Origin: Paludibaculum fermentans
GTDB lineage: Bacteria; Acidobacteriota; Terriglobia; Bryobacterales; Bryobacteraceae
Length of the DNA stretch: 64,000 bases
Direction: 5' to 3'
Assembly (NCBI RefSeq): GCF_015277775.1
Contig: NZ_CP063849.1
Location: forward strand, 8,633,501 to 8,697,500
Shown piece after piece: positions 1 through 64,000 of the stretch. Within the stretch, counting starts at the first letter, position 1; the number at the start of each line of letters is the position of its first letter. The position numbers and the translations under genes were made by a program. The notes below the pieces were generated by a model. That model was given only the letters and a program-made list of their open reading frames with translations, ran no database searches and was not told the origin of the DNA.

Positions 1-1917
1 AAGACCTATGTGCGGCGGCTGGCGAACTTCTTCCTGTCGTATCGCGAGACGCTGATGAGCCTGGCTCCGGGGCATCGCGAGAACCCGCGCATTGTGCTGC
101 TGACGCCGGGCCCTTACAACGAGACCTATTTCGAGCACGCGTTCCTGGCGCGGTATCTGGGGTACACGCTGGTGGAAGGCGGAGACCTGACGGTGCGCGA
201 CCGGCGGGTGTACCTGAAGACGCTGGGCGGCCTGCTGCCGGTGGACATGATCCTGCGGCGGCAGGATGACGGCTTCTGCGATCCGCTGGAGCTGCGCGGC
301 GATTCGATGCTGGGCGTGCCAGGGCTGGTGGAAGCGGTGCGGGCCGGTACCGTGGCGATCGCCAATGCGCTGGGTAGCGGAGCGATTGAGACGGCGGCGC
401 TGTCGCCGTTCCTGCCCGGGTTGAGCCGCCAGATTCTTGGGGAAGAGCTCAAGATGCCCTCGGTGGCGAACTGGTGGTGCGGGCAGGAGAAGCCGCTGGC
501 CTACGTGACGGAGAACCTGGCGCGGCTGGTGGTGAAGCAGGCGTTTCCGGGGTCGCCGCAGGAGCCGATCTTCGGCGGCAAGATCAGCGCGGCGGAGCGC
601 GAGAAGCTGGCGGCGCGGATCCGGGCGACGCCTTATCAGTTCGTGGCGCAGGAGCAGGTGGCGCTGTCGACGGTGCCGGTTTGGACCGAGGAAGGGCTGC
701 ACTCGCGGCACCTGGTGATGCGCGTGTATGCGGTGCCTTCGGGCGGCGGCTACAAGGTGATGCCGGGCGGGCTGACTCGGGTGTCGTCGTCGCTGGACAC
801 GATGGTGGTATCGGTGCAGCGCGGCGGCGGCAGCAAGGATACGTGGGTGCTGGGCCGCGGGCAGGAGAAGGAGTTCAGCCTGCTGAAGCCTTCCAGCCAG
901 ACGTTGGAAGTGAGCCGGGCCACATTCGACCTGCCCAGCCGCGTGGCGGACAACCTGTTCTGGCTGGGCCGCTATATGGAGCGGGTGGACTCGACGGTGC
1001 GCCTGGCGCGGAGTGCGTTGCCGCTGCTGTCGCAGGAGACGGATGCGGCTTCGGCAACGGGCCTGCAGGCGGCGGTGGGGATCCTGACGGCGCTGCACTT
1101 TGTGCGCGATCCGGCGGAGGCCGGCGGAGCCCCGGTGGTGAATGCCGACCTGGTGTCGATGATCTTCGACTCGGACCGACGCTACAGCATTGGGCGGATT
1201 GTGCACGAGGCGCGGCGGCTGGCGTGGCTGCTGCGGGACCGTATTTCGGCGGATGCGTGGCGGATCCTGAACCGGCTGGACAACGACTTCTGCACGCGGC
1301 GGCCGGCAGAGCCGTTTCATCTGCTGGGCGCGACGGACCTGCTGGATCAATCGATCATCACGCTGGCGGCGTTCAGCGGCCTGGTGATGGACGGCATGAC
1401 GCGCGGCCAGGGCTGGCGTTTTCTCGACATCGGCCGGCGCATTGAGCGCGCCTCGCAGTTGCTGGATGTGCTGCGGCACGGGCTGGGCAACAAGGTGAAT
1501 GACGAGAGCGGGCGGCTGGCGAAGCTGCTGGAGATTGCGGACAGCTCGATCACTTACCGGTCGCGGTATCTGACGACCATGCAGTCCGACCTGGTGATCG
1601 ACCTGCTGCTTTGCGACGAGGCGAATCCGCGGTCGGTGGCGTTCCAGTTCGCGCGGCTGTCGGAGCACATCGCGCACCTGCCGGACAGCGGGTCATTGTC
1701 GCGGAAGAGTCCGGAGTCGCGGCTGATCCTGAGCCTGTTGTCGAGCGTGCAACTGGCGGAGACCGGCAAGTTGATGGAGGCCGACGGGCGGGGCGAGTGG
1801 ACCGGGTTGCAGACCCTGATGGACCGTCTGGCGGCGGAGATCCGGGCGCTTTCCAGCGTGTTGTCGAGCAGCTATTTCAGTCACGCCATCCCGTCGCAGC
1901 AGTTGCGGCATTTCTGA
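1..1917 (+). CDS. Circularly permuted ATP-grasp plus alpha-E domain protein (5' partial)
   Basis: The reading frame is open from the first base (K-T-Y precede a GTG at 10), so the N-terminus lies outside the window. The first ~290 visible residues look like the circularly permuted ATP-grasp domain (former DUF404/407; stretches ILRRQDDGFCDPLEL and PSVANWWCGQEKPLAY). From about residue 310 to the end it is an alpha-E domain (VADNLFWLGRYMERVDSTVR). In this family the two parts are often separate genes next to a transglutaminase; here they are fused and a transglutaminase follows after 13 bp. Such clusters are predicted to build or modify peptides or peptide-like tags in the cytoplasm; the substrate is unknown. 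Family assignment is solid, biochemical role inferred. Confidence 0.85.
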   Translation, partial: KTYVRRLANFFLSYRETLMSLAPGHRENPRIVLLTPGPYNETYFEHAFLARYLGYTLVEGGDLTVRDRRVYLKTLGGLLPVDMILRRQDDGFCDPLELRGDSMLGVPGLVEAVRAGTVAIANALGSGAIETAALSPFLPGLSRQILGEELKMPSVANWWCGQEKPLAYVTENLARLVVKQAFPGSPQEPIFGGKISAAEREKLAARIRATPYQFVAQEQVALSTVPVWTEEGLHSRHLVMRVYAVPSGGGYKVMPGGLTRVSSSLDTMVVSVQRGGGSKDTWVLGRGQEKEFSLLKPSSQTLEVSRATFDLPSRVADNLFWLGRYMERVDSTVRLARSALPLLSQETDAASATGLQAAVGILTALHFVRDPAEAGGAPVVNADLVSMIFDSDRRYSIGRIVHEARRLAWLLRDRISADAWRILNRLDNDFCTRRPAEPFHLLGATDLLDQSIITLAAFSGLVMDGMTRGQGWRFLDIGRRIERASQLLDVLRHGLGNKVNDESGRLAKLLEIADSSITYRSRYLTTMQSDLVIDLLLCDEANPRSVAFQFARLSEHIAHLPDSGSLSRKSPESRLILSLLSSVQLAETGKLMEADGRGEWTGLQTLMDRLAAEIRALSSVLSSSYFSHAIPSQQLRHF

Positions 1918-1930
1918 GGTAGAGGCCGCC

Positions 1931-2809
1931 ATGACCTATCGAGCTACACACACCACGACCTACACCTACAGCGAGCCGGTCTCGATCTGCCATAACGAAG
2001 TGCATCTGCGGCCGAGGAGCGGGTACCGGCAGACGGTGATCGACAGCAGCATCACGGTGCTGCCGGATCCGGGGCATCTGTACTCGCGGAGCGACTACTT
2101 CGGGAACGAGACGACGTTCTTCTCGATCCACGAGCCGCATTCGCGGCTGATCATCTCTTCGGAGAGCCTGGTGGAAGTGCGGCCGGCGACGGTGCTGGAT
2201 CCGGCGGCGACTCCGGTGTGGGAGGATGTGCGGGCGGAGGTGCGGGCGCATCGGGGCGGGGCGGCGCTGGAGGCGTTCCAGTATGTCTTCCCGTCGCAGT
2301 ATGTGAAGGCGGGTCCGGAGTTCGCGAGCTTCGCGGAGCCTTCGTTTCCGGCCGGGCGTCCGATCCTGAAGGGGCTGATGGACCTGTCGCACCGGATCTT
2401 CACGCAGTTCCGGTATGATCCGCGGGCGACGACGGTGGCGACTCCGGTGGACGAGGTGCTGCGGGCGCGGCATGGGGTCTGCCAGGATTTCGCGCATGTG
2501 ATGATTGGGGCGCTGCGGTCGATCGGGCTGCCTGCGCGGTATGTGAGCGGGTACCTGCGGAGCAATCCGAACCTGGTGGGGGCGGAAGAGTCGCACGCGT
2601 GGGTGTCGGCGTATTGTCCCGGGCATGGGTGGCTGGACATTGATCCGACGAATGATCTTCTGCCTTCGGAGGCGCACATTACCTTGGCCTGGGGCCGGGA
2701 TTACGGGGATGTGACGCCGGTGCGGGGCGTGGCGCTGGGCGGCGGGGAGCAGTTGATTTCGGTGCGGGTGAGGGTGGCTCCGGAGAAGGCGGCGGTGGCT
2801 ACGGATTAG
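1931..2809 (+). CDS. Transglutaminase-like cysteine protease family protein
   Basis: 292 residues. An N-terminal bacterial transglutaminase-associated beta region (starting TYRATHTTTYTYSEPV) is followed by the transglutaminase core. The catalytic triad is readable: Cys184 in HGVCQDFAH, His222 in EESHAWV and Asp238 in DIDPTND. The ATG has GAGG upstream and lies 13 bp after the ATP-grasp/alpha-E gene, so the two are probably co-transcribed. Members of this family usually act as peptidases or amide-bond transferases. With an ATP-grasp ligase and alpha-E partner, it is predicted to trim or transfer the peptide the ligase makes. Family certain; pathway role inferred from context. Confidence 0.88.
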   Translation: MTYRATHTTTYTYSEPVSICHNEVHLRPRSGYRQTVIDSSITVLPDPGHLYSRSDYFGNETTFFSIHEPHSRLIISSESLVEVRPATVLDPAATPVWEDVRAEVRAHRGGAALEAFQYVFPSQYVKAGPEFASFAEPSFPAGRPILKGLMDLSHRIFTQFRYDPRATTVATPVDEVLRARHGVCQDFAHVMIGALRSIGLPARYVSGYLRSNPNLVGAEESHAWVSAYCPGHGWLDIDPTNDLLPSEAHITLAWGRDYGDVTPVRGVALGGGEQLISVRVRVAPEKAAVATD

Positions 2810-2817
2810 GGGGGGCG

Positions 2818-3687
2818 TTAGATTTCGCCTACGGCGCGCTCGATCAGGCTTCGCGCTACGGATTGCGTTCCGGTGTGCTCCATGTAGTTGAGCGACATGT
2901 CCAGGAAGGCTCCCAGGTATTCGAGCTTGTCCTCGGTGAGGTCGATGAAGCCGCGCATGCCGCCCAGGATGCCTTCGCGGGTAATGCCGTGGGCTGATGC
3001 GAAGTTGCCGACATAGTCTCCGACCGCTCCCACGTTGCGGGTGACCAGGTCGAGGCCATCGCCGGGCAGCAGGTGCCGGGCGCGTTGGAAGAAGGGATTC
3101 TCTTCGACATCGGAGGCGCTCAAGCCGCTGACCACGTCCAGGAACTTTGAGAAGAACGCATCGCCCAGGGGGATGATGCCGTCGAAGGTCACGATGGACG
3201 CGATGCGAATCAGGTTGTCCTTGGAGTAGCTGGCCAGGGCTCCGGCAAAGTCGCTGACGGAATCGCCCGGCAGCCCGTTGGTGTAGCAGAAGGCGGCGGA
3301 TTCGGCCACGATCTTCATGGCGAGGTCGATGGCCTGCGCCTTCTCGGGTTTGGGCGTGAGGCGGTCCAGGAAGCTGAGGGCGCTGAAACTCTCGCCCAGC
3401 TTGTGCGCGGCGGCGGCCCAGCCCAGGGCCGTGCCGGAGGAGTTCACCAGCCCATAGATGGAGATCGCGCGCTGGTAGCCCTGCGAGGGGTCGTTGTAGA
3501 GGGTCAGGGCACGGTCGCGCACGCGGCTGACGGTGTCGTCGTCCGACTCGCCGGTGATCTGGCGGATGGAGTTGTCGAAGCCGACGAGGTTGTCCCACTC
3601 GCCCGGCACGATGGAGTCAAAGAGTTTGAGAGCGCGGACGGTGAGTCCGCCGGTGGGCAGGTTGTCTACGAGTTGATCGATGCTCAT
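2818..3687 (-). CDS. Conserved-looking hypothetical protein, mostly helical
   Basis: 289 residues, not recognised. No signal peptide, no membrane segment and no catalytic motif stand out; the composition is soluble and suggests a run of amphipathic helices, with an N-terminus reading MSIDQLVDNLPTGGLTVRAL. Good coding signal: a full-length frame with normal codon usage. Its ATG lies 6 bp downstream of the stop of the membrane-anchored protein at 3694-4203, so the two form an operon. It converges tail to tail with the transglutaminase gene, only 8 bp apart. No function is proposed. Confidence 0.7.
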   Translation of the reverse strand: MSIDQLVDNLPTGGLTVRALKLFDSIVPGEWDNLVGFDNSIRQITGESDDDTVSRVRDRALTLYNDPSQGYQRAISIYGLVNSSGTALGWAAAAHKLGESFSALSFLDRLTPKPEKAQAIDLAMKIVAESAAFCYTNGLPGDSVSDFAGALASYSKDNLIRIASIVTFDGIIPLGDAFFSKFLDVVSGLSASDVEENPFFQRARHLLPGDGLDLVTRNVGAVGDYVGNFASAHGITREGILGGMRGFIDLTEDKLEYLGAFLDMSLNYMEHTGTQSVARSLIERAVGEI

Positions 3688-3693
3688 CTGCGG

Positions 3694-4203
3694 CTACTTT
3701 CTGATGGCGGCGAGCGCATCCAATTTGAACTTCTCGAGCCAGGCGTCGCGATCGGCCGGGGTGAACGTCGGGCCCAGCGAGCGGACCTGGACCTGGTAGC
3801 GGTCGGCGACGAGAACCGCCGTGCCCTGGGAGCCGACTGCCGCCGCGGGGTAGCCGCCGATCTTGCGGGTGCTGGCGGCGAACTTGGTGCGGGCTGACGG
3901 GTTGGCTCCGGTGTCGGAGATGGTGAGCGCCGCCACTTTGGCGCCTGCGCGGCTGAGTTCGGCCTGGGCGAAGCCGTCCTTCTCCTGGGTGAAGGTGAGT
4001 TTGAAATCTCCGTTGGCCTGCGGGAATGCCTTGTTCAGGGAGGAGCCGGAGATGACCTCGGCTGGCGGTGTGGCGGGCGTCGAGGCAGCCGGGACCGGGG
4101 CGCTGGATTTCGAGGTGGTGGCTGGCGGCTCGCTACTCCGGCAGGAGCGGTAGGCGAAGACGCCCACGGCGACTATGACGATCAGGAGGATGAGTTTCTT
4201 CAT
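3694..4203 (-). CDS. Small membrane-anchored hypothetical protein
   Basis: 169 residues. The start is set at the ATG that opens a hydrophobic segment (MKKLILLIVIVAVGVFAY), followed by RSC; longer upstream starts add only unstructured residues. After the anchor comes a Ser/Pro/Thr/Ala-rich linker and then a compact domain of about 115 residues (SSLNKAFPQANGDFKLTFTQ onward) that is probably on the outer face of the membrane. No known domain recognised. A Cys follows the hydrophobic stretch, but RSC is a poor lipobox. First gene of a two-gene operon with 2818-3687. Confidence 0.65.
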   Translation of the reverse strand: MKKLILLIVIVAVGVFAYRSCRSSEPPATTSKSSAPVPAASTPATPPAEVISGSSLNKAFPQANGDFKLTFTQEKDGFAQAELSRAGAKVAALTISDTGANPSARTKFAASTRKIGGYPAAAVGSQGTAVLVADRYQVQVRSLGPTFTPADRDAWLEKFKLDALAAIRK

Positions 4204-4296
4204 GGCTTTGTTTCGGTGGACTGAGCCGGGATTATCGAAGACAGGTTGGCGTCGCGCCGGTTCCGGGCATCCGCCTACCTGCGACGCGAGTTCTGG

Positions 4297-4327
4297 CCGT
4301 GACACCCCATTATTGGCGGTGTCACGG
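4297..4327. terminator. Perfect inverted repeat, possible terminator
   Basis: A 10-bp perfect inverted repeat (CCGTGACACC at 4297-4306 and GGTGTCACGG at 4318-4327, 11-nt loop) sits between the LysM gene and the membrane-anchored gene. No T-run follows on the minus strand, so it may be a factor-dependent terminator or a protein-binding palindrome. Confidence 0.45.
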
Positions 4328-4379
4328 TCTATTTGTTCGATGAAAGGGTGGCCGCGCTACCGGCGGATCTGCCGCGGTA

Positions 4380-4787
4380 TTAGATGGCCGGGATGACCAG
4401 TTCGTCGCCCGGGTGGATGACGCTGTGCTCATCCTTCAACTTGTCCGGGTTGGCTTCGATCAGTTTGTGAAAGTTGGCCCCATTGCCGAGGTGGTCCGCC
4501 GCGATCTTCCAGAGGGAGTCGCCCGCGACGACGGTGTAGATCACCGGTTCGGGCGGCGGTTGCGGCAGGCTGGCGTCGACGCTGATATCGGCGGTCAGGT
4601 CAGCGAACTGCTCGTCCACGGCCTTGATCGCATTCCAGACTTCGTTCTTGATGTCCTGGGTGGGCGCGGCCGCGCCGATGAAGAGTTTCTCGTCCTGGAT
4701 GTGCACGTGGTCCAGGCGCACCCAGCGCCTAGCGATCACCTGCAGTACGCTCTCGTACTTTGCTTTGAGTAGATCCAAATCCGCCAT
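4380..4787 (-). CDS. BON-like plus LysM domain protein (Kbp/YgaU-like layout)
   Basis: 135 residues. Start chosen at the ATG opening MADLDLLK, preceded by a strong GGAGG. Residues ~5-75 resemble a BON-like alpha/beta domain; residues ~88-135 are a LysM domain (YTVVAGDSLWKIAADHLG and IHPGDELVIPAI). The order and length match the potassium-binding protein Kbp/YgaU of E. coli, also a cytoplasmic BON-LysM protein without a signal peptide. By analogy it may bind a small ligand or ion in the cytoplasm rather than peptidoglycan. The LysM call is firm; Kbp-like function is only an analogy. Confidence 0.75.
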   Translation of the reverse strand: MADLDLLKAKYESVLQVIARRWVRLDHVHIQDEKLFIGAAAPTQDIKNEVWNAIKAVDEQFADLTADISVDASLPQPPPEPVIYTVVAGDSLWKIAADHLGNGANFHKLIEANPDKLKDEHSVIHPGDELVIPAI

Positions 4788-4974
4788 TGTTTCGTTCCTC
4801 CGTGCCCTATTGCGTTCCACACGCCGTGGCGGGCAGCCACTGGGGTATTACAGTAGCAGGTTGCGTGGCGGGCGGGGTATGGGTTTGGACGGAGGATGGC
4901 TTCGTTTTGTCCGGAAGAGAGCGGCGCGCCCGGCCAGTGGGCGGGCGGCCGGCGAGGAGCCGTCCTGCCGGCAG

Positions 4975-5238
4975 CTACTCCCAACCTACCTTGTCGACGT
5001 AACACCATTTCCAATCTTCGCCGGGTTCCAGCGATTGGATGATCGGGTGATGTTTGGAGTGGAAGTGCTTCGTGGCGTGCTTGTTGGCGGAGTCGTCGCA
5101 GCAGCCGACATGTCCGCACGTGAGGCACAGCCTGAGGTGCACCCAGTCGTCGCCCAGCTTGAGGCACTCTTCGCAGCCGTCGGTGAGGGGCTTCACCGGC
5201 TTGATCTGGTCGAGGTGGGTACAAGCGGCTCGGTACAT
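4975..5238 (-). CDS. UBP-type zinc-finger protein
   Basis: 87 residues. The ATG at 5238 follows GGAGG. Nearly the whole protein is a ZnF-UBP domain: CEEC, CLTCG, a following Cys pair, HATKHFHSKHH and a C-terminal W-x-W-C-Y stretch give the Cys/His ligands of this fold. In eukaryotes the domain binds the free C-terminus of ubiquitin. Small stand-alone bacterial versions are common but have no established ligand. No partner is obvious here: neighbours are a LysM gene (187 bp away) and dps. Domain identity high, role unknown. Confidence 0.82.
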   Translation of the reverse strand: MYRAACTHLDQIKPVKPLTDGCEECLKLGDDWVHLRLCLTCGHVGCCDDSANKHATKHFHSKHHPIIQSLEPGEDWKWCYVDKVGWE

Positions 5239-5611
5239 ATTTCCTCCATGGGCGGTTTTACCGCGAAAGCGCCGGTCTGGAGTCGCGGCGGGGGCTTCCA
5301 TCCGGCGGCCTTATTGCTTCGATGCCACCATCGTGCTCCGGATTCCGGATCCTGGGCAATTTCGAGGCCGCCTGGCGCTGGTAGGGTGCCGGCGGGGCCG
5401 ATGCGTGACGAATCAAAGACGAAAGTGCTTACAGGCGACGGGCGCGTGCCCCTCGGTTCCAATGGGGGGCAGGTGTTCGCGACAAATGACGATATTTGGT
5501 CGCACTGACAGCCCGTTGCCGTGTGCTGATGGGCCGGCCGGCTCAGGAGGGGCGCATTTTGCGGCTGGACGCTGGCGTCCCAAGTGGGCCGCGACTTGCA
5601 AGGTACTGACC
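5239..5611. other. Intergenic region between zinc-finger gene and dps
   Basis: 373 bp separating divergent genes; it should hold both promoters. I see no gene, repeat or convincing promoter hexamers. Confidence 0.5.
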
Positions 5612-6139
5612 ATGCCTCAAAAGGAACAGATCCAGACGCCCACAAAAACGGGTTCGAAACGGTCGCCGACCGCGCTCGGGTTCAGCGAGCACGCCGTTTC
5701 TGAGATTTCCGAGACATTGCGCCATCTTCTGGCCGATGTGTTCAGCCTGTATATGAAGACCAAGAGCTTTCACTGGCACATGACCGGGCGCCATTTCCGC
5801 GACTATCATCTGCTGCTGGACGAGCAGGCGGCGCAGATCTACGCCATCACGGACGACATTGCCGAGCGGGCTCGGAAGCTGGGCGGGACTTCGCTGCGCT
5901 CGATTGGGGACGTCGCGCGCCATCAGCGGCTCCGGGACAATGATCGCGGGGATCTCACGGCTCGCGAGATGCTGACCGAACTTCGGGAGGACAACTCGCT
6001 GCTGGCGAATCTGCTGCGTGATGCCCACGAGGTCTGCGAGAAGCATGACGATGTGGCCACGACGAGCATGATCGAGGTCTGGATCGACCAGGCCGAGCGG
6101 CGGGCGTGGTTTCTGCGGGAGATCGTCGAGCAGAGCTGA
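5612..6139 (+). CDS. dps: Dps-family ferritin-like DNA-protection protein
   Basis: 175 residues starting at MPQKEQIQ; a longer upstream frame is not part of the protein because the Dps homology begins after this ATG. The four-helix ferritin-like core is clear, with the dinuclear ferroxidase-site pattern KTKSFHWHMTG (His residues) and LLLDEQAAQIYAITDDIAER (Asp/Glu residues). Dps proteins form 12-mers that oxidise and store iron with peroxide and coat DNA in starvation. The Lys/Arg-rich N-terminal tail (KTGSKRSP) fits DNA contact. Monocistronic, followed directly by a repeat array. Confidence 0.9.
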   Translation: MPQKEQIQTPTKTGSKRSPTALGFSEHAVSEISETLRHLLADVFSLYMKTKSFHWHMTGRHFRDYHLLLDEQAAQIYAITDDIAERARKLGGTSLRSIGDVARHQRLRDNDRGDLTAREMLTELREDNSLLANLLRDAHEVCEKHDDVATTSMIEVWIDQAERRAWFLREIVEQS

Positions 6140-6301
6140 GGGGGCGGCTGGTTGGCTTGATACGGGCACCAGTTGGTGCTTGGCGGTGGGGCTGGTTCCC
6201 TGGTGGTCGGGGGGCTGGGCTGTCGCCAGGTGGCTTCGTTTCGTTGATCTGCCGCGGCGGTTGGTGGCCGGGTTTCCGCTCCAATTGAAAAAGAGATAAG
6301 A

Positions 6302-6345
6302 GCCGACCAGGGGGTCGGCTGCGGACGAGGGCGTCCGCCGTCCTG
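6302..6345 (+). repeat. REP-like twin-hairpin element, copy 1
   Basis: A 44-bp element of two adjacent palindromes: GCCGACC-AGGG-GGTCGGC, one T, then GCGGACG-AGGG-CGTCCGC, then CGTCCTG. Both hairpins have 7-bp perfect stems and the same AGGG loop. The same element occurs at 6445, 6588, 26390, 26471 and 26552. Confidence 0.88.
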
Positions 6346-6444
6346 GCGTGGGACTTGGGCTCGGGTGGGCGGGTGGCTTCGTTTCGTTGATCTGCCGCGG
6401 CGGTTGGTGGCCGGGTTTCCGCTCCAATTGAAGAAGAGAAAAGA

Positions 6445-6488
6445 GCCGACCAGGGGGTCGGCTGCGGACGAGGGCGTCCGCCGTCCTG
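6445..6488 (+). repeat. REP-like twin-hairpin element, copy 2
   Basis: Identical in arms and AGGG loops to the copy at 6302, exactly 143 bp downstream, inside the tandem array. Confidence 0.88.
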
Positions 6489-6587
6489 GCGTGGGACTTG
6501 GGCTCGGGTGGGCGGGTGGCTTCGTTTCGGCGAACTGGCGCGGCGGTTGGTGGCCGGGTTTCCGCTTCAATTGAAGAAGAGAAAAGA

Positions 6588-6631
6588 GCCGACCAGGGGG
6601 TCGGCTGCGGACGAGGGCGTCCGCCGTCCTG
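6588..6631 (+). repeat. REP-like twin-hairpin element, copy 3
   Basis: Third identical copy, again 143 bp from the previous one. The sequence around it differs slightly from the other units (CGGCGAACTGGCGCGG in place of CGTTGATCTGCCGCGG), while the hairpins themselves are unchanged. Confidence 0.88.
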
Positions 6632-6822
6632 GCGTGGGACTTGGGCTCGGGTGGGCGGGTGGCTTCGTTTCGTCGAGGTACTGCAGCCGGCTGGTGCACA
6701 GCGTGGCTGTGGGGGAGTTGGTCGCTCCAGCTTCGGGATTGGGGTTTGGGTTTGATTGGTTTGTGAGGTTTTTGGGGTGTTGCCCGCTCCTTGAAGACGC
6801 GTCGGTGTCCGTGGCCCGCTTC

Positions 6823-6885
6823 TTGCCAGTCGCGGTTCGCTGCGCGGTGGGGACCCCTCCCTACGGTTGGGGTTCGTTGCGGCTT
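6823..6885. repeat. Dispersed 63-bp repeat, copy A
   Basis: Nearly identical to 28311-28374: shared blocks TTGCCAGTCGCGGTTCGC, GGTGGGGACCCCTCCC and GGGGTTCGTTGCGGCTT with few differences. Intergenic in both places. Confidence 0.75.
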
Positions 6886-7267
6886 GGTTCGCTTGGGGGG
6901 CGGTGGGGCCTTGGGCGACTGCTTGACAGTCGTGGTTGGTTGGGGGTTTTTGGTTCGCTACCCGCTCGTTGACACTCGCGGCTCTGTTTGCGAGCCCGTT
7001 GCTCAGCTCCGGGACTGAGGGGCACACTTGGGGCGCGGTGGCCGGAGCCGGGGGATCCCTTCGTTGTCGCCTATTGGTGTGATTGTCAAAGAACACGCCC
7101 GGCGCGGTGTAGGCCGTGAGCCAGGCTGTTTTCGAGGCACAGAGCAGGGCTGGTGCGGGCACCGGTTGGGGGTGCGGGCGGCGGCGGAGCCTGATGGCGG
7201 CTTCGTTTCGCCAAGCCTCGGCGGCTTCGTTTCGTCCATCCTTGGCGGCTTTGCCTGGACCCGGTTC

Positions 7268-7975
7268 TCAGCGCTTGGAAACGTTGTAGAACTGGGGCGG
7301 CAACCCGCTTTCGGGGATCAGGTTGGCTTCGTTTCGTGGAACACGAATGGGCTGGAGGTCGGCTAGCGGATCCTGGTTGTCCGGGTGGTTCGTTGCGATT
7401 TCGTTGGTGAGGTGTTCGAGCGCCCGGCGCGGGGCGCCATAGCCATCGTAGAAGAAGAGTTCCTCGGTATTTTTGGTCAGGCGGGTGACTTCGGCCAGGG
7501 GGACGTGTTCACGGATGCCCTGGACGACGTGGGGGTGCTGCTGGCCCAGGGCGGCGCGCTCGGTTTGGAGTTTGCTGAGCTCCCTGATGGCGCGGTAGAG
7601 GCCGCGTTCGAGGTCGCGGCGGTAGCGGGCGTAGCGTTCGAGTTGGCCGTCGTGGGTGTTGGTTTCGGCCAATGGGTCCGTTTCGGCGAGGATCAGGCAC
7701 TCGAAGGATTCGATGCGGCGGAGGTTCCAGGTGTGGGTGAGGATGCGATGGAAGATCTCTTCTTCCAGGCTGTTTGCGGGGCGGGTGTCGAGGCGGAGGG
7801 AGGCTTCGAGGGCTGTGAACGCGGCGCGATCTTCGGGCGTGATGTTGAGGTGCTGGGCGGTGAAGCCGTGGCTGCGGGCATTCTGGGAGGCGCGGGCCTT
7901 GCCGACGGGGGACACGGGTCCGGTGGATCGTTTCGCATTCGCCTGATTGGCGGTGATCTGAGCTGCGGTCGCCAT
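7268..7975 (-). CDS. Hypothetical protein of the ANRANA-STGP family
   Basis: 235 residues, start at the ATG preceded by AAGGAGAT. The N-terminus carries the motif ANQANAKRSTGP followed by GKARASQNARSHGFTA, which I associate with a large, uncharacterised family abundant in Acidobacteria. The rest is charged and helical, rich in Arg, Glu and Leu, with a likely coiled coil around RYARYRRDLERGLYRAIREL. No signal peptide or membrane segment. Function unknown. The gene directly borders the repeat-rich block. Confidence 0.75.
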   Translation of the reverse strand: MATAAQITANQANAKRSTGPVSPVGKARASQNARSHGFTAQHLNITPEDRAAFTALEASLRLDTRPANSLEEEIFHRILTHTWNLRRIESFECLILAETDPLAETNTHDGQLERYARYRRDLERGLYRAIRELSKLQTERAALGQQHPHVVQGIREHVPLAEVTRLTKNTEELFFYDGYGAPRRALEHLTNEIATNHPDNQDPLADLQPIRVPRNEANLIPESGLPPQFYNVSKR

Positions 7976-8363
7976 GATGTCAATCTCCTTGGTAAATGAA
8001 AATGGCCGGCGTGGTGGCCGGCGCGATTCCAGGGTAAGGGGTAGGTCAAGAGGAAAAGGGTAGTTTCGGGGAGGCGGGTGTTGAGAATAAAGGAGAAAAA
8101 GATTCTGAATTCCTGTGATGAAAGCAGCTTCATGGGGAAATTGGGGAGAAGTGGGCAGCCGCCGGCGATCCCGCCACCGGGTTCGTCCTCCGCGCAGCGG
8201 CTTAATTGACAGGTGTAAACAAATTGCCAAGCGAGCCGGAAATACCCGCTGCAAGGTAATAGAGACGATCGCGCAATTCTCAAATAGCGCTCTTCTCTTA
8301 CGGTAGAGACAGGCGGGCGCGTCGTGCCCGCAAATCACCACAATCTGTTGTTACGAGGAGCAC
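7976..8363. other. Intergenic region between divergent genes
   Basis: 388 bp with lower GC than its surroundings in the middle. It presumably contains the promoters of both flanking genes. GAGGAG lies just before the ATG at 8364. No gene recognised. Confidence 0.5.
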
Positions 8364-8885
8364 ATGACAGTCAATTCTTCCCCCCTCTCCGCGCCAGCCG
8401 CCGCCTGCGCCCGCGCGGAAGCCCTGGCCGGCCGCCTGGAACAGGGCGCCCAGGCTCTGGCCGCCTTCGCAAGCACGCTGACAGACACACAGTGGCGCAT
8501 GCCTGTCCCGAAAGATGGCCGTACGGTGGGCGTGATCGTCCACCATGTCGCCAGCGTTTACCCGCTGGAGATCCAACTGGCGCAGAAACTTGCCGCCGGC
8601 CAGTCCATCGAAGGAGTGACGATGGACGATGTGCATGCGATGAACGCCAGGCACGCGGACGAGAACCGCGGCATCACCAAAGAGGCGGCGCTGGAGCTGC
8701 TGGCCCGCAACAGCGCAGCGGCCGCGGCGGCCATCCGCGCGCTCAGCGACGAAGACCTCGCCATCGCCGCTCCAGTGTCCCTGTATGGCGGCGTACCCCT
8801 GACCTGCCAGTTCCTGCTCGAAGATCATGCCGTCCGCCACAGCTACCACCACCTGGGCGGGCTCACCCGCGCACTCAGCGCATAG
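8364..8885 (+). CDS. DinB-superfamily protein
   Basis: 173 residues, ATG preceded by GAGGAG. DinB-like four-helix bundle with the expected His metal ligands: VIVHHVAS in the first half and DHAVRHSYHHLG near the C-terminus. The superfamily includes thiol-dependent S-transferases such as bacillithiol transferase and mycothiol-dependent enzymes. First gene of an apparent operon with a PIG-L deacetylase (67 bp downstream) and a PLP decarboxylase. The pairing of a DinB transferase with a PIG-L deacetylase recalls low-molecular-weight thiol metabolism, but substrate identity is inference. Confidence 0.78.
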   Translation: MTVNSSPLSAPAAACARAEALAGRLEQGAQALAAFASTLTDTQWRMPVPKDGRTVGVIVHHVASVYPLEIQLAQKLAAGQSIEGVTMDDVHAMNARHADENRGITKEAALELLARNSAAAAAAIRALSDEDLAIAAPVSLYGGVPLTCQFLLEDHAVRHSYHHLGGLTRALSA

Positions 8886-8952
8886 CCCCAAACAATCAAG
8901 GGATTTGCGCCGGGGGCTCAGCACCGCCGGCACGGCGCAAGGAGGCGCATTG

Positions 8953-9774
8953 ATGCAAGCACTCAGACTGTTGGCCGTCCTGGCTCACCCCGACGACGAA
9001 TCGCTGGGCTTTGGCGGCACCCTGGCCAAGTATGCGGCGGAGGGCGTCGAAACACACCTGGTCACCGCCACCCGTGGAGAGCGCGGCCGCTTCTTCGGAC
9101 AAGGCAAAGACGGGGATCCGGCGGAAGTTGGCGCGGTGCGGGAAGCGGAGCTGCGGGCCGCGGCTGCCGTGCTCGGCCTCGGCGAGGTCGCCCTCCTCGG
9201 GTATGGGGACGCCGTGCTCGACCAGACGGAGCCTTCCAGCGCCATCAGAGCCATCGTGGCGCACATCCGCCGCATACGGCCTCACGTGGTTGTGACGTTC
9301 GGCCCGGAAGGCGCGTACGGCCATCCCGACCACATCGCCATTTCCCAATTCACAACAGCCGCCGTCGTGTGTGCCGGCGATGCGGCCTATGCAGACGGCG
9401 AGGGAGCCAACGGCGGCCCGCTGCCGGCCCACCGCGTTGCCAAGCTCCACTACCTGGCTTGGCGCAGCGATAAGTGGGACGCTTACCAGGGAGCGTTCCG
9501 CAAGCTGACGTCGATGGTGGACGGAGTCGCTCGCCAAGCTACGCCCTGGCCCGATTGGGCGGTAACCACCGTCATCGACACCTCCGCGCATTGGCCAGCC
9601 GTCTGGAGGGCGGTGTGCTGCCACCAGTCCCAGATGTCCATTTATGCGCAACTGGAGCATCTGGGAGACGAGCAGCAGAAGGCGCTGTGGGGCACGCAGG
9701 AGTTCTACCGCGCCTATAGCGCCGTGAATGGGGGCCGCCAGCTGGAGAGGGATCTGTTCGAGGGCTTACGCTAA
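8953..9774 (+). CDS. PIG-L family deacetylase
   Basis: 273 residues. Start at the ATG following AAGGAGG. The zinc-binding AHPDDE motif is at about residues 12-17 and the second-half HPDH is in YGHPDHIAIS, as in N-acetylglucosaminyl deacetylases (MshB, BshB, PIG-L). It is expected to remove an acetyl group from an N-acetylated amino sugar or related amide in the cytoplasm. The stop codon overlaps the next ATG by one base (TAATG), so it is translationally linked to the decarboxylase. Substrate not determinable. Confidence 0.85.
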   Translation: MQALRLLAVLAHPDDESLGFGGTLAKYAAEGVETHLVTATRGERGRFFGQGKDGDPAEVGAVREAELRAAAAVLGLGEVALLGYGDAVLDQTEPSSAIRAIVAHIRRIRPHVVVTFGPEGAYGHPDHIAISQFTTAAVVCAGDAAYADGEGANGGPLPAHRVAKLHYLAWRSDKWDAYQGAFRKLTSMVDGVARQATPWPDWAVTTVIDTSAHWPAVWRAVCCHQSQMSIYAQLEHLGDEQQKALWGTQEFYRAYSAVNGGRQLERDLFEGLR

Positions 9775-11279
9775 TGGGAACGATGACTTCGAAGCGAATC
9801 GACCAACTCAGGGGCCGTTCGGCTCCGCTCGAAATGACCGAAGATGAGTTCCGCTCGCTGGGTCACGATCTGGTTGACCGCATCGCCGGCTTTCTCGGCT
9901 CGGTGCGTGAGCGCGCGGTGACGCCGGCCGAGGCGCCCGATGCAGTGCGCGCGGCCCTGGGCGCAGCCAAGGCGCTGCCGGAGCACGGCGCGCCGGCCGG
10001 CGAACTGCTGGAAAACGCCGCTGAGCTGCTGTTCGACCACTCGCTGCTGAACGGACATCCGCGGTTCTATGGATACATCACTTCGTCCTGCGCGCCGATT
10101 GGCATCCTGGCGGAACTGCTGGCCGCCGCGGTGAACGCCAATGCCGGTGCGTGGAAACTTTCTCCGATGGCGACCGAAATAGAGGCGCAGACCATCCGCT
10201 GGCTGGCCCAGTTCATAGGCTACCCGGCCGATTGCGGCGGCCTGCTGGTGAGCGGCGGGAACATGGCGAATCTCACCTGTTTTCTGGCCGCGCGCGCGGC
10301 GAAGACAGACTGGGATGTTCGCACGAAAGGCGTCGCCGGCGGGCCGCCTCTGCTCGTCTATGCCTCGCGTGAAACCCATACCTGGCTGCAGAAGGCGGTG
10401 GACATTACCGGCCTCGGCACGGACGCGATCCGCTGGATCGACGCGGACCGGCAGCAGCGTATGGATCTCGCCGCGTTGGAATTGCAGTACACGCAGGACG
10501 TGGCGGCGGGCGCACGGCCCTTCCTCGTCGTCGGCTCGGCCGGAACGGTGAGCACCGGAGCGGTAGACCCCCTGCCGGCCCTGGCGGCCTTCTGCCGGGA
10601 GCGCCAGCTCTGGTTCCATGTGGACGGAGCCTATGGCGCCTTCGCCGCGGGGACGCCGGACGCACCGCCGGAACTGGCGGGCCTTGTGCTGGCGGATTCC
10701 GTCGCCGTGGATCCGCACAAGTGGCTGTACGCGCCGCTGGAGGCGGGCTGCGCGTTGGTGCGCCATCCGGCCGCGCTGAGCGATGCGTTCTCCTACCACC
10801 CTTCTTACTACAGCTTCGGAGGCGAGGCTACCAACTACTTCGATATCGGACCGCAGAACTCGCGCGGCTTTCGGGCGCTGAAGGTTTGGCTCGCCCTGCA
10901 ACAAGCGGGCGCGGCGCAATACCGCGAGATGATCGGCGATGACATCGCCTTGGCGCGGCGGCTCTTCGAACTGGCGAACGAGCACCCGGAACTGGAAGCG
11001 CTGAGCCACAACCTGAGCATCACCACCCTGCGCTACGTGCCGCGCGAGCTGCGCGAGAGCACCGGCTCTGAACCAACCGAAGTGGAACTGAACCGGCTAA
11101 ACCAGGAGTTGCTGGCGCGCATCGAGAGCAGTGGCTACGCCTTCTGTTCCAATGCGGTAGTGGACGGGCGCTACGCGCTGCGATTCTGCATCGTCAACTT
11201 CCGGACTGCTACCGAAGATATTGAGGCGTTGCCGCAATGGATCGCCGACCTCGGCCGTCAAACGCAGGGCGAGAAGTAG
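9774..11279 (+). CDS. Group II pyridoxal-dependent decarboxylase (aromatic amino acid type)
   Basis: 501 residues, full length for the aromatic L-amino-acid decarboxylase family. The PLP lysine is Lys316 in DPHKWLY; HVDGAYGAFAA supplies the cofactor-binding Asp, and ITSSCAPIGILAELL with NANAGAWKLSP matches the N-terminal substrate region. These enzymes decarboxylate amino acids such as Trp, Tyr, Phe or DOPA to amines. Third gene of the DinB/PIG-L operon (one-base overlap). Which amino acid is used cannot be read from sequence. Confidence 0.85.
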   Translation: MGTMTSKRIDQLRGRSAPLEMTEDEFRSLGHDLVDRIAGFLGSVRERAVTPAEAPDAVRAALGAAKALPEHGAPAGELLENAAELLFDHSLLNGHPRFYGYITSSCAPIGILAELLAAAVNANAGAWKLSPMATEIEAQTIRWLAQFIGYPADCGGLLVSGGNMANLTCFLAARAAKTDWDVRTKGVAGGPPLLVYASRETHTWLQKAVDITGLGTDAIRWIDADRQQRMDLAALELQYTQDVAAGARPFLVVGSAGTVSTGAVDPLPALAAFCRERQLWFHVDGAYGAFAAGTPDAPPELAGLVLADSVAVDPHKWLYAPLEAGCALVRHPAALSDAFSYHPSYYSFGGEATNYFDIGPQNSRGFRALKVWLALQQAGAAQYREMIGDDIALARRLFELANEHPELEALSHNLSITTLRYVPRELRESTGSEPTEVELNRLNQELLARIESSGYAFCSNAVVDGRYALRFCIVNFRTATEDIEALPQWIADLGRQTQGEK

Positions 11280-11858
11280 GGACGTCCGGCGGTGTCGAGC
11301 TTGCATGTTGATCGATGGATTCAGGGTGAGTGATCCCTGTGTGCTGTCGATTTCCGAAGTGTTCATGGCCTCTGAGCTGCTTGCCCGTCATGCATGGGGG
11401 CAGCGCCTCAGAGTCCGGTGGAGGGGGGGCTGGTAGGCCGCCTTGGTGCAGAGATCCCGCGGCCACCGGTGGAGGCAGGAGCTGCCGGCCAAGGGCCGAT
11501 GAGTGGTAGGGCGCTGCCTGCCAGTGGGCCGCGCTTGGGCGGCGGCTTGGCTTGCGCGGTCTTCCGGCTGCGCCCCTGGTGGGTGAGCAGATCGCAGCCT
11601 TCCTCATGCCGGTACTATTTACTGAACGCGAGGGAAATTCGTGCGCTTGGACATGGGTCCCCGGTGGACCTTGGGTTGACCGGCCCATTGTTAGTGACGG
11701 AGCAAGCGTTCCCAGCCTGTGGCAGAATCGCAGTCCACCGGCCTGCTCCGTCCTGTATTTGGCAGTGTCCCCGACCTTGGGTCGCCTTTATCGTATTAGG
11801 CATTTGCCCATGATGGCGGGACGCAGCGTAACCAGCGGAAAGAGTGAGGGTTGATGGC
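11280..11858. other. Long intergenic region
   Basis: 579 bp without a credible gene; several short frames overlap on both strands with no recognisable protein and no repeats shared with the other blocks. Possibly decayed sequence. Confidence 0.5.
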
Positions 11859-12278
11859 TTATTGGGTTTTTCGATCCGAGGACCAGTTCGCTATTTTTTC
11901 CCAGTGGTCCTCCAGTTCGCCAAAGGCAGTACGTAGGCGGTCCGATAACATCCGGCGGGCTGCGATGTAGCGTTCAGTCTCGGAGCCCAGGAACACGTTC
12001 TCAAGGTACGACACGCAGATCGCGTTCTCCATCCCTGGCTCCGCACGGCCGAACAGTTCGTCTACGAAATCGAGGTGCGCTTGCGTCTGCTCGAAGTCAC
12101 CGCTCTCGATTGCAGCGCAGGTGCCTCTAGCGAAAACCGCCATCTCACAGTGCAGTAGGCCGCGTTCGCAATCGTCAATCTCCGCGGCGATTGCCGGAAA
12201 ACGCAGTTCCAGCAGCAGTTCAAACTGACTGCGAACATCGTTGCCTACCAATGGGACAAGTTCCCCCATGTCATTCAT
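11859..12278 (-). CDS. Hypothetical protein, possibly DUF7674-like
   Basis: 139 residues from the ATG opening MNDMGELVPLVGNDV; an alternative start lies three codons later. The protein is helical and acidic (SQFELLLELRFPAIAAEIDD, FEQTQAHLDFVDELFGRAEP). The pattern resembles small DUF7674-type proteins, some of which look like immunity proteins, but I am not certain. No clear Shine-Dalgarno, so the start is tentative. The frame continues open upstream but with unlikely composition. Confidence 0.5.
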   Translation of the reverse strand: MNDMGELVPLVGNDVRSQFELLLELRFPAIAAEIDDCERGLLHCEMAVFARGTCAAIESGDFEQTQAHLDFVDELFGRAEPGMENAICVSYLENVFLGSETERYIAARRMLSDRLRTAFGELEDHWEKIANWSSDRKTQ

Positions 12279-12584
12279 ATCGTAGATCGGCCCAATGCCC
12301 AGTGTCGCTCCGCTCCCTGCCTGACTTTGGGGATCTCTTGTGGGGCAAAGGTCCAAGAAACGATCGTAAAACGAGTAGCTCGGAGTGGAAATTAGGGCAC
12401 CCTGGCGGGCTCGGAGTTGATTGATCAAATAGGGTCGCCTGACCACCCCTCGTCAGAATTTGGTGGAGGGTATTTTCTCGCCCTTCGATAAGTTGGAGGT
12501 TCCAAAAGGGAATCTCCAGCCACGGCGATTTGGCGTGCGACGTGCAAACCCAGATTGTCCGATCTTGTCCAGGAGAAAACTCAA
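12279..12584. other. Intergenic region upstream of ferritin-like gene
   Basis: 306 bp between divergent genes. AGGAG ten bases before 12585 serves the ferritin-like gene. No other signal recognised. Confidence 0.45.
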
Positions 12585-13667
12585 ATGAACCAAAACACGG
12601 TACGCGTGCCAGCGTCGGAGTTTGTGGCGCCAAAATCCAGAAGGTTCTTTATGGCGGCCTGCGCCGTCGTGGGAGGGGCCTCGGCTGTGACACTTCTGCC
12701 GGGTCAAACCGCGGTTACGGCCAGCCAGGCCGACCTAGACGTCCTGAACTACGCGTTGACGCTTGAATACCTGGAAGCGAGCTTTTACACGCAATTCCTG
12801 GGGGCGCCGGCTACGGGGGTGATGGCGGGCCTGACCGGCGTGGTGCTGGGTAACACCAGAGTGTTTGCGGGGTCGGATGCGAGCAATTCGAGCCTGTTGG
12901 CGAACCTCAACTCCACCTCCAATGCCGCGATTTTCGGCTATCTGCTGGCGATCCGCGATCACGAACTGGCGCACGTGGCGGCGCTGCGCTCCACCATTAC
13001 GAAGCTGGGCGGCACACCGGTTGAGGCGTGCAGCTACCGGTTCGACGCGGTCACATCCTTTGAGACGTTTCTGCAGATCGCGCAGGCGCTGGAGAACACG
13101 GGCGTGTCCGCCTACGACGGGGCCATCAACCGCATCACGGACAAGAACCTGCTGCAAACGGCGGCGACGATTGCCACTGTGGAAGCCCGGCACGCGGCCT
13201 ATCTCAACCTGTTGAATGCGGGCGCATTCTCTTACGACGGAGTGACCGACCCAATGGGCATGCCCTCTACTCCGGGCGTCAGCTCTTCGCCCTTCCCGAG
13301 CGCTTTCGACACGCCGTTGTCGCAGAGCCAGATCCTGGCGGTGGCGGGGCCGTTCCTGGGTACCTGCTCCACGCCCCTGCCTGCGCAAGCCGCCATTGCG
13401 ACGTTCTCCCCCGTGATTCCGTCCGTGATCACGAGTTCTTCCTTTATGTTGATGGCGACTCCTTCGTCGCCCGTCGTCCAACCCGCCAAGTACCAATACA
13501 GCGTTGCGCCGGGCGGCAAGGTTCCGGCGATTCTGCAGGCGGAGGGCAGTTCCCAGGCGAACATTCAATTCGTCAATGGGCCTGGTTTCTACAACCTGAT
13601 GTTGAGCATCACCGATGGAAATGGCGTGGTGACGTCGATGCCCGTGACGTTGAACTACCAGCCATAG
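12585..13667 (+). CDS. Tat-exported ferritin-like domain protein
   Basis: 360 residues, ATG preceded by AGGAG. The N-terminus has a twin-arginine signal (KSRRFFMAACAVVGGASAVT). Residues ~50-220 form a ferritin-like bundle with metal-ligand-like positions LEYLEASFY, RDHELAHVAALR and TVEARHAAYLNLL, as in the desiccation-associated Ferritin_2 group. The last ~120 residues are Ser/Pro-rich then beta-rich, like a small carbohydrate-binding or Ig-like module. A folded, metal-loaded protein is what the Tat route suits. Role uncertain; possibly oxidative or desiccation stress outside the cytoplasm. Confidence 0.78.
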   Translation: MNQNTVRVPASEFVAPKSRRFFMAACAVVGGASAVTLLPGQTAVTASQADLDVLNYALTLEYLEASFYTQFLGAPATGVMAGLTGVVLGNTRVFAGSDASNSSLLANLNSTSNAAIFGYLLAIRDHELAHVAALRSTITKLGGTPVEACSYRFDAVTSFETFLQIAQALENTGVSAYDGAINRITDKNLLQTAATIATVEARHAAYLNLLNAGAFSYDGVTDPMGMPSTPGVSSSPFPSAFDTPLSQSQILAVAGPFLGTCSTPLPAQAAIATFSPVIPSVITSSSFMLMATPSSPVVQPAKYQYSVAPGGKVPAILQAEGSSQANIQFVNGPGFYNLMLSITDGNGVVTSMPVTLNYQP

Positions 13668-13694
13668 CCGGAGCGTGGTGTTTCCGTTTGAGCG

Positions 13695-13727
13695 GATCTG
13701 GCCGGCCGATCGTAAGCCGGCCAGATC
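13695..13727. terminator. Strong hairpin after ferritin-like gene
   Basis: Perfect 12-bp stem, GATCTGGCCGGC (13695-13706) with GCCGGCCAGATC (13716-13727), 9-nt loop, 27 bp after the stop. No T-run, but position and stability fit a terminator. Confidence 0.65.
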
Positions 13728-13963
13728 GCATGGGCTGTGGAGGCTCCGCGGCACTGGGTGGACGGCTTCTTCTTCCAGGTAATGCTGCAGAACGACGCAG
13801 TCCTGGGCGGTGAGGAGGGCGGCAGGGACATCGACGATGCCGGCGCCGAGCGGAAGGGTGTCGTCTTTCAGGCCGGTGTCCGTTTCTACCGCTTCGAGGG
13901 TGTTCTTGCCCAGAAGCCGGGCGGTCCCGATGTGCCCTACTCGCCCCGGCAGGGCGTCGCGCG
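13728..13963 (-). other. Coding-like remnant, unidentified
   Basis: On the minus strand this stretch reads as protein-like sequence (for example ARLLGKNTLEAVETDTGLKD and CVVLQHYLEEEAVHPV) but has no start codon in a sensible place and no stop before running into the ferritin-like gene's terminator. It may be the tail of a decayed gene. Not recognised. Confidence 0.25.
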
Positions 13964-14791
13964 TCAGTTGGCGGCTGGGCGCTCGATGTGTTCCACGGTG
14001 TATACCGACAATGTGTCTTGTTGCCGTTTTAGTTCGAGACCAAGTTTTCGTAGGACATCGAAGATGGTGGGGAGGCCGGCGAACGGATTCACGGCTGTGG
14101 CCGTGGTGTTGGGGGGCGGAGGGGGGAGGCGCATGGGGACCCAGCCTTCGGTATTCACGGTGAACAGCCCGCTGAGTGCTGAGCGGTTCACGACCGGCAA
14201 GCCGGTCCAGTTGGCGATGTAATGCGCAAGATCGTCCATATCGATGGCCTTCGCATTCAGGGGATGACCCAAGCCACCGACGAAGTTATGGCAAGCATCG
14301 GGACCAGTTTGGAAGGCGCAGCCTTTCCCGGCGATCGGTGACTTCTGGAGCCTCGGGCCTCCGCTGGCTATGGTGAGTGCATAGACCGGCATCGTTCTGT
14401 TCTCCACCCGCAGCACGAGTTGGAAACGGCCGGCGAGGAGCTCGCGGACCATTTGCTGAACCCGGCTTCGCGCTTCGCCTTCGGGAAGACCGGGCGGGAC
14501 GGCGTTGGCGGGCGCTTTCGCTTCGATGTCGTACTTCTCCCGAAGGGCCCATTCGGGCAGGTTCGAAAGACGCGGCGATGGGTTGGACGGCACGTCGTAG
14601 GCGTAACTCAGCAGGGCATTCACAGAGACCGCGCTTCCCGTGAGGTTTCCGCCAGGCAGCACTCGCATGCGCGCGCCGGGTGGGTTGGCGGAGAGAGCCG
14701 GTTTGATGGTGATCGTGGCGAATGCCGGCGACTGAGCGATGGCCGGCAGAGCCACGAGCGAGTAGATGACCGCTTGGGCGAGTGGTGACAT
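13964..14791 (-). CDS. TIGR03435-family secreted protein
   Basis: 275 residues. N-terminal signal peptide (SPLAQAVIYSLVALPAIAQS) followed by FATITIKPALSANPPGARMR, then GNLTGSAVSVNALLSYAYDV, which matches the TIGR03435 family expanded in Solibacter-type Acidobacteria. The middle has MVRELLAGRFQLVLRVENRT and the C-terminus ends with the usual VYTVEHIERP phrase. Function is unknown; members occur singly or next to M56-type BlaR regulators. No such regulator is adjacent here. Family call confident. Confidence 0.85.
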   Translation of the reverse strand: MSPLAQAVIYSLVALPAIAQSPAFATITIKPALSANPPGARMRVLPGGNLTGSAVSVNALLSYAYDVPSNPSPRLSNLPEWALREKYDIEAKAPANAVPPGLPEGEARSRVQQMVRELLAGRFQLVLRVENRTMPVYALTIASGGPRLQKSPIAGKGCAFQTGPDACHNFVGGLGHPLNAKAIDMDDLAHYIANWTGLPVVNRSALSGLFTVNTEGWVPMRLPPPPPNTTATAVNPFAGLPTIFDVLRKLGLELKRQQDTLSVYTVEHIERPAAN

Positions 14792-14975
14792 GGTCCAGCC
14801 CCTATGGCCGGATTGGACGGCCTCAGCGCGGAGTTTGTTCCCTGCGTCAGTTCTCTGCAGGAGGAGATTCAGCTGGGTGTGGCAGCGCCCCCATCACAGC
14901 CCTGCGAGATCTTCAGGTCGCGAGTTCAATGGTCGAGGTCCGCATAGATCGCGACGAGGCCAGAGGCGCGGGGCA

Positions 14976-15407
14976 TTACGCCTGGTCCTTCCGGGGCAGG
15001 TTCTTCCTGGGTTTCCTGGTTCCGGGCTTAGCTTGCGGAGATTGGGCTGGGATCGCCAAACCGGGTTCCTCCTGGTGCGGGTTGTTTGCCGCGACCTTCC
15101 GTTTTGGTGCTCTCGTTTTCGGCTCGAGATTCAGGTCCTGGAGCTTCCGCCCCAGGACATCGTCGGCGGCAATTGCGGCGAGATCGTTCTCCAGACGAAG
15201 CGCCTGTAGCACGCGCGCATAGATGCCCAGGGCGACAGCGGGATCGCCGCGCTCCACTCGATACAACGTCTTGCGGGTGATGCCCGCTCGCTCAGCCACG
15301 GTTTCCAGTGAATGCGCGCGCCGCAGTCGAGCCATCCGGATGTTTTCCCCCAGGCTGGTGACCAACCGAGCCAGCCGCGGAAGGAGCGATGGAGTGGTTC
15401 GAGGCAT
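14976..15407 (-). CDS. HipB-like XRE-family regulator, apparently orphan
   Basis: 143 residues. A helix-turn-helix of the XRE/HipB type spans about residues 18-75 (LGENIRMARLRRAHSLETVA, GITRKTLYRVERGDPAV), followed by a Pro/Lys-rich tail of ~50 residues that looks disordered. The family member is normally the antitoxin of a HipA kinase gene directly downstream, but here only 184 bp and an unrelated TIGR03435 gene follow. It either lost its toxin or acts alone. An AT-rich imperfect palindrome upstream is a plausible operator. Confidence 0.75.
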   Translation of the reverse strand: MPRTTPSLLPRLARLVTSLGENIRMARLRRAHSLETVAERAGITRKTLYRVERGDPAVALGIYARVLQALRLENDLAAIAADDVLGRKLQDLNLEPKTRAPKRKVAANNPHQEEPGLAIPAQSPQAKPGTRKPRKNLPRKDQA

Positions 15408-15414
15408 ACTGGGT

Positions 15415-15450
15415 TATATATTACACGTTTGTGACATGAAGTGTATATGA
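15415..15450. promoter_or_regulatory. AT-rich imperfect palindrome, probable promoter/operator of the HipB-like gene
   Basis: Eight bases upstream of the ATG at 15407 starts TATATTACAC, and GTGTATATGA lies 14 bp further; the arms are inverted repeats apart from one base. On the minus strand the region includes TAATATA, usable as a -10 box. Autorepression at such palindromes is typical of HipB-type regulators. Confidence 0.45.
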
Positions 15451-15773
15451 TATGACCTGTTGAGGTGTGGATTCAGGGCAATGCCGTGCAGCGTACTCAT
15501 GTCCACGCGATTGTGGTTCCGAGGTGACTCGTGGCACGTGCGGCCAGGGCCGGGCCGACTCAGGAGGGCGTGAGCTTTGCAGTCCGTCCCCGCCGCAGTT
15601 GAGATTAGCTGGAGGGCTTGTTTGGCCGGATGGCCCGCTGGGCGGTTAGCACGCGCCGCGGTGTCCTCCTTGCGTTTTGATCGAGGGAGTCAGAAGGGCC
15701 GATTTCTGTCAATTGGAGCGGTGATTTGGACGTTTGGCGTTGCGCGGGGGTAAACTGCCGAGGGCCGGGCGCG
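15451..15773. other. Intergenic region
   Basis: 323 bp between the HipB-like promoter and the Fic gene's 3' end. No gene, repeat or hairpin of note recognised. Confidence 0.45.
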
Positions 15774-16847
15774 TTAACCGCGGACTACTGTCCACTCTGC
15801 TCCACGCCCCCGCCCGCTTAGCCGCACGAGCCCCTCCTTCTTCATCGCCCCCAGCACGATTTTGATCAGCGGGACGCTTGCCGCGGGCACCTGTGCGGCC
15901 AGTGCGGCCAGTGTGAACGGCTCCATTTGCGCCAGCACCGCCCGCCGTACCAGGTCCGCCTTGGGCACGCGCCCGCGTGCCTGTTCCACGTGTTCTTCGA
16001 ACTCCTGATACGCCGCGCGCAGCCGCCCCAGGAAGAAGTTCCACCACGGCACGAGTTGGTTGCGCCCCTCGTGCCAGTCCACTGAGCAGGCCTTCAGCAC
16101 ATGGTAATACTCTTCCCGGGACTCCTCGATCAGGCGCTCCAGGCTCACAAATCGCGCCACCTGGAAGCCATTGGACTGCAGCAGCAGCGACGTCATCAGC
16201 CGCGAAACACGCCCGTTGCCGTCGCGGAACGGGTGGATGCAGAGCAGGTCGAAGACGAATGTCGCTATCACCAGCAGGACCGGCACCTGCCCGTCGTCGA
16301 GCGCCGCCTGATAGGCCCGGCACAAGGTCTGCACCGCCTGGGCGGTCTCGCGAGCGGGCACGGGCACGAAGCGGACAGACCGGTCGCCGCTGGGGAGGAT
16401 TTCAATGATTTCGTTATCGCGCCGCTTCCACACCCCGGCGTCGCTGGTCGAACCGCCCTGCGCCAGCGCGTGCAGTTTCAGCACGACGCCGGGCGCGATG
16501 GCAACCCGCGGATCGCGCGCATACACCCAGTCCAGTGCTGCTCGATATCCGGCTAACTCCTCTTCCGGCCGGTCTTTCGGAGTAGCGCCGCCTAACACCA
16601 GCGGCCGCAGCCGCCCTGCCTCCACGGTCACGCCCTCAATGCGGTTGGACGACTCCACGCTCTGGACGATCGCCTGCTCGCGCAGTACGGCGAGGACCTC
16701 CGGTTTCTGTTGAACCCAGAGATCCTGCTTGCCCCGCGCCTCCATACACGCTCCCAGGAGCCAGACTGTGCCGATGGGCACGGACATTCCGGCCAAGCGT
16801 TCGGGGTCTGGCCGCCTGTGGCGGAAGTCGCGCAGCCGCGTTCGCAC
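15774..16847 (-). CDS. Fic-family protein adenylyltransferase
   Basis: 357 residues from a GTG; an internal ATG (MSVPIG) is an alternative start. The catalytic Fic motif HPFRDGNGRVSR is intact. An inhibitory helix motif of the S-x-x-x-E-G type (SNRIEG) lies N-terminal to the Fic core, marking it as a self-inhibited (class II) Fic protein. The C-terminal ~70 residues look like a winged helix (FTLAALAAQVPAASVPLIKI). These enzymes attach AMP from ATP to Tyr, Ser or Thr of target proteins. It stands alone but lies among toxin-antitoxin and defence-type genes. Confidence 0.88.
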   Translation of the reverse strand: MRTRLRDFRHRRPDPERLAGMSVPIGTVWLLGACMEARGKQDLWVQQKPEVLAVLREQAIVQSVESSNRIEGVTVEAGRLRPLVLGGATPKDRPEEELAGYRAALDWVYARDPRVAIAPGVVLKLHALAQGGSTSDAGVWKRRDNEIIEILPSGDRSVRFVPVPARETAQAVQTLCRAYQAALDDGQVPVLLVIATFVFDLLCIHPFRDGNGRVSRLMTSLLLQSNGFQVARFVSLERLIEESREEYYHVLKACSVDWHEGRNQLVPWWNFFLGRLRAAYQEFEEHVEQARGRVPKADLVRRAVLAQMEPFTLAALAAQVPAASVPLIKIVLGAMKKEGLVRLSGRGRGAEWTVVRG

Positions 16848-17318
16848 CGTCGCCGGTCAGGAAATGGAAGCTCAAAAGCGATTCTGAAGCCGCCCCGGAG
16901 AGAGTCGCACTGTTTCAGGTGGGCGGCCGGCGCCGGAGCGAACCCGAAGGGCGGCAAGGGGTTGCGGCCCATGGCAGTGTCGAGCCGACCTCCGAGTGAC
17001 CTGCACTAGTTCGGCCGGCTCTTCGCGCCCTGGGCTCGCAAGCCCTTGCCGCGCGGCTAGCGGGACTTCCGTCACAGACGGCCGAGGATAACATGGACTA
17101 TCCGATTAATATCCAATTCCAGCGTGACTATCCAATTCCAGATCCATCGAGAAGAGCTGACAGTTGATGCCTGGTGCTGGGACTGGGGGTTGGGGACGGG
17201 CTGGCTGTAGACCGGCCATGGCAGTAGGAGGAACCGGGACGTCCTGCCGATCGTCGCGGCCGAAGCTGGATGGTTTGGCGGCCAAATGGAGAGGGACACA
17301 CTGCGACCCCGGGCCGGA
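16848..17318. other. Intergenic region with short direct repeats
   Basis: 471 bp without a credible gene. The only structure seen is the 13-bp direct repeat pair at 17110-17141. Confidence 0.5.
17096..17141. repeat. Short direct repeats, possible operator
   Basis: TATCCAATTCCAG occurs at 17110-17122 and 17129-17141 (19-bp spacing), and GACTATCCGATT at 17096 resembles GACTATCCAATT at 17126. Spacing near two helical turns fits a binding site for a dimeric or stacked regulator. The regulated gene is unknown. Confidence 0.4.
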
Positions 17319-17783
17319 TCAGCCGAAGAACCGTGCGTCGTACTGAAACGGCTCCGGTGGGAGGACTTGGATGTCCGCGAATTGAGGGTGAACGGGATTG
17401 ATCAGCCAGTTCGACTCAGACGGGACCAGCGCCGAGGGAACCACCAGGACTGCGGCTTGTCTCTCCGCGACAAAGGAATCACCGATGTCAGCAAGGGTTG
17501 GGCCTGCTGGAACCTGTCTCCAGTCCGCCGGCAGGTCATGCTGTGCGATTACAATTCGGGACACGCTGTCGGGAATATCAGCGCCGACGACAACCAAGTC
17601 CTTGGGTGGGTCGTCAGCGTTGAGGTGGACGAAGTACTCCACCATCGCCAGAGACAGATGCTCTGCCGCATAGGCGATGCGTGTGCCGGGACTGGACCAG
17701 CGCCCCCCGAATAGAAAGGCGCCTTCGCCGTCGAAGGAGTTCGTTGCGTAGTGCTCCCTGAGGATTCTGTAGACACGCGTCAA
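17319..17783 (-). CDS. RES-domain toxin (NAD+-degrading family)
   Basis: 154 residues, start TTG overlapping the antitoxin stop (TTGA). RES domain with the conserved Arg in VYRIL near the N-terminus, FGGRWSSPGTRIAYAAEH, the Glu in AMVEYFVHL, and the Ser region PSALVPSESNWLINP. RES toxins such as MbcT and Res degrade cellular NAD+. Translationally coupled to the upstream Xre antitoxin, as in most RES-Xre pairs. Start codon is weak, which would limit toxin output relative to antitoxin. Confidence 0.88.
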   Translation of the reverse strand: MTRVYRILREHYATNSFDGEGAFLFGGRWSSPGTRIAYAAEHLSLAMVEYFVHLNADDPPKDLVVVGADIPDSVSRIVIAQHDLPADWRQVPAGPTLADIGDSFVAERQAAVLVVPSALVPSESNWLINPVHPQFADIQVLPPEPFQYDARFFG

Positions 17784-18217
17784 CTCACGCCGCCGTACGC
17801 GATTCTGCCCAGCGCGTTTTCGACCGCTCGTGCACCCAATTCGGTGTCGATGAGTTCCAGGGGGACCTGGCCGCCCAGCGCCCGGTTCGGCCGCTTGAGC
17901 CAGCGCGTCGCCGTATCCTCATCTCCGATGTACTGTTTGGCTAGCGCGACGATACGCGCGAGCCTGTATATCCGGTCGGATTCGTAGCGAGCCAGACGGC
18001 CTGAGTGCCGCCTTCGCTGCAGGCTGCGAGGAGAAAGGTCCAGGGTCGCGGAAAGCTGCCGGAGGGTCAAGCCGGAGGAGTTCATTACGCTTCCGACTAC
18101 CATTTGGGGGAAACCCTCACGAATCGCTGACTGAAGGTCGTTGGTTGTTCGCAGGGCACGACCGAGCGTAGTCTCGCCGCCCAGTTCCGCTACTACTGCT
18201 TGCAGTTCGTTGACCAT
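17780..18217 (-). CDS. Xre/MbcA/ParS-type antitoxin (DUF2384)
   Basis: 145 residues from the ATG opening MVNELQAVVAELGG. The N-terminal ~95 residues include a helix-turn-helix-like section (LTLRQLSATLDLSPRSLQRR); the C-terminal DUF2384 part has DEDTATRWLKRPNRALGGQV followed by PLELIDTELGARAVENAL. This matches antitoxins that block RES toxins. The stop overlaps the RES start by four bases. The frame continues upstream of the ATG, but that part is the antisense of the AbiEi remnant and not protein-like. Confidence 0.86.
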   Translation of the reverse strand: MVNELQAVVAELGGETTLGRALRTTNDLQSAIREGFPQMVVGSVMNSSGLTLRQLSATLDLSPRSLQRRRHSGRLARYESDRIYRLARIVALAKQYIGDEDTATRWLKRPNRALGGQVPLELIDTELGARAVENALGRIAYGGVS

Positions 18218-18225
18218 TCTGTCCG

Positions 18226-18246
18226 CTAGTATAGCGCCATTTGGCG
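18226..18246 (-). promoter_or_regulatory. Promoter and operator of the RES-Xre pair
   Basis: On the minus strand TATACT (18226-18231) is a good -10 box a few bases before the ATG at 18217. Next to it CGCCA-AA-TGGCG (18235-18246) forms a perfect palindrome. Its place against the -10 box fits autorepression by the Xre antitoxin. Confidence 0.5.
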
Positions 18247-18271
18247 TGAGTGCGAAGTTGTGTAGCTTGGG

Positions 18272-18838
18272 ATGGCGCGGGAGACGCTGATGCGCCGCTA
18301 CCGCCAGGGTCTGCTCGCTTGTCCTGCTCGCAGGGTGTACTCTCTTGCCGAAGCACGCGTGACCGAACACCACAGTCTTGCTGCCGCCGCCAAGTTCGTT
18401 CCTCGATGTGTGGTTTGCCTGCTGCCGGTCCTGCGGTTTCAGGGCCTGACCACACAGGACCCGTACGAGGTCTGGATGGCCATCGATTTCAAAGCACATA
18501 AGCCGTCTGTTCTGTCGCCGGCGCTGAGGGTCGTGCGGTTCTCCGGTTCTGACCTTGTGGACGGAGTCGAGGCGTAGGAGATCGACGGCGTGCGAGTCCA
18601 GGTTCATCGCGCGGCGAAGACGGTGGCTGATTGCTTCCAGTACCGGCACAAGATCGGAGTAGACGTTGCGATCGAAGCTCTGCGGGACGCCCTTCGTTTC
18701 CGTAAGGCCACGGTGGATGAGATCCACCGATTCGCGAGGGTCTGCCGGGTAGCTCAGGTGATGCAGCCGTATCTGGAGCCGGCGGTGTGCGGCAGAGTGA
18801 CAGTCGGACCCGTCCCAGCGGGTTTTTTCCCCTGGTGA
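18272..18838 (+). pseudogene. Broken AbiEi-type antitoxin gene (type IV TA)
   Basis: The reading frame carries AbiEi hallmarks: TEHHSLAAAAKFVPRCVVCL, FQGLTTQDPYEVWMAID, PALRVVRFSGSDL, then after an in-frame TAG (18575-18577) EIDGVRVQVHRAAKTVADCF, IGVDVAIEALRDALR and RFARVCRVAQVMQPYLE. Both halves are in the same frame, so one stop codon separates them. The N-terminal winged helix is missing, the last ~19 residues after MQPYLE are unlike the family, and no AbiEii nucleotidyltransferase toxin follows. I read it as a decayed antitoxin with the toxin deleted; a sequencing error at the TAG cannot be excluded. Confidence 0.72.
18808..18828 (+). terminator. Short hairpin with T-run
   Basis: ACCCG (18808-18812) and CGGGT (18819-18823) with a 6-nt loop, followed by TTTTT to 18828: a small intrinsic terminator at the end of the AbiEi remnant. 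Confidence 0.5.
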
Positions 18839-19137
18839 TTGCAGATTGCTTTGTACTTGTTGTGGGATATGGCGCAGTGTTGGCCCTTTTTGACGGGCTG
18901 GGGTTGCTGGTCTGCGCGCGGTGGGTGTCGACGCGAGGGGAAGGATCGGAGATCAGGTCGGTCTTGCCGTGTTTTTGGGTGATTACGCTCAGTCGGCGGC
19001 CTGATTCCGGCGTTTTTCACTGGGACGGGGCAGGCTGTCCACCGGCCCTACAGTCGCCTGATGGAAGGCTTCCCTCGGAGCTACAAGGACGTCGCTCGGC
19101 AGTCGGCACGAGGCCCGCATGGTGTATATTAAGCCTA
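18839..19137. other. Leader region of the ATPase cassette
   Basis: 299 bp without a gene. TGTATATTA at 19123-19131 resembles an extended -10 box only 7 bp before the ATG at 19138, so the transcript may be almost leaderless; no clear Shine-Dalgarno is present. No good -35 box seen. Confidence 0.4.
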
Positions 19138-20388
19138 ATGGAATCGGGAGCCACGCCGGATCGACGCCAAGTCTACAGACCATTTCTTGCCCGTCTGAAT
19201 CCCACGTCCCCGCACCTGCTTGATCAGCAGTCGCTGATTGTTCTTCCGTCGCATGATCCGCACGACCCAGATCAGCCACCAATTCATGCTGGATTCGCAG
19301 CAATTGCGGAGCTGACTCCTGGCGCTCAAATGGCGCTTGTCGGCGGAATTGGATCAGGCAAAACTACCGAATTGAGGTTGACTCGTGGCCTGCTTGGGCG
19401 ACACAAGGATGCTGTAACTGTGTTGCTTGATATGGCTGAGTTGACGGACATCAACGAAATAAATCCTGGTGCGATTTTGATCGCGGTCGGAACGCGGCTT
19501 TACCACCAGCTCGATGACGAGCACAGGCAGGAAGCGGATGTTCGGAGCGCATACCGACGGCTTCGAGAGTTAGCAGAAGGCAAGACAGAATGGGTGGAAG
19601 CGACCACATCAGGATCATACTTTGAAGGTGAGGATCCGGACTACGAGCCCGATTTAGTACAGGTCAGCACGCCCGGTTTATTGAGGCCTCGATTTCCTGC
19701 GATCAAGCGTAGCGTTTCAGAAGTGTTCGACTTGGTGTGCACGGTTTCAGCTCCGCTGATCCTCATGAGTCACCAAGTAACAATTCTGATAGATGGGCTA
19801 GATCGACTTATTCGGCCAGAGCGATTCAGGCTGTTCGCGGAACAGGACCTTCAGGCTTTGCGTGGTACAGGGATCTCTCTTATTATTGCGGCTCCGTTAC
19901 TTATGTGGTTTGATAAGAATCGATTTTTGCAAGAATATTTTGACGAGGTGAAGCATATTCCAGCTGCAGTCTCCGATCCCGAGAAATCCACCTTCCTGAA
20001 TGAAATATTAATTCGGAGAGGGGCGCGCGACCTCATGGGAGAGGCGGAGATCTCAACGATCAGCAAATACTCCGGTGGAGTTTTGCGCGACCTCATCACA
20101 CTTGCTCGAACCTCTGCTGAGGCAGCTTACCGCGACGATAAGAATAGAATCGAGCTGAGTCATGTGGAGTCGGCAATTCGCCAGTTGGGAAAGCGGTATC
20201 TCATTGGAATTGGTCGAGTCCAGCTGCAATTCATCAACCGACTCATGCGGGACGAGGCATTCTCAATTGAGAACCCTCAAGCTAAAGAGCTACTAGTGAG
20301 TCGTCAAGTTCTTGAGTATTTCAATGATGGCCGTGAATCGTTTGCCGTGCATCCGGCTCTATGCAAGGTATTGGAGGAGGCCGAGTGA
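19138..20388 (+). CDS. P-loop ATPase of an unrecognised three-gene cassette
   Basis: 416 residues. Walker A is GGIGSGKTT at residues 69-77; Walker B is VTILIDGLD at 214-222. A KYSGGVLRDLITLAR segment looks like the sensor/lid part of an AAA+/STAND-like ATPase, and the C-terminus (RQVLEYFNDGRESFAVHPAL) looks like a winged helix. An acidic loop (YFEGEDPDYEPD) lies between the Walker motifs. No family name can be assigned from sequence alone. It is the first of three overlapping genes (20385 and 20806) with lower GC and different codon use than the neighbourhood, within a toxin/defence island, which suggests acquisition by transfer. Confidence 0.7.
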   Translation: MESGATPDRRQVYRPFLARLNPTSPHLLDQQSLIVLPSHDPHDPDQPPIHAGFAAIAELTPGAQMALVGGIGSGKTTELRLTRGLLGRHKDAVTVLLDMAELTDINEINPGAILIAVGTRLYHQLDDEHRQEADVRSAYRRLRELAEGKTEWVEATTSGSYFEGEDPDYEPDLVQVSTPGLLRPRFPAIKRSVSEVFDLVCTVSAPLILMSHQVTILIDGLDRLIRPERFRLFAEQDLQALRGTGISLIIAAPLLMWFDKNRFLQEYFDEVKHIPAAVSDPEKSTFLNEILIRRGARDLMGEAEISTISKYSGGVLRDLITLARTSAEAAYRDDKNRIELSHVESAIRQLGKRYLIGIGRVQLQFINRLMRDEAFSIENPQAKELLVSRQVLEYFNDGRESFAVHPALCKVLEEAE

Positions 20389-20819
20389 TTGATTTTGCCA
20401 TCATTACATCATTTCGGCTGGTTAGACGGCTCGCGATGGGTGAAGGTGCAACGGCGATGTACTTGCTCATTTGTCCGCGTGAGGACCAGGCTGAAGCCGA
20501 GGAGGAATTGAAGGCTGAAGTCGAACTACAATTAGGAGCGCCTCTGCCAATCTATAGGAGTTCAGAGCTGTTGTCATGGAGCGGTGAAACCGCCTCGCCC
20601 GGCGTGCCGGCAGTGCAGCTCCTGAATATCGAACAGTGGTCACTGGAGCTTGTCGCTGCCTTAGATACCCACGTCGTGCGCGTGGAGAGAAATGCTGCGC
20701 AATTGTTATTCCTCACAACTGATGCGATTGCCGAACAACTGCTGGTCGGTGCTCCAAATTTGCGAAACCGTCTCACTGAGATCTTGCAATTTATTCCAGA
20801 ATCCGATGGCGGGGTATAA
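20385..20819 (+). CDS. Small companion protein, second gene of the ATPase cassette
   Basis: 144 residues. GTG start overlaps the ATPase stop (GTGA) and has GGAGGAGG upstream, so coupling is strong. Composition is mixed alpha/beta with an acidic helix (EDQAEAEEELKAEVELQLG). The segment VERNAAQLLFLTTDAIAEQL followed by APNLRNRL resembles the end of nucleotide-binding cores in some effector-associated STAND ATPases (strand, helix, APDL motif), but Walker A is absent. It may be a degenerate ATPase-like or adaptor subunit. Not otherwise recognised. Confidence 0.62.
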   Translation: MIDFAIITSFRLVRRLAMGEGATAMYLLICPREDQAEAEEELKAEVELQLGAPLPIYRSSELLSWSGETASPGVPAVQLLNIEQWSLELVAALDTHVVRVERNAAQLLFLTTDAIAEQLLVGAPNLRNRLTEILQFIPESDGGV

Positions 20820-21327
20820 TAAGGTGCGCTGGGAAGATGAGCTATTGGCCTTGGCTCGCAATCGCGAACGGGAGTATGCAGTCTGCCCCTATCGTATTCT
20901 TGACGCGGCACCTGCAATATTGCGACGCCAGCTTCGGTACTATTTGGCGGAGCTAGCAAATTGCGGGAGACTGAAGAAGACATATGATGGCCCGCGCATA
21001 GAACAATGTGGAGATGGTTTGGTTGAGTTGGTCGGTGACGAAGTTGAGTTCACGTCGGAATCAAGACTCGAATTCAATATTCGGCTTAAGGAGACTCAGC
21101 TCGGATGGCTAGTTCAGAAATTTAGGTTTCATTTGCATCTTCAGCAGCGTCGAATCAATATGATGCGGATTCATCTGAACGAGACGGAGGTTCACGATTC
21201 ACTGAGAATTCCAATGTGCCACCTGCATATTGATGGAAGCGGTGCTCATATTCCTTTCCCAATTATGAATCCTCGGATGACAATCCATCTGATCTGTGCG
21301 TATATCGAACCAGACCTCGGCACTTGA
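20806..21327 (+). CDS. Unknown protein, third gene of the ATPase cassette
   Basis: 173 residues; its ATG lies inside the previous gene (14-bp overlap). The N-terminal half (RILDAAPAILRRQLRYYLAE, LANCGRLKKTYDG) looks like a winged helix. The C-terminal half is beta-rich and ends with MRIHLNETEVHDSL, IPMCHLHIDGSGAHIPFPI and MTIHLICAYIEPDLG, with several conserved-looking His and Asp residues that could bind metal or nucleic acid. No family recognised. Overlap and order argue that it works with the ATPase, possibly as effector or DNA-binding subunit. Confidence 0.62.
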   Translation: MAGYNKVRWEDELLALARNREREYAVCPYRILDAAPAILRRQLRYYLAELANCGRLKKTYDGPRIEQCGDGLVELVGDEVEFTSESRLEFNIRLKETQLGWLVQKFRFHLHLQQRRINMMRIHLNETEVHDSLRIPMCHLHIDGSGAHIPFPIMNPRMTIHLICAYIEPDLGT

Positions 21328-21719
21328 TTCTGGTCTACGGCTGAGATCAAGCCAAACTGTGGGCGTCAAGGCATTGCTGACTCGCCAGTGCTCGGTAATT
21401 TGGTAAATTGACATGAGCTTCAAAATGAGGGTTGCCTTCGTGTCTCTCGCTGATATTTTATTTAGACAATTCAGGACCGCAGGCTCGCGTTTGCTTTGAC
21501 TCCGCACGACCCGTGAGCGCCTTGGACGGCATCGGGCGGTTCACAGATGCGAAAGTCGAAGAGGATGAAGTCTGCCAGCACACGACCACCGTGCAGCCGT
21601 CTGCGGCTACCGGGTGGAATTTGATTAGAGCAAGATCCGCCCGTCGTTCATTATCGGTGTGATTGATGTGTTAAGTCGCACAAATTGCGCGCGTCAACTT
21701 AGAGCTTGTATGGGCAATG
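21328..21719. other. Intergenic region downstream of the ATPase cassette
   Basis: 392 bp of lower GC than average. Short frames on both strands show no recognisable protein. No repeats or integrase sites seen. Confidence 0.45.
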
Positions 21720-21890
21720 TCATTCCTTCCGTTCCGGGAACATGCCTTCGTCGAAATCTTGCTTCGCTTTGCGGCGTCGAAGTGCCTCGATGCAAAAGGT
21801 TTTGATTGCCTTACAGTCCTTCTTGCTGGATATTGAATAGGTGAGTATATGGGCAAGCATCTGCGCGATTGCAATTAGGGAGATGAACAT
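21720..21890 (-). CDS. Putative 56-residue single-pass membrane protein
   Basis: A short frame beginning at an ATG with an in-frame stop just upstream. It reads MFISLIAIAQMLAHILTY as one hydrophobic helix, then SSKKDCKAIKTFCIEALRRR and a charged tail KAKQDFDEGMFPERKE. Helix plus positively charged inner flank is what a small membrane protein looks like. It starts 33 bp after the stop of the Mrr-like gene on the same strand, so it may be its partner. No Shine-Dalgarno is evident, so translation is uncertain. Confidence 0.4.
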   Translation of the reverse strand: MFISLIAIAQMLAHILTYSISSKKDCKAIKTFCIEALRRRKAKQDFDEGMFPERKE

Positions 21891-21923
21891 TGCAGGATTT
21901 CAAGGTGATGTAGGCGTAGTGCT

Positions 21924-22970
21924 TCAAGGCATAATCTGTTGCTTGGCGTCGGTTTGCACTAGGTCAATCGAAACGCCATCGCAAAGCTGGATCCGCTTGG
22001 GCAGCTCTCGCCACTCGGCCTCGTCAGTGAAATTATCCCCAACCCAGCGCATGAGGTCGTGGAAGTCGCGAAGGCGAAGAAGCGATGGGCTGCGCGCCGC
22101 GAAGTCTCTGGCGTCCGGTGTAAAGGTGGTATTGGTCACAACCATTCCGGCAGCGAAAAAGCGATTGGCAAACATTACACCTAGAAGTTCCCTCAGCGGC
22201 GCCGGCCCGACGCTGCGCCGGGGATCACTTCGGTGTTTGACCTGCACTGCCCCCAAAAAAGGGAACGGGAACGATTTCGGCGGAGTAAAGATGATATCGA
22301 TGCCACCGTCCCTGCTGAAAGTTCCTCTGCCAACAGGTTGAGCATGAAGACCCATGACGGAGAGTCGATCCAGTATAAGTTCTTCAAACTGCGAAGGTGT
22401 CAGTTGGAGGAGTTCAGAGGGGTCAGCTAGAATTCTCGCAGCGAGTGTATGACTAATATCGAGCAGTCGGACACAAGAGGGCTTTACATGCTCAGCGAAT
22501 GGCAGCAGTAGTTGCTGATTGTCTGTCGCCGCCATCTCCGGGGTTGGCTTAATCCAGTCGACAACCATGGAGCATGCTCGGCAGAAGTAGTGAACCTCAG
22601 CGCCAGTCTGGCGTGTCGGGCCGAATGGCTCCAGCCGGATGTATTTGTCGCCTTTGTTGATCGCGGTTCGGCAATAGGAGCAGTCGTAAGGCCGAGCCGC
22701 TCGGGATATTCGCAGGTAGCTCGACTCCCCCACTAACTTATCCAGCGCGGCGCCAACTGACTTGAAGTCAATCCCCATCTCTCTACAAAGGACGATCAAG
22801 CGTGAGGGCGCTAAGCGACGTTTGCCAGTGAGGCAGGACTGAAGAAACGATTTCGAGACCCCTATCAATCCTGCGATATCGGGGGACAGGGGCGAGCGGC
22901 GATCAATTCCAAGACGGATTTGATCGAAGATCAGTTGTAGTTCCGACGGAATGTTAGCGGTCCGGTGCAC
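21924..22970 (-). CDS. Mrr-like restriction endonuclease with HTH and zinc-binding modules
   Basis: 348 residues from a GTG. Three parts: an N-terminal helix-turn-helix (IAGLIGVSKSFLQSCLTGKR), a Cys/His zinc-binding segment at ~95-135 (CSYCRTAI, then HYFCRACS), and a C-terminal Mrr-type PD-(D/E)xK nuclease with FEELILDRL, GGIDIIF and GAVQVKHR as catalytic motifs. Mrr enzymes cut modified DNA. The upstream modules could recognise DNA or autoregulate. No methyltransferase is adjacent, in keeping with a modification-dependent nuclease. Divergent from the zinc-ribbon gene and followed by a tiny membrane protein frame. Confidence 0.8.
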   Translation of the reverse strand: MHRTANIPSELQLIFDQIRLGIDRRSPLSPDIAGLIGVSKSFLQSCLTGKRRLAPSRLIVLCREMGIDFKSVGAALDKLVGESSYLRISRAARPYDCSYCRTAINKGDKYIRLEPFGPTRQTGAEVHYFCRACSMVVDWIKPTPEMAATDNQQLLLPFAEHVKPSCVRLLDISHTLAARILADPSELLQLTPSQFEELILDRLSVMGLHAQPVGRGTFSRDGGIDIIFTPPKSFPFPFLGAVQVKHRSDPRRSVGPAPLRELLGVMFANRFFAAGMVVTNTTFTPDARDFAARSPSLLRLRDFHDLMRWVGDNFTDEAEWRELPKRIQLCDGVSIDLVQTDAKQQIMP

Positions 22971-23144
22971 GAGCGAATTGTATCATCGGGGACCCATGGA
23001 GGCGCGTGATTGCGACTGGCCTGGAGTTTGCTCCGTCGACAGGTGATGGCGGCAGGATTTCGCAATGGATTCAATTACACAGGTGCATTCTGAAGCCTGC
23101 CTGAGCGTCCACCTGCTCGATCGTGGTGTTACCATCGAGGCTTG

Positions 23145-23330
23145 ATGCCCAAATATGAATGCCGAGATTGCGAATCTGCTGACAGGCTTGGACACAACTT
23201 CTGCCCTTCATGCGGCTTCCACCTGACGGAAGGTTACACTCAGAATCCGCGGGCCACCGTTGCTCGATGCGCAGACGAGCTGTACTGCGGGCACTGTGGC
23301 CGACTCCTTGCAGAATGCCTCTGCCGATAG
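23145..23330 (+). CDS. Small zinc-ribbon protein
   Basis: 61 residues with ECRDC, NFCPSCG and YCGHCGRLLAECLC: enough paired cysteines for one or two zinc ribbons. Start at the ATG after TTG; no strong Shine-Dalgarno. The Cys pairs make it likely to be a real gene despite its size. Such proteins usually bind nucleic acid or other proteins. It is divergent from the Mrr-like gene. Function unknown. Confidence 0.45.
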   Translation: MPKYECRDCESADRLGHNFCPSCGFHLTEGYTQNPRATVARCADELYCGHCGRLLAECLCR

Positions 23331-23575
23331 CAGGTTCGGTTTGCGGCGTCTCCTTGAGTTTGGGCATTACGGATTTGCAGTTGTGGTCATCTTGGTCCCG
23401 ATACTCCCTGCCGGAGATGTTGGCCCGAAAGTTGGTCTGGAGCATAGGTAGCGGCGCCCACGAAAGCGAGATTGCGGCTGTGTTGGCGTTGATGTTCGGA
23501 GTATCGCGACTTAGCGGCCTATGTGGTTGTATGGGTACGAATGACGGACGAGGCAAGCGGGTTGAAACTCGGCGG

Positions 23576-26500
23576 TCACCCCGCCTTCTCAATAATCCGG
23601 AAAATCGGCGCGCCATACTGCTCCACGAGCCTCAGGCTCATGCCCGGCACCTCCAGCAACTCCCTGGTCGTCTGGGGTCTCTTGGCAGCAATGGTTTGGA
23701 GCGTCCGGTCCGTCAGAATCCTGAACGCCGGGAGGCCTTTCTTTTTCGCTTCGCCTAAGCGCCAGGCTTTCAGGGCGTCTTCCAGTTTCAGGTTCCTGGC
23801 GGGCGGCGGGGTCGCGGCCCTCGGGGCGGAGGCGGCGTGCTCCAATTCGGCTGCTGGGCGCTTGGGGGGCTTGGTTTCCGATTTGGACGTTGACCTCGGT
23901 TTGCGCTCGCGCTTGGGTTTTGCCTCGACCGCCTTGGATGCTTGCCTCGGCGCTCTCTCGGCGCCCGCGGCCGTCTTCTTGCGGCTCCGCTTAGCTTTCG
24001 GGATTGCTTCGATTTCTACCGGTAGGCGGAGGGCCGCTACCGCGTCTTCGGCCCAGCCGGCGTCCGAGATGCGGACGCGGCGGAATTCGATTTCCTTGCC
24101 GTCCTTGGTGAACGACGTGTCCGTGATCACGATCAGGCCGCTGCGGGCCATGGCTCCGATTAGTTCTTCAAAGGCGCGGCGGTCCAGGACCGCGTCGGGG
24201 AAGACCTGGGTGTAGAGGCGGCCGGCCGAGACGGCTTCGATCTTCTTCAAGGCCTCTATGATTTGGGTGGCTCTCGCGGTTTCCTTGGGGGTGGCTTCGC
24301 GGAGCTGCTGGGCGATCGTCTCGTCGGGGGCGCAGATGTCGCAGTGGCCGCAGCGGCGGTTCAGGTCCTCGCTGTCTCCGAAGTAGCGCAACAGGGCCAG
24401 CATGCGGCAGGAGGAGACTTCGCAGTACGAAAGCATCTTCTGGAACTGCGCCATCTTGTGCTCGCGCTGCTCGATGTAGGATTCACGCCATTGCACGGAG
24501 CCGAGGCTGAGGTTTTCGGCGTAGTCGACGACCGCTCCGCCGTGGATCCAGAGTTTTTCCATGGCGATGTCGAATTCGTCTTCGGCCATGCGGACGCGGG
24601 CTCGGACGAGGTCCTTGGGCTGGGCGTCGGGGGTGAGCGCCTTGAAGATTTTGGCGACTATGTCCGGTTCGGGGTAGTCGCGCTCGTAGAAGAAGTCGTG
24701 GGTGTAGCGATCGGCGTAGGAGTGCATCAGGATCGCTCGGGCGGGGAGCCCATCGCGGCCGGCGCGGCCGATTTCCTGGTAGTAGCCTTCGACGCTGGAG
24801 GGCAGGGCGGTGTGGATGACGGTGCGGACGTCGGCTTTGTCGACGCCCATGCCGAAGGCGGTGGTGGCGACGATGACTTCGAGTTTGCCCTGGAGGAAGC
24901 CGGTCTGGACTTTTTCGCGGCGGTCGGCTTCCATGCCGGCGTGGTAGGCGGCGGAGGGGAAGGAGCCGGCGAGGAGGCTCGCCAAGTGTTCGGCGTCCTT
25001 GCGTTTGGGGGCGTAGATGATGGCGGGGCGGTGTTCGTCGTCCTGGAGGAGCTCGAGGGCGAGTTTGGCGCGGCTGCCGGGCGGGGCTTTGACGACTTCG
25101 ATGGCGATGTTTTCGCGGCGGAAGCCGTGGATGAGGGATTCGGCGGAGTGGAGGCCGAGCTGGACGGCGATGTCGCGCTGGACGAGGGGGGTGGCGGTGG
25201 CGGTGAGGGCGATGACGGGCGCGGGGCGGAGGCCGGGCAGGTGCTGGCCGATGTTGCGGTAGTCGGGGCGGAAGTCGTGGCCCCATTGGGAGATGCAGTG
25301 GGCTTCGTCGATGGCGACGAGGGTGGGTTTGCGCCTGGCGAGCATCTCGGGGAAGCCCTGGACGCGGAGGCGTTCGGGGGCGATGAAGAGGAAGTCGAGT
25401 TCGCCGGCGAGGTAGGCGTGGCAGGTTTCGCGGGAGGCGGCGCGGTCGCGATTGGAGTGGATCCGTTCGGCGGCGAAGCCCATGGCGTTGAGCTTGGCGA
25501 CCTGGTCCTCCATGAGGGCGATGAGGGGGCTGATGACGAGGGTGGTGCCGCCACGGGCGACTCCGGGGAGCTGGTAACAGAGGGATTTGCCGGAGCCGGT
25601 GGGCATGACGAGGAGGACGTCCTTGTCTTCCATGACGGCGCGGCAGACGGCTTCCTGGTTGGGGCGATAGCCGGGGAAGCGGAAGCGGGTGTGGAGGATG
25701 TCGTCGAGGGAGCCGGTGACGGCCTGGCGTTGGGCGCGGACGATGTCGCGGGTGGGGACGCGGGTGTGCTGGGTGCGCTCGGCGGCAATGGCTCCGCTGA
25801 AGGCTTTGCCGACGGCTTCGCGGACGTACTCCTCGATGCCGTGGAGGAAGGGCTGGAGTTCGGCCTGGCCGCGTTCGATGCGTTTGAGGTGGGCTTCCCA
25901 CTGGCCGGTCATGGCGGGGCTTTTTACTTCGGGGTGGACGACCTCGATGAGGCGGATGCCTTTGTCGGTGGCTTCCAGGCTCTTGCCACGGCGCTCGATG
26001 AAGCCGCGTTTCAGGAGGACTTCGATGATCTGGGCCCGGGTGGCGGGTGTGCCGAGGCCGCTCTCCTTCATGGCGTCGGAGAGCTCCTTGTCGTCGAGGG
26101 TTTTGCCGGCCGTTTCCATGGCGGTGAGCAAGGTGCCTTCGGTGAGGCGCTTGGGGGGGCGGGTGCGCTTTTCGATGGCGTCGGCGCCGAGAACCGTTTG
26201 TCTCTGGTTGGGGGTTAGGCCGGGGGGGAGTTCCTGGGCGTCGTCCGTGTTGCCGGGGTCGTCGGTGTCTTCGGTGGAGGCGCCTCGGGGTTTCTTTTCT
26301 TTTTTGCGGGTGACGATGTCGAGGACTTTCCAGCCGGTTTGCTGGATGGCGGTGCCGCTGGAGTGGAAGCGGTCGTCGATGGAGTTTGAGCCGACCAGGG
26401 GGTCGGCTGCGGACGAGGGCGTCCGCCGTCCTGACGGGGAGGATGGGGCTGGGTTGAGGTGGTTCGTGGTGCCGACCAGGGGGTCGGCTGCGGACGAGGG

Positions 26501-27967
26501 CGTCCGCCGTCCTGACGGGGAGGATGGGGCTGGGTTGAGGTGGTTCGTGGTGCCGACCAGGGGGTCGGCTGCGGACGAGGGCGTCCGCCCTCCTGACGGG
26601 GAGGTTGGTTCGGACGACGGGCGGGATGACGCGGATAACTGGCTGGACGTTTCGGATGACGGGGTGGAGGAACCGGATGACGGGGTGCTTCGGACCAGGG
26701 TGATTACCGTGGTTACCGACCAGATGTGGTCGTCGTGCCAGGCGGAGAGGAGACGGCGGCAGATGAGGTCGAAGATGCGCTCCTCCTCGCCGTTTAGGGA
26801 TGCTCGCTCAGCGGAGACTCCGGTCGGGATGATGGCGTGGTGGTCGGTGACCTTGGTGTCGTCCACGTAACGTTTGTTTAGAGGGCGTTCGCCGGTGCCG
26901 GGGGCGAGGTGGGCCTGGTAGGGGGCGGAGATGCCGGCTACGATTTTGGGCAGGGTTTTGGCGACGTCGGCCGAGAGGTGGCGGCTGTCCGTGCGGGGGT
27001 AGCTGATTAGCTTGTGGCGTTCGTAGAGGGCCTGGGCCGTGTCCAGGGTACGCTGGGCGCTCATGCCGTAGAGGCGGTTGGCGTGGCGCTGGAGCTCGGT
27101 GAGGTCGTAGAGGCCGGGCGGCGGCATGCGCTTGGTCTGGGCCTCGATCTTCTCGATGTGGGCGGCTCCGGTTTTGACGCGGTCGACGATGGCGTTGGCT
27201 TCGATGCCGTCGGCGGGCAGGCGGGAGGAAGCGTCGAGGGTTTCGCCGCCCGGGCGGAACCAGGTGCCCGAGTAGGAGCGGTCGTCGCCGGGGGAGAATT
27301 CGGCGGTGACGGTGTAGTAGTCCTCGGGTACGAAGTGGCGGATGGCGAGTTCGCGTTCGACGACCATGGCGAGGGTGGGGGTCTGGACGCGGCCGACGGA
27401 GAAGTCCTCGCCGTGGCCGAGGGTGTAGGCGCGGGAGAGGTTCATGCCGACGAGCCAGTCGGCGCGGCTGCGGCCCCGGGCGGCGTCGGCGAGGGCGTCG
27501 TAGGCGGTGCCGGCTTTCACCTTTTCGAAGCCGTCGCGGATGGCGTCGGGGGTGAGGGAGGAGATCCAGAGGCGGCGGACGGGCTTGTCGGAGCCGGCGG
27601 CTTCGTAGATGTAGCGGAAGATGAGCTCGCCTTCGCGGCCGGCGTCGGTGGCGCAGATGACGTCGGAGATCTTGGGGGAGGTGAGGATTTTGCGGACGAC
27701 CTCGAACTGGTCCTTGGTCTCCTCGCCTATGACGAGGGGCCATTGTTCGGGGAGCATGGGGAGGGTTTCGCGTTTCCACCATTTCCAGTCGGCGCGGATT
27801 TCGTGGGGCTGGGCGAGGGCGACGAGGTGGCCGATGGCCCAGGTGACGACGAAGCCGTTGCCGTGCAGGTAGCCCTGGCCGGTACTGGTTGCTTTGAGAA
27901 CTCTCGCAATGTCGCGTGCCACGGAAGGCTTTTCGGCGATCACTGCGACGCTGAATTGCGACGCCAT
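23576..27967 (-). CDS. Topoisomerase III-RecQ helicase fusion protein
   Basis: 1463 residues from the ATG opening MASQFSVAVIAEKPS; upstream frame is repeat DNA, not protein. Residues 1-~690 are type IA topoisomerase III: Toprim Glu in IAEKPSVARD, ATDAGREGEL, active-site Tyr323 in ISYPRTDSR. Residues ~750-1240 are RecQ: Walker A MPTGSGKS at ~788-795, DEAH box 887-890, zinc-binding RQC with RRCGHCDIC. An HRDC domain closes the protein (~1396-1463) after a Lys/Ala/Pro-rich linker. RecQ and Top3 normally act together to unlink recombining DNA; here they are one polypeptide. An insert at ~425-532 splits a beta hairpin of the topoisomerase and contains three in-frame REP-like elements. Confidence 0.9.
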   Translation of the reverse strand: MASQFSVAVIAEKPSVARDIARVLKATSTGQGYLHGNGFVVTWAIGHLVALAQPHEIRADWKWWKRETLPMLPEQWPLVIGEETKDQFEVVRKILTSPKISDVICATDAGREGELIFRYIYEAAGSDKPVRRLWISSLTPDAIRDGFEKVKAGTAYDALADAARGRSRADWLVGMNLSRAYTLGHGEDFSVGRVQTPTLAMVVERELAIRHFVPEDYYTVTAEFSPGDDRSYSGTWFRPGGETLDASSRLPADGIEANAIVDRVKTGAAHIEKIEAQTKRMPPPGLYDLTELQRHANRLYGMSAQRTLDTAQALYERHKLISYPRTDSRHLSADVAKTLPKIVAGISAPYQAHLAPGTGERPLNKRYVDDTKVTDHHAIIPTGVSAERASLNGEEERIFDLICRRLLSAWHDDHIWSVTTVITLVRSTPSSGSSTPSSETSSQLSASSRPSSEPTSPSGGRTPSSAADPLVGTTNHLNPAPSSPSGRRTPSSAADPLVGTTNHLNPAPSSPSGRRTPSSAADPLVGSNSIDDRFHSSGTAIQQTGWKVLDIVTRKKEKKPRGASTEDTDDPGNTDDAQELPPGLTPNQRQTVLGADAIEKRTRPPKRLTEGTLLTAMETAGKTLDDKELSDAMKESGLGTPATRAQIIEVLLKRGFIERRGKSLEATDKGIRLIEVVHPEVKSPAMTGQWEAHLKRIERGQAELQPFLHGIEEYVREAVGKAFSGAIAAERTQHTRVPTRDIVRAQRQAVTGSLDDILHTRFRFPGYRPNQEAVCRAVMEDKDVLLVMPTGSGKSLCYQLPGVARGGTTLVISPLIALMEDQVAKLNAMGFAAERIHSNRDRAASRETCHAYLAGELDFLFIAPERLRVQGFPEMLARRKPTLVAIDEAHCISQWGHDFRPDYRNIGQHLPGLRPAPVIALTATATPLVQRDIAVQLGLHSAESLIHGFRRENIAIEVVKAPPGSRAKLALELLQDDEHRPAIIYAPKRKDAEHLASLLAGSFPSAAYHAGMEADRREKVQTGFLQGKLEVIVATTAFGMGVDKADVRTVIHTALPSSVEGYYQEIGRAGRDGLPARAILMHSYADRYTHDFFYERDYPEPDIVAKIFKALTPDAQPKDLVRARVRMAEDEFDIAMEKLWIHGGAVVDYAENLSLGSVQWRESYIEQREHKMAQFQKMLSYCEVSSCRMLALLRYFGDSEDLNRRCGHCDICAPDETIAQQLREATPKETARATQIIEALKKIEAVSAGRLYTQVFPDAVLDRRAFEELIGAMARSGLIVITDTSFTKDGKEIEFRRVRISDAGWAEDAVAALRLPVEIEAIPKAKRSRKKTAAGAERAPRQASKAVEAKPKRERKPRSTSKSETKPPKRPAAELEHAASAPRAATPPPARNLKLEDALKAWRLGEAKKKGLPAFRILTDRTLQTIAAKRPQTTRELLEVPGMSLRLVEQYGAPIFRIIEKAG
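26390..26433 (+). repeat. REP-like twin-hairpin element inside the topoisomerase coding region, copy 4
   Basis: Same arms and AGGG loops as 6302-6345. Read on the coding (minus) strand it encodes RTPSSAADPLVG. Lies in an 81-bp (27-codon) tandem repeat. Confidence 0.9.
26471..26514 (+). repeat. REP-like element in coding region, copy 5
   Basis: Exactly 81 bp from copy 4 and identical in the core; the 37 bp between cores are also repeated (encoding TTNHLNPAPSSPSG). Confidence 0.9.
26552..26595 (+). repeat. REP-like element in coding region, copy 6
   Basis: 81 bp from copy 5; one change (CCGCCCTCCTG instead of CCGCCGTCCTG). Frame is kept throughout. Confidence 0.9.
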
Positions 27968-28830
27968 GCCCGATTCCGAGGATAGCAATGTGGGGTAGGT
28001 GGGGGTTTGGATTTGGATGGGCGGGTTGTGGTAGGCGCGGGGTTGGGCCCTGCGAAGAAGACGAGGGGGGCCGTGGCCCGGTCCGAGGAAGGCGCCCGCG
28101 TAGCCCGTCGCTTCGCTCTGGGACTGGGATGTGGGGGGCGGCTTCCTCCGCTTTGGCGGCCCGCAGGGCCATGCTGGGGCTCCGTGGAAAGTCGGCGGGT
28201 GGGTGGCGATGAGCCTCCACGGGGCCGACCAGGGGGGCGCCGTCCCACGTGTTCCGGCCCGGCCGAGCTTTCTTCTGCTTTGGCGGGCCGTGGGGCCATG
28301 CTGGGACTCCTTGCCAGTCGCGGTTCGCAACGGGGTGGGGACCCCTCCCTTACGGTCGGGGTTCGTTGCGGCTTCGTGCGATTTGGCGGACCGGAGGGCC
28401 ATGGGGACTCCCTGACGGTCGGGGTTCGTTGCGGATGGATCCGGTTCGGCGGGCTGCCCTGCTCAGGGTCCGGCGATGGGGTGGTTTACAGAGGTGGAGA
28501 TCCTTTGATAGGCTTTTTCAATCTTTGGCTGGGCGCGGCCGTTGCCTGATTTCGATTCTCCGTCTGCAGGCCGCAGTGATTGGGGTGCGCCTGGCGGCGA
28601 GCGCCCAGCCTGACTTCCTGCCGGACATGCCTTTGCGGACAGAACGGGTCTGCCGGCTGGCGCCTGGCTGCCCAGGCTATCCGATGGTCCCCCTGGAAAG
28701 TGGTATTGCGGAACTGGTTGGAATAGGGGCTCCTCGCCCACTCGAATACGGGATGGAATCGCGGCGGCGATGGGGCAGAGTGTAGGAAGAGCTGGGTTGC
28801 GCTCGAGTCCTTCCTTACTGGAGACCACGC
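27968..28830. other. Second gene-free, repeat-rich block
   Basis: 863 bp without a credible gene. Contains a truncated REP-like core at 28222 (GCCGACCAGGGGGG then diverged), three degenerate copies of a TTTGGCGG-CCG-GGGCCATG motif (about 28152, 28269, 28381), the dispersed repeat at 28311-28374, and ACGGTCGGGGTTCGTTGCGG at 28352 and 28415. Confidence 0.65.
28311..28374. repeat. Dispersed 64-bp repeat, copy B
   Basis: Matches 6823-6885 almost throughout. GCAACG near its left end pairs with CGTTGC near its right end, so the RNA could fold into one long hairpin. Confidence 0.75.
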
Positions 28831-29892
28831 ATGTCACAAGATTCAACGCCGCAGAAGCGCCTGAACAGCGGAGTTGTGCCCATTCGCAGCGCAGCCGGCG
28901 CCAGCCGCGGGCCGATGCAGGCGGCCTGGCCGCAGAGCGCTGGCCGGGATGATCGATGGCTGGTGGAGAACCTGTGGGGTCCGCGGAAGGCCGGACCGAC
29001 AGAGTTGGGGCTGGCGCGGCCGGCCGCACAGGTGGAGGATCTGCCTGCGCGGATTAAGGATCCATCCAAGACGATTGTGCTGATACACGGGTTGTGGATG
29101 GCGCCGAAGTGCTGGGAGTTCTTCTGTTCCTACTATGAGGCGCGCGGTTACTGCGTGCTGGCTCCGGCGTGGCCGCGCATGGCGGACCGGGTGGAAGAGA
29201 TCCGGCGGGATCCGGAGGCGCTGGCCGGGTTGGGGCTGAAGGAGATCACGGACCATTACGCGCGGCTGATCCGGTCGCTGCCGGCTCCGCCGATCCTGAT
29301 GGGGCATTGCCTGGGCGGACTGGTGGTGCAGATGCTGCTGGACCGGGGGCTGGGCGCGGCGGGGGTGGCGATCAATTCAGCCACTCCGAAGGGGGTGGTG
29401 GGGCTGCCGCTGGGGGTGTTGAGCTCGGTGTGGCCGGCGCTGTCGCGCTCGTTCCACGCGAATCACACGGTGATGCTGCCGTTCAATGTGTTCCGGCGGG
29501 TGTTCGCCAATACGATGAGCGACGGGGACGCGATCCGGGTGTATCAGCGGAATATCGTGCCTGGGCCGTGCCGGCCGTTGTACCAGTCGTTGTTCGCGGT
29601 GCTCTCGTCGCAATCCGACGCGACGGTGAATTTCGCGAATGGAACGCGCGCTCCGCTGCTGCTGGCGGCGGGCGGGGCGGACCAGTTTGCTCCGGCGGAG
29701 CTGAACCGGCTGAACTACGAGAGGTATGGGCGTTCCCCGGCGGTGACGGGGTATCAGGAGTTCTCCGGGCGGTCGCACCTGATGCTGATGCAGCCGGGCT
29801 GGCAGGTGGTGGCGGGGTATGCGTTGAATTGGGCGGAAGAGAACCGGCGGCGGGACGGGTTGTCGAGCCTGGCCTGCGGCGGGATTGCCTGA
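28831..29892 (+). CDS. Alpha/beta hydrolase with a cysteine nucleophile
   Basis: 353 residues, ATG preceded by GGAG. After ~85 poorly ordered residues (no signal peptide) the alpha/beta-hydrolase fold begins: LIHGLWMAPKCWEFF is the oxyanion-hole region, the nucleophile elbow is MGHCLGG with Cys160 in place of Ser, the acid is in GGADQFAP, and the His in SGRSHLM. Cys nucleophiles in this fold are known in dienelactone hydrolases and PHA synthases. The substrate is unknown. Monocistronic, followed by a hairpin. Confidence 0.8.
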   Translation: MSQDSTPQKRLNSGVVPIRSAAGASRGPMQAAWPQSAGRDDRWLVENLWGPRKAGPTELGLARPAAQVEDLPARIKDPSKTIVLIHGLWMAPKCWEFFCSYYEARGYCVLAPAWPRMADRVEEIRRDPEALAGLGLKEITDHYARLIRSLPAPPILMGHCLGGLVVQMLLDRGLGAAGVAINSATPKGVVGLPLGVLSSVWPALSRSFHANHTVMLPFNVFRRVFANTMSDGDAIRVYQRNIVPGPCRPLYQSLFAVLSSQSDATVNFANGTRAPLLLAAGGADQFAPAELNRLNYERYGRSPAVTGYQEFSGRSHLMLMQPGWQVVAGYALNWAEENRRRDGLSSLACGGIA

Positions 29893-29910
29893 ATCGAGTG
29901 GGCAATCGAA

Positions 29911-29936
29911 AGCCCGCGAGGAGGGCCCCGCGGGCT
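29911..29936. terminator. Hairpin between convergent genes
   Basis: AGCCCGCG (29911-29918) pairs with CGCGGGCT (29929-29936), 10-nt loop, between the hydrolase and the converging DinB-like gene; it may serve both. Confidence 0.6.
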
Positions 29937-29964
29937 GATGACGAGTGGGGGAATGAGGTAGGGT

Positions 29965-30483
29965 TTAGCGGCCTTCGCTGGACGGAGGGACGAGGCCTTT
30001 GAGGCGCAGGTAAGTGACCATGTTGCCGTAGTGCTCGTAGTCGTGGACGACGTTGAAGTCGAGGACGCCGAGTGCGGGACGCTCAGAGCCGAAGAACTTC
30101 ACCTTGGCGGCGCCCTTGGCGTCGGTCATGGAGTCGTAGGCTTTGTCGCAGTACTTGAAGGAGTCCTGGAGGGCCTGGACGAGGTCGCCCTTTTTGGTCT
30201 GGCTCTTTTCCACACCGCTGGTGGGCGGCTTCTCGCCGAGGGCGGCGGAGCAGAACATGAAATTGGCGTCCGCCACATGGCCGACCAATTGGCCGAACGA
30301 CCGGATGTCGGGGGTCGGCTTATAACCATACTGTTCCTCGGGCATCTTTTCGGCCGCCTTGACGAGGTTGCTCTTCGCCATGGTGTAGAGGCCCTTGGTG
30401 GAGGTGCTGAGCGGGTTGTCGGAGCTCTGTCCAAAGGCGCAGGCCGTGATTGTCAGCAGCAGGGTCGGGATCAGGAATCGCAT
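29965..30483 (-). CDS. Secreted DinB-family protein
   Basis: 172 residues. Sec signal peptide (FLIPTLLLTITACAFGQ) with a Cys that could instead make a lipoprotein. The mature part is a DinB-like bundle: GQLVGHVADANFMF and VVHDYEHYGNMVTYLR carry the His residues of the metal site. Exported DinB proteins of this kind are common in Acidobacteria and lack a known substrate. Distinct from the cytoplasmic DinB protein at 8364-8885. Confidence 0.8.
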   Translation of the reverse strand: MRFLIPTLLLTITACAFGQSSDNPLSTSTKGLYTMAKSNLVKAAEKMPEEQYGYKPTPDIRSFGQLVGHVADANFMFCSAALGEKPPTSGVEKSQTKKGDLVQALQDSFKYCDKAYDSMTDAKGAAKVKFFGSERPALGVLDFNVVHDYEHYGNMVTYLRLKGLVPPSSEGR

Positions 30484-30657
30484 GGGGGCAGGATGGCAGG
30501 CGCGGGGCGGAGAGTCAATCGACGGGCTTGTAAGTTTTCATCGTCCAGCCGGCGGCAGGTAAACGGCGAAGTTGCCGGGTGGGGCAGGCCGTCCGGGCGG
30601 CTGGCGGGGAAGTGGCCGCGCACCGGCGACGTGGTGGCGCTACGCTATGGGTGAGCA

Positions 30658-31179
30658 ATGCAGATCTGGTGTGTCCGGCCCGAGGAGTTCGCGCCCTTGC
30701 GCGAGGATTTAATTGAGTTACTACAAGATGCCGTCGACAGCGGCGCCTCAGTGGGATTCCTGCCCCCTTTGACTCGCGAGGCCGCGGACGAATACTGGAC
30801 GGGCGTGGAGCAGCGCCTGCGCAGCCGGGCCATCGAACTGCTGGCCGCGCGCGATGAGTCGGGCCTGCTGGGGTCGGTTCAACTGGCGATGCCGCCCAAC
30901 CAGAACGGCCGCCACCGGGCGGAGATCACCAAGCTGTTGGTGCACCGGCGTGCGCGGCGGCGCGGCGTGGGCCGTGCGCTGATGCATGCGGTGGAGGTGC
31001 AGGCGGCGGCGTTGGGCCGGAAGCTGCTGGTGCTGGACACGCGCAAGGGCGACTTCGCCGAGCGGTTGTATGCCGCGATGGGCTACGTCCGGTTCGGCGA
31101 AGTGCCCCGCTTTGCGCGTAGCGCCAGTGGGGAGCTGCACACGACGGTGTTCTTCTATCGGGACCTGGGCGTCGAATAG
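30658..31179 (+). CDS. GNAT-family N-acetyltransferase
   Basis: 173 residues. GNAT fold with the acetyl-CoA binding loop RRRGVGRALMHAVE following strand AEITKLLVHRR, and a C-terminal YAAMGYVRFGEVPRFA typical of the family. It acetylates an amine of a small molecule or protein; substrate unknown. Converges with the glucan-synthase-like gene, ending 9 bp from its stop. Confidence 0.85.
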   Translation: MQIWCVRPEEFAPLREDLIELLQDAVDSGASVGFLPPLTREAADEYWTGVEQRLRSRAIELLAARDESGLLGSVQLAMPPNQNGRHRAEITKLLVHRRARRRGVGRALMHAVEVQAAALGRKLLVLDTRKGDFAERLYAAMGYVRFGEVPRFARSASGELHTTVFFYRDLGVE

Positions 31180-31188
31180 CCCAGGCCG

Positions 31189-34100
31189 TTACGCTTCGTT
31201 CTCGGCCGTGGCCGCGGCCGGCATGCTGAGCGGGCTGTTCACCGACTCGCTCACGACGAGATCCGCGGGCAGGCGTTCGTGCAACAGGCGTTCCGTGGCT
31301 TGCACCTTTTCGTCCTGGTGGAAGAGATCCTGCATGCGGTGATCCAACAGGAGGTCAGTGGCCGCCAGCAGGCTCATGCCGTGGTGGTGGGCCATCCAGC
31401 AGCGTACGAGGCTGTACTCGCCGCGGACGTCTTCGCGCTGGACCGAGTAGTCGGCTGCTTCGTAGAAGCCGCGCTGGCTGAGCCAGCCGAGGCGGCGCAT
31501 ATGGCGCAGGTTGTCGAACGCGGCGCGCGGGGTGACCATCAACGCCAGGAAGCTGGCATAGGGTGAAACCACCGGAGACGCGTGGCAGCGGGGGTTCAGC
31601 GCAATGGAGGGCAGGCCCATGGCCGCATAGGGGTATTCGACGTGATCGGTGGAGTAGCCGTAGGCGGTTTCCGACCGGCCCCAGGGCGAGCCGGGCAGGC
31701 GGGCGTCGCGCTGCTGCACGGCGACCACGCCCTGGCACGTGAGTTCGAGCAGGGTGTCGCGGTGATGGCGCATCCAGATGCGCGGCATGAGGTACTCGAA
31801 CATCGTGCCGGACCAGGAGAGCAGCAGGCGGTAGCCGTGGCGCATGGTGTGCGAGCGGCCCAGGTGGAACCAGGCTTCGGTGGGGATGTCGCCCTTGGCG
31901 ATGGCGGCGAAGACGGCCATGCGCGCTTCGGACGCGAGTTGGTCGTAGCAGGACGGGTGCAGGCGTTCGCCTTGTACGCTGTAGCCGATGGCCAGGACCT
32001 TTTTGCGCGGCCGGTAGAGGAAGTCGAACTCCATCTCATCGGCGAGGCGGGCGGCGAGGCGTTCGATGGCGTGCAGGCGGCGTGGCTCCGGCGGCGTGGA
32101 TTGGGCCGCCTCGTGGAGCCTCTGCAGGAGCTGTTCGGCCCACCAGGCGGAGCGGCTCGTGAGCTTGGTCAACTGGGCCGCAATGGGCCGGACGAGGGCC
32201 TCCAGGGCGGGTATGGGCCAGGCAGGCGCCTGGGGGGCGAGTGCCCGGGCGAAGCGGAGCAGTTCCGTGGTGAGCTGGGGCTCCTCTTCGGCCAGGACTT
32301 CGATGTGATCGAGGATGCCGCGCCACAGCCTGGCGGGCACCGGGGGCTTCTCCTGCCATTCCCGGCAGGCCTGGGCGAGCGTCCAGAGACACACCACGAG
32401 ATTGCCGCTGTCGACGGTCGAGACCTCTTCCGGCTCGAGCGCCTTGAGGGTCCGCGTGTCGTACCAGTTGAAGAAGTGGCCCCGGTAGCGCTTCATGCGG
32501 AGCATGGACGCGAGGGTGGAGCGTGTCTTCGTGGTGAACTCCTCGAGAGAGAGGTAGCCGAGCTCGACGGCCGCGATGCGCGCGTTGAGCAACAGGCCGA
32601 TGTTGGTGGGGGAGATGCGCTCCGCTTCCCGCAGGCCTTGTTCGCGGACGTTGTCGGGAATCAGATAGTGATTGCGCGCGGTGCTGAACTCCTGGAAGTA
32701 GCGCCAGGTGCGCAGGGTGAAGCCCCTGAGCACTTCGGCTTCCTCCGCGTTGAGGGACCGGATATGAGAGGGCGGCTGGCCGTTGAGCCAGCGCGAGACC
32801 AGCGGGGAGACCAGCCAGAGCACCAGCATGGGCAGGGCGGCCGGCAGGGCGTCGTCCGCGAAGAAGACCAGGAGGCACGTGAGCGCCAGCACCACGAGCG
32901 GTGTCGTGGCCAGGTATACGTCGGCCGGAGCGCGTTTGCGGCGCACGGTTTCGGCCTGCGCGGCGGTCTCCCACTCCAGCATGCGGCGGCGGGTGATGCG
33001 GGTGCGGATCAAGGTCCGGACAATGGCGTCGAGGGCGACGAACGACTGGTGCACGAGGAACGTGAGGTCGAGGAAGGCCGCGATGTGGTCCTGCACGAAG
33101 GCGGATGCGGCGTCGCGCAGGGTGGTGGTCATGTGCCCGGGCTTGAGCCGCAGCGGCAGCATGAGCAGCGAAGTGTAGGCCGGAATGAGCAGCAGGGCGA
33201 TGCTGGTGAGCGTCCAGTACAACGCGGGCGCGGGCAGGAAGAACCAGCCTGCCAGCATCAGCATGAGCGTGGCGGGCTGAATCAGGCTGCGGCGCAGGTT
33301 GTCGAGGATCTTCCAGCGCGAAATGATCGGGATGGGGTTGGGGATGATGTTGCCGAAGAAGTCGGGCACGAAGGGCAGCAGCCAGCGCATGATCTGCCAG
33401 TCGCCCCGCACCCAGCGGTGCTGGCGGCGGCTGTAGGCGCTGAAGTGGGAGGGGTAGTCGTCGACGACCTCGATGTCCGAGACCAGGCCGGCGCGGGCGT
33501 AGATCCCTTCGATGAGGTCGTGGCTCAGGAGCTGGTTGCAGGGAAAGCGGTTCTCCAGCACAGCGCGGAAGACGTCGATGTCGTAGATGCCCTTGCCGGT
33601 GAAGATGCCTTCTCCAAAGAGGTCCTGGTAGACATCGGAGACGGCTCTTGTGTAGATGTCGAAGCCGGTGTGGCCTGAGTAGATGGCGGCGAGGTGGCTG
33701 CGGGAAGCGGATCGGATGCAGACGCTGACGCGCGGCTGCAGCACGCCGTAGCCGGCGGCGACCATGTTGGTGGCGGCATTGATCACAGGCCGGTTGAGCG
33801 GATGAGCCATGGTGCCGGCGAGCCGGGCCGCGGCGCCGCGCGGCAACTGGGTATCCGTGTCGAGCGTGATGACATAGCGGGCCCGGCAGATCGCGTCCAT
33901 GTCACCGGTCTTGACGGGGAACGAATCGGCCGCGGCGCGCAGAAAGCGATTGAGGTCGAGCAGTTTCCCGCGCTTACGCTCCCACCCCATCCACTTGCCT
34001 TCAGCGGGATTGAAGGCTCGGTCGCGATGGAGGAGGAAGAACGGCTTGTGCGTAGCGTCGCCGTAGCGCTCATTCAGTTCGTCCAGGAGGCCGGCGCAGA

Positions 34101-35331
34101 CGCCCGCGAGTTCGTCGCGTTCGTCCACTTTGGTGGAGGAGTCCGGCGTGTCGGTCAGCAGGCCGAAGTGGAGATTGGGCCCGCGGTTGGCCAGGAAGCG
34201 GACTTCCAGATCGCGCACCAGGGTGTCGACCTGATGGCGGTTCATCAGCAGGGTGGGGACGACGACCAGAGTGGCGGAGTCCCGCGGGATGCCGTCGGAG
34301 AAGTCGAGCTTCGGCAGGGAGCGAGTCTCGGTGAAGTGGCTGACGAGCGCATTCATCAGATGGACGGCGGCGTGGGTTGCGGGCAGCAGGGTGAGCAGAA
34401 TGCCGCCCAGCAACGGGGTCATGGCGTTCAGGCCGCTGAGGAGCAGGGCGACGATGAGGAACGTCGAGATCTCGACGCCGCAGAGAAAGACCGCGGTGGG
34501 GCTGTTTCGAAACGCGTCGGAGATCCACTCCATCCAGGGCACGCGGTAGCCGATCTGCTGCTTCAGTTCGGGCAGGCCTTCGGCGAAGAGGTAGTAGCCG
34601 CAGTGGCGCGTGCGCTCGGATTCGCCCAGGCTGGCGAGTTGGATCGCGGCTTCGGCCACTTCCCGCTCATGCGCGGCGGCGTGGGTGGCGAGGCGGGCGA
34701 TCCGGCTGCGGTACTGGTCACGGCTCTCGTAATCCATGGCGCTGTAGGCGCGCGCGGGATCCCCAGCGAGGATGGCGTCCACCGGATTGAGGCTTTCGAA
34801 GAACTCTTTCCAGGGTGTCTCGCCCAGCATCCGGATGGCGTCCAGGGTGCGTGCGAGCCAGGGGCAGGCTTCGCCCTGCACGGCGATTTCAGCCGCACCG
34901 GCGACGCGCTGCAGGTAGACCAGTTGCAGCGCCGGCTTGAGCGCCCACAGCTCGCCCATTTCCAGGTCGCATTCCTGCAACAGTGCGGAGGTGAAGGAGA
35001 TGAGTTCCACCTCGTCAAAGACGCCGCGCTGGACGCTGTCGAATAGTTCGGCCGCCAGCAGGATGCGCGCTTCGCCGTTGACATGCGGCTGCTTGCGCAT
35101 TCCGATGGCAGCGTCTCCGGCCTCCTGCAGGGCGGTGCGCAGCAGGTGGGCGCCGTCGCGCAGCACGGTTGCGTTGGCGTCGGTGCGCGCCAGTTCCTTT
35201 AGGGCGGTCCTGACGCGGCTCAAGATCGTTTCGGGGCGGTGACTGTGTCCGCGCGGGCTGGTTGTCCACAGCGCAACCTCGCGGCGGACCACCTCTTCCC
35301 ATTCATTTGTCGTCTGGTTCTCAATGAGCAT
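31189..35331 (-). CDS. Cyclic beta-glucan synthase-like protein lacking a GH94 part
   Basis: 1380 residues from the ATG opening MLIENQTTNEWEEV (GGGGAA upstream). An N-terminal helical region is followed by membrane segments (from ~300), a GT84-type glycosyltransferase with the DTD motif in ITLDTDTQ and QHRWVRGDWQ, more membrane segments, and a C-terminal glycoamylase-like domain (~1095-1360: YRPRKKVLAIGYSVQGERL, WMAHHHGMSLLA). NdvB/ChvB proteins continue with a large GH94 phosphorylase that sets ring size; that part is absent and not encoded nearby. Product is probably a beta-glucan, but cyclisation or length control may differ. Eight bp after the ABC transporter gene. Confidence 0.82.
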   Translation of the reverse strand: MLIENQTTNEWEEVVRREVALWTTSPRGHSHRPETILSRVRTALKELARTDANATVLRDGAHLLRTALQEAGDAAIGMRKQPHVNGEARILLAAELFDSVQRGVFDEVELISFTSALLQECDLEMGELWALKPALQLVYLQRVAGAAEIAVQGEACPWLARTLDAIRMLGETPWKEFFESLNPVDAILAGDPARAYSAMDYESRDQYRSRIARLATHAAAHEREVAEAAIQLASLGESERTRHCGYYLFAEGLPELKQQIGYRVPWMEWISDAFRNSPTAVFLCGVEISTFLIVALLLSGLNAMTPLLGGILLTLLPATHAAVHLMNALVSHFTETRSLPKLDFSDGIPRDSATLVVVPTLLMNRHQVDTLVRDLEVRFLANRGPNLHFGLLTDTPDSSTKVDERDELAGVCAGLLDELNERYGDATHKPFFLLHRDRAFNPAEGKWMGWERKRGKLLDLNRFLRAAADSFPVKTGDMDAICRARYVITLDTDTQLPRGAAARLAGTMAHPLNRPVINAATNMVAAGYGVLQPRVSVCIRSASRSHLAAIYSGHTGFDIYTRAVSDVYQDLFGEGIFTGKGIYDIDVFRAVLENRFPCNQLLSHDLIEGIYARAGLVSDIEVVDDYPSHFSAYSRRQHRWVRGDWQIMRWLLPFVPDFFGNIIPNPIPIISRWKILDNLRRSLIQPATLMLMLAGWFFLPAPALYWTLTSIALLLIPAYTSLLMLPLRLKPGHMTTTLRDAASAFVQDHIAAFLDLTFLVHQSFVALDAIVRTLIRTRITRRRMLEWETAAQAETVRRKRAPADVYLATTPLVVLALTCLLVFFADDALPAALPMLVLWLVSPLVSRWLNGQPPSHIRSLNAEEAEVLRGFTLRTWRYFQEFSTARNHYLIPDNVREQGLREAERISPTNIGLLLNARIAAVELGYLSLEEFTTKTRSTLASMLRMKRYRGHFFNWYDTRTLKALEPEEVSTVDSGNLVVCLWTLAQACREWQEKPPVPARLWRGILDHIEVLAEEEPQLTTELLRFARALAPQAPAWPIPALEALVRPIAAQLTKLTSRSAWWAEQLLQRLHEAAQSTPPEPRRLHAIERLAARLADEMEFDFLYRPRKKVLAIGYSVQGERLHPSCYDQLASEARMAVFAAIAKGDIPTEAWFHLGRSHTMRHGYRLLLSWSGTMFEYLMPRIWMRHHRDTLLELTCQGVVAVQQRDARLPGSPWGRSETAYGYSTDHVEYPYAAMGLPSIALNPRCHASPVVSPYASFLALMVTPRAAFDNLRHMRRLGWLSQRGFYEAADYSVQREDVRGEYSLVRCWMAHHHGMSLLAATDLLLDHRMQDLFHQDEKVQATERLLHERLPADLVVSESVNSPLSMPAAATAENEA

Positions 35332-35339
35332 GGCTTCCC

Positions 35340-37187
35340 CTAGCGGTAACTTGCAGCCTGTAGTTCGAACATGGCGGAGTACCGGCCTCCCTCGGCCAGC
35401 AATCGTTCGTGGCACCCGTCTTCCACCACCCGGCCGCCTTCGAGGACCAGAATGCGGTCAGCCATGCGCACGGTGGAGAAGCGGTGCGAGATCAGCAATG
35501 CGGTCTTGCCTTGCGTCAACGAGGCAAAGCGTTGGAAGAGATCGTATTCAGAGCGGGCGTCGAGGGCTGCGGCAGGTTCGTCCAGGATCAGGAACTGGGC
35601 GTCGCGCATGTAGGCGCGCGCCAGGGCCACCTTCTGCCATTCGCCGCCGGAGAGATCCACTCCGCCTTCAAAGCGGCGGCCCAACTGCTGGTTGAGTCCC
35701 TGCGGCAGGCGATCGATAACATCGGCGGCGAGGCTCTTGCGGGCGGCTTCCTTCACGCGCCGTTCCCGCTCCGGGCCCTGCATTTCGATCTGGCCCACGG
35801 CGATATTGGCGCGCGCCGTCATCTCGTAGCGAACGAAGTCCTGGAAGATGACTCCTATCTGAGAGTGGAGGCTTTCGAGATCATAGTCGCGAAGGTCGAC
35901 CCCGTCGAGCAGAATCCTGCCCTCGGTGGGGTCGTAGAGACGCGTCAGCAGTTTGACGAGGGTTGTTTTGCCTTGGCCGTTCTCGCCGACCAGTGCGACG
36001 CGTTCGCCCGCGGCGAGATGCAGGTCGAGCCCCTCGACGACGCGGCGCGGGTTGCCGGGATAGCTAAACGAGACGTGTTCCATGCGGAAGCCATCGCGGA
36101 TGGCGCGCGGCGCGGGCAGCGCGTGCGGTTTGGAGGTGATCTTCGGTGTGACCGAGAAGAAAGCCAGAAGATCGGTGAGGAACAGCGCCTGGTCCGCGAT
36201 GCTGGCGAAGGTGGAGAAGATCGACTGGATGTTGGAACTGGCGCCGGCGATCGCACCGGCGAGGAAGGTCATGGAGCCGGGGGTGATGGTGCCCGTGGCC
36301 GCGCGCCAGACGACGTACACGTAGGCGCCGTAGTAGCCGGAGGTCGTCAGGAGGGAGAGCGCTGCTCCGGCGAAGAGGCGGCGGCGGCCCAGTGACGTGT
36401 TCTGTTCGTAGATGCCGTTCGAGAGCTCCTCGAACTGCCGCGTGAAGTGGCCGGCGAGGCCGAAGAGCTTGAGTTCCTTGGCGGATTCGCGGCTGGCGCC
36501 GAGCACGCGCAGGTAGTCGATCTGGCGCCGTACCGGGGTCTGGCGAAGGCTCAGCGAATACCCGAGAAAGGCGAAGTGGCTTTCGCCGAGAAATGCCGGC
36601 ACGATGCAGGCGATGAGCAGCACGAGCAGCCAGGGTGAAAACCAGAAGATGGTGGCGCAGAAACCGGCGGCCATGACGACCTGCTGCAGCAGCGTGCCGG
36701 TGGCGTGAACCATGCCGATGCGGTCGGTCGCCTGAACGCGGGCGCGTTCCAGTTTGTCGTAGAAAACAGGATCCTCGTAGCTGAGCAGGTCGAGGCGGGC
36801 GGCTTTCTCCATGATCCGTATGCTGAGATGGCGGCTGAACCGGTCGGCCAGCAGGCTGTCGAGGAAGCCGATAGTGCGTCCCGTGAGGCCGCCCAGCAGG
36901 GCAAGGCCGAACTCCGCCGCGACCCACGCCCAAAACCATTCGGGCAGCGGTTGATTCTTGGACACCTGTACGATGCCGTCGATGATCACCTTCGAGACCG
37001 CCAGCATGGCGATGGGGATCACGGCGCCGAGCAGCCGCAACGCGATATTGCCGCCCACCACCAACCGCCCCGACTGCCAGACGATTCGCAGTACCGGCGG
37101 GATGTTTCGCAGCGCGCGCGCGCGCTGCGCCCACTGGCTGGAATGAGTGCTGCCGGGTGGTCCTGATACACGACCGTTGGGATTCAA
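35340..37187 (-). CDS. ABC transporter, fused permease and ATPase
   Basis: 615 residues, TTG start with GGAG upstream. N-terminal ABC type 1 exporter membrane domain with several hydrophobic helices (GNIALRLLGAVIPIAMLAVS and following), then the ATPase: Walker A GENGQGKTT, Q-loop VIFQDF, signature LSGGEWQ, Walker B FLILDEPAAALD, H-loop LISHRFST. Co-transcribed with the glucan-synthase-like gene 8 bp downstream. In Rhizobiaceae a homologous exporter (NdvA) moves cyclic glucan out of the cytoplasm, so this pair may make and export a glucan; inferred from context. Confidence 0.85.
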   Translation of the reverse strand: MNPNGRVSGPPGSTHSSQWAQRARALRNIPPVLRIVWQSGRLVVGGNIALRLLGAVIPIAMLAVSKVIIDGIVQVSKNQPLPEWFWAWVAAEFGLALLGGLTGRTIGFLDSLLADRFSRHLSIRIMEKAARLDLLSYEDPVFYDKLERARVQATDRIGMVHATGTLLQQVVMAAGFCATIFWFSPWLLVLLIACIVPAFLGESHFAFLGYSLSLRQTPVRRQIDYLRVLGASRESAKELKLFGLAGHFTRQFEELSNGIYEQNTSLGRRRLFAGAALSLLTTSGYYGAYVYVVWRAATGTITPGSMTFLAGAIAGASSNIQSIFSTFASIADQALFLTDLLAFFSVTPKITSKPHALPAPRAIRDGFRMEHVSFSYPGNPRRVVEGLDLHLAAGERVALVGENGQGKTTLVKLLTRLYDPTEGRILLDGVDLRDYDLESLHSQIGVIFQDFVRYEMTARANIAVGQIEMQGPERERRVKEAARKSLAADVIDRLPQGLNQQLGRRFEGGVDLSGGEWQKVALARAYMRDAQFLILDEPAAALDARSEYDLFQRFASLTQGKTALLISHRFSTVRMADRILVLEGGRVVEDGCHERLLAEGGRYSAMFELQAASYR

Positions 37188-37384
37188 TGAGGTCTCCAGT
37201 AATGAATTCGCCAGGACGGTAATTCTTACCGCCGCTCACGCTGGCATTCGCCCGAATCCGCGGAGAAACGTTCTGCAACGCGGTGTCGAGGCGGCACCTG
37301 CCATTTGAATGGCAAATACAAGTCCAAAGTGTGCGGTGAATGGGGAAGCGGCCGGGACGGGTGCGCGCTTAGGCGGGAAGGGTT

Positions 37385-37422
37385 GCGCGGCGCCGCGATG
37401 TGCAACATCGGAAACGCCGCGC
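37385..37422. terminator. Nested hairpin downstream of the aldolase gene
   Basis: GCGCGGCG (37385-37392) with CGCCGCGC (37415-37422), and inside it GATGT with ACATC. Lies 36 bp past the aldolase stop on the minus strand. No T-run. Confidence 0.45.
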
Positions 37423-37457
37423 GGAGAGGTGCTTAACGCGAAGAAAAATGCGCGAGA

Positions 37458-38342
37458 TCAACCTTTCAAATCGGCGAAAGCAGCCTCGATTTCCTGGCGT
37501 GCTTCCGGTGAAACGGGGGTGAGCGGCAGGCGCACGGGCCCGCCGTAATAACCGTTCAAATCCATGGCGTGTTTCAGGCCGGGGATGCCGTATTTCGTGG
37601 TGACGAGGACGGAGGCCCGGGCAATGCGGCGCTGCCAGTCCATCGCGGCGTCGAACTCGCGCTGGCGGTGCGCTTCCCAAATGGCGATGGTCGAATAGGG
37701 AGCGGCATTGGCATAGGCCAGCACGGCGCCCACCGCGCCGACGGCGAAAGAAGGGGCAAGAGTGGGCGCCGAGCCCACAAGGACCTGGAACCCCGGCTTC
37801 GTTTCGCGCAGCATCTGCATCACCTTTTCAATGTTACCTGAACTTTCTTTAATGGCGATGATATTCGGATGGTGGCTCAAAGAATTCACTGCGTCGGCGG
37901 GGATGTCGACGCCGGTGGCCTGGGGCCAGTTGTAGATCATCAGCGGGATTTTGGCCTGGTCGGCCACGCTGCGGTAGTAAAGGGTCTGCGCGGCGGCGTT
38001 GTTGATCAGGTTCTTGTAGTAGTGCGGGGTGCGCACCATCACGGCTTTGTAGCCCATCTCGGCGGCGCGGTTGGTGAGCATCACGGTCTCACGGACGCTT
38101 TCTACGCCGGTACCGGCCATGAGGATCTTGTCCGAGGCCGCGTATTTGGCGACGAGTTCGAACATCTGGAGCTTCTCCTCGACCGTGAGGTGGACGCTCT
38201 CTCCGGTGGAGCCGCAGACCACATAGCCGGCCAGTCCCGTCTTGTTCCACTTGGTGACATTGTGTTCGACCTTGGCCGTGTAGATGTCGCCGTCGTAATT
38301 GAAGGGTGTGGCGATGGGGGGGAAGATGCCGTGGAGTTTCAT
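37458..38342 (-). CDS. Dihydrodipicolinate synthase/NAL family aldolase
   Basis: 294 residues, complete TIM-barrel lyase of the DapA family: GSTGES near residue 45, the Tyr in LMIYNWPQ, and Schiff-base Lys in AIKESSG. The family covers DapA, N-acetylneuraminate lyase, 4-hydroxy-2-oxoglutarate aldolase and sugar-acid dehydratases; GSTGES instead of GTTGE and no lysine-pathway neighbours leave the reaction open. It sits between the F0 operon and the ABC gene, separated from the former by a strong bidirectional terminator. Confidence 0.82.
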   Translation of the reverse strand: MKLHGIFPPIATPFNYDGDIYTAKVEHNVTKWNKTGLAGYVVCGSTGESVHLTVEEKLQMFELVAKYAASDKILMAGTGVESVRETVMLTNRAAEMGYKAVMVRTPHYYKNLINNAAAQTLYYRSVADQAKIPLMIYNWPQATGVDIPADAVNSLSHHPNIIAIKESSGNIEKVMQMLRETKPGFQVLVGSAPTLAPSFAVGAVGAVLAYANAAPYSTIAIWEAHRQREFDAAMDWQRRIARASVLVTTKYGIPGLKHAMDLNGYYGGPVRLPLTPVSPEARQEIEAAFADLKG

Positions 38343-38363
38343 TGCGTTCTCTCTTCAGGATAG

Positions 38364-38395
38364 AAAAAGGCCCGGCGCGAGGCCGGGCCTTTTTT
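38364..38395. terminator. Bidirectional intrinsic terminator
   Basis: Perfect 13-bp stem AAAAAGGCCCGGC (38364-38376) and GCCGGGCCTTTTT (38382-38394), 5-nt loop, A-run on one side and T-run on the other. It ends the F0 operon on the minus strand. Confidence 0.9.
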
Positions 38396-38414
38396 CAAAC
38401 CGCTTATGCGGAGA

Positions 38415-38699
38415 CTACTTGCCGACGTTGATCAGGGTGAACAGCGCCAGGGATTCGATGAAGGCGAGACCGAGGATGAGCAGGATGCGGATGGCGCCGG
38501 CGGCCCCGGGGTTGCGGGCAATGCCTTCGACGGAAGCGGAGATCGCTTTGCCCTGCGCCAGGGCGCAGAGGCCGGAAGCGATCGCCATGGCGAAGGCGCC
38601 GGGCAGCACGAAGGTGCCGGTGGTTGAGCCCGTCTGGGCGAAGGTCGGGACGGCGATCATCATGAGCACCATCAGGATGAGAATGTTGCGAACGGTCAT
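38415..38699 (-). CDS. atpE: F0 ATP synthase subunit c
   Basis: 94 residues from the ATG preceded by AAGGAGC. A cleavable-looking signal segment (NILILMVLMMIAVPTFAQ) is followed by the two c-ring helices joined by the polar loop EGIARNPGA. The ion-binding carboxylate is Glu82 in AFIESLALF. Gln49 lies exactly 33 residues before it, the spacing of Gln32 and Glu65 in sodium-binding c subunits, and Ser83 follows the Glu. Last gene of the F0 operon. Confidence 0.92.
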   Translation of the reverse strand: MTVRNILILMVLMMIAVPTFAQTGSTTGTFVLPGAFAMAIASGLCALAQGKAISASVEGIARNPGAAGAIRILLILGLAFIESLALFTLINVGK

Positions 38700-38789
38700 T
38701 GTTTGCTCCTTACGAACTGGCTGCCAGGAGGTGGTTGCCTGCCACGCGTTGGGACGCCGGGGCCTCACACTGACGGCCGATAAAATCGA

Positions 38790-39530
38790 TTAGTGGTCCT
38801 CGTGCGCCACCGACTCGCCGACGTAGACCATGCTGAGCATCATGAAGATGAACGCCTGGACGAACGAGACGAAGAAGTGCAGCCCCATGAAGATCACCGG
38901 AATCACCCAGGGCACCATGCCAAGGAAGCCCATCGTCACCTGTTCACCGGCCAGCATGTTGGCGAAAAGACGAATGGTGAGCGAGACGGGCCGGATGCAA
39001 TGGCTGATGATTTCCAGGGGGAACATGAACCAGGCCAGCCACCACAGCGGGCCGCAGAAGTGTTTCAGGTGGCCCAGGACGCCCTGTTCCTTGATGCCCT
39101 GGCCGTTGTAGTACAGAAAAGTGGCGATGGCCAGCCCGGCCGGCACGAAGTAGTACATCGTGGGCGACTCAAACGTCGGGACGATGCCCAGCAGGTTCGA
39201 GAGCAGCACGAACAGGAAGATCATGGAAAAGAAGGCGACTCGCGGTTTGGCCCCATGGCCGATGATCTCGTGCGCCTGATCGCCCACAAAGGTGTAGACG
39301 TTTTCCATCACCAGTTGCAGCTTGCCTGGGCGGTCCACTGAGAGGCTGGCGCGAACTACGACCGCCACCAGCATCAGCAGGCCGATGACCAGCAGCTCCA
39401 TCGCCATGTAGTTGGACCACGGCTTGAGGGCGTCTTCGGTGTGAAAGCCAACCAGTTGGAAGAGTGCGTTGGCCGGCGCCGCCAAATAATGGTTCAGCAG
39501 CGCGGTAAACCAGAGTTCATGCTCGTGCAT
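38790..39530 (-). CDS. atpB: F0 ATP synthase subunit a
   Basis: 246 residues with five or six hydrophobic helices. The essential Arg is in VSLTIRLFANMLAGE, and the following helix is the usual ion half-channel. N-terminus is short (MHEHELWFTALLNHY). It overlaps the upstream AtpI-like gene by 14 bp and precedes atpE by 90 bp. F1 genes (atpH, A, G, D, C) are not in this window, so F0 and F1 are split. Confidence 0.93.
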   Translation of the reverse strand: MHEHELWFTALLNHYLAAPANALFQLVGFHTEDALKPWSNYMAMELLVIGLLMLVAVVVRASLSVDRPGKLQLVMENVYTFVGDQAHEIIGHGAKPRVAFFSMIFLFVLLSNLLGIVPTFESPTMYYFVPAGLAIATFLYYNGQGIKEQGVLGHLKHFCGPLWWLAWFMFPLEIISHCIRPVSLTIRLFANMLAGEQVTMGFLGMVPWVIPVIFMGLHFFVSFVQAFIFMMLSMVYVGESVAHEDH

Positions 39531-39903
39531 ACAGAAGTTCGATGAGGACTTCGAGAGTCGCCGCCGTCACTGCTAGCGTCAGGCCGCAGGCTACAGCGGG
39601 GACAAAAGACCCGTAAGTCTTTACGATAGCATAGGCCGCTCCGCCCAGGATGATCATTCTAAAGGCGTGGACGAACAACGAGGCCTTGTGTACGGTCTCG
39701 CCTTCCACCACCCTGGTCACGTCGGTCACCATGCGGTGCAGCAGCCAGAAACTGAGGCTCGAGATGGCCGCTCCGCCCAGGAAGCTCAATGTCCCGGCCA
39801 AGCCCTTCACCAGGAAAAAGATAAGCGCGCCGGCGAAGGCCAGAGCCGCCATGAGTTGGACAATGCGGCGGGTGATGCGTGCGTAATCGAGGTCGGCGGT
39901 CAC
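39517..39903 (-). CDS. atpI: ATP synthase subunit I-like protein
   Basis: 128 residues with four hydrophobic segments (AALAFAGALIFFLVKGLAGT, LSFLGGAAISSLSFWLL, MIILGGAAYAIVKTY, ACGLTLAVTAATLEVLIELL), the size and position of AtpI, a c-ring assembly helper. GTG start overlaps the upstream stop (GTGA); its end overlaps atpB by 14 bp. Confidence 0.8.
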   Translation of the reverse strand: MTADLDYARITRRIVQLMAALAFAGALIFFLVKGLAGTLSFLGGAAISSLSFWLLHRMVTDVTRVVEGETVHKASLFVHAFRMIILGGAAYAIVKTYGSFVPAVACGLTLAVTAATLEVLIELLYARA

Positions 39904-40139
39904 TTCTTCTTGTCGAGCCCCTCGATGCGGGTGGCTTGGCGGACGGTCTCATACATGCCCAGGCCGCAGCCGAGAATCAGGCCGGCGGTGTCGAGCATGG
40001 AGGTGTTCCAGGCGTGGTTCAGATACTCGCCGGCCTTGTAGCAGATCCACCCTGAGATGGGGGTGATCAGTGCCAGCCCGGAGTAGGCTCCGGCCTTCGC
40101 ATAGGAACTCATGCCGGACCGGGGTTTTTCTTCGCTCAC
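39900..40139 (-). CDS. atpZ: AtpZ/AtpQ-like small F0-associated membrane protein
   Basis: 79 residues, two hydrophobic helices (YSGLALITPISGWICYKAGE and SMLDTAGLILGCGLGMYETV) separated by a short loop. First gene of the F0 operon in the position of AtpZ, a small subunit linked to AtpI and possibly to Mg2+ or Ca2+ transport. GTG start; a TATACT box (40146-40151) lies only six bases upstream, so the mRNA may be leaderless. Confidence 0.72.
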   Translation of the reverse strand: MSEEKPRSGMSSYAKAGAYSGLALITPISGWICYKAGEYLNHAWNTSMLDTAGLILGCGLGMYETVRQATRIEGLDKKK

Positions 40140-40204
40140 GGGGCCAGTATAGCGGCAATTCCGGATGGCGGCTCCGGTTGAGTTGGGGGCGGGGACAAAA
40201 GAAA

Positions 40205-40233
40205 CCGGGAGAGGGAAGTTGTCCCTCTCCCGG
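40205..40233 (-). terminator. Intrinsic terminator of the S46 peptidase gene
   Basis: Perfect 12-bp stem, CCGGGAGAGGGA (40205-40216) with TCCCTCTCCCGG (40222-40233), followed on the minus strand by TTTCTTTT. It lies 85 bp past the peptidase stop. Confidence 0.8.
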
Positions 40234-40318
40234 AGTGAGCGTACTCGCGTACGCGGTTGAGAATCGGAGGAGGAGTTCTCAACCTTCTGACGTTTTGATG
40301 AAGATTTGGGGCGAATGG

Positions 40319-42406
40319 TTACGGGGTGGCTGTACCCAAAGTGAAGCCCAGCTCCTGTAAAAGCCGGTTAGCTTTGTAAACTTTTTGCAGGGCTTCGATG
40401 ATCGCCTCACTGCAGACGTGCACGCTGCGCGACTGTTTGTCTGTGTAAACAAAGCGGTTAGGCAGGCTCTCGATGTTCCCGTCGAAGAGGATGCCGACGA
40501 TCTCGCCCCGCGTGTTCAATGTGGCGCTGCCGCTGTTGCCGCCGTGTGTGTCGTTTGTAGTAACGAAGTCGAAGTGGGTCTTCAGGTCAAGCGCGGCCTT
40601 GGCTTTGACCCAGGCAGCCGGAATGACGAACGGATCCTGCGTGCTTCCTTTTGCGAAGAAGCCTGCAAAATCAGTGGCATACGGGATGGCCTTGCCGGCG
40701 TTGTCCTGGTAGCCGCGGACGTCGCCATAGGCCAGCCGCATGGTGAAGGTGGCATCGGGATACTCGCTGCCGCCAAAGGCGGAGAAGCGGGCCTGGGCGA
40801 TTCGGGCGGAGGCGCGTGTGACCACGCTTTCCACCTGATCTTCGTAGCGCTTGCGGAGCTCGCGGGCGGGCTTATCCAGGATCAGCGCCAGTTGGATCAT
40901 CCCGTCGCGGGAGCCGCGGACCTCTTCCATACTGGCGGCGAGGCGTTTCCGTTCGGCGACCAGCGGCAGCTTACTACTCTGTACGTAGTATTTGGCCGCT
41001 TCGGCCGGGGTTCTGCCCGCCAGGATGGCCTTGACCGTGGCATCCGATTCCCCCAACTCCTTTGCCAGGAAGGAGAAGTAGTTTTCCAGGACGACCTCTT
41101 CCATGGCGGGGTAAATGGGCGCGGTGGAGTACATAGCCTGCTCCAGCGAGGGCAAGGCAGCGTCGGTGAATTCGCGCAGGCGCTGGCTGTCGGGCTTGGG
41201 TTTCTCCTCGGCATAGCGGACCACGTCGCGGGCGATTGTCAGCAGTTCGGAGCCCCGTGTGGCGCCACGTTCCAGCAGCCAGAACGGCGCGTAGAAGGAC
41301 CGGTAGTTCTGATAGGTGGTGGCCAGTTCATCCCAGAACTTGGCGAACTCCTCCGCCTTGGCCGGGTCCTTGGCGATTGCCGCCTTTAAAGCCTTCTCTT
41401 CCTTGCGCTTCACGTCCATGAGGCTCCTGTCGTTCAGCCCGGTGAGGAAGCCTGTATAAGCCTTGTAGCTGTTCTGATTGCCGAAGAGATTCTCGCCGGC
41501 GATACGCTTTTGTTCGGGCCCTTTGGCCATGTAGGTTTCCAGGGCTTCAATGAGGGACTTGAGGCGGCGTTGGATGAGCGGGTAGGAGGCCTGGCCGGAG
41601 AATTCCAATTCAGAAACGGTCATGAGGCGGCCGGTGGAGCCGGGATTCCCGGGTACGAAGGTGAGGTCGCCCTCCTTGACGCCCTGTTTGGCCCACTTGA
41701 AGTAGTTGTCCACGTGGACGGGTTTGCCATTCTCATAGGCGCGGAAGAAGGTGATGTCGAGGTTATAGCGGGGATAGGTGAAGTTCTCCTGGTCGCCGCC
41801 GAAGAAGGCCACTCCGAATTCGGGCGCCATCACGAGCCGGATGTCGGTGTACTTGCGGTACTGATAAAGATGATAAAGGCCGCCGGCGTAAAGGGTTACC
41901 ACGTCACAGCGGTTGCCGGTGGCAGCGCCGCAGGCCTTCTCGATGGCCGACATGGCCGCCTTCTTCTTTGAATTGGCTTCCGAGGCGGGCGTTTTCGGTG
42001 TGATGCCGGCGGTGACCTTGGCGGTGACGTCCTCAATCTTGAGGAGCACGTTCACTTCGAGGTCGGGGCAGCTTCGTTCCTCGGCGGGCGTGCGCGCGAC
42101 GAAGCCATCCTTGATGTAGTCGTTCTCTTTCGAGCTCAATTTCTGGATGCAATCGGCGCCAACGTGGTGATTTGTGAAGAGCAAACCGTCGGCTGAAACA
42201 AAGCTGCCGGTGCCGCCGCTGTTGAAACGGACGGCGCTGAGGCGCAGGTGATCGAGGAACTGGTCAGTGACTTGGAAGTGATACTTACTCTCGACGGCCT
42301 GTTTGGGAAAAGCGTTCAGCAGCCACATGCCCTCATCGGCGCGGCAGAGGCCGGCGGCGGACAGCAAGACGGCTGCCGCGACGCTAACTTGAATCTTGAA
42401 TCTCAT
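40319..42406 (-). CDS. S46-family dipeptidyl peptidase (DPP7-like)
   Basis: 695 residues; ATG preceded by AAGGAAT; signal peptide FKIQVSVAAAVLLSAAGLCR. The trypsin-like triad is readable: His81 in FTNHHVG, Asp in YPRYNLDITF, Ser in HGGNSGS. After the Ser strand the motif is FDGN; in this family a Gly at that spot is linked with DPP7 (hydrophobic P1), while DPP11 has Arg (Asp/Glu P1). It removes dipeptides from peptide N-termini in the periplasm. Divergent from the ATP-grasp gene. Confidence 0.88.
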   Translation of the reverse strand: MRFKIQVSVAAAVLLSAAGLCRADEGMWLLNAFPKQAVESKYHFQVTDQFLDHLRLSAVRFNSGGTGSFVSADGLLFTNHHVGADCIQKLSSKENDYIKDGFVARTPAEERSCPDLEVNVLLKIEDVTAKVTAGITPKTPASEANSKKKAAMSAIEKACGAATGNRCDVVTLYAGGLYHLYQYRKYTDIRLVMAPEFGVAFFGGDQENFTYPRYNLDITFFRAYENGKPVHVDNYFKWAKQGVKEGDLTFVPGNPGSTGRLMTVSELEFSGQASYPLIQRRLKSLIEALETYMAKGPEQKRIAGENLFGNQNSYKAYTGFLTGLNDRSLMDVKRKEEKALKAAIAKDPAKAEEFAKFWDELATTYQNYRSFYAPFWLLERGATRGSELLTIARDVVRYAEEKPKPDSQRLREFTDAALPSLEQAMYSTAPIYPAMEEVVLENYFSFLAKELGESDATVKAILAGRTPAEAAKYYVQSSKLPLVAERKRLAASMEEVRGSRDGMIQLALILDKPARELRKRYEDQVESVVTRASARIAQARFSAFGGSEYPDATFTMRLAYGDVRGYQDNAGKAIPYATDFAGFFAKGSTQDPFVIPAAWVKAKAALDLKTHFDFVTTNDTHGGNSGSATLNTRGEIVGILFDGNIESLPNRFVYTDKQSRSVHVCSEAIIEALQKVYKANRLLQELGFTLGTATP

Positions 42407-42524
42407 TTCTACAATTCCTTCTAACTAGCTATAAATGCGAAACTTATTGGTTTCTAATCGTGTAGTAGTCTTCACAAACACGACCCGTCTATGCGATACT
42501 GCAAGTTACCCTGTAGACAAAGCT

Positions 42525-43877
42525 ATGACGCAGTTGGGCGAGGCAACAGCCCGCTATCATAAAATCCTGGAGCAGGACCCGGAGCGCAATGCGGCCTGGA
42601 TGGCCCAGCTGCGCGAACAGTGGAAAGCCCGCCATCTGATGGTGAGTGGCCGCCCGGTTTCGCCCGTACTGCGTCCTCATTTTCTCAGCCGCCGCCAGTA
42701 TATCAATTTGGTGAAGACGGCCGAATCGCTAAATGCCTCCATCGACAGGATCCGGAAGATGGCGGTTGTTCAGCCGCATCTGATGTCGCGCATGGAAATG
42801 CTGCCGGCGGAGAAGATGCTGGCTTCGGTGGATCCCGGGTATTCCAACTGGTCAGTGGCGTCGCTGATGGACACGCAGGTGAACAACGGTACGGTTCATT
42901 TCACCGCGCCGCAGGCCGATATGCCGCACGGCATGGTTTACGGCGATGCGCTGTCCGAGTTGTTCTACGACGCGCCTCCGGTGAAGGAATTCCGGAAGAA
43001 GAACAAGATTGCCAAGGTGGGCGGCGCGAAGCCCTTGCTGACGGCTACGCTGAAGGCCTGGAAGGAGTTCGGCGGCAAGACGCTGCCGAATGTGGCGATT
43101 CTCGAGTTCCGCCAACCTTTTGCGTCGATCGACTCACACGAATATACGCTGCTGGTGGAGTTGTTCCGCAAGAACGGATTGCAGGCGGAAGTAGTGTTCC
43201 CTGAGCAGCTCGAATATCGAAACGAGATCCTGCGCAAGGGCGATTTCACGATCGACCTGGTCTATCGCGGAGTGCGAGCCCACGAGTTCCTGATGAAGTA
43301 CGACCTCACGCATCCGCTGGTGCGCGCCTACCGCGAGCGAAAGGTGTGCGTGGTGAATAGCTTCCGCACGGAACTGACCAGGAAGAAAGCGCTGCTGGCC
43401 CTGCTGACCGATGACACGCTCACGGAGAGTTTTCCTCCGGCTGAGCGGAAGGCGATCAAAGAGTCGATTCCCTGTACCCGCGTAGTGGCCGCCGGCCGCA
43501 CGACGTGGAAAGGGCAGACCGTCGATCTGCTTGATTTCATTCAGAAGAACCGCGAGTCCCTGGTGCTGCGGCCCAACGAGGATTCCAGCGAACTGCACTC
43601 CACCGAAGGGTGGCAGGCTGACAGCGCGACCTGGGAGCGAGCCCTGCGTCAGGCGGTCAGGACCCCGTATGTTGTTCAGGAGCGGGTGGCTCCCGTGCCG
43701 ATCAGCTTCCCGGTCGACTACTACGGTGACATGGTTTACCGCGACCTGAATGTCGACGTCAGCCCGCACGCTTTCATGGGCAAGATCCAGGGGTGTTCCT
43801 CCAAAGTATCGGCGGCGCAAGGCAACTTCTCCACGATCACCGGCTTAGCGCCGACGTTCATCCTCGAAACCAAGTAG
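42525..43877 (+). CDS. Circularly permuted ATP-grasp domain protein
   Basis: 450 residues from MTQLGEAT; the frame is open for 30 codons more but without likely coding sense, and no clear Shine-Dalgarno is present. ATP-grasp-like features are LVLRPNEDSSELHSTEGWQA, ALRQAVRTPYVVQERV and DLVYRGVRAHEFLM, as in glutathionylspermidine-synthase-like and uncharacterised permuted ATP-grasp families. Expected reaction is ATP-dependent amide bond formation; substrate unknown. It stands alone, unlike the first-gene ATP-grasp of this window, and belongs to a different subfamily. Confidence 0.7.
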   Translation: MTQLGEATARYHKILEQDPERNAAWMAQLREQWKARHLMVSGRPVSPVLRPHFLSRRQYINLVKTAESLNASIDRIRKMAVVQPHLMSRMEMLPAEKMLASVDPGYSNWSVASLMDTQVNNGTVHFTAPQADMPHGMVYGDALSELFYDAPPVKEFRKKNKIAKVGGAKPLLTATLKAWKEFGGKTLPNVAILEFRQPFASIDSHEYTLLVELFRKNGLQAEVVFPEQLEYRNEILRKGDFTIDLVYRGVRAHEFLMKYDLTHPLVRAYRERKVCVVNSFRTELTRKKALLALLTDDTLTESFPPAERKAIKESIPCTRVVAAGRTTWKGQTVDLLDFIQKNRESLVLRPNEDSSELHSTEGWQADSATWERALRQAVRTPYVVQERVAPVPISFPVDYYGDMVYRDLNVDVSPHAFMGKIQGCSSKVSAAQGNFSTITGLAPTFILETK

Positions 43878-44197
43878 CCGCCGGATGTGTGCCGGCGGCA
43901 GACTGTCCGGCCCGAAATCTACACAAATCGTACGATCGGACTCATTTGCGGAGTCTGGTCCGCAGGGGCAGAATTGCCGGAATGTGGCGGAAAGCGGCAG
44001 TGGCCGCACCCATTTTCTGGAGGTTTTCTCCCGAATCCAGTAGCGTATTGCGCGCGCGGCCCGACTCCGTTTGGTAAGGTGTTGATTTCAATGAGGAGTG
44101 AACCAGGTAAGAGTAGACTGGGATCATGGCACTCCGCGTGCAATAGAACGCCGTGGTGGAGTGTCGCTAAACGATCCGCCCAGGGAGCCGGGTTGCG
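43878..44197. other. Intergenic region upstream of the two-component pair
   Basis: 320 bp. GGGAG lies before the GTG at 44198. No gene or repeat recognised. Confidence 0.45.
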
Positions 44198-47179
44198 GTG
44201 AAGGAGCTAAAGAGCCAGTTTGTCGGCGCGCTGCTGGTCATTCTGACCGTGACGGCCGTCATCTGCGCTGGTGTGAACTACCAGCAGCAGGCTCGCTTCC
44301 ATTTGCCCGACGACGGCGCGACCTGGATGGACGTGCCCAATACCGCCGATAGCGAGCAGAGCCTGCGGGTAGTGGCGGCTCACGTGGAGCGCGATGAACC
44401 GGCGGATCTGGCCGGCATCCGCAAAGGCGACATTGTCCGCATGATTGCCCCGGTGGAGAACACGCCCGGGGTACCTGTCCGGCAAGCCAGCGACGTGGCC
44501 CAACTGCTCTTCCAGGCCGGAGTCTGGGGGAAGGCGACCTACACGCTCAACCGCAACGGCGTGGAGATCACGGCCAAGGTGATCGTGGCCGACGCCAACC
44601 GCGACCGGGCTCTTTATTTTCAGTATTTTGTCGGTGCCGCTTACCTCGCGATCGGCATCTTCCTGTTCTTCCGCAGAAACCAGGCGCCCAAGGCGCTGCA
44701 CTTCTACTTCCTGTGCCTGGTCAGCTTCATCCTCCACACGTTCCACTACACCGGCAAACTCAACAGCTTCGACACCGGGATATATATCGCAAACGTCGTG
44801 GCGGGGTTGCTGGCGCCCGCGCTGTTCGTCCACTTCTGCCTGACGTTCCCCGAGCCGCGGCGGCACTGGAACAACTGGCAGGCCATCTCGGTCTACCTGC
44901 CGGCGCTCTCGCTGATCCTGCTGCACTTAGGTGTGGCGATGGGCGTGGTTCACACGGCCCTGCCGCTGATCGAGATGCGCTGGGTGCTCGACCGCGCCTG
45001 GATGCTGCTGTTCTGCGCGTCGTATGCCGCCGGAGCCGTACTGCTGCATTTCAGCTACCGGCGCACCGAGGACACGATTATCCGGCAGCAGTTGAAGTGG
45101 CTGCGCAATGGAACGCTGGCCGGAATTGTTCCCTTCGCGGCACTCTATGCAGTGCCGTTCCTGATCGGTTCGGTGCCGTCGCCCACCATGCGGCTGTCCG
45201 TGTTGTTCCTGGCCTTCATTCCGCTCACCTGGACCTACGCGATCCTGCGCTACCGGTTGATGGATGTCGACATCATCTTCCAGCAGGGCTACGTGTACAT
45301 GCTGGCGACGCTATCCGTACTGGGTATCGTCTACCTGCTGGTTTTCGCCCTGCCGAAGCGGGACGAACTCAGCCCCACCTCGGTGGTGCTGCTGGTGCTG
45401 GTGGCGGCGTTTGTCTTTGAGCCCTTGCGAGGCTGGTTCCAGCAACAACTCGACCGGTACTTCTTCTATAAGGATCGCTACGACTATCGTCGTACTTTGA
45501 TTGCGTTCGCACGCGAACTAAGTTCCGAGATGGATCTGGACCGTACGCTGATGAGCGTCGGAGAGCGTCTGCTGAGCACGCTATCTGTGGGCCATGTCGC
45601 GTTCTTCCTGTCGAAGGAGAACGAACCTGGATTCCAGCTGCACACCGCCCTGGACCGGGATGGCGGCCGGCGCAGGTTGAAGTCGGAGCGGTTGGACCTG
45701 AGCTTCCTGCTGGACTCCCCAGAAGATCCCTACCTCTTTTTCGAGAGCACGCGCCACGCCCTGGACATCGTGACGCACGGCAAGGCCCCGTCGGTCCGGG
45801 CGACCATCGCGGAACTGGACCTCACCTACTACCTGCCGTGCAATTTCCGAGGCAAGACGCTCGCCTGGCTGGGCGTAAGCCGTTCGAACAAAGGCGATTT
45901 TCTCAGTTCGGACGACATCGACCTGTTGGCGTCCTTGGCCGGCTACATCGCCATGGCGGTGGAGAACGCGCGGCTTTACCGGTCGCTGGCCGCCAAGGCG
46001 GAGCAGTACGAGCGGCTGAAGGAGTTCAGCGAGAACATCGTGGAGTCGATCAACGTCGGCATTCTGGCGGCCGATCTCGACGACAGGGTGGAAAGCTGGA
46101 ACTCCCAGATCGAACGGCTGACGGGGATTCCGCGGATTGCGGCCCTGGGCCGAAAACTCAGCGACCTGTTCCCGGAGGAACTGGGCGCCCACTTCGACGC
46201 GCTGCGGGCCAACAACCAGGTGCACCAGTTGTACAAGATTCCGCTGAGGCGGGACACCCTGGCGCTACCCGCGCTGAACGGAAACGGCCACGCGAATGGA
46301 AACGGCAACGGGACGTCGAACGGCACCGCGAATGGCAAGTCGAAGGTTGAGCGCACGGAAGTGATCGTCAACCTGGCGATCGCCCCGCTCGTCACGAAGG
46401 ATGGCGCACGCATCGGCCGCCTGATCATTTTCGACGACGTGACGGAGCGCGAAGACCTGGAGCGCCGCCTGGTGCAGGCTGACAAGTTGAGCTCCATCGG
46501 ACTGCTGGCGGCCGGCGTGGCGCACGAGGTGAACACTCCGCTGGCCGTGATCTCCACCTATGCGCAAATGCTGGCCAAGCAGGTGCATGGCGACGAGCAG
46601 AAGTCTAAGTTGCTGGAAAAGATCGCGAAATCGACGTTCCGTGCCAGCGAGATCGTGAATTCGCTGCTGAACTTCTCGCGCACCTCTTCGTCGGAGTATG
46701 AGGCGCTGGACCTGAACAAAGTGATCAGCGAGACGCTCTCGCTGCTGGAGCACCAGTTCGATAAGCACGCCATTGCGATTGAAGTGGACCTGGAGGAGGG
46801 CGCTCCTCTGATCCGGGGTAACGCCGGCCGGCTGCAGCAGGTGTTCCTGAACCTATTCCTGAACGCCCGCGACGCGATGTCGAATCTGCCGCCGGGGCAG
46901 ACGCGCCGCCTGTCGCTGCGGACGCACGGTGAGGAAGCCAGTGTCCGGGTGGAAGTGCGGGACAGCGGCGCAGGCATCCCGCGCGATCACCAGAGCCGGA
47001 TCTTCGATCCGTTCTTCACGACCAAGGGCATGCAAAAGGGGACGGGTCTCGGCCTGAGCGTGACTTATGGCATTGTGGAAGAGCATGGCGGCATGATCGA
47101 AGTGGAGTCGAATCCCGGTGAGGGTGCTCTGTTCCGTCTTGAGTTTCCGGCCGCCAGCAGGAAACCGGTGAATGCCTGA
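44198..47179 (+). CDS. Multidomain sensor histidine kinase with PDZ-like domain
   Basis: 993 residues, GTG start. Order: membrane helix ~7-24; PDZ-like domain ~55-115 (ERDEPADLAGIRKGDIVRMI); about eight more membrane helices ~140-395; GAF ~455-605; PAS ~615-760; HisKA with phospho-acceptor His776 in GVAHEVNTPLAV; HATPase with NARDAM, DSGAGIP and GTGLGLSV. An Asn/Gly repeat (NGNGHANGNGNGTSNGT, ~693-712) interrupts the PAS region. Reads through 8 bp into the NtrC-type regulator, its partner. Signal unknown; the PDZ between first and second helix would sit outside and could bind peptide ends. Confidence 0.88.
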   Translation: MKELKSQFVGALLVILTVTAVICAGVNYQQQARFHLPDDGATWMDVPNTADSEQSLRVVAAHVERDEPADLAGIRKGDIVRMIAPVENTPGVPVRQASDVAQLLFQAGVWGKATYTLNRNGVEITAKVIVADANRDRALYFQYFVGAAYLAIGIFLFFRRNQAPKALHFYFLCLVSFILHTFHYTGKLNSFDTGIYIANVVAGLLAPALFVHFCLTFPEPRRHWNNWQAISVYLPALSLILLHLGVAMGVVHTALPLIEMRWVLDRAWMLLFCASYAAGAVLLHFSYRRTEDTIIRQQLKWLRNGTLAGIVPFAALYAVPFLIGSVPSPTMRLSVLFLAFIPLTWTYAILRYRLMDVDIIFQQGYVYMLATLSVLGIVYLLVFALPKRDELSPTSVVLLVLVAAFVFEPLRGWFQQQLDRYFFYKDRYDYRRTLIAFARELSSEMDLDRTLMSVGERLLSTLSVGHVAFFLSKENEPGFQLHTALDRDGGRRRLKSERLDLSFLLDSPEDPYLFFESTRHALDIVTHGKAPSVRATIAELDLTYYLPCNFRGKTLAWLGVSRSNKGDFLSSDDIDLLASLAGYIAMAVENARLYRSLAAKAEQYERLKEFSENIVESINVGILAADLDDRVESWNSQIERLTGIPRIAALGRKLSDLFPEELGAHFDALRANNQVHQLYKIPLRRDTLALPALNGNGHANGNGNGTSNGTANGKSKVERTEVIVNLAIAPLVTKDGARIGRLIIFDDVTEREDLERRLVQADKLSSIGLLAAGVAHEVNTPLAVISTYAQMLAKQVHGDEQKSKLLEKIAKSTFRASEIVNSLLNFSRTSSSEYEALDLNKVISETLSLLEHQFDKHAIAIEVDLEEGAPLIRGNAGRLQQVFLNLFLNARDAMSNLPPGQTRRLSLRTHGEEASVRVEVRDSGAGIPRDHQSRIFDPFFTTKGMQKGTGLGLSVTYGIVEEHGGMIEVESNPGEGALFRLEFPAASRKPVNA

Positions 47180-48638
47180 TCTTGATTCCGTTACCGCCAC
47201 GGCCTCCGATGCATCCAGTTCTCGAGGCCGCATCCTGGTTATCGATGATGAAGCCGATATTCGAGAGAGCTTCGAAACCCTTTTAGAACTGGAAGGCTAC
47301 ACGGTCCATACCGCTGAGAATGCGACGGAGGGACTGAAGAAGTTCGAGGCCGGCGTCTACGACCTGATTCTGCTGGACCTGATGATGCCAGACAAGTCTG
47401 GTCTCGAAGTGCTGGATGACATCCGGCGGCGGGACAAAGAGACTCCGATCTTCCTGATCACGGCCTACGGCAGCATTGAGGTGGCGGTGGAGGCCCTGAA
47501 GTCGGGCGCCAACGACTACTTTTCCAAGCCCTGGGACAACGAGAAGCTGATCATCGAGATCGAGCGCCAGTTGGCGCGAACGCGGCTGGAGCAGGAGAAC
47601 CGGGAACTGCGCCGGGCCCTGAAGCAGCGCTACTCGTTCCCGAACATCGTCGGCAAGAGCGAGCGGATGCTGCGCGTGCTGGACCTGGTGACGCAGGTTG
47701 CTCCGTCGAAGTCGAACATCCTGATCACGGGCGAGACCGGGACCGGCAAGGAGTTGATCGCCAAGGCGATCCACGCCAACTCACCGCGCGCGGACCAGCC
47801 ATTTGTCGGCGTGAACTCCAGCTCGATGCCGCCCGATCTGATTGAATCCACACTGTTTGGGCACGTCAAGGGCGCATTCACGGGCGCCATAGCCAACCGC
47901 AAGGGTTACTTCGAGACGGCCAACCGGGGCACGATCTTCCTGGACGAGATCGGCACGCTCACACTGGACATGCAGGTGAAGCTGCTGCGCGTCCTGCAGG
48001 AGCGGGAGCTGATGCCGGTGGGTTCCACGGAGACCATCAAGGTGGATGTCCGGATCCTGGCCGCCACGAATGCCGACTTGGCCAAGATGGTGGAGGATGG
48101 CCGCTTCCGGCAGGACCTGTACTACCGGCTGAATGTCATTAACCTGGCCTTGCCGCCGATGCGCGACCGCAAGGAAGACATTCCGATCCTGATTGAGCAC
48201 TTCTTCCAGGTCTACTGCAAGGACAACGATAAGTTCATGGATGCACAGGGCCGGTCGACGCTGAAGTTCGAGCCGGAAGCCATGCACATCCTGATGGATT
48301 ACACCTGGCCGGGGAATGTGCGCGAGCTGGAAAATGCAGTGGAGCGGGCCGTGGTGCTGGCAGTCAGCGAGACCGTGCCGGTGAGCGTGCTGCCCGACTA
48401 TATCCTGCATTCGACGGGTGTACGGATCCCACGCGAGGGCGGGGAAGCGCTGCCGGCGGACGCCTCCCTGTTCGAAATCATGGCCGATTTCGAGGCGCGC
48501 AAGATCACTGAAGTTCTGGATGCGGTCAACCACTCGCAGACCGATGCAGCGGCGCGCCTGAAGATCCCTCTTTCCACGCTGAACCAGAAGATCAAGCGCC
48601 TGGGTATCCAGGTGAAGCGTAAGCCATCCGGCGCCTAA
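47172..48638 (+). CDS. NtrC-family sigma54-dependent response regulator
   Basis: 488 residues. Receiver domain with phospho-acceptor Asp69 (LILLDLMMPDKSG), AAA+ domain with Walker A GETGTGKE, sigma54-contacting VKGAFTGA loop, Walker B TIFLDEIG and arginine finger region, then a Fis-type helix-turn-helix at the end (DAAARLKIPLSTLNQKIKRL). It activates transcription from sigma54 promoters after phosphorylation by the kinase with which it overlaps by 8 bp. Targets not identified in the window. Confidence 0.93.
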   Translation: MPDLDSVTATASDASSSRGRILVIDDEADIRESFETLLELEGYTVHTAENATEGLKKFEAGVYDLILLDLMMPDKSGLEVLDDIRRRDKETPIFLITAYGSIEVAVEALKSGANDYFSKPWDNEKLIIEIERQLARTRLEQENRELRRALKQRYSFPNIVGKSERMLRVLDLVTQVAPSKSNILITGETGTGKELIAKAIHANSPRADQPFVGVNSSSMPPDLIESTLFGHVKGAFTGAIANRKGYFETANRGTIFLDEIGTLTLDMQVKLLRVLQERELMPVGSTETIKVDVRILAATNADLAKMVEDGRFRQDLYYRLNVINLALPPMRDRKEDIPILIEHFFQVYCKDNDKFMDAQGRSTLKFEPEAMHILMDYTWPGNVRELENAVERAVVLAVSETVPVSVLPDYILHSTGVRIPREGGEALPADASLFEIMADFEARKITEVLDAVNHSQTDAAARLKIPLSTLNQKIKRLGIQVKRKPSGA

Positions 48639-48660
48639 GACGGCGCCGCGCAGCCGTTTC

Positions 48661-48688
48661 CCCAGGCCCTGGCACGAAGGAGCCTGGG
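48661..48688 (+). terminator. Hairpin after the response regulator gene
   Basis: CCCAGGC (48661-48667) pairs with GCCTGGG (48682-48688), 14-nt loop, 22 bp past the stop. No T-run. Confidence 0.45.
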
Positions 48689-48697
48689 TATCGAGTA

Positions 48698-48748
48698 CTC
48701 CTACTTGTGTCGATGGATCCATGTTGGACGGATTCCACCAAGTAGGAG
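48698..48748 (+). promoter_or_regulatory. Leader hairpin covering the ribosome-binding site
   Basis: CTCCTACTTG (48698-48707) is the exact reverse complement of CAAGTAGGAG (48739-48748), which contains the AGGAG Shine-Dalgarno of the TTG start at 48755. Inside the loop ATGGATCCAT (48713-48722) is a perfect palindrome. In RNA the ribosome site would be masked unless the stem opens. Confidence 0.6.
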
Positions 48749-48754
48749 GGTGTT

Positions 48755-49750
48755 TTGGCTGCTCTCGAAACCAGGCCGGAGCCGGGCGCGGCAGTTGCAT
48801 TGGCGACTGCGCTGCGAAAGATACGCAATCGGCGCAGGATGACCTGGGTGCTGGTTGGGCTGCTGGTGGCTTACCTGGGCCTCTGCCTCTCGCAGTTCCC
48901 ATTTGCTTACGACGAAGGCTACTCCGTGCTGGAGACGGCGAAGACGGTAGCTTTCTATGAGAAGGCTTACTCCTCACCTGCCGCGGGCGTGCTGGCCGGG
49001 GAGAACGACATTTACGTCAAAACCGCGACGGAGGCGGCGCGAGCGGCGCAAATTCCGCGGCGCGTCGGCGAGTTTGTCGCGAGATACCATCTGGAAGGCA
49101 AGAAAGCCCTGGAGGTGGGTGCCGGCCGCGGATACCTGCAGGACCAGGTGACCGACTACACCGGGCTGGACATCTCGCCGACCGCCGGACGCTACTTCCA
49201 CAAGCCCTTTGTAATGGGGTCGGCCACGGCGATGCCCTTTGCCGAGAATACGTTTGATGCCGGTTGGAGCATCTGGGTGCTGGAGCACGTGCCGAACCCG
49301 GAGCAGGCGCTGCGCGAGATCCGGCGGGTTTCCAAGGACGGTGCGGTCCTTTTTCTTCTGCCTTCCTGGGACGCCCCACCCTGGGCCGCGCAAGGCTACG
49401 ACGTGCGTCCTTACTCTGACTTCGGGCCCGGCGGCAAAATCTACAAGGCACTTCTGCCCCTGCGGTGGAGCAATCTGTTCTGGCTGTTGACGCGGCCGCC
49501 CATTCGCGCCCTGCGAGAGGGGTCCACCGCCGCGACGGGGCAGATCAGCTGGTTGCGCTACACGCGGCTGGTGCCCAACTACAAACACTACTGGGAGGCC
49601 GATAGCGACGCCGTCAACCTGCTGGACCGTGGCGAGATGGCGCTTTGGTTCAGTAGCCGCGGCGACGAGTGTCTGAACTGCCGGGGCGGCCCGCTGAGTC
49701 CTTTACCGGACAATGGACTGGAACTGGTCATCCGGATCCATAAAAGGTGA
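48755..49750 (+). CDS. Membrane-anchored class I SAM-dependent methyltransferase
   Basis: 331 residues, TTG start with AGGAGGG seven bases upstream. One N-terminal membrane helix (MTWVLVGLLVAYLGLCL), then a class I methyltransferase fold: motif I ALEVGAGRGYL, DISPTAGRYF, the post-motif MPFAENTFDAGWSIWVLEHV and EIRRVSKDGAVLFLLP. Looks like small-molecule or polyketide/quinone-type methyltransferases. Substrate unknown. Translation seems controlled by a leader hairpin. Confidence 0.85.
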   Translation: MAALETRPEPGAAVALATALRKIRNRRRMTWVLVGLLVAYLGLCLSQFPFAYDEGYSVLETAKTVAFYEKAYSSPAAGVLAGENDIYVKTATEAARAAQIPRRVGEFVARYHLEGKKALEVGAGRGYLQDQVTDYTGLDISPTAGRYFHKPFVMGSATAMPFAENTFDAGWSIWVLEHVPNPEQALREIRRVSKDGAVLFLLPSWDAPPWAAQGYDVRPYSDFGPGGKIYKALLPLRWSNLFWLLTRPPIRALREGSTAATGQISWLRYTRLVPNYKHYWEADSDAVNLLDRGEMALWFSSRGDECLNCRGGPLSPLPDNGLELVIRIHKR

Positions 49751-49797
49751 GCGAGACCTTTCCCCGGTTTGCCGCGGCGCGATAGACTTGGGTCACG

Positions 49798-50097
49798 ATG
49801 TCCGCTGTACCACTCACTCTCGTCGCCGAATTGATCGCCCAGCCCGGCAAGGAAGAAATGGTTCGCCAGGAACTGCTTTCCCTGATCGAACCGACGCGTG
49901 CGGAGGCCGGCAATGTTGATTATTTTCTGCATGAATCGATAGAGAGCCCGGGCCATTTCCTCTTCTATGAGAATTGGGTGTCGGAAGAGGCTCTGGCTGA
50001 ACACGCGCAAACCCCCTATTTGCAGCGTCTTGGCAGTTTGGTGCCGGTAATGCTCACTGGCGCCCCGCGGCTCTTCAAGCTGCGCCGCCTCGCCTGA
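49798..50097 (+). CDS. Antibiotic biosynthesis monooxygenase (ABM) domain protein
   Basis: 99 residues, whole-length ABM/dimeric alpha-beta barrel: LVAELIAQPGKEEMVRQELL, then NVDYFLHESIESPGHFLFYE and HAQTPYLQRL. The family includes LsrG, YgiN and quinol or heme oxygenases; it acts as a small cytoplasmic dimer on quinone-like or aldehyde compounds. Could be paired with the methyltransferase just upstream (47 bp), but this is only proximity. Confidence 0.85.
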   Translation: MSAVPLTLVAELIAQPGKEEMVRQELLSLIEPTRAEAGNVDYFLHESIESPGHFLFYENWVSEEALAEHAQTPYLQRLGSLVPVMLTGAPRLFKLRRLA

Positions 50098-50170
50098 CAT
50101 CCTCCGAACCGCCACCTAAGGCGTTTCCCTCATAGCGGGCCTTTCCATCTCTGCCGATTAAACGAGAGAA

Positions 50171-52723
50171 ATGGGAACCGTTATGTGTACACGCCTCCGT
50201 GGGTTGCTCCCGGCCGCTCTGCTGGCCCTGGTGATGGCTGCGCCGCTCGCGGCACAAACCAGCTCGAATACTGCCTCAATCCGTGTGGATGCCAGTATCA
50301 AAGGTGCGACGTTCTGGGCGGATGGGCAGGAGTATACATCTTCCGCGCAGTTCCTGTGGACGATCGGCAGCAAGCACACCCTCGAGATCCGGAATAAGCA
50401 CCAGATGTTCCCGGATGGCCGCAGCCGCGTGAGTTTCCAGCAGTGGTCCGATGACACGGGATTGCTGTTGACTCCGGACAGCACGACGCAGGTCATCTCC
50501 GTCGATTCGTCCAACCGCTCATACCTGGCAACATTCCAGCTGGAATACATGGTGCTGTACTATGTGAACTCCGACCAACCGGTGAATCTGCTGGACCCGA
50601 GCGCCATCAACTATCCCCAGATTGGAGTGCCCAATCCATACGGCTTCCTGGCCACGTCGACACAAACCTGTATTCAGACGAGCACGTGGGAGTGGGTGGC
50701 GGCGGGGTCCGCCCTGACCCTGAATGCGTATCCCTATCCAGGGAAAGCATTTGTAGGGTTTGAGATCGCGGCCGGGCCAACGGAATCCATCTCCTCGCTG
50801 ATCGTAGATGGGCCTAAGACCATCAAGGCCAAGTTCACCGATGCGCGGCGCGTTTACATCGACTCCTATCCGGTAAAGGGTCTCAAGGTGGTAGTCGACC
50901 GCACGGTGACGTACTCGAGAGGGGACAAGTGCTTCCCCGATTGGACATCCACCTACTCAGCGCTTACGGGAGCGGCTCCCCCCGTGCCGCCGGACTATCC
51001 TTATCCCATCAACATTCCGCCGTCCAGTTTCCCGGACGCGCCCGTTGGGCCGTACGCGTACTGCACACAGATTCCGCTCTGCAATGGTGAGTTGGACCTG
51101 CAGGCCGGCACGCCGCACATTTTTGCGGCTCCCGCGTCCCAGACGGACAGTATGGGTAATCTCTGGGTCTTCGATCACTGGGACTTCGGCAACGGCCAAA
51201 CCGGCGGCCTGAACTCGACCGTGACGATCCCCGAGGACTGGAGCACGCAGACCTACACCGCACACTTCGTGAAGGGCATCCGGTCCAGTTTTGTCACCGT
51301 GCCCACGGGTCTGAAGCTGAAGATCGATGGCCGGGACAACTGGGCTTCCTACAACTTCGAGTGGGGGTTGGGCCACAAGCACACTGTTTCGGCGCCCGCT
51401 GACCAGGTGGACGCCAAGGGCCGCAGATACCGCTTTGTGAGCTGGTCGAACGGCGGCACGCCGGACCAGGAGATCACGATCGAGGATTCCGAAGGGACCG
51501 CCTCGTTCCGGATGATCGCGCAGTACGAACTACTGGGCCAGTTGAGCATCCAGAGCGATCCCGCTTCGCTGACTTTCAGCGTGAGCGGCGCCACCTGCAC
51601 AACGCCGTGTGTTCTGGACCGCCCGGCGGGCACCAGCATTACGGTCACTCCACTGCCCGAAATGCCCTTCTCGCCCGACACTAAGGCACTGCTGACCGGT
51701 TGGGCCGACGGCACCGCCGCTGGACCGCGCAACTACATGTTCAGCCAGGAAGCGGCCGTGATGTCGGCGAAGTATACCTATTTGCAACGGCTTACTGCGA
51801 TCTCTGATCCGGAGGGGGGAGCCACCTGGGTGTATGACCCGCTCCCGTCCGCCGGGAACTATTTCCCGGCCGGCGCCAAGGTGTCGGTAACAGCGGAGGC
51901 TGCGCCTGGCTATAAGTTCAAGAGATTCGAAGGCGCGTTGAGCGGCGCACTGAACTACGGCTGGCTGAACATGAACAGCCCGGCTACGGTGGTGGCGCGG
52001 CTGGACAAGGTTCCGGCGCTGGCGGACAACGCCGTGAAGAACGCGGCCGGAGACACGCCCACCGACGGTGTGGCGCCCGGTTCACTGATCGCGATCACCG
52101 GCTACAACATTGCCGCCGACTATGTGAAGGGTGCGGACAGCCCGCTCTCGCAGACCCTGCAGGGTGTCGTTGTCCAATTGCCCGGCAGCCGCTTCCTGCC
52201 CCTGGTTTCGGTGGCCCCGGACCGTATTCTCGGCCAACTGCCCTCTGACTTCACCGAAGGCGAATACACGCTTACTGTGCGCTCACCAGGCCAGAGTGTC
52301 TTGACGACCAAGTTCAAGGTGAAGACCTATGCGCCCGGACTGTTCCGGCGCGGCGATGCGACGGATGAGGTGCCGCTGGGGCTGGCGCTGCATGCGGATG
52401 GCACGGAAGTGACTCCGGCGAGTCCGGCGAAGGCCGGCGAAACGGTGTCCCTGTTCGGCACTGGTTTCGGTCCGCTGAATCCGGCTCCGCTGGACGGGTT
52501 TGCCGTGCCTGCGAATCCGCCCGTGCCATTGAAAGATGCCGCGGAACTGTTGATTGGCGGCGAGGTGAGGCCCTATGTGTGGTGCGGAGCCGCCGCGGGG
52601 CGCGTCGGGTACTGGGTGATGCAATTCAAGATTGACTCGACCATGGGCCAGGCGCAAAACGTCGCGGTGCAGGTGCGTGTCAATGGCCAGCCCTCGAACT
52701 CAGTTGTGCTTCCGCTGCAGTAG
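50171..52723 (+). CDS. Large secreted protein with repeat domains and TIGR03437-type C-terminus
   Basis: 850 residues. Signal peptide LRGLLPAALLALVMAAPLAA. The mature part has several copies of a ~75-residue beta-module (AHFVKGI.., AQYELLGQLSIQ, AKYTYLQRLTAIS), each preceded by a phrase such as FVSWSNGGTPDQEITIEDSE, as in bacterial InlB-B-like/flagellin-repeat surface proteins. From ~620 on it matches the TIGR03437 Ig-like domain (DGVAPGSLIAITGYNI, VSLFGTGFGPLNP), typical of Solibacter. Probably a cell-surface or extracellular adhesion or binding protein; no catalytic motif. Confidence 0.82.
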   Translation: MGTVMCTRLRGLLPAALLALVMAAPLAAQTSSNTASIRVDASIKGATFWADGQEYTSSAQFLWTIGSKHTLEIRNKHQMFPDGRSRVSFQQWSDDTGLLLTPDSTTQVISVDSSNRSYLATFQLEYMVLYYVNSDQPVNLLDPSAINYPQIGVPNPYGFLATSTQTCIQTSTWEWVAAGSALTLNAYPYPGKAFVGFEIAAGPTESISSLIVDGPKTIKAKFTDARRVYIDSYPVKGLKVVVDRTVTYSRGDKCFPDWTSTYSALTGAAPPVPPDYPYPINIPPSSFPDAPVGPYAYCTQIPLCNGELDLQAGTPHIFAAPASQTDSMGNLWVFDHWDFGNGQTGGLNSTVTIPEDWSTQTYTAHFVKGIRSSFVTVPTGLKLKIDGRDNWASYNFEWGLGHKHTVSAPADQVDAKGRRYRFVSWSNGGTPDQEITIEDSEGTASFRMIAQYELLGQLSIQSDPASLTFSVSGATCTTPCVLDRPAGTSITVTPLPEMPFSPDTKALLTGWADGTAAGPRNYMFSQEAAVMSAKYTYLQRLTAISDPEGGATWVYDPLPSAGNYFPAGAKVSVTAEAAPGYKFKRFEGALSGALNYGWLNMNSPATVVARLDKVPALADNAVKNAAGDTPTDGVAPGSLIAITGYNIAADYVKGADSPLSQTLQGVVVQLPGSRFLPLVSVAPDRILGQLPSDFTEGEYTLTVRSPGQSVLTTKFKVKTYAPGLFRRGDATDEVPLGLALHADGTEVTPASPAKAGETVSLFGTGFGPLNPAPLDGFAVPANPPVPLKDAAELLIGGEVRPYVWCGAAAGRVGYWVMQFKIDSTMGQAQNVAVQVRVNGQPSNSVVLPLQ

Positions 52724-52805
52724 GTTTTCAATTCTCTAGCAACGGATTCGCCTTGACAGACGTCTGAGAGGCAGACCAAACTTGGTCCAGGGAGATTTCC
52801 CAATT

Positions 52806-53891
52806 ATGCGTCTCGCCCAATCGCTAGTTATTGCCTCAGTTGCAGCTGTCTCGCTGGCTGGCGGCGTGTTCGCACAAAACGCCATCTCGGCGAAGGCAGG
52901 GATGATCAATGTTGCCGAGGGCGACATCTTTCTAGTGGATGCGAAGGGCGTCGAGAGCCAGGTTCAGCCGAAGCCTGCTGAATTCATCGACGTCAAAGAA
53001 GGGCAGACGCTGAAGGCGACCGAAGGCCGGGTCGAAGTTCTGCTGACCCCAGGCGCTTTCCTGCGGATGGCGGACAACAGCTCGTTCAAGTTGTTCTCCA
53101 ACCGGCTCAGTGATGTACGGCTGGACGTGCAGTCCGGCGTTGTCATGATCGAGGCGGCCGAACTGCTGGAAGACAACCATCTGACGGTGCTCACGAAGGA
53201 TGCGATTGTGACGGTGACGAAGGCGGGCCTGTATCGCTTTGAAGCGGAACCGGCGAGCATCCGGGTGTATATGGGTGAGCTGCTGGTGGAGCAGAACGGC
53301 CAGAAGACGACCCTGAAAGGTGGACGGGAACTGGTGGCTGCGGCGGGTGGCTGGACGCCTGGCAAGTTTGACGCCAAGGAGACCGATCCGTTGTTCCGTT
53401 GGTCCAAGCGGCGTTCCGGCTACATCGCCATGGCGAACGTTTCGGCGGCCCGGCAGTCGACGCCGAGGAACGGGTTCCTGGGCTCAGGTTCCTGGATGTA
53501 CAACCCCTACTTCGGCTTCATGACGTTCATTCCGTACACGGACACGCTGCGTAGCCCGTTTGGTTTCAACTACTACACGCCCAGCACGGTGATGGCGGTG
53601 TACTACCCGCCGGTGTATGGCGGCGGAGGCGGAAGAGGCGGTTATGGCGCGCAGACCGGTAACGGTTTTGCCGCAAGCATGCCCGGCCGCAGTGCTTCGG
53701 GTTCTTCCTATTCGGCCGCGCCGATGGTTAGCTCCCCGGCTGCGGTGGCCTCCAGTTCCGGCATCAGCCGCGGTAGCGGTGGGATGGGTTCAGTCGGCGG
53801 CGGTGGTGGTGGCGGCGGAGCTGCCGTTGCCAGCCCGGCTGCCGCAGCAGGCGGCGGCGGCCGTGGCGGTTCCGGCGGCCGTGGCAACTAA
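52806..53891 (+). CDS. FecR-like secreted protein with glycine-rich tail
   Basis: 361 residues from MRLAQS (GGGAGA upstream). Signal peptide SLVIASVAAVSLAGGVFAQ. Residues ~30-185 are FecR-like beta strands (VEVLLTPGAFLRMADNSSFK, VTVTKAGLYRFEAEPASIRV, GELLVEQNGQKTTL) but without a membrane anchor, unlike regulators of the FecI/FecR type. The tail (~270-361) is Gly/Ser/Ala-rich with RGG-like triplets. It follows the TIGR03437 protein by 82 bp and may be co-expressed. Likely a surface or matrix protein; role unknown. Confidence 0.75.
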   Translation: MRLAQSLVIASVAAVSLAGGVFAQNAISAKAGMINVAEGDIFLVDAKGVESQVQPKPAEFIDVKEGQTLKATEGRVEVLLTPGAFLRMADNSSFKLFSNRLSDVRLDVQSGVVMIEAAELLEDNHLTVLTKDAIVTVTKAGLYRFEAEPASIRVYMGELLVEQNGQKTTLKGGRELVAAAGGWTPGKFDAKETDPLFRWSKRRSGYIAMANVSAARQSTPRNGFLGSGSWMYNPYFGFMTFIPYTDTLRSPFGFNYYTPSTVMAVYYPPVYGGGGGRGGYGAQTGNGFAASMPGRSASGSSYSAAPMVSSPAAVASSSGISRGSGGMGSVGGGGGGGGAAVASPAAAAGGGGRGGSGGRGN

Positions 53892-53915
53892 CTGAGATTC
53901 GAGTGACACAGATGG

Positions 53916-53945
53916 AAGAAGGGCGGCCACAGGGCCGCCCTTCTT
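53916..53945. terminator. Bidirectional terminator hairpin
   Basis: Perfect 13-bp stem AAGAAGGGCGGCC (53916-53928) with GGCCGCCCTTCTT (53933-53945), 4-nt loop, between the convergent FecR-like and S9 peptidase genes. Confidence 0.75.
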
Positions 53946-53991
53946 CTGTTTGCAGTGGTTTACGAAGCGCTGAATCCGCCGAAAGGCGGAA

Positions 53992-56160
53992 TTAGGGCTT
54001 CAGGCTCTCGACGAAGAAGCTGGTCTGCTTCTCCAGCATGTGCTGCCGGGCCTTGCCCATCACGCCATGGCTCTTGCCGGAGTAGATTGCCGTCTCGAAG
54101 TCTTTGCCGGCCAGCTGGAGCGCGTTCATCATCTGCAAGGCGTTGCCGAAGAGGACGTTGTCGTCCTCGATGTTGTGCATCAGCAGCAGCTTGCCCTGCA
54201 GTTTGGCGGCTGAATGCACCGGGGAACTGGACTTGTAGCCGTCTTCGTTCTCCTGGGGCCGGCCCAGGTACCTTTCCGTATAGATGGTGTCGTAGTTGCG
54301 CCAGTCCGTGACGGCCGCCCCGGCCGCGCCTGCCTTGAAGACTTCCGGTGCGTTCAGCAGGGCATAGAGGGTCATGTAGCCGCCGTAGCTCCAGCCGTAG
54401 ATCCCCACCCTGCTGGTGTCGGCGAAGCCGAGTTTGGCGAGGTAGTTCACACCCTCCTTCTGGTCTTCCAGTTCCTGCTTGCCCAGGCGCCGGTTGATGG
54501 GGGCTTCGAACTTGTGGCCGCGGCCGTAGGAGCCGCGGTTGTCCATCTGCCAGATGACGAAGCCTTTGTGGGCCATCACCTGTTCCCAGCTCAACCCGCT
54601 ATAGGAGTTGCGGACGGTCTGGGCGTGCGGGCCGCCGTAGACCGAGACGAGCACCGGGTACTTCTTTGCCGGGTCAAACCCGGCCGGTTTGATCAAGCGG
54701 CCGTAGAATAGCGTCCCGTCCGCACCCTTGAAGGTATGGATTTCGCTTTTGAGGATGTCATACTCCTCTTCCTGCTTGCGGTCGGCCTCGCGCCAGACCT
54801 TGACCTCGGAGCCGTCCTCGGCCTTGTTGAGGGTGGCGCGGGAGGGGTTTTCCAGGTTGGAGAACGTATCGAGGTAGTACTGGCAGCCGGTGCCCATGGA
54901 AATGCTGTGGGTTCCAGTGCCTTTGGTCAACTGGCGCTTGTCCTTGCCATTGAAGCCGATGACATAGAGCTGGCGCTCGAGCGGGCTGGTTTCCCCGCTG
55001 GTGTACCAGATCTTCTTTGTCTTCTCGTCCACGCAGGAGACCGCGGTGACCTCCCAGTCGCCTTTGGTGAGTTGTTTCTCGTGTTTGCCATCGGCGTTGT
55101 AGAGATAGAGATGCCGGAAGCCGTCGCGTTCCGATGACAGCAGGATGCGGCCGTCGCTGAGAAACCGGAAGTCGTCACTGATGTTGACCCAGGCCGGATC
55201 GGATTCTTCGATGAGGAGCTGCGATTTGCCGTTGCGGGCGTCGGCGGAGAGGATCCCGAGGTGGTTCTGGGTTCGATTCAGGCGGTGCACCACGACGCGG
55301 TCGGAGTCGGGCGTCCAGTAGACGCGGGCGAGCAGGTAGTCGCGATTCTCGCCGAAGTCCATCCAACGGGTGAGGCCGCCGGAGATGTCCACCACCCCGA
55401 TGCGGACGTCGGCATTCGGGCTGCCGGCCTTTGGGTAGCGCTGGGGTTCAGCCACGGCCTCGATTTTGAGGTGGTCGGCCTGGGGGTAGAGGGTTTCGCC
55501 GCTGACATCGAACTGCATGTAAGCAATGGACTTGGAGTCGGGCGACCACCAGTGGGCGGTGCCCAGGTCGAGTTCTTCGGGGTAGACCCAGTCGAGAGTG
55601 GCGTTCCAGCGGGTGGCGGAGCTGTCGGTGGTCAACTGGGTAACTTTCTTAGTGGCGAGCTCCATCACGTAAAGCTCGTAGCCGCGGCGGAAGCTTACTT
55701 TCAGCCCGTCGGGCGACAGCTTGGGATCCCGCTCGGGCGTTTCGGTGGCCGTGAGCTGGTCGAGTTTGCCGGACTCTTCAGTCCAGAGGAACAGGTCGCC
55801 ATTCACGATGACCAGCATTTTGTGTCCGTCATCGGACCACTGCAGGCGGGACTCGGAGACGCGGCGGTTCTCCCACTCCATTTCCTTAGGGCCAGGAGCC
55901 TGACGGGCGGTTTTGCTGAGCTCCGCGGTCGAGAAGAGTTCCTTCTCTGTCTGGGTGGCGATGTCGAAGAGCCCCACCTTGTCTCCGCGGCGGACGGCGA
56001 AGCGCTTGCCGTCCGGGGCCCAGAGGGGTGCGCCGCCGAACTGGGCCATCATGCGCATCATGCCTGCCGACAGGCTTTCGAGGGTCACGGGTTTCTTCTG
56101 CTGGGCGGGCGTCAGTTGGACGCTGAGGGCGAAGAGAGCCGCGGTTGCCTTCCAGGTCAT
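53992..56160 (-). CDS. S9-family dipeptidyl peptidase IV-like protein
   Basis: 722 residues; signal peptide TWKATAALFALSVQLTPAQ; ATG preceded by GGAG. N-terminal beta-propeller, then the alpha/beta-hydrolase domain with catalytic Ser in GWSYGGYM, Asp in EDDNVLF and His in SGKSHGV. The DPP IV glutamate pair is present in DWVYPEELDL, so it should remove N-terminal dipeptides, usually after Pro or Ala. Six bp after the HtrA-like gene, so both form one operon of exported proteases. Confidence 0.9.
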   Translation of the reverse strand: MTWKATAALFALSVQLTPAQQKKPVTLESLSAGMMRMMAQFGGAPLWAPDGKRFAVRRGDKVGLFDIATQTEKELFSTAELSKTARQAPGPKEMEWENRRVSESRLQWSDDGHKMLVIVNGDLFLWTEESGKLDQLTATETPERDPKLSPDGLKVSFRRGYELYVMELATKKVTQLTTDSSATRWNATLDWVYPEELDLGTAHWWSPDSKSIAYMQFDVSGETLYPQADHLKIEAVAEPQRYPKAGSPNADVRIGVVDISGGLTRWMDFGENRDYLLARVYWTPDSDRVVVHRLNRTQNHLGILSADARNGKSQLLIEESDPAWVNISDDFRFLSDGRILLSSERDGFRHLYLYNADGKHEKQLTKGDWEVTAVSCVDEKTKKIWYTSGETSPLERQLYVIGFNGKDKRQLTKGTGTHSISMGTGCQYYLDTFSNLENPSRATLNKAEDGSEVKVWREADRKQEEEYDILKSEIHTFKGADGTLFYGRLIKPAGFDPAKKYPVLVSVYGGPHAQTVRNSYSGLSWEQVMAHKGFVIWQMDNRGSYGRGHKFEAPINRRLGKQELEDQKEGVNYLAKLGFADTSRVGIYGWSYGGYMTLYALLNAPEVFKAGAAGAAVTDWRNYDTIYTERYLGRPQENEDGYKSSSPVHSAAKLQGKLLLMHNIEDDNVLFGNALQMMNALQLAGKDFETAIYSGKSHGVMGKARQHMLEKQTSFFVESLKP

Positions 56161-56166
56161 TCTTTA

Positions 56167-57543
56167 CTACTCCAATCGGTATTCAATAAATCTGGTCTTG
56201 CCTTCGCGCTCGATCTGGAGAACCACCTCTTCGCGCGATTTGATGGGGGCCATGAAGGACTTCAGTTCCTGCAATGTGGCGATGGGTTTGCCGTTCAAGG
56301 CGTGGATGATATCGCCGGGCAGCAGCCCTTCTTCCTGGATGAGGGCTCCGGGGACGAGGCCGGCGACGAGGATGCCGTAGTTTTTGCGGAGCGGCGGCAT
56401 CTCCTTGAGGAGGGAATCATCCAGCGGGACTCCGAGGATTCTGAGGCGCCGGACGAGGTTTTCTTCCGAAAGGGCGAGGCGGCCGAAGTTGGGGCTCTTT
56501 TCGGTCTGGTCGACAACAATCGGTTGCAGCTTCAGGGTCTGCTCGCCGCGCAGGATTTCGACATTGATGAGCGAGGCTACGGGCTTGCGATAGATGAAGA
56601 CGTGGAACTGGCGGGCCGTTTCCATGGGACGGCCGTCGACGCTGAGAATGATGTCGCCGGTCTGGAAGCCCGCGATGTCGCCAGTGCTTTTGGGCTCCAC
56701 ATCGGCGATGACGACTCCGCTCTCGCGCTTCAGGCCAAGTCCTTGCGCAATCCCGTAGGTGAGGGTCTGGGCGGTAACGCCGATGTCGCCACGGGTGACC
56801 TTGCCGTCCTTGCGGATCTGTTCGACGACGGGATTGGCGATACGGGCGGGTACGGCAAAGCCCAGGCCTTCGTTGCCGCCGGACTGCGACAGGATCATGG
56901 TGTTGATGCCGATGAGTTTGCCGTTAAGGTCGACCAGGGCTCCGCCGCTGTTGCCGGGATTGATGGCGGCGTCGGTCTGGATGTAGACCATGCGGTCGTC
57001 GGGTTTCATCTGGCGTTGGGTGGAGCTGATGATGCCCATGGTGACGGAGTTCTCGAGGCCCCGCGGGTTGCCCATGGCGAGCACCAGTTGGCCCTGCTGG
57101 AGCGCCTCGGAGTCGCCCCATTCGAGGAAGCGCAGGCCGTGGGCGTCCACCTTCACCAGGGCAATGTCGGCTTCGGTATCGCGGCCGAGGACGCGTCCCT
57201 CCAGCAGCCGGCTGCGCTCGGGCGAGGAGCGCGCTCCGATAGGTGGGGCGAGCAGGACTTCGACCGTCATGCTTTTGCCGACCACGTGGGCATTGGTGAC
57301 GATGTAGCCGTCCTCGGAGAGAATCACGCCGGAGCCGGTGCCGGTTTGCCGGACGGCGAGTGATACTTCGCGGCTGACCGGTTCGAAGGATTCGCTGCGG
57401 ATGAGAACGATGGCCGGATGCAGCTGTCCCGAAAGAGCGACGAGCTGGTCGTTCAGGCCGGTCAGGGGGCCGGCGGGTTTCTGGGCGAAAGCGAGGGTCT
57501 GCAACAACAGCAGAGCGGACAGCAGCCTCATTGGAGTTAGCAT
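56167..57543 (-). CDS. HtrA/DegP-like serine protease with two PDZ domains
   Basis: 458 residues from MLTPMRLL (a second ATG four codons on is equally possible). Signal peptide LLSALLLLQTLAFAQ. Trypsin-like triad: His in TNAHVVG, Asp in ADIALVKV, Ser in GNSGGALV. Then two PDZ domains (VIADVEPKSTGDIAGFQTGD and LVAGLVPGALIQEEGLLPGD). Periplasmic quality-control protease or chaperone. Starts 14 bp from the divergent ruvX gene. Confidence 0.9.
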   Translation of the reverse strand: MLTPMRLLSALLLLQTLAFAQKPAGPLTGLNDQLVALSGQLHPAIVLIRSESFEPVSREVSLAVRQTGTGSGVILSEDGYIVTNAHVVGKSMTVEVLLAPPIGARSSPERSRLLEGRVLGRDTEADIALVKVDAHGLRFLEWGDSEALQQGQLVLAMGNPRGLENSVTMGIISSTQRQMKPDDRMVYIQTDAAINPGNSGGALVDLNGKLIGINTMILSQSGGNEGLGFAVPARIANPVVEQIRKDGKVTRGDIGVTAQTLTYGIAQGLGLKRESGVVIADVEPKSTGDIAGFQTGDIILSVDGRPMETARQFHVFIYRKPVASLINVEILRGEQTLKLQPIVVDQTEKSPNFGRLALSEENLVRRLRILGVPLDDSLLKEMPPLRKNYGILVAGLVPGALIQEEGLLPGDIIHALNGKPIATLQELKSFMAPIKSREEVVLQIEREGKTRFIEYRLE

Positions 57544-57557
57544 GGCACAATCAGGAT

Positions 57558-58004
57558 GTGGCGAATGTAGACGGGCGAGTTCTGGCGCTGGATGTGGGGC
57601 GGAAGCGGATTGGGCTCGCAGTGAGCGATTCAATGGGGCTGGCACAGGGATTGGACACTCTCCTACGTAAAACGATGCGCGAGGATGTGGCGCGGCTCCG
57701 GCAGATCGCCATGGAGCGTAAGGTGTCGCTGTTTCTGGTCGGGCTGCCGCTGAATATGAGGGGCGACGAGGGCGAGATGGCCGAGTTCGTCCGGACGTTT
57801 GCGCGGAAGCTGGAAGACGGGACCGGCCTGCCGGTGAAGTTTCAGGATGAGCGGCTGACGTCGGTGGAAGCGGAGTCGAGACTGCAGGAGCGAGGGATGA
57901 GCCTGGAGCGGATGCTGAAGGAGAAACGGAAAGGCGCCGTCGACCGGCTGGCTGCGATGATCCTGCTGGAGGACTATCTTCGGGCGGGAGGCGAGGCGGA
58001 ATAA
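57558..58004 (+). CDS. ruvX: RuvX/YqgF-family Holliday junction resolvase-like nuclease
   Basis: 148 residues from a GTG; a TTG at 57531 is an alternative that would overlap the htrA start. RNase H-like fold with acidic residues in LALDVGRKRIGLAVSD, LPLNMRGDEGEMAEFVRTFA and KFQDERLTSVEAE, plus AVDRLAAMILLEDYL. In E. coli YqgF processes 16S rRNA precursor; it is commonly found upstream of mltG, as here. Confidence 0.88.
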   Translation: MANVDGRVLALDVGRKRIGLAVSDSMGLAQGLDTLLRKTMREDVARLRQIAMERKVSLFLVGLPLNMRGDEGEMAEFVRTFARKLEDGTGLPVKFQDERLTSVEAESRLQERGMSLERMLKEKRKGAVDRLAAMILLEDYLRAGGEAE

Positions 58005-59039
58005 ATGCGCCGCGTGAAGAAGCTGATTTTGTGGCTGATCGTCCTGGATCTGCTGGCCGCGGCCGGGGCGGGTTACTACTTTGCCTGGGTGGAGAAATAT
58101 CGGGGCTTTGAGCAGCCGGTGTTTGTGGAGATCCCGCGCGGCACATCGACAATGAAGATCGGCGAGTTGCTGGCGGAGGCTGGGGTGGTGCGGCAGCCTC
58201 TGCTGTTCGCCCTGGTGCGGGCGGCGCGGCAGAAGGCCCGGCCGCAAGCGGGAGAGTACGAGTTTTCGACAGCTGCTACTCCGGACGAGGTGTTCAGCCG
58301 GATCGCGCGCGGCGACATCTTCCAGATAGAGGTTCGAGTGCCGGAGGGGAGCAACGTCTTCGACATCGCCCGGATCGTGGAGCAGGCAGGATTCGGGAGC
58401 GCCGGAGAGTTTCTCAAGGTCGCGCTGCCGCAAGAGGGCTTTCTGTTCCCCTCGACTTACCGCTTCAAGCGCAAGACCACGGTGGATGGGGTGTGCCGCG
58501 CGATGCGCGCACAGTTCGACAAGGTGTGGGGTGAGTTGAAGGCGCCCGCGGAAGGGAAGCGCGAGACAGTGATCCTGGCTTCCCTGGTGGAGACCGAGGC
58601 GGTGCTGCAGGAAGAACGGGCGAAGATCGCAGGAGTCTACCGCAACCGCCTGGAGAAGGGTGTCCGGCTGGAGTGCGACCCTACCGTCGCCTATGCCGCG
58701 ATGCTGGACGGCCAGTGGCGCGGGACGATCTACAAGAGCGACCTGGCGAATCGCAATAGCTACAATACCTATCAACATGCAGGCCTGCCGCCAGGTCCGG
58801 TAGCCAATCCGGGGGTGGCATCGCTCAAGGCAGCGCTGCATCCGGAAGAGACGGACGATCTATATTTCGTGGCCAAGGCGGACCACAGCGGCGGCCACGT
58901 GTTCAACAAAGATCTGGCAGGCCACCAGAAGGCTGTGGCCGCGTATCGTCATGGCGAGCACAAGTCCAGCGGGTCACAGGGCCAGGAAAAAGGAGCGGGT
59001 GCGAGCGTGGCTGCAAAGCCGAAGCCCCCGGTGCGTTGA
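58005..59039 (+). CDS. mltG: Endolytic peptidoglycan transglycosylase MltG
   Basis: 344 residues. One N-terminal membrane helix (LILWLIVLDLLAAAGAGYYF), a LysM-like segment (VFVEIPRGTSTMKIGELLAE) and the YceG catalytic domain with Glu196 in ASLVETEA, DPTVAYA, NSYNTYQHAGLPPGPVANPG and LYFVAKADHSGGHVF. It cleaves nascent glycan strands and sets their length. Starts directly after the ruvX stop. The Lys/Gly-rich C-terminus is variable. Confidence 0.93.
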   Translation: MRRVKKLILWLIVLDLLAAAGAGYYFAWVEKYRGFEQPVFVEIPRGTSTMKIGELLAEAGVVRQPLLFALVRAARQKARPQAGEYEFSTAATPDEVFSRIARGDIFQIEVRVPEGSNVFDIARIVEQAGFGSAGEFLKVALPQEGFLFPSTYRFKRKTTVDGVCRAMRAQFDKVWGELKAPAEGKRETVILASLVETEAVLQEERAKIAGVYRNRLEKGVRLECDPTVAYAAMLDGQWRGTIYKSDLANRNSYNTYQHAGLPPGPVANPGVASLKAALHPEETDDLYFVAKADHSGGHVFNKDLAGHQKAVAAYRHGEHKSSGSQGQEKGAGASVAAKPKPPVR

Positions 59040-59433
59040 CGAAGACCTGGCGCGTGCGATGGCCCAGGAGATGCCCGAGGTCTCGACGAAGCTGCTGCGG
59101 CAGGCGCTGCTGGAATCGGGGCTCGTGTTGACGCCGATGGTGGAGGGCGTCCGGCAGGATTCCTTCAGGAACCTGGAGCGGACCCTGCTGGCCTTAGGCG
59201 CCGAGTATGAGGCGGGGGATCCGGCTCGACGCAAAGAGGTGCGCGGCCTGGTGATCACGGCCCGCCAGCACGCAGACTGGGCGATGCGGAATCCGAACAG
59301 CAGCGAAGCTCACAAGGCGGAAAAGACGGAAATGGTGCTGTGGCTGCGCACGTGGCTGGAGAATCCGCCACTGTTCCCGGCTTGGTTGCTGCTGCGGAAC
59401 CGGGTGCGATTTGAGGACATTGGGCTTGATTGA
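58999..59433 (+). CDS. Conserved hypothetical protein downstream of mltG
   Basis: 144 residues from a GTG with AAAGGAG three bases upstream (short spacing); it overlaps mltG by 41 bp. An ATG at 59059 is a fallback, but conserved-looking sequence (VDEDLARAMAQEMPEVSTKL) starts before it. Further features are MVEGVRQDSFRNLERTLLAL and EMVLWLRTWLENPPLFPAWL. Helical, soluble, no known domain; I have an impression of a small family shared among Acidobacteria. Context links it to the ruvX-mltG cluster. Confidence 0.6.
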   Translation: MRAWLQSRSPRCVDEDLARAMAQEMPEVSTKLLRQALLESGLVLTPMVEGVRQDSFRNLERTLLALGAEYEAGDPARRKEVRGLVITARQHADWAMRNPNSSEAHKAEKTEMVLWLRTWLENPPLFPAWLLLRNRVRFEDIGLD

Positions 59434-59460
59434 ACGCGCCGGATGCGATGTGATATCCGC

Positions 59461-60591
59461 ATGACCATTTCCCGCCGTTCCCTGCTTGTCAGCCCCCTGG
59501 TGGTGGCGCCCGCCCTGTTGGCCGACCGCAACGATGCACTGCTGTACATTGGCGCCTACACGAGCGCGAAGAACAAGGGGATCACGGTCGCCCGCTTCGA
59601 TAAGTCCACGGGCGCGATTGCGGAGATGAGCACGGCCGCCGAGACTCCGAATCCCACATTTCTTGAGTTGCATTCGAATGGCAAGTGGCTGTACGCGATC
59701 AACGAGGTGAACAACTTCGGCGGCAAGAAAGAAGGCTCGGTGGACGCCTATTCCATCGACCGGGCCAGCGGGAAGCTGACGTTGCTGAACCAGGTAAGCA
59801 GCAAAGGGGCGGGGCCGTGCCACGTGTCGGTGGACCGCAGCGGCCGGATGGTGATGATCGCCAATTACGGCAGCGGCAGCGTGGCTTCGTATAAGATTCT
59901 GGCCGACGGGCAGTTGAGCGAAGCGGTGTCGTTCTTCCAGCATGAAGGGAAGGGGCCGGTGGCGGGCCGGCAGGCCGGTCCGCACGCGCATTCGATCAAT
60001 GCCTCGCCGGACAATCGCTATGCGGTGGCGTGCGACCTGGGGACGGACGAGATCCGGGTCTACAAGCTCGATCCGGGCAAGGGGTCGATGGAGAAGCACA
60101 AGGTGGCGAACTCCGCTCCTGGTGCAGGTCCGCGGCATTTTGCCTGGCACCCGAAGAAGATGTTCGGCTATGCGGTGAACGAACTGAACTCGACGGTGAC
60201 CGTATATTTGTATGCGCCGGACGGGGTGCTGGAGGAGATCCAAAGCGTCTCGACGCTGCCCGAAGGGTACAGGAACGAGAACTCGCCGGCCGAGGTGCGC
60301 GTGCATCCTTCAGGCAAGTTCCTGTATGCGTCGAACCGGGGTGAGGATTCGATTGCGGTGTTTGCGATCGATGCGGCGACGGGCAAGCTGGCGCCGGTAG
60401 ACCGCACGTTGACGCAAGGCGCGGTGCCGCGCAATTTCTACATTGAGCCTACGGGCCGGTGGATGCTGGCCGCGAATCAGAAGACCGATAACATCATTGT
60501 TTTCGGGATCGACCAGAAGACGGGCAAGTTGCAGAATACGGGCAAGGGCATCATCGTCGGGCAGCCGGTGTGCCTGCGGACTCTCGGGTAA
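59461..60591 (+). CDS. Exported lactonase-family beta-propeller (6-phosphogluconolactonase-like)
   Basis: 376 residues from MTISRRSLLVSPLVVAP, a twin-arginine-like export signal. Seven-bladed propeller of the Pgl/YkgB lactonase family: LYIGAYTSAKNKGITVARFD, GPCHVSVDRSGRMVMIANYG, GPHAHSINASPDNRYAVACD and AEVRVHPSGKFLYASNRGED. Cytoplasmic members hydrolyse 6-phosphogluconolactone; an exported form more likely acts on other lactones or oxidised sugars. Confidence 0.85.
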   Translation: MTISRRSLLVSPLVVAPALLADRNDALLYIGAYTSAKNKGITVARFDKSTGAIAEMSTAAETPNPTFLELHSNGKWLYAINEVNNFGGKKEGSVDAYSIDRASGKLTLLNQVSSKGAGPCHVSVDRSGRMVMIANYGSGSVASYKILADGQLSEAVSFFQHEGKGPVAGRQAGPHAHSINASPDNRYAVACDLGTDEIRVYKLDPGKGSMEKHKVANSAPGAGPRHFAWHPKKMFGYAVNELNSTVTVYLYAPDGVLEEIQSVSTLPEGYRNENSPAEVRVHPSGKFLYASNRGEDSIAVFAIDAATGKLAPVDRTLTQGAVPRNFYIEPTGRWMLAANQKTDNIIVFGIDQKTGKLQNTGKGIIVGQPVCLRTLG

Positions 60592-60664
60592 GAAGACAGG
60601 GCCGGCAGTTTGAAGGCGCGGTGCCAGCGCCACCGTTGTGAACGCTGAGAGCGGGAGGAACAGG

Positions 60665-61792
60665 ATGGCGGCTGGGACGATTCAACAGGCGACCGCGGCT
60701 GTGCAGGCGCCGTCTGCAGCCGAGCCGGGGCAGGGCGCACGGCTGGTGAGCCTTGACGCCTATCGGGGCTTCATCATGCTGATGCTGGTGTCAGGGGGCT
60801 TCGGCCTGGGCTCACTGCAGGCGTATCCGGGCTGGTCCTGGCTGGCGGAACAGGTGGAGCATGCGGCTTGGGAGGGCTGCACGTTCTGGGACCTGATCCA
60901 GCCGGCATTCACGTTCATGGTGGGCATGGCGATGCCTTTCTCGCTGGGACGGCGGATCGCGGCCGGCGCGAGTTCGTTCCAGGTGATGCGGCATGTGGCG
61001 TGGCGGGCGTTGATTCTGATCCTCCTCAGCAATATCTATTCGAACTGGGGCGCCAAACCGGGCCAGTTGCGGCTGCAGTTCATCAACGTGCTGTGCCAGA
61101 TCGCCTTTGGCTACGTGCTGTGCGCGCTGCTCCTGCGACTGCCCTGGCGCGGGCAGGTGGCAGCGGCGGTGGCGATCCTCGCAGGATACTGGGGGCTTTT
61201 CGTGGTGTTCCCGGGTCCCCAAGGGCCGTGGTCGCAGACGGGCAATATCGGAGCAGTTCTGGACCTGTGGGCGCTGGGCTACAACTATTCGGGCTACTAC
61301 ACGACGATCAATTTCATTGGGAATGCGTTGACGATTCTGTTCGGCTGCTGGGCGGGGTTGCTCCTGCAGAGTGGCCGGTCGCACGCGAGCCGGCTGAAGG
61401 TCCTGGGCGGGTGCGCGGCGGCTTGCCTGGCCTTGGGACTGGCCTTGCAGCCGTTGATCCCGATGGTGAAGCGGCTTTGGACGGGCTCGTTCCTGCTGTT
61501 CAGCACTGGCTGGGTGTTGCTCATGCTGATGGCCTTCTATTGGGTTATCGAGGTGAAGCAGGTAAAGCGGTGGACCATGCCATTCCTGGTGCTGGGCATG
61601 AACTCGATATTTGTCTATTCGCTCGGGCAGATCGGGATCTCCGGCTGGCTCAATCGCGGCCTGGCGAGCTTTACCGGGAACTTCGGGTTTCTGGGCGAAC
61701 CGGGTGCGATTCCGCAGAGGGTGTGCGTGCTGGCGGGCCTTTGGTATCTGTGTTACTGGTTGTACCAGAGGCGGATTTTCCTGAAGATCTGA
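60665..61792 (+). CDS. HGSNAT-like membrane acyltransferase (COG4299, DUF5009)
   Basis: 375 residues, ATG preceded by GGGAGGAACAGG. About ten membrane helices after a short soluble N-terminus; SLDAYRGFIMLMLVSGG and FWDLIQPAFTFMVGMAMPFS are the signature parts of the heparan-alpha-glucosaminide N-acetyltransferase-like family. Probably transfers acetyl groups across the membrane to sugars. Sits between the lactonase and an MFS transporter; no other sugar genes next to it. Confidence 0.85.
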   Translation: MAAGTIQQATAAVQAPSAAEPGQGARLVSLDAYRGFIMLMLVSGGFGLGSLQAYPGWSWLAEQVEHAAWEGCTFWDLIQPAFTFMVGMAMPFSLGRRIAAGASSFQVMRHVAWRALILILLSNIYSNWGAKPGQLRLQFINVLCQIAFGYVLCALLLRLPWRGQVAAAVAILAGYWGLFVVFPGPQGPWSQTGNIGAVLDLWALGYNYSGYYTTINFIGNALTILFGCWAGLLLQSGRSHASRLKVLGGCAAACLALGLALQPLIPMVKRLWTGSFLLFSTGWVLLMLMAFYWVIEVKQVKRWTMPFLVLGMNSIFVYSLGQIGISGWLNRGLASFTGNFGFLGEPGAIPQRVCVLAGLWYLCYWLYQRRIFLKI

Positions 61793-61877
61793 GGGCGCAT
61801 CCGACGGGCTGATGCGGGTCGCTTTTTTACATGGTTCCGGCCGGAAAGCGAGGGCGTCCAGCGCTCCAAGACATTGA

Positions 61878-63089
<1,212 letters not shown>

Positions 63090-63098
<9 letters not shown>

Positions 63099-64000
63099 TT
63101 TGTCCCTGGGGCCCTTGCCGGGCAGCCCGACGGGATTCTCATGCACGCGTTCAGCGTGATCCGCAGTGAGACCCGTGGCGAGCTTGACGCTCTTTTCTCC
63201 ATACTTGTCGCGGATTCGGTCGACGGCGGCCAAGGCCTGACGGGCGCGCTGGTTCTTCTCGGAATCGAGGAGGCCCAATTGGCCCTCGTGCGCCTCGAAG
63301 CCGGAGACGCCGGTGCCGATGAGGCGGATGGGCGTCTTGCCATCCCAGGCTTGGCGGAAGAGATGGCGCGACTCGGCGATGAGCTCGTGATCGAGTTGCG
63401 TGGACTGGGGCAGGGTCTTGCTGCGCGTGAGTGTGGTGAAGTCCTTGTAGCGCAGTTTGAGGTGGACGATGTTGGCGTGGAACTCGTGCTCGCGCAGGCG
63501 GCGGGCGACCTTCTCCGCGAGGCGGGCGAGGGTGGCTTCGAGTTCCATCGGCTCCGCCGTGTCTGTGTCGAACGTGTGCTCGTGGCTGATGGACTTGGGG
63601 TCGTCGTTGTCGCCGATGTCGCCGTCGAACCAGGATCCGGCGTCCATGCCGTGCGATTTGCCGGCCAGGGCGAGGCCCCACTGTCCGAAGCGGCGGCGGA
63701 GGAAGGGCTCGTCCAGGCGGGCGAGGTCGCCTACCTTGCGGATGCCATAGTCTTTCAGCTTCTGCTCAGTCACTTTGCCGACGCCCGGTATGCGGCGAAC
63801 GTCCAGGGGGGCCAGGAAATTGGCCTCCAGCCCGGGCTGAACCCAGAGGATGCCGTTGGGCTTGGCCTGATCGGAGGAGACCTTGGCCACGAGGCGCGAG
63901 GTGGCGATGCCGACGGAGCAGTTGAGGCCGGTGACCTGTTTCATGCGCAAGTGGAGACGGTGGGCCGCCTGGAGCGGCGGGCCGAGCAGGCGCTCAGTGC
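63090..64000 (-). CDS. dinB: Y-family DNA polymerase IV (5' end outside the window)
   Basis: The frame is open to the window edge, so the N-terminus (with the first catalytic Asp) lies outside. Visible: LNCSVGIATSRLVAKVSSDQ, KPNGILWV, helix-hairpin-helix RRIPGVGKVTEQKLKDYGI, RFGQWGLALAGKSHGMD and the little-finger domain (SHEHTFDTDTAEP, LKLRYKDFTTLTRSK). A Lys/Pro-rich C-terminal end without a clear beta-clamp peptide. Error-prone translesion synthesis. The C-terminal part after ~200 residues is longer than in E. coli Pol IV. Confidence 0.88.

Follow-up and report, generated by a model that had tools for sequence, protein, structure and literature searches.

A REP palindrome array lying in frame within the topoisomerase III-RecQ gene of Paludibaculum fermentans, probably amplified from a single insertion

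The topoisomerase III-RecQ fusion gene of Paludibaculum fermentans carries, in frame, three identical copies of a short twin-hairpin palindrome that belongs to a REP family dispersed through the genome. The arrangement is most probably the product of one REP insertion into a tolerant loop of the enzyme, followed by tandem amplification under a filter that passed only multiples of three nucleotides, and the resulting loop is most likely neutral. The gene lies in a 64,000-nucleotide stretch of DNA, hereafter the window, which is contained in a source genome of 9.53 Mb in 2 contigs (G000). A sister species (G006) and a slightly more distant congener (G002) supply the principal comparisons, and features are located in Table 1.

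Table 1. Features of the array, its host gene and the associated transposase gene; positions are those of the window unless a genome contig is named.
Feature	Position	Strand	Remarks
Topoisomerase III-RecQ fusion gene	23576..27967	-	1463 aa counted from the ATG of MASQFSVAVIAEKPSVARD; Pfam domains
Ser/Pro-rich insert, 105 residues	26375..26689	-	Between LVR and DRFH; 4 residues in G002, 170 in G006; disordered in AlphaFold prediction
REP twin hairpin copy 1	26390..26426	+	37 nt, then CGTCC
REP twin hairpin copy 2	26471..26507	+	37 nt, then CGTCC
REP twin hairpin copy 3	26552..26588	+	37 nt, then CCTCC
44-nt spacer of the 81-bp unit	26427..26470	+	Identical repeat at 26508-26551
Non-REP Ser/Pro-coding portion of insert	26600..26689	-	Begins with AGCACCCC...TCCGGT, similar to the corresponding edge in G006
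Three-copy array of the same element outside genes	6302..6624	+	Period 143 bp; the ORF upstream of it ends at 6139
RAYT-like (Y1_Tnp) gene	G000:C1:4458528-4459205 (L034:3029-3709)		PF01797 match

On the plus strand each in-gene twin hairpin reads GCCGACC-AGGG-GGTCGGC-T-GCGGACG-AGGG-CGTCCGC, the copies are spaced by exactly 81 and 81 bp, and each encodes RTPSSAADPLVG, at residues 461, 488 and 515 of the protein, within the 105 residues that separate ITLVR from DRFHSSG. A sequence-only reading of the window had described three copies at exact 81-bp spacing with the frame kept, a Ser/Pro-rich insert of about 105 residues, and a related intergenic array at 6.3-6.6 kb with a 143-bp period, which is not divisible by three; all of these were recovered here. 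The same reading had given the twin hairpin as 44 bp, and while the twin hairpin is indeed shared, that length is slightly generous, since what the copies have in common is a 37-nt core with CGTC or CCTC as its tail. Its proposal that the insert splits a beta hairpin is borne out at the level of prediction: an AlphaFold model (18-sequence alignment; mean pLDDT 71, pTM 0.69) has strands at residues 414-427 and 530-543 with residues 431-527 disordered at pLDDT under 50, which puts the insert at the tip of a predicted beta hairpin whose loop length differs among relatives. Exact insertion boundaries and any target duplication are unreadable, and the insert also includes non-REP Ser/Pro-coding DNA.

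The host gene looks functional. The protein contains Toprim, Topoisom_bac, DEAD, Helicase_C, RecQ_Zn_bind and HRDC domains, the gene holds no internal stop codon, and the reading frame stays open upstream of the chosen ATG, as far as 28402. Across the flank upstream of the insert, G000 and G006 differ by dS 0.13 and dN 0.014 (dN/dS 0.10), and the gene looks to be alive and under purifying selection, unlike the pseudogene that the sequence-only reading had allowed for; the insert apparently adds a floppy loop to a working enzyme. Codon usage in the insert is non-native, with a mean log-odds of -0.27 where 20 of 30 fifty-codon blocks of the gene score 0.30-0.49, and the gene's final four blocks likewise score low (0.07 to 0.23). 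Among 26 loci of named genomes that hold relatives of the protein, 22 are labelled Acidobacteria, Acidobacteriales, Bryobacterales, Solibacter, Solibacteraceae or Sulfopaludibacter, and the remaining 4 Competibacteraceae, Contendobacter or Proteobacteria.

Comparison of related genomes dates the insert. At this site G006 carries six copies, again with an 81-bp period, in a longer loop, and in G002 the site is empty (ITLVRSTVDDRFH, encoding STVD). A motif-based reading of the site succeeded in 43 of the 45 loci with the gene, namely G000, G006, G002 twice and 39 others, some of which are genes fetched twice. The distance from TTVIT to the following D is 108 residues in G000, 173 in G006, 7 in G002 and 8-15 in 39/39 of the others; the same insert in distant relatives, which the sequence-only reading had named as a refutation, was thus not found. 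Of the two loci that the motif did not read, L087 begins past the insertion point, and L108, judged by eye, has a short loop. Upstream of the insert, identity is 96.1% for G000-G006, 93.6% for G000-G002 and 92.6% for G006-G002, with dS of 0.13, 0.28 and 0.29, respectively; over the same 1041 positions downstream, the corresponding identities are 97.2%, 94.7% and 95.1%. These values make G000 and G006 sister species, so that a single ancestral gain is enough, and from these distances we infer that the insert is young, gained in the common ancestor of G000 and G006 after the split from G002.

Two further observations concern the neighborhood of the gene in these relatives. The G002 topoisomerase contig (L099 / L059, G002:C15 near 1378) turns to unrelated sequence, DapA-like by eye as we take it, 114 bp past the empty site, and the remainder of the gene begins at the edge of another contig (L087). 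The contig looks like a chimeric MAG contig, and its empty site therefore deserves checking, though the outgroups agree with it. Upstream of the G006 topoisomerase gene, at L058:3115-3661, lies a different tandem repeat of 5 copies spaced 111-121 bp apart, some of them with GGCCTCCGGCGATGCCGGAGG hairpins.

The element is a REP by structure and distribution. A covariance model built on 25 copies, picked among 35 twin-hairpin hits, matches G000 at least 91 times at E <= 0.01, in 56 loci, and as the search scored 150 of 14741 first-look candidates, the true number may be higher. Chance is very far from accounting for this repeat. In the modelled copies 93.4% of stem cells are paired, a figure biased toward pairing by the choice of copies on their hairpin pattern, and two-sided changes occur in 7 of 14 stem pairs, where none of 500 shuffles gave as many. 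The stems are 7 bp long, with G-C at the first position and C-G at the second in most copies, and the second hairpin is followed by CGTC or CCTC in 82 of 91 elements (CCTC 45, CGTC 37). These are dispersed short palindromes with compensatory stem changes, and 55 of the 56 loci are without convincing coding sequence on both sides. Among 12 relatives searched, with 150 first-look candidates scored per genome and counts that may consequently be low, G002 has at least 89 matches, G006 at least 78 and G005 at least 3 weak ones, and the other 9 have none among the matches listed.

Several features of the family lie apart from the topoisomerase locus. The 9,476,802-base contig starts and finishes within or close to element copies (G000:C1:20-193 and 9476668-9476718), and these ends are probably where the circle was cut or where assembly halted in a REP array. 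Regular extragenic arrays are found in G006 at L137, L138 and L139, with 5 copies at 258-259 bp, 5 at 215 bp and 4 at 243-340 bp. A subfamily at L028, L032, L041 and L049 has a first hairpin of the form G(T/C)CGACC..GGTCGCC and, by eye, common flanks (GTGGGTGGCGATG..., ...CCGGTCCAG), which suggest that movement or duplication at these loci may have involved a longer unit.

A candidate mover for the family is encoded in the same genome. Elements at 4458550 (-), 4459231 (+) and 4459309 (+) surround the RAYT-like gene, one lying across its 5' end in the listed coordinates and the other two just downstream in the opposite orientation, so that a Y1/HUH transposase gene is flanked by inverted copies as in REP/RAYT systems. 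Its closest relative in G006 (L154) is 60% identical and has weaker element matches on both sides, while the other seven Y1_Tnp loci fetched from G000 (a ninth match was left out) have no elements within about 1.5 kb of flank. The G000 protein reads MPNDVHL where relatives have MPNH(V/I)H, MPNHIHL in the case of the G006 relative, with Asp replacing the first His of the HUH motif, and may on that account be inactive. YIEGNPVRAGL in G000 and YIEQNPVRAGL in the G006 relative contain what we take to be the catalytic Tyr. The REP family may, to judge from this motif, have lost its mover in G000. In G002, a draft of 80 contigs, the best match to the G000 protein is only about 33% identical, despite the at least 89 elements there.

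A sequence of events that accounts for these observations would begin with a REP from a family present in three closely related species, presumably mobilized, now or formerly, by a single-strand transposase of the RAYT type or by a related enzyme. Such an element would have inserted once into the topoisomerase III-RecQ gene of the G000/G006 ancestor, at a beta-hairpin tip where loop length varies among relatives. Elements are stop-free in all six frames in 53 of 91 cases and in each of five frames in 89-91 of 91, and because the element is nearly stop-free in five of six frames the insertion could be read through; it could be tolerated because nearly all frames are open and the target is a loop. 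Tandem duplication of the element together with adjacent DNA, in units of 81 bp (27 codons) and via slippage or unequal recombination, would then have led to 3 copies in G000 and 6 in G006, and purifying selection on the enzyme would have let through only total lengths that are multiples of three. Equal 81-bp spacing and identical spacers point to tandem duplication rather than repeated insertion, and one insertion with duplication of the unit would explain the copies better than three insertions. The period of 81 bp is not in itself special, as spacings in other arrays are often divisible by three too (12 of 29 in other G000 arrays, 11 of 23 in nine sampled G002/G006 arrays), and divisibility by three alone therefore proves nothing. 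The encoded Ser/Pro-rich loop, predicted to be disordered, is most likely neutral.

One alternative to neutrality is that the repeat-encoded loop was recruited, altering topoisomerase III-RecQ activity or partner binding and being selected in two species. Both sister species, separated by dS 0.13, have the insert, and it has multiplied in each; in-gene REPs are described in the main text of Di Nocera et al. (2013, PMC3733652) as frequent in replication and repair genes, with speculation about altered activity. Against this, the one 27-codon (81-nt) unit compared per species has dN 0.25 and dS 0.18 in the coding frame, so that the peptide is not visibly constrained, and the loop differs in length between the species, 105 versus 170 residues, and is predicted to be disordered. 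Recruitment is on this evidence unlikely.

Similarly improbable is that G000 and G006 acquired their arrays independently, at a hotspot loop, instead of inheriting one shared insertion. Beyond the tail, the two spacers agree at 24 of 38 positions, which is far above the mean of 13.6 for control spacers but barely over their maximum of 23 (n=126, related copies included). What argues for a single event is that site, 81-bp period and the non-REP edge of the insert are the same or similar in both species. A source array for the topoisomerase unit was also sought elsewhere, and the best of the 126 other element flanks matched at 23 of 38 positions.

The shared insertion favored here leaves a contrast within the unit. 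Between G000 and G006 the hairpin consensus is changed at 0 of 37 positions and the spacer at 16 of 44, with one private change in each of 3 of the 6 G006 hairpin copies; if all sites were equal, the chance of all 16 changes falling in the spacer is 1.2e-5. Neutral sites of the flank (dS 0.13) have also diverged far less than the spacer. Had a single shared array merely drifted neutrally, such a contrast would not be expected. The surplus over neutral dS points to one of two things: the spacers lack simple homology, or the hairpins are being kept or copied. It is conceivable, at rather long odds, that the in-gene array is not passive, its hairpin DNA being kept by REP-directed conversion or by selection on DNA or RNA structure, in a feedback with a hairpin-processing enzyme. 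If true, the gene would carry a copy-number-variable, fast-evolving disordered loop in the type of enzyme that would unwind such hairpins.

Whether the family habitually enters genes was addressed by scoring ORFs around all 91 G000 elements with a codon-usage measure trained on 152 long ORFs, an element counting as in-gene when at least 20 same-frame codons on both sides scored about 0.1 or more. Only the topoisomerase locus qualifies (1 of 56 loci), with scores of 0.37 and a borderline 0.10, one side including the Ser/Pro-coding insert, as against 57.6% of 3000 random window positions; the family thus avoids genes, and the topoisomerase is the exception. In a sample of 27 element-bearing regions drawn mostly from stronger matches, 15 from G006 and 12 from G002, the G006 topoisomerase was the one convincing in-gene case. 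At eleven further loci long ORFs overlap or touch elements, and these were set aside as N-terminal extensions, spurious frames or contact with an ORF end. Pfam was run on ten ORFs (omitting the L038 ORF, the L037 plus-strand ORF and two further L029 ORFs). At L030, L033, L037, L119 and L120, which have Pfam domains, the elements lie in N-terminal extensions before the domain; at L123 (no Pfam match) the element directly precedes a later Met; at L038 only the C-terminal end of the ORF is clipped; and L019, L023, L027 and L029 lack a Pfam match and, on one side or both, score weakly or have too few codons.

This distribution bears on the likeness to Rickettsia palindromic elements (RPEs) that the sequence-only reading had drawn. 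RPEs, in descriptions attributed to Ogata from 2000 and 2002, are reportedly palindromic DNA lying in frame within genes and adding a peptide. The P. fermentans array is likewise palindromic DNA in frame within a gene whose flank has a dN/dS of 0.10, with a peptide added according to the predicted translation, and that part of the likeness, a recent in-frame gain of REP-like DNA by a selected gene, stands. The likeness does not extend to the habit of the family: RPEs are about 150 bp long and nearly half of them lie in genes, as a 2024 review summarizes (PMC10969869), unlike the single locus in 56, the 37-nt core and the tandem array found here. RPE sequences of R. conorii are said, in the text of Di Nocera et al. 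(PMC3733652), to end in CGTC. That the P. fermentans element is itself a protein-invading palindrome of this type, transposing routinely into genes with every copy a separate in-frame insertion, would fit the same peptide being read from each copy and the absence of the insert from relatives, but is hard to credit, given the coding scan of G000 and of the sampled G006 and G002 regions and the equal spacing and identical spacers, which point to tandem duplication. An assembly artefact or decayed gene is scarcely plausible, for although tandem repeats are prone to misassembly and the G002 contig changes shortly past its empty site, in-frame arrays occur in two genomes of few contigs (2 and 3), the G000 gene retains its domains without a stop at low flank dN/dS, and the further loci are uniformly empty at the site.

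REPs inside genes have precedents. The main text of Di Nocera et al. (2013, PMC3733652) describes GTAG/CGTC-tagged REPs in several species as mostly intergenic with a minority inside ORFs, reports in-gene clusters encoding 43-82 aa, notes that REP-tagged genes often serve replication or repair, with no others tagged in many of the species, and suggests that in-gene REPs occupy flexible linkers or loops and are possibly neutral. Compared with the in-gene REPs in that text, the hairpins here are twinned and in tandem and the inserts longer (105 and 170 aa). The CGTC/CCTC variation of the tail is described there for CGTC-tagged REPs, and the tail of the present elements is unpaired, at one end, and found in 82 of 91. 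CGTC-tagged REPs have stems of 8-9 bp with AT in the first two positions, whereas the present stems are 7 bp without AT pairs at the first positions, and the main text reports no transposase link, whereas copies here adjoin a RAYT-like gene (PMC3733652). With REP/RAYT systems (REPtrons; REPINs, as presented in PMC3116915) the family shares dispersed palindromes, covarying stems and a Y1 transposase gene flanked by copies, and differs in its in-gene presence and in the Asp for the first His of HUH in G000. Topoisomerase III is absent from the main text of Di Nocera et al. (PMC3733652), and among the top 10 of 58 matching papers no title or abstract opening describes such an insert; an earlier description may nevertheless exist.

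In-gene REPs are known, and this case adds a well-dated example with unusually clean before and after genomes. The three species form a clean series of empty site, 3 copies and 6 copies, in which a selfish intergenic palindrome turns into part of a protein, here in an acidobacterium only distantly related to Rickettsia, and topoisomerase III-RecQ is added to the replication and repair genes noted to hold in-gene REPs. Because close relatives have filled and empty forms of the enzyme, whether the loop reflects chance or recruitment is a testable question.
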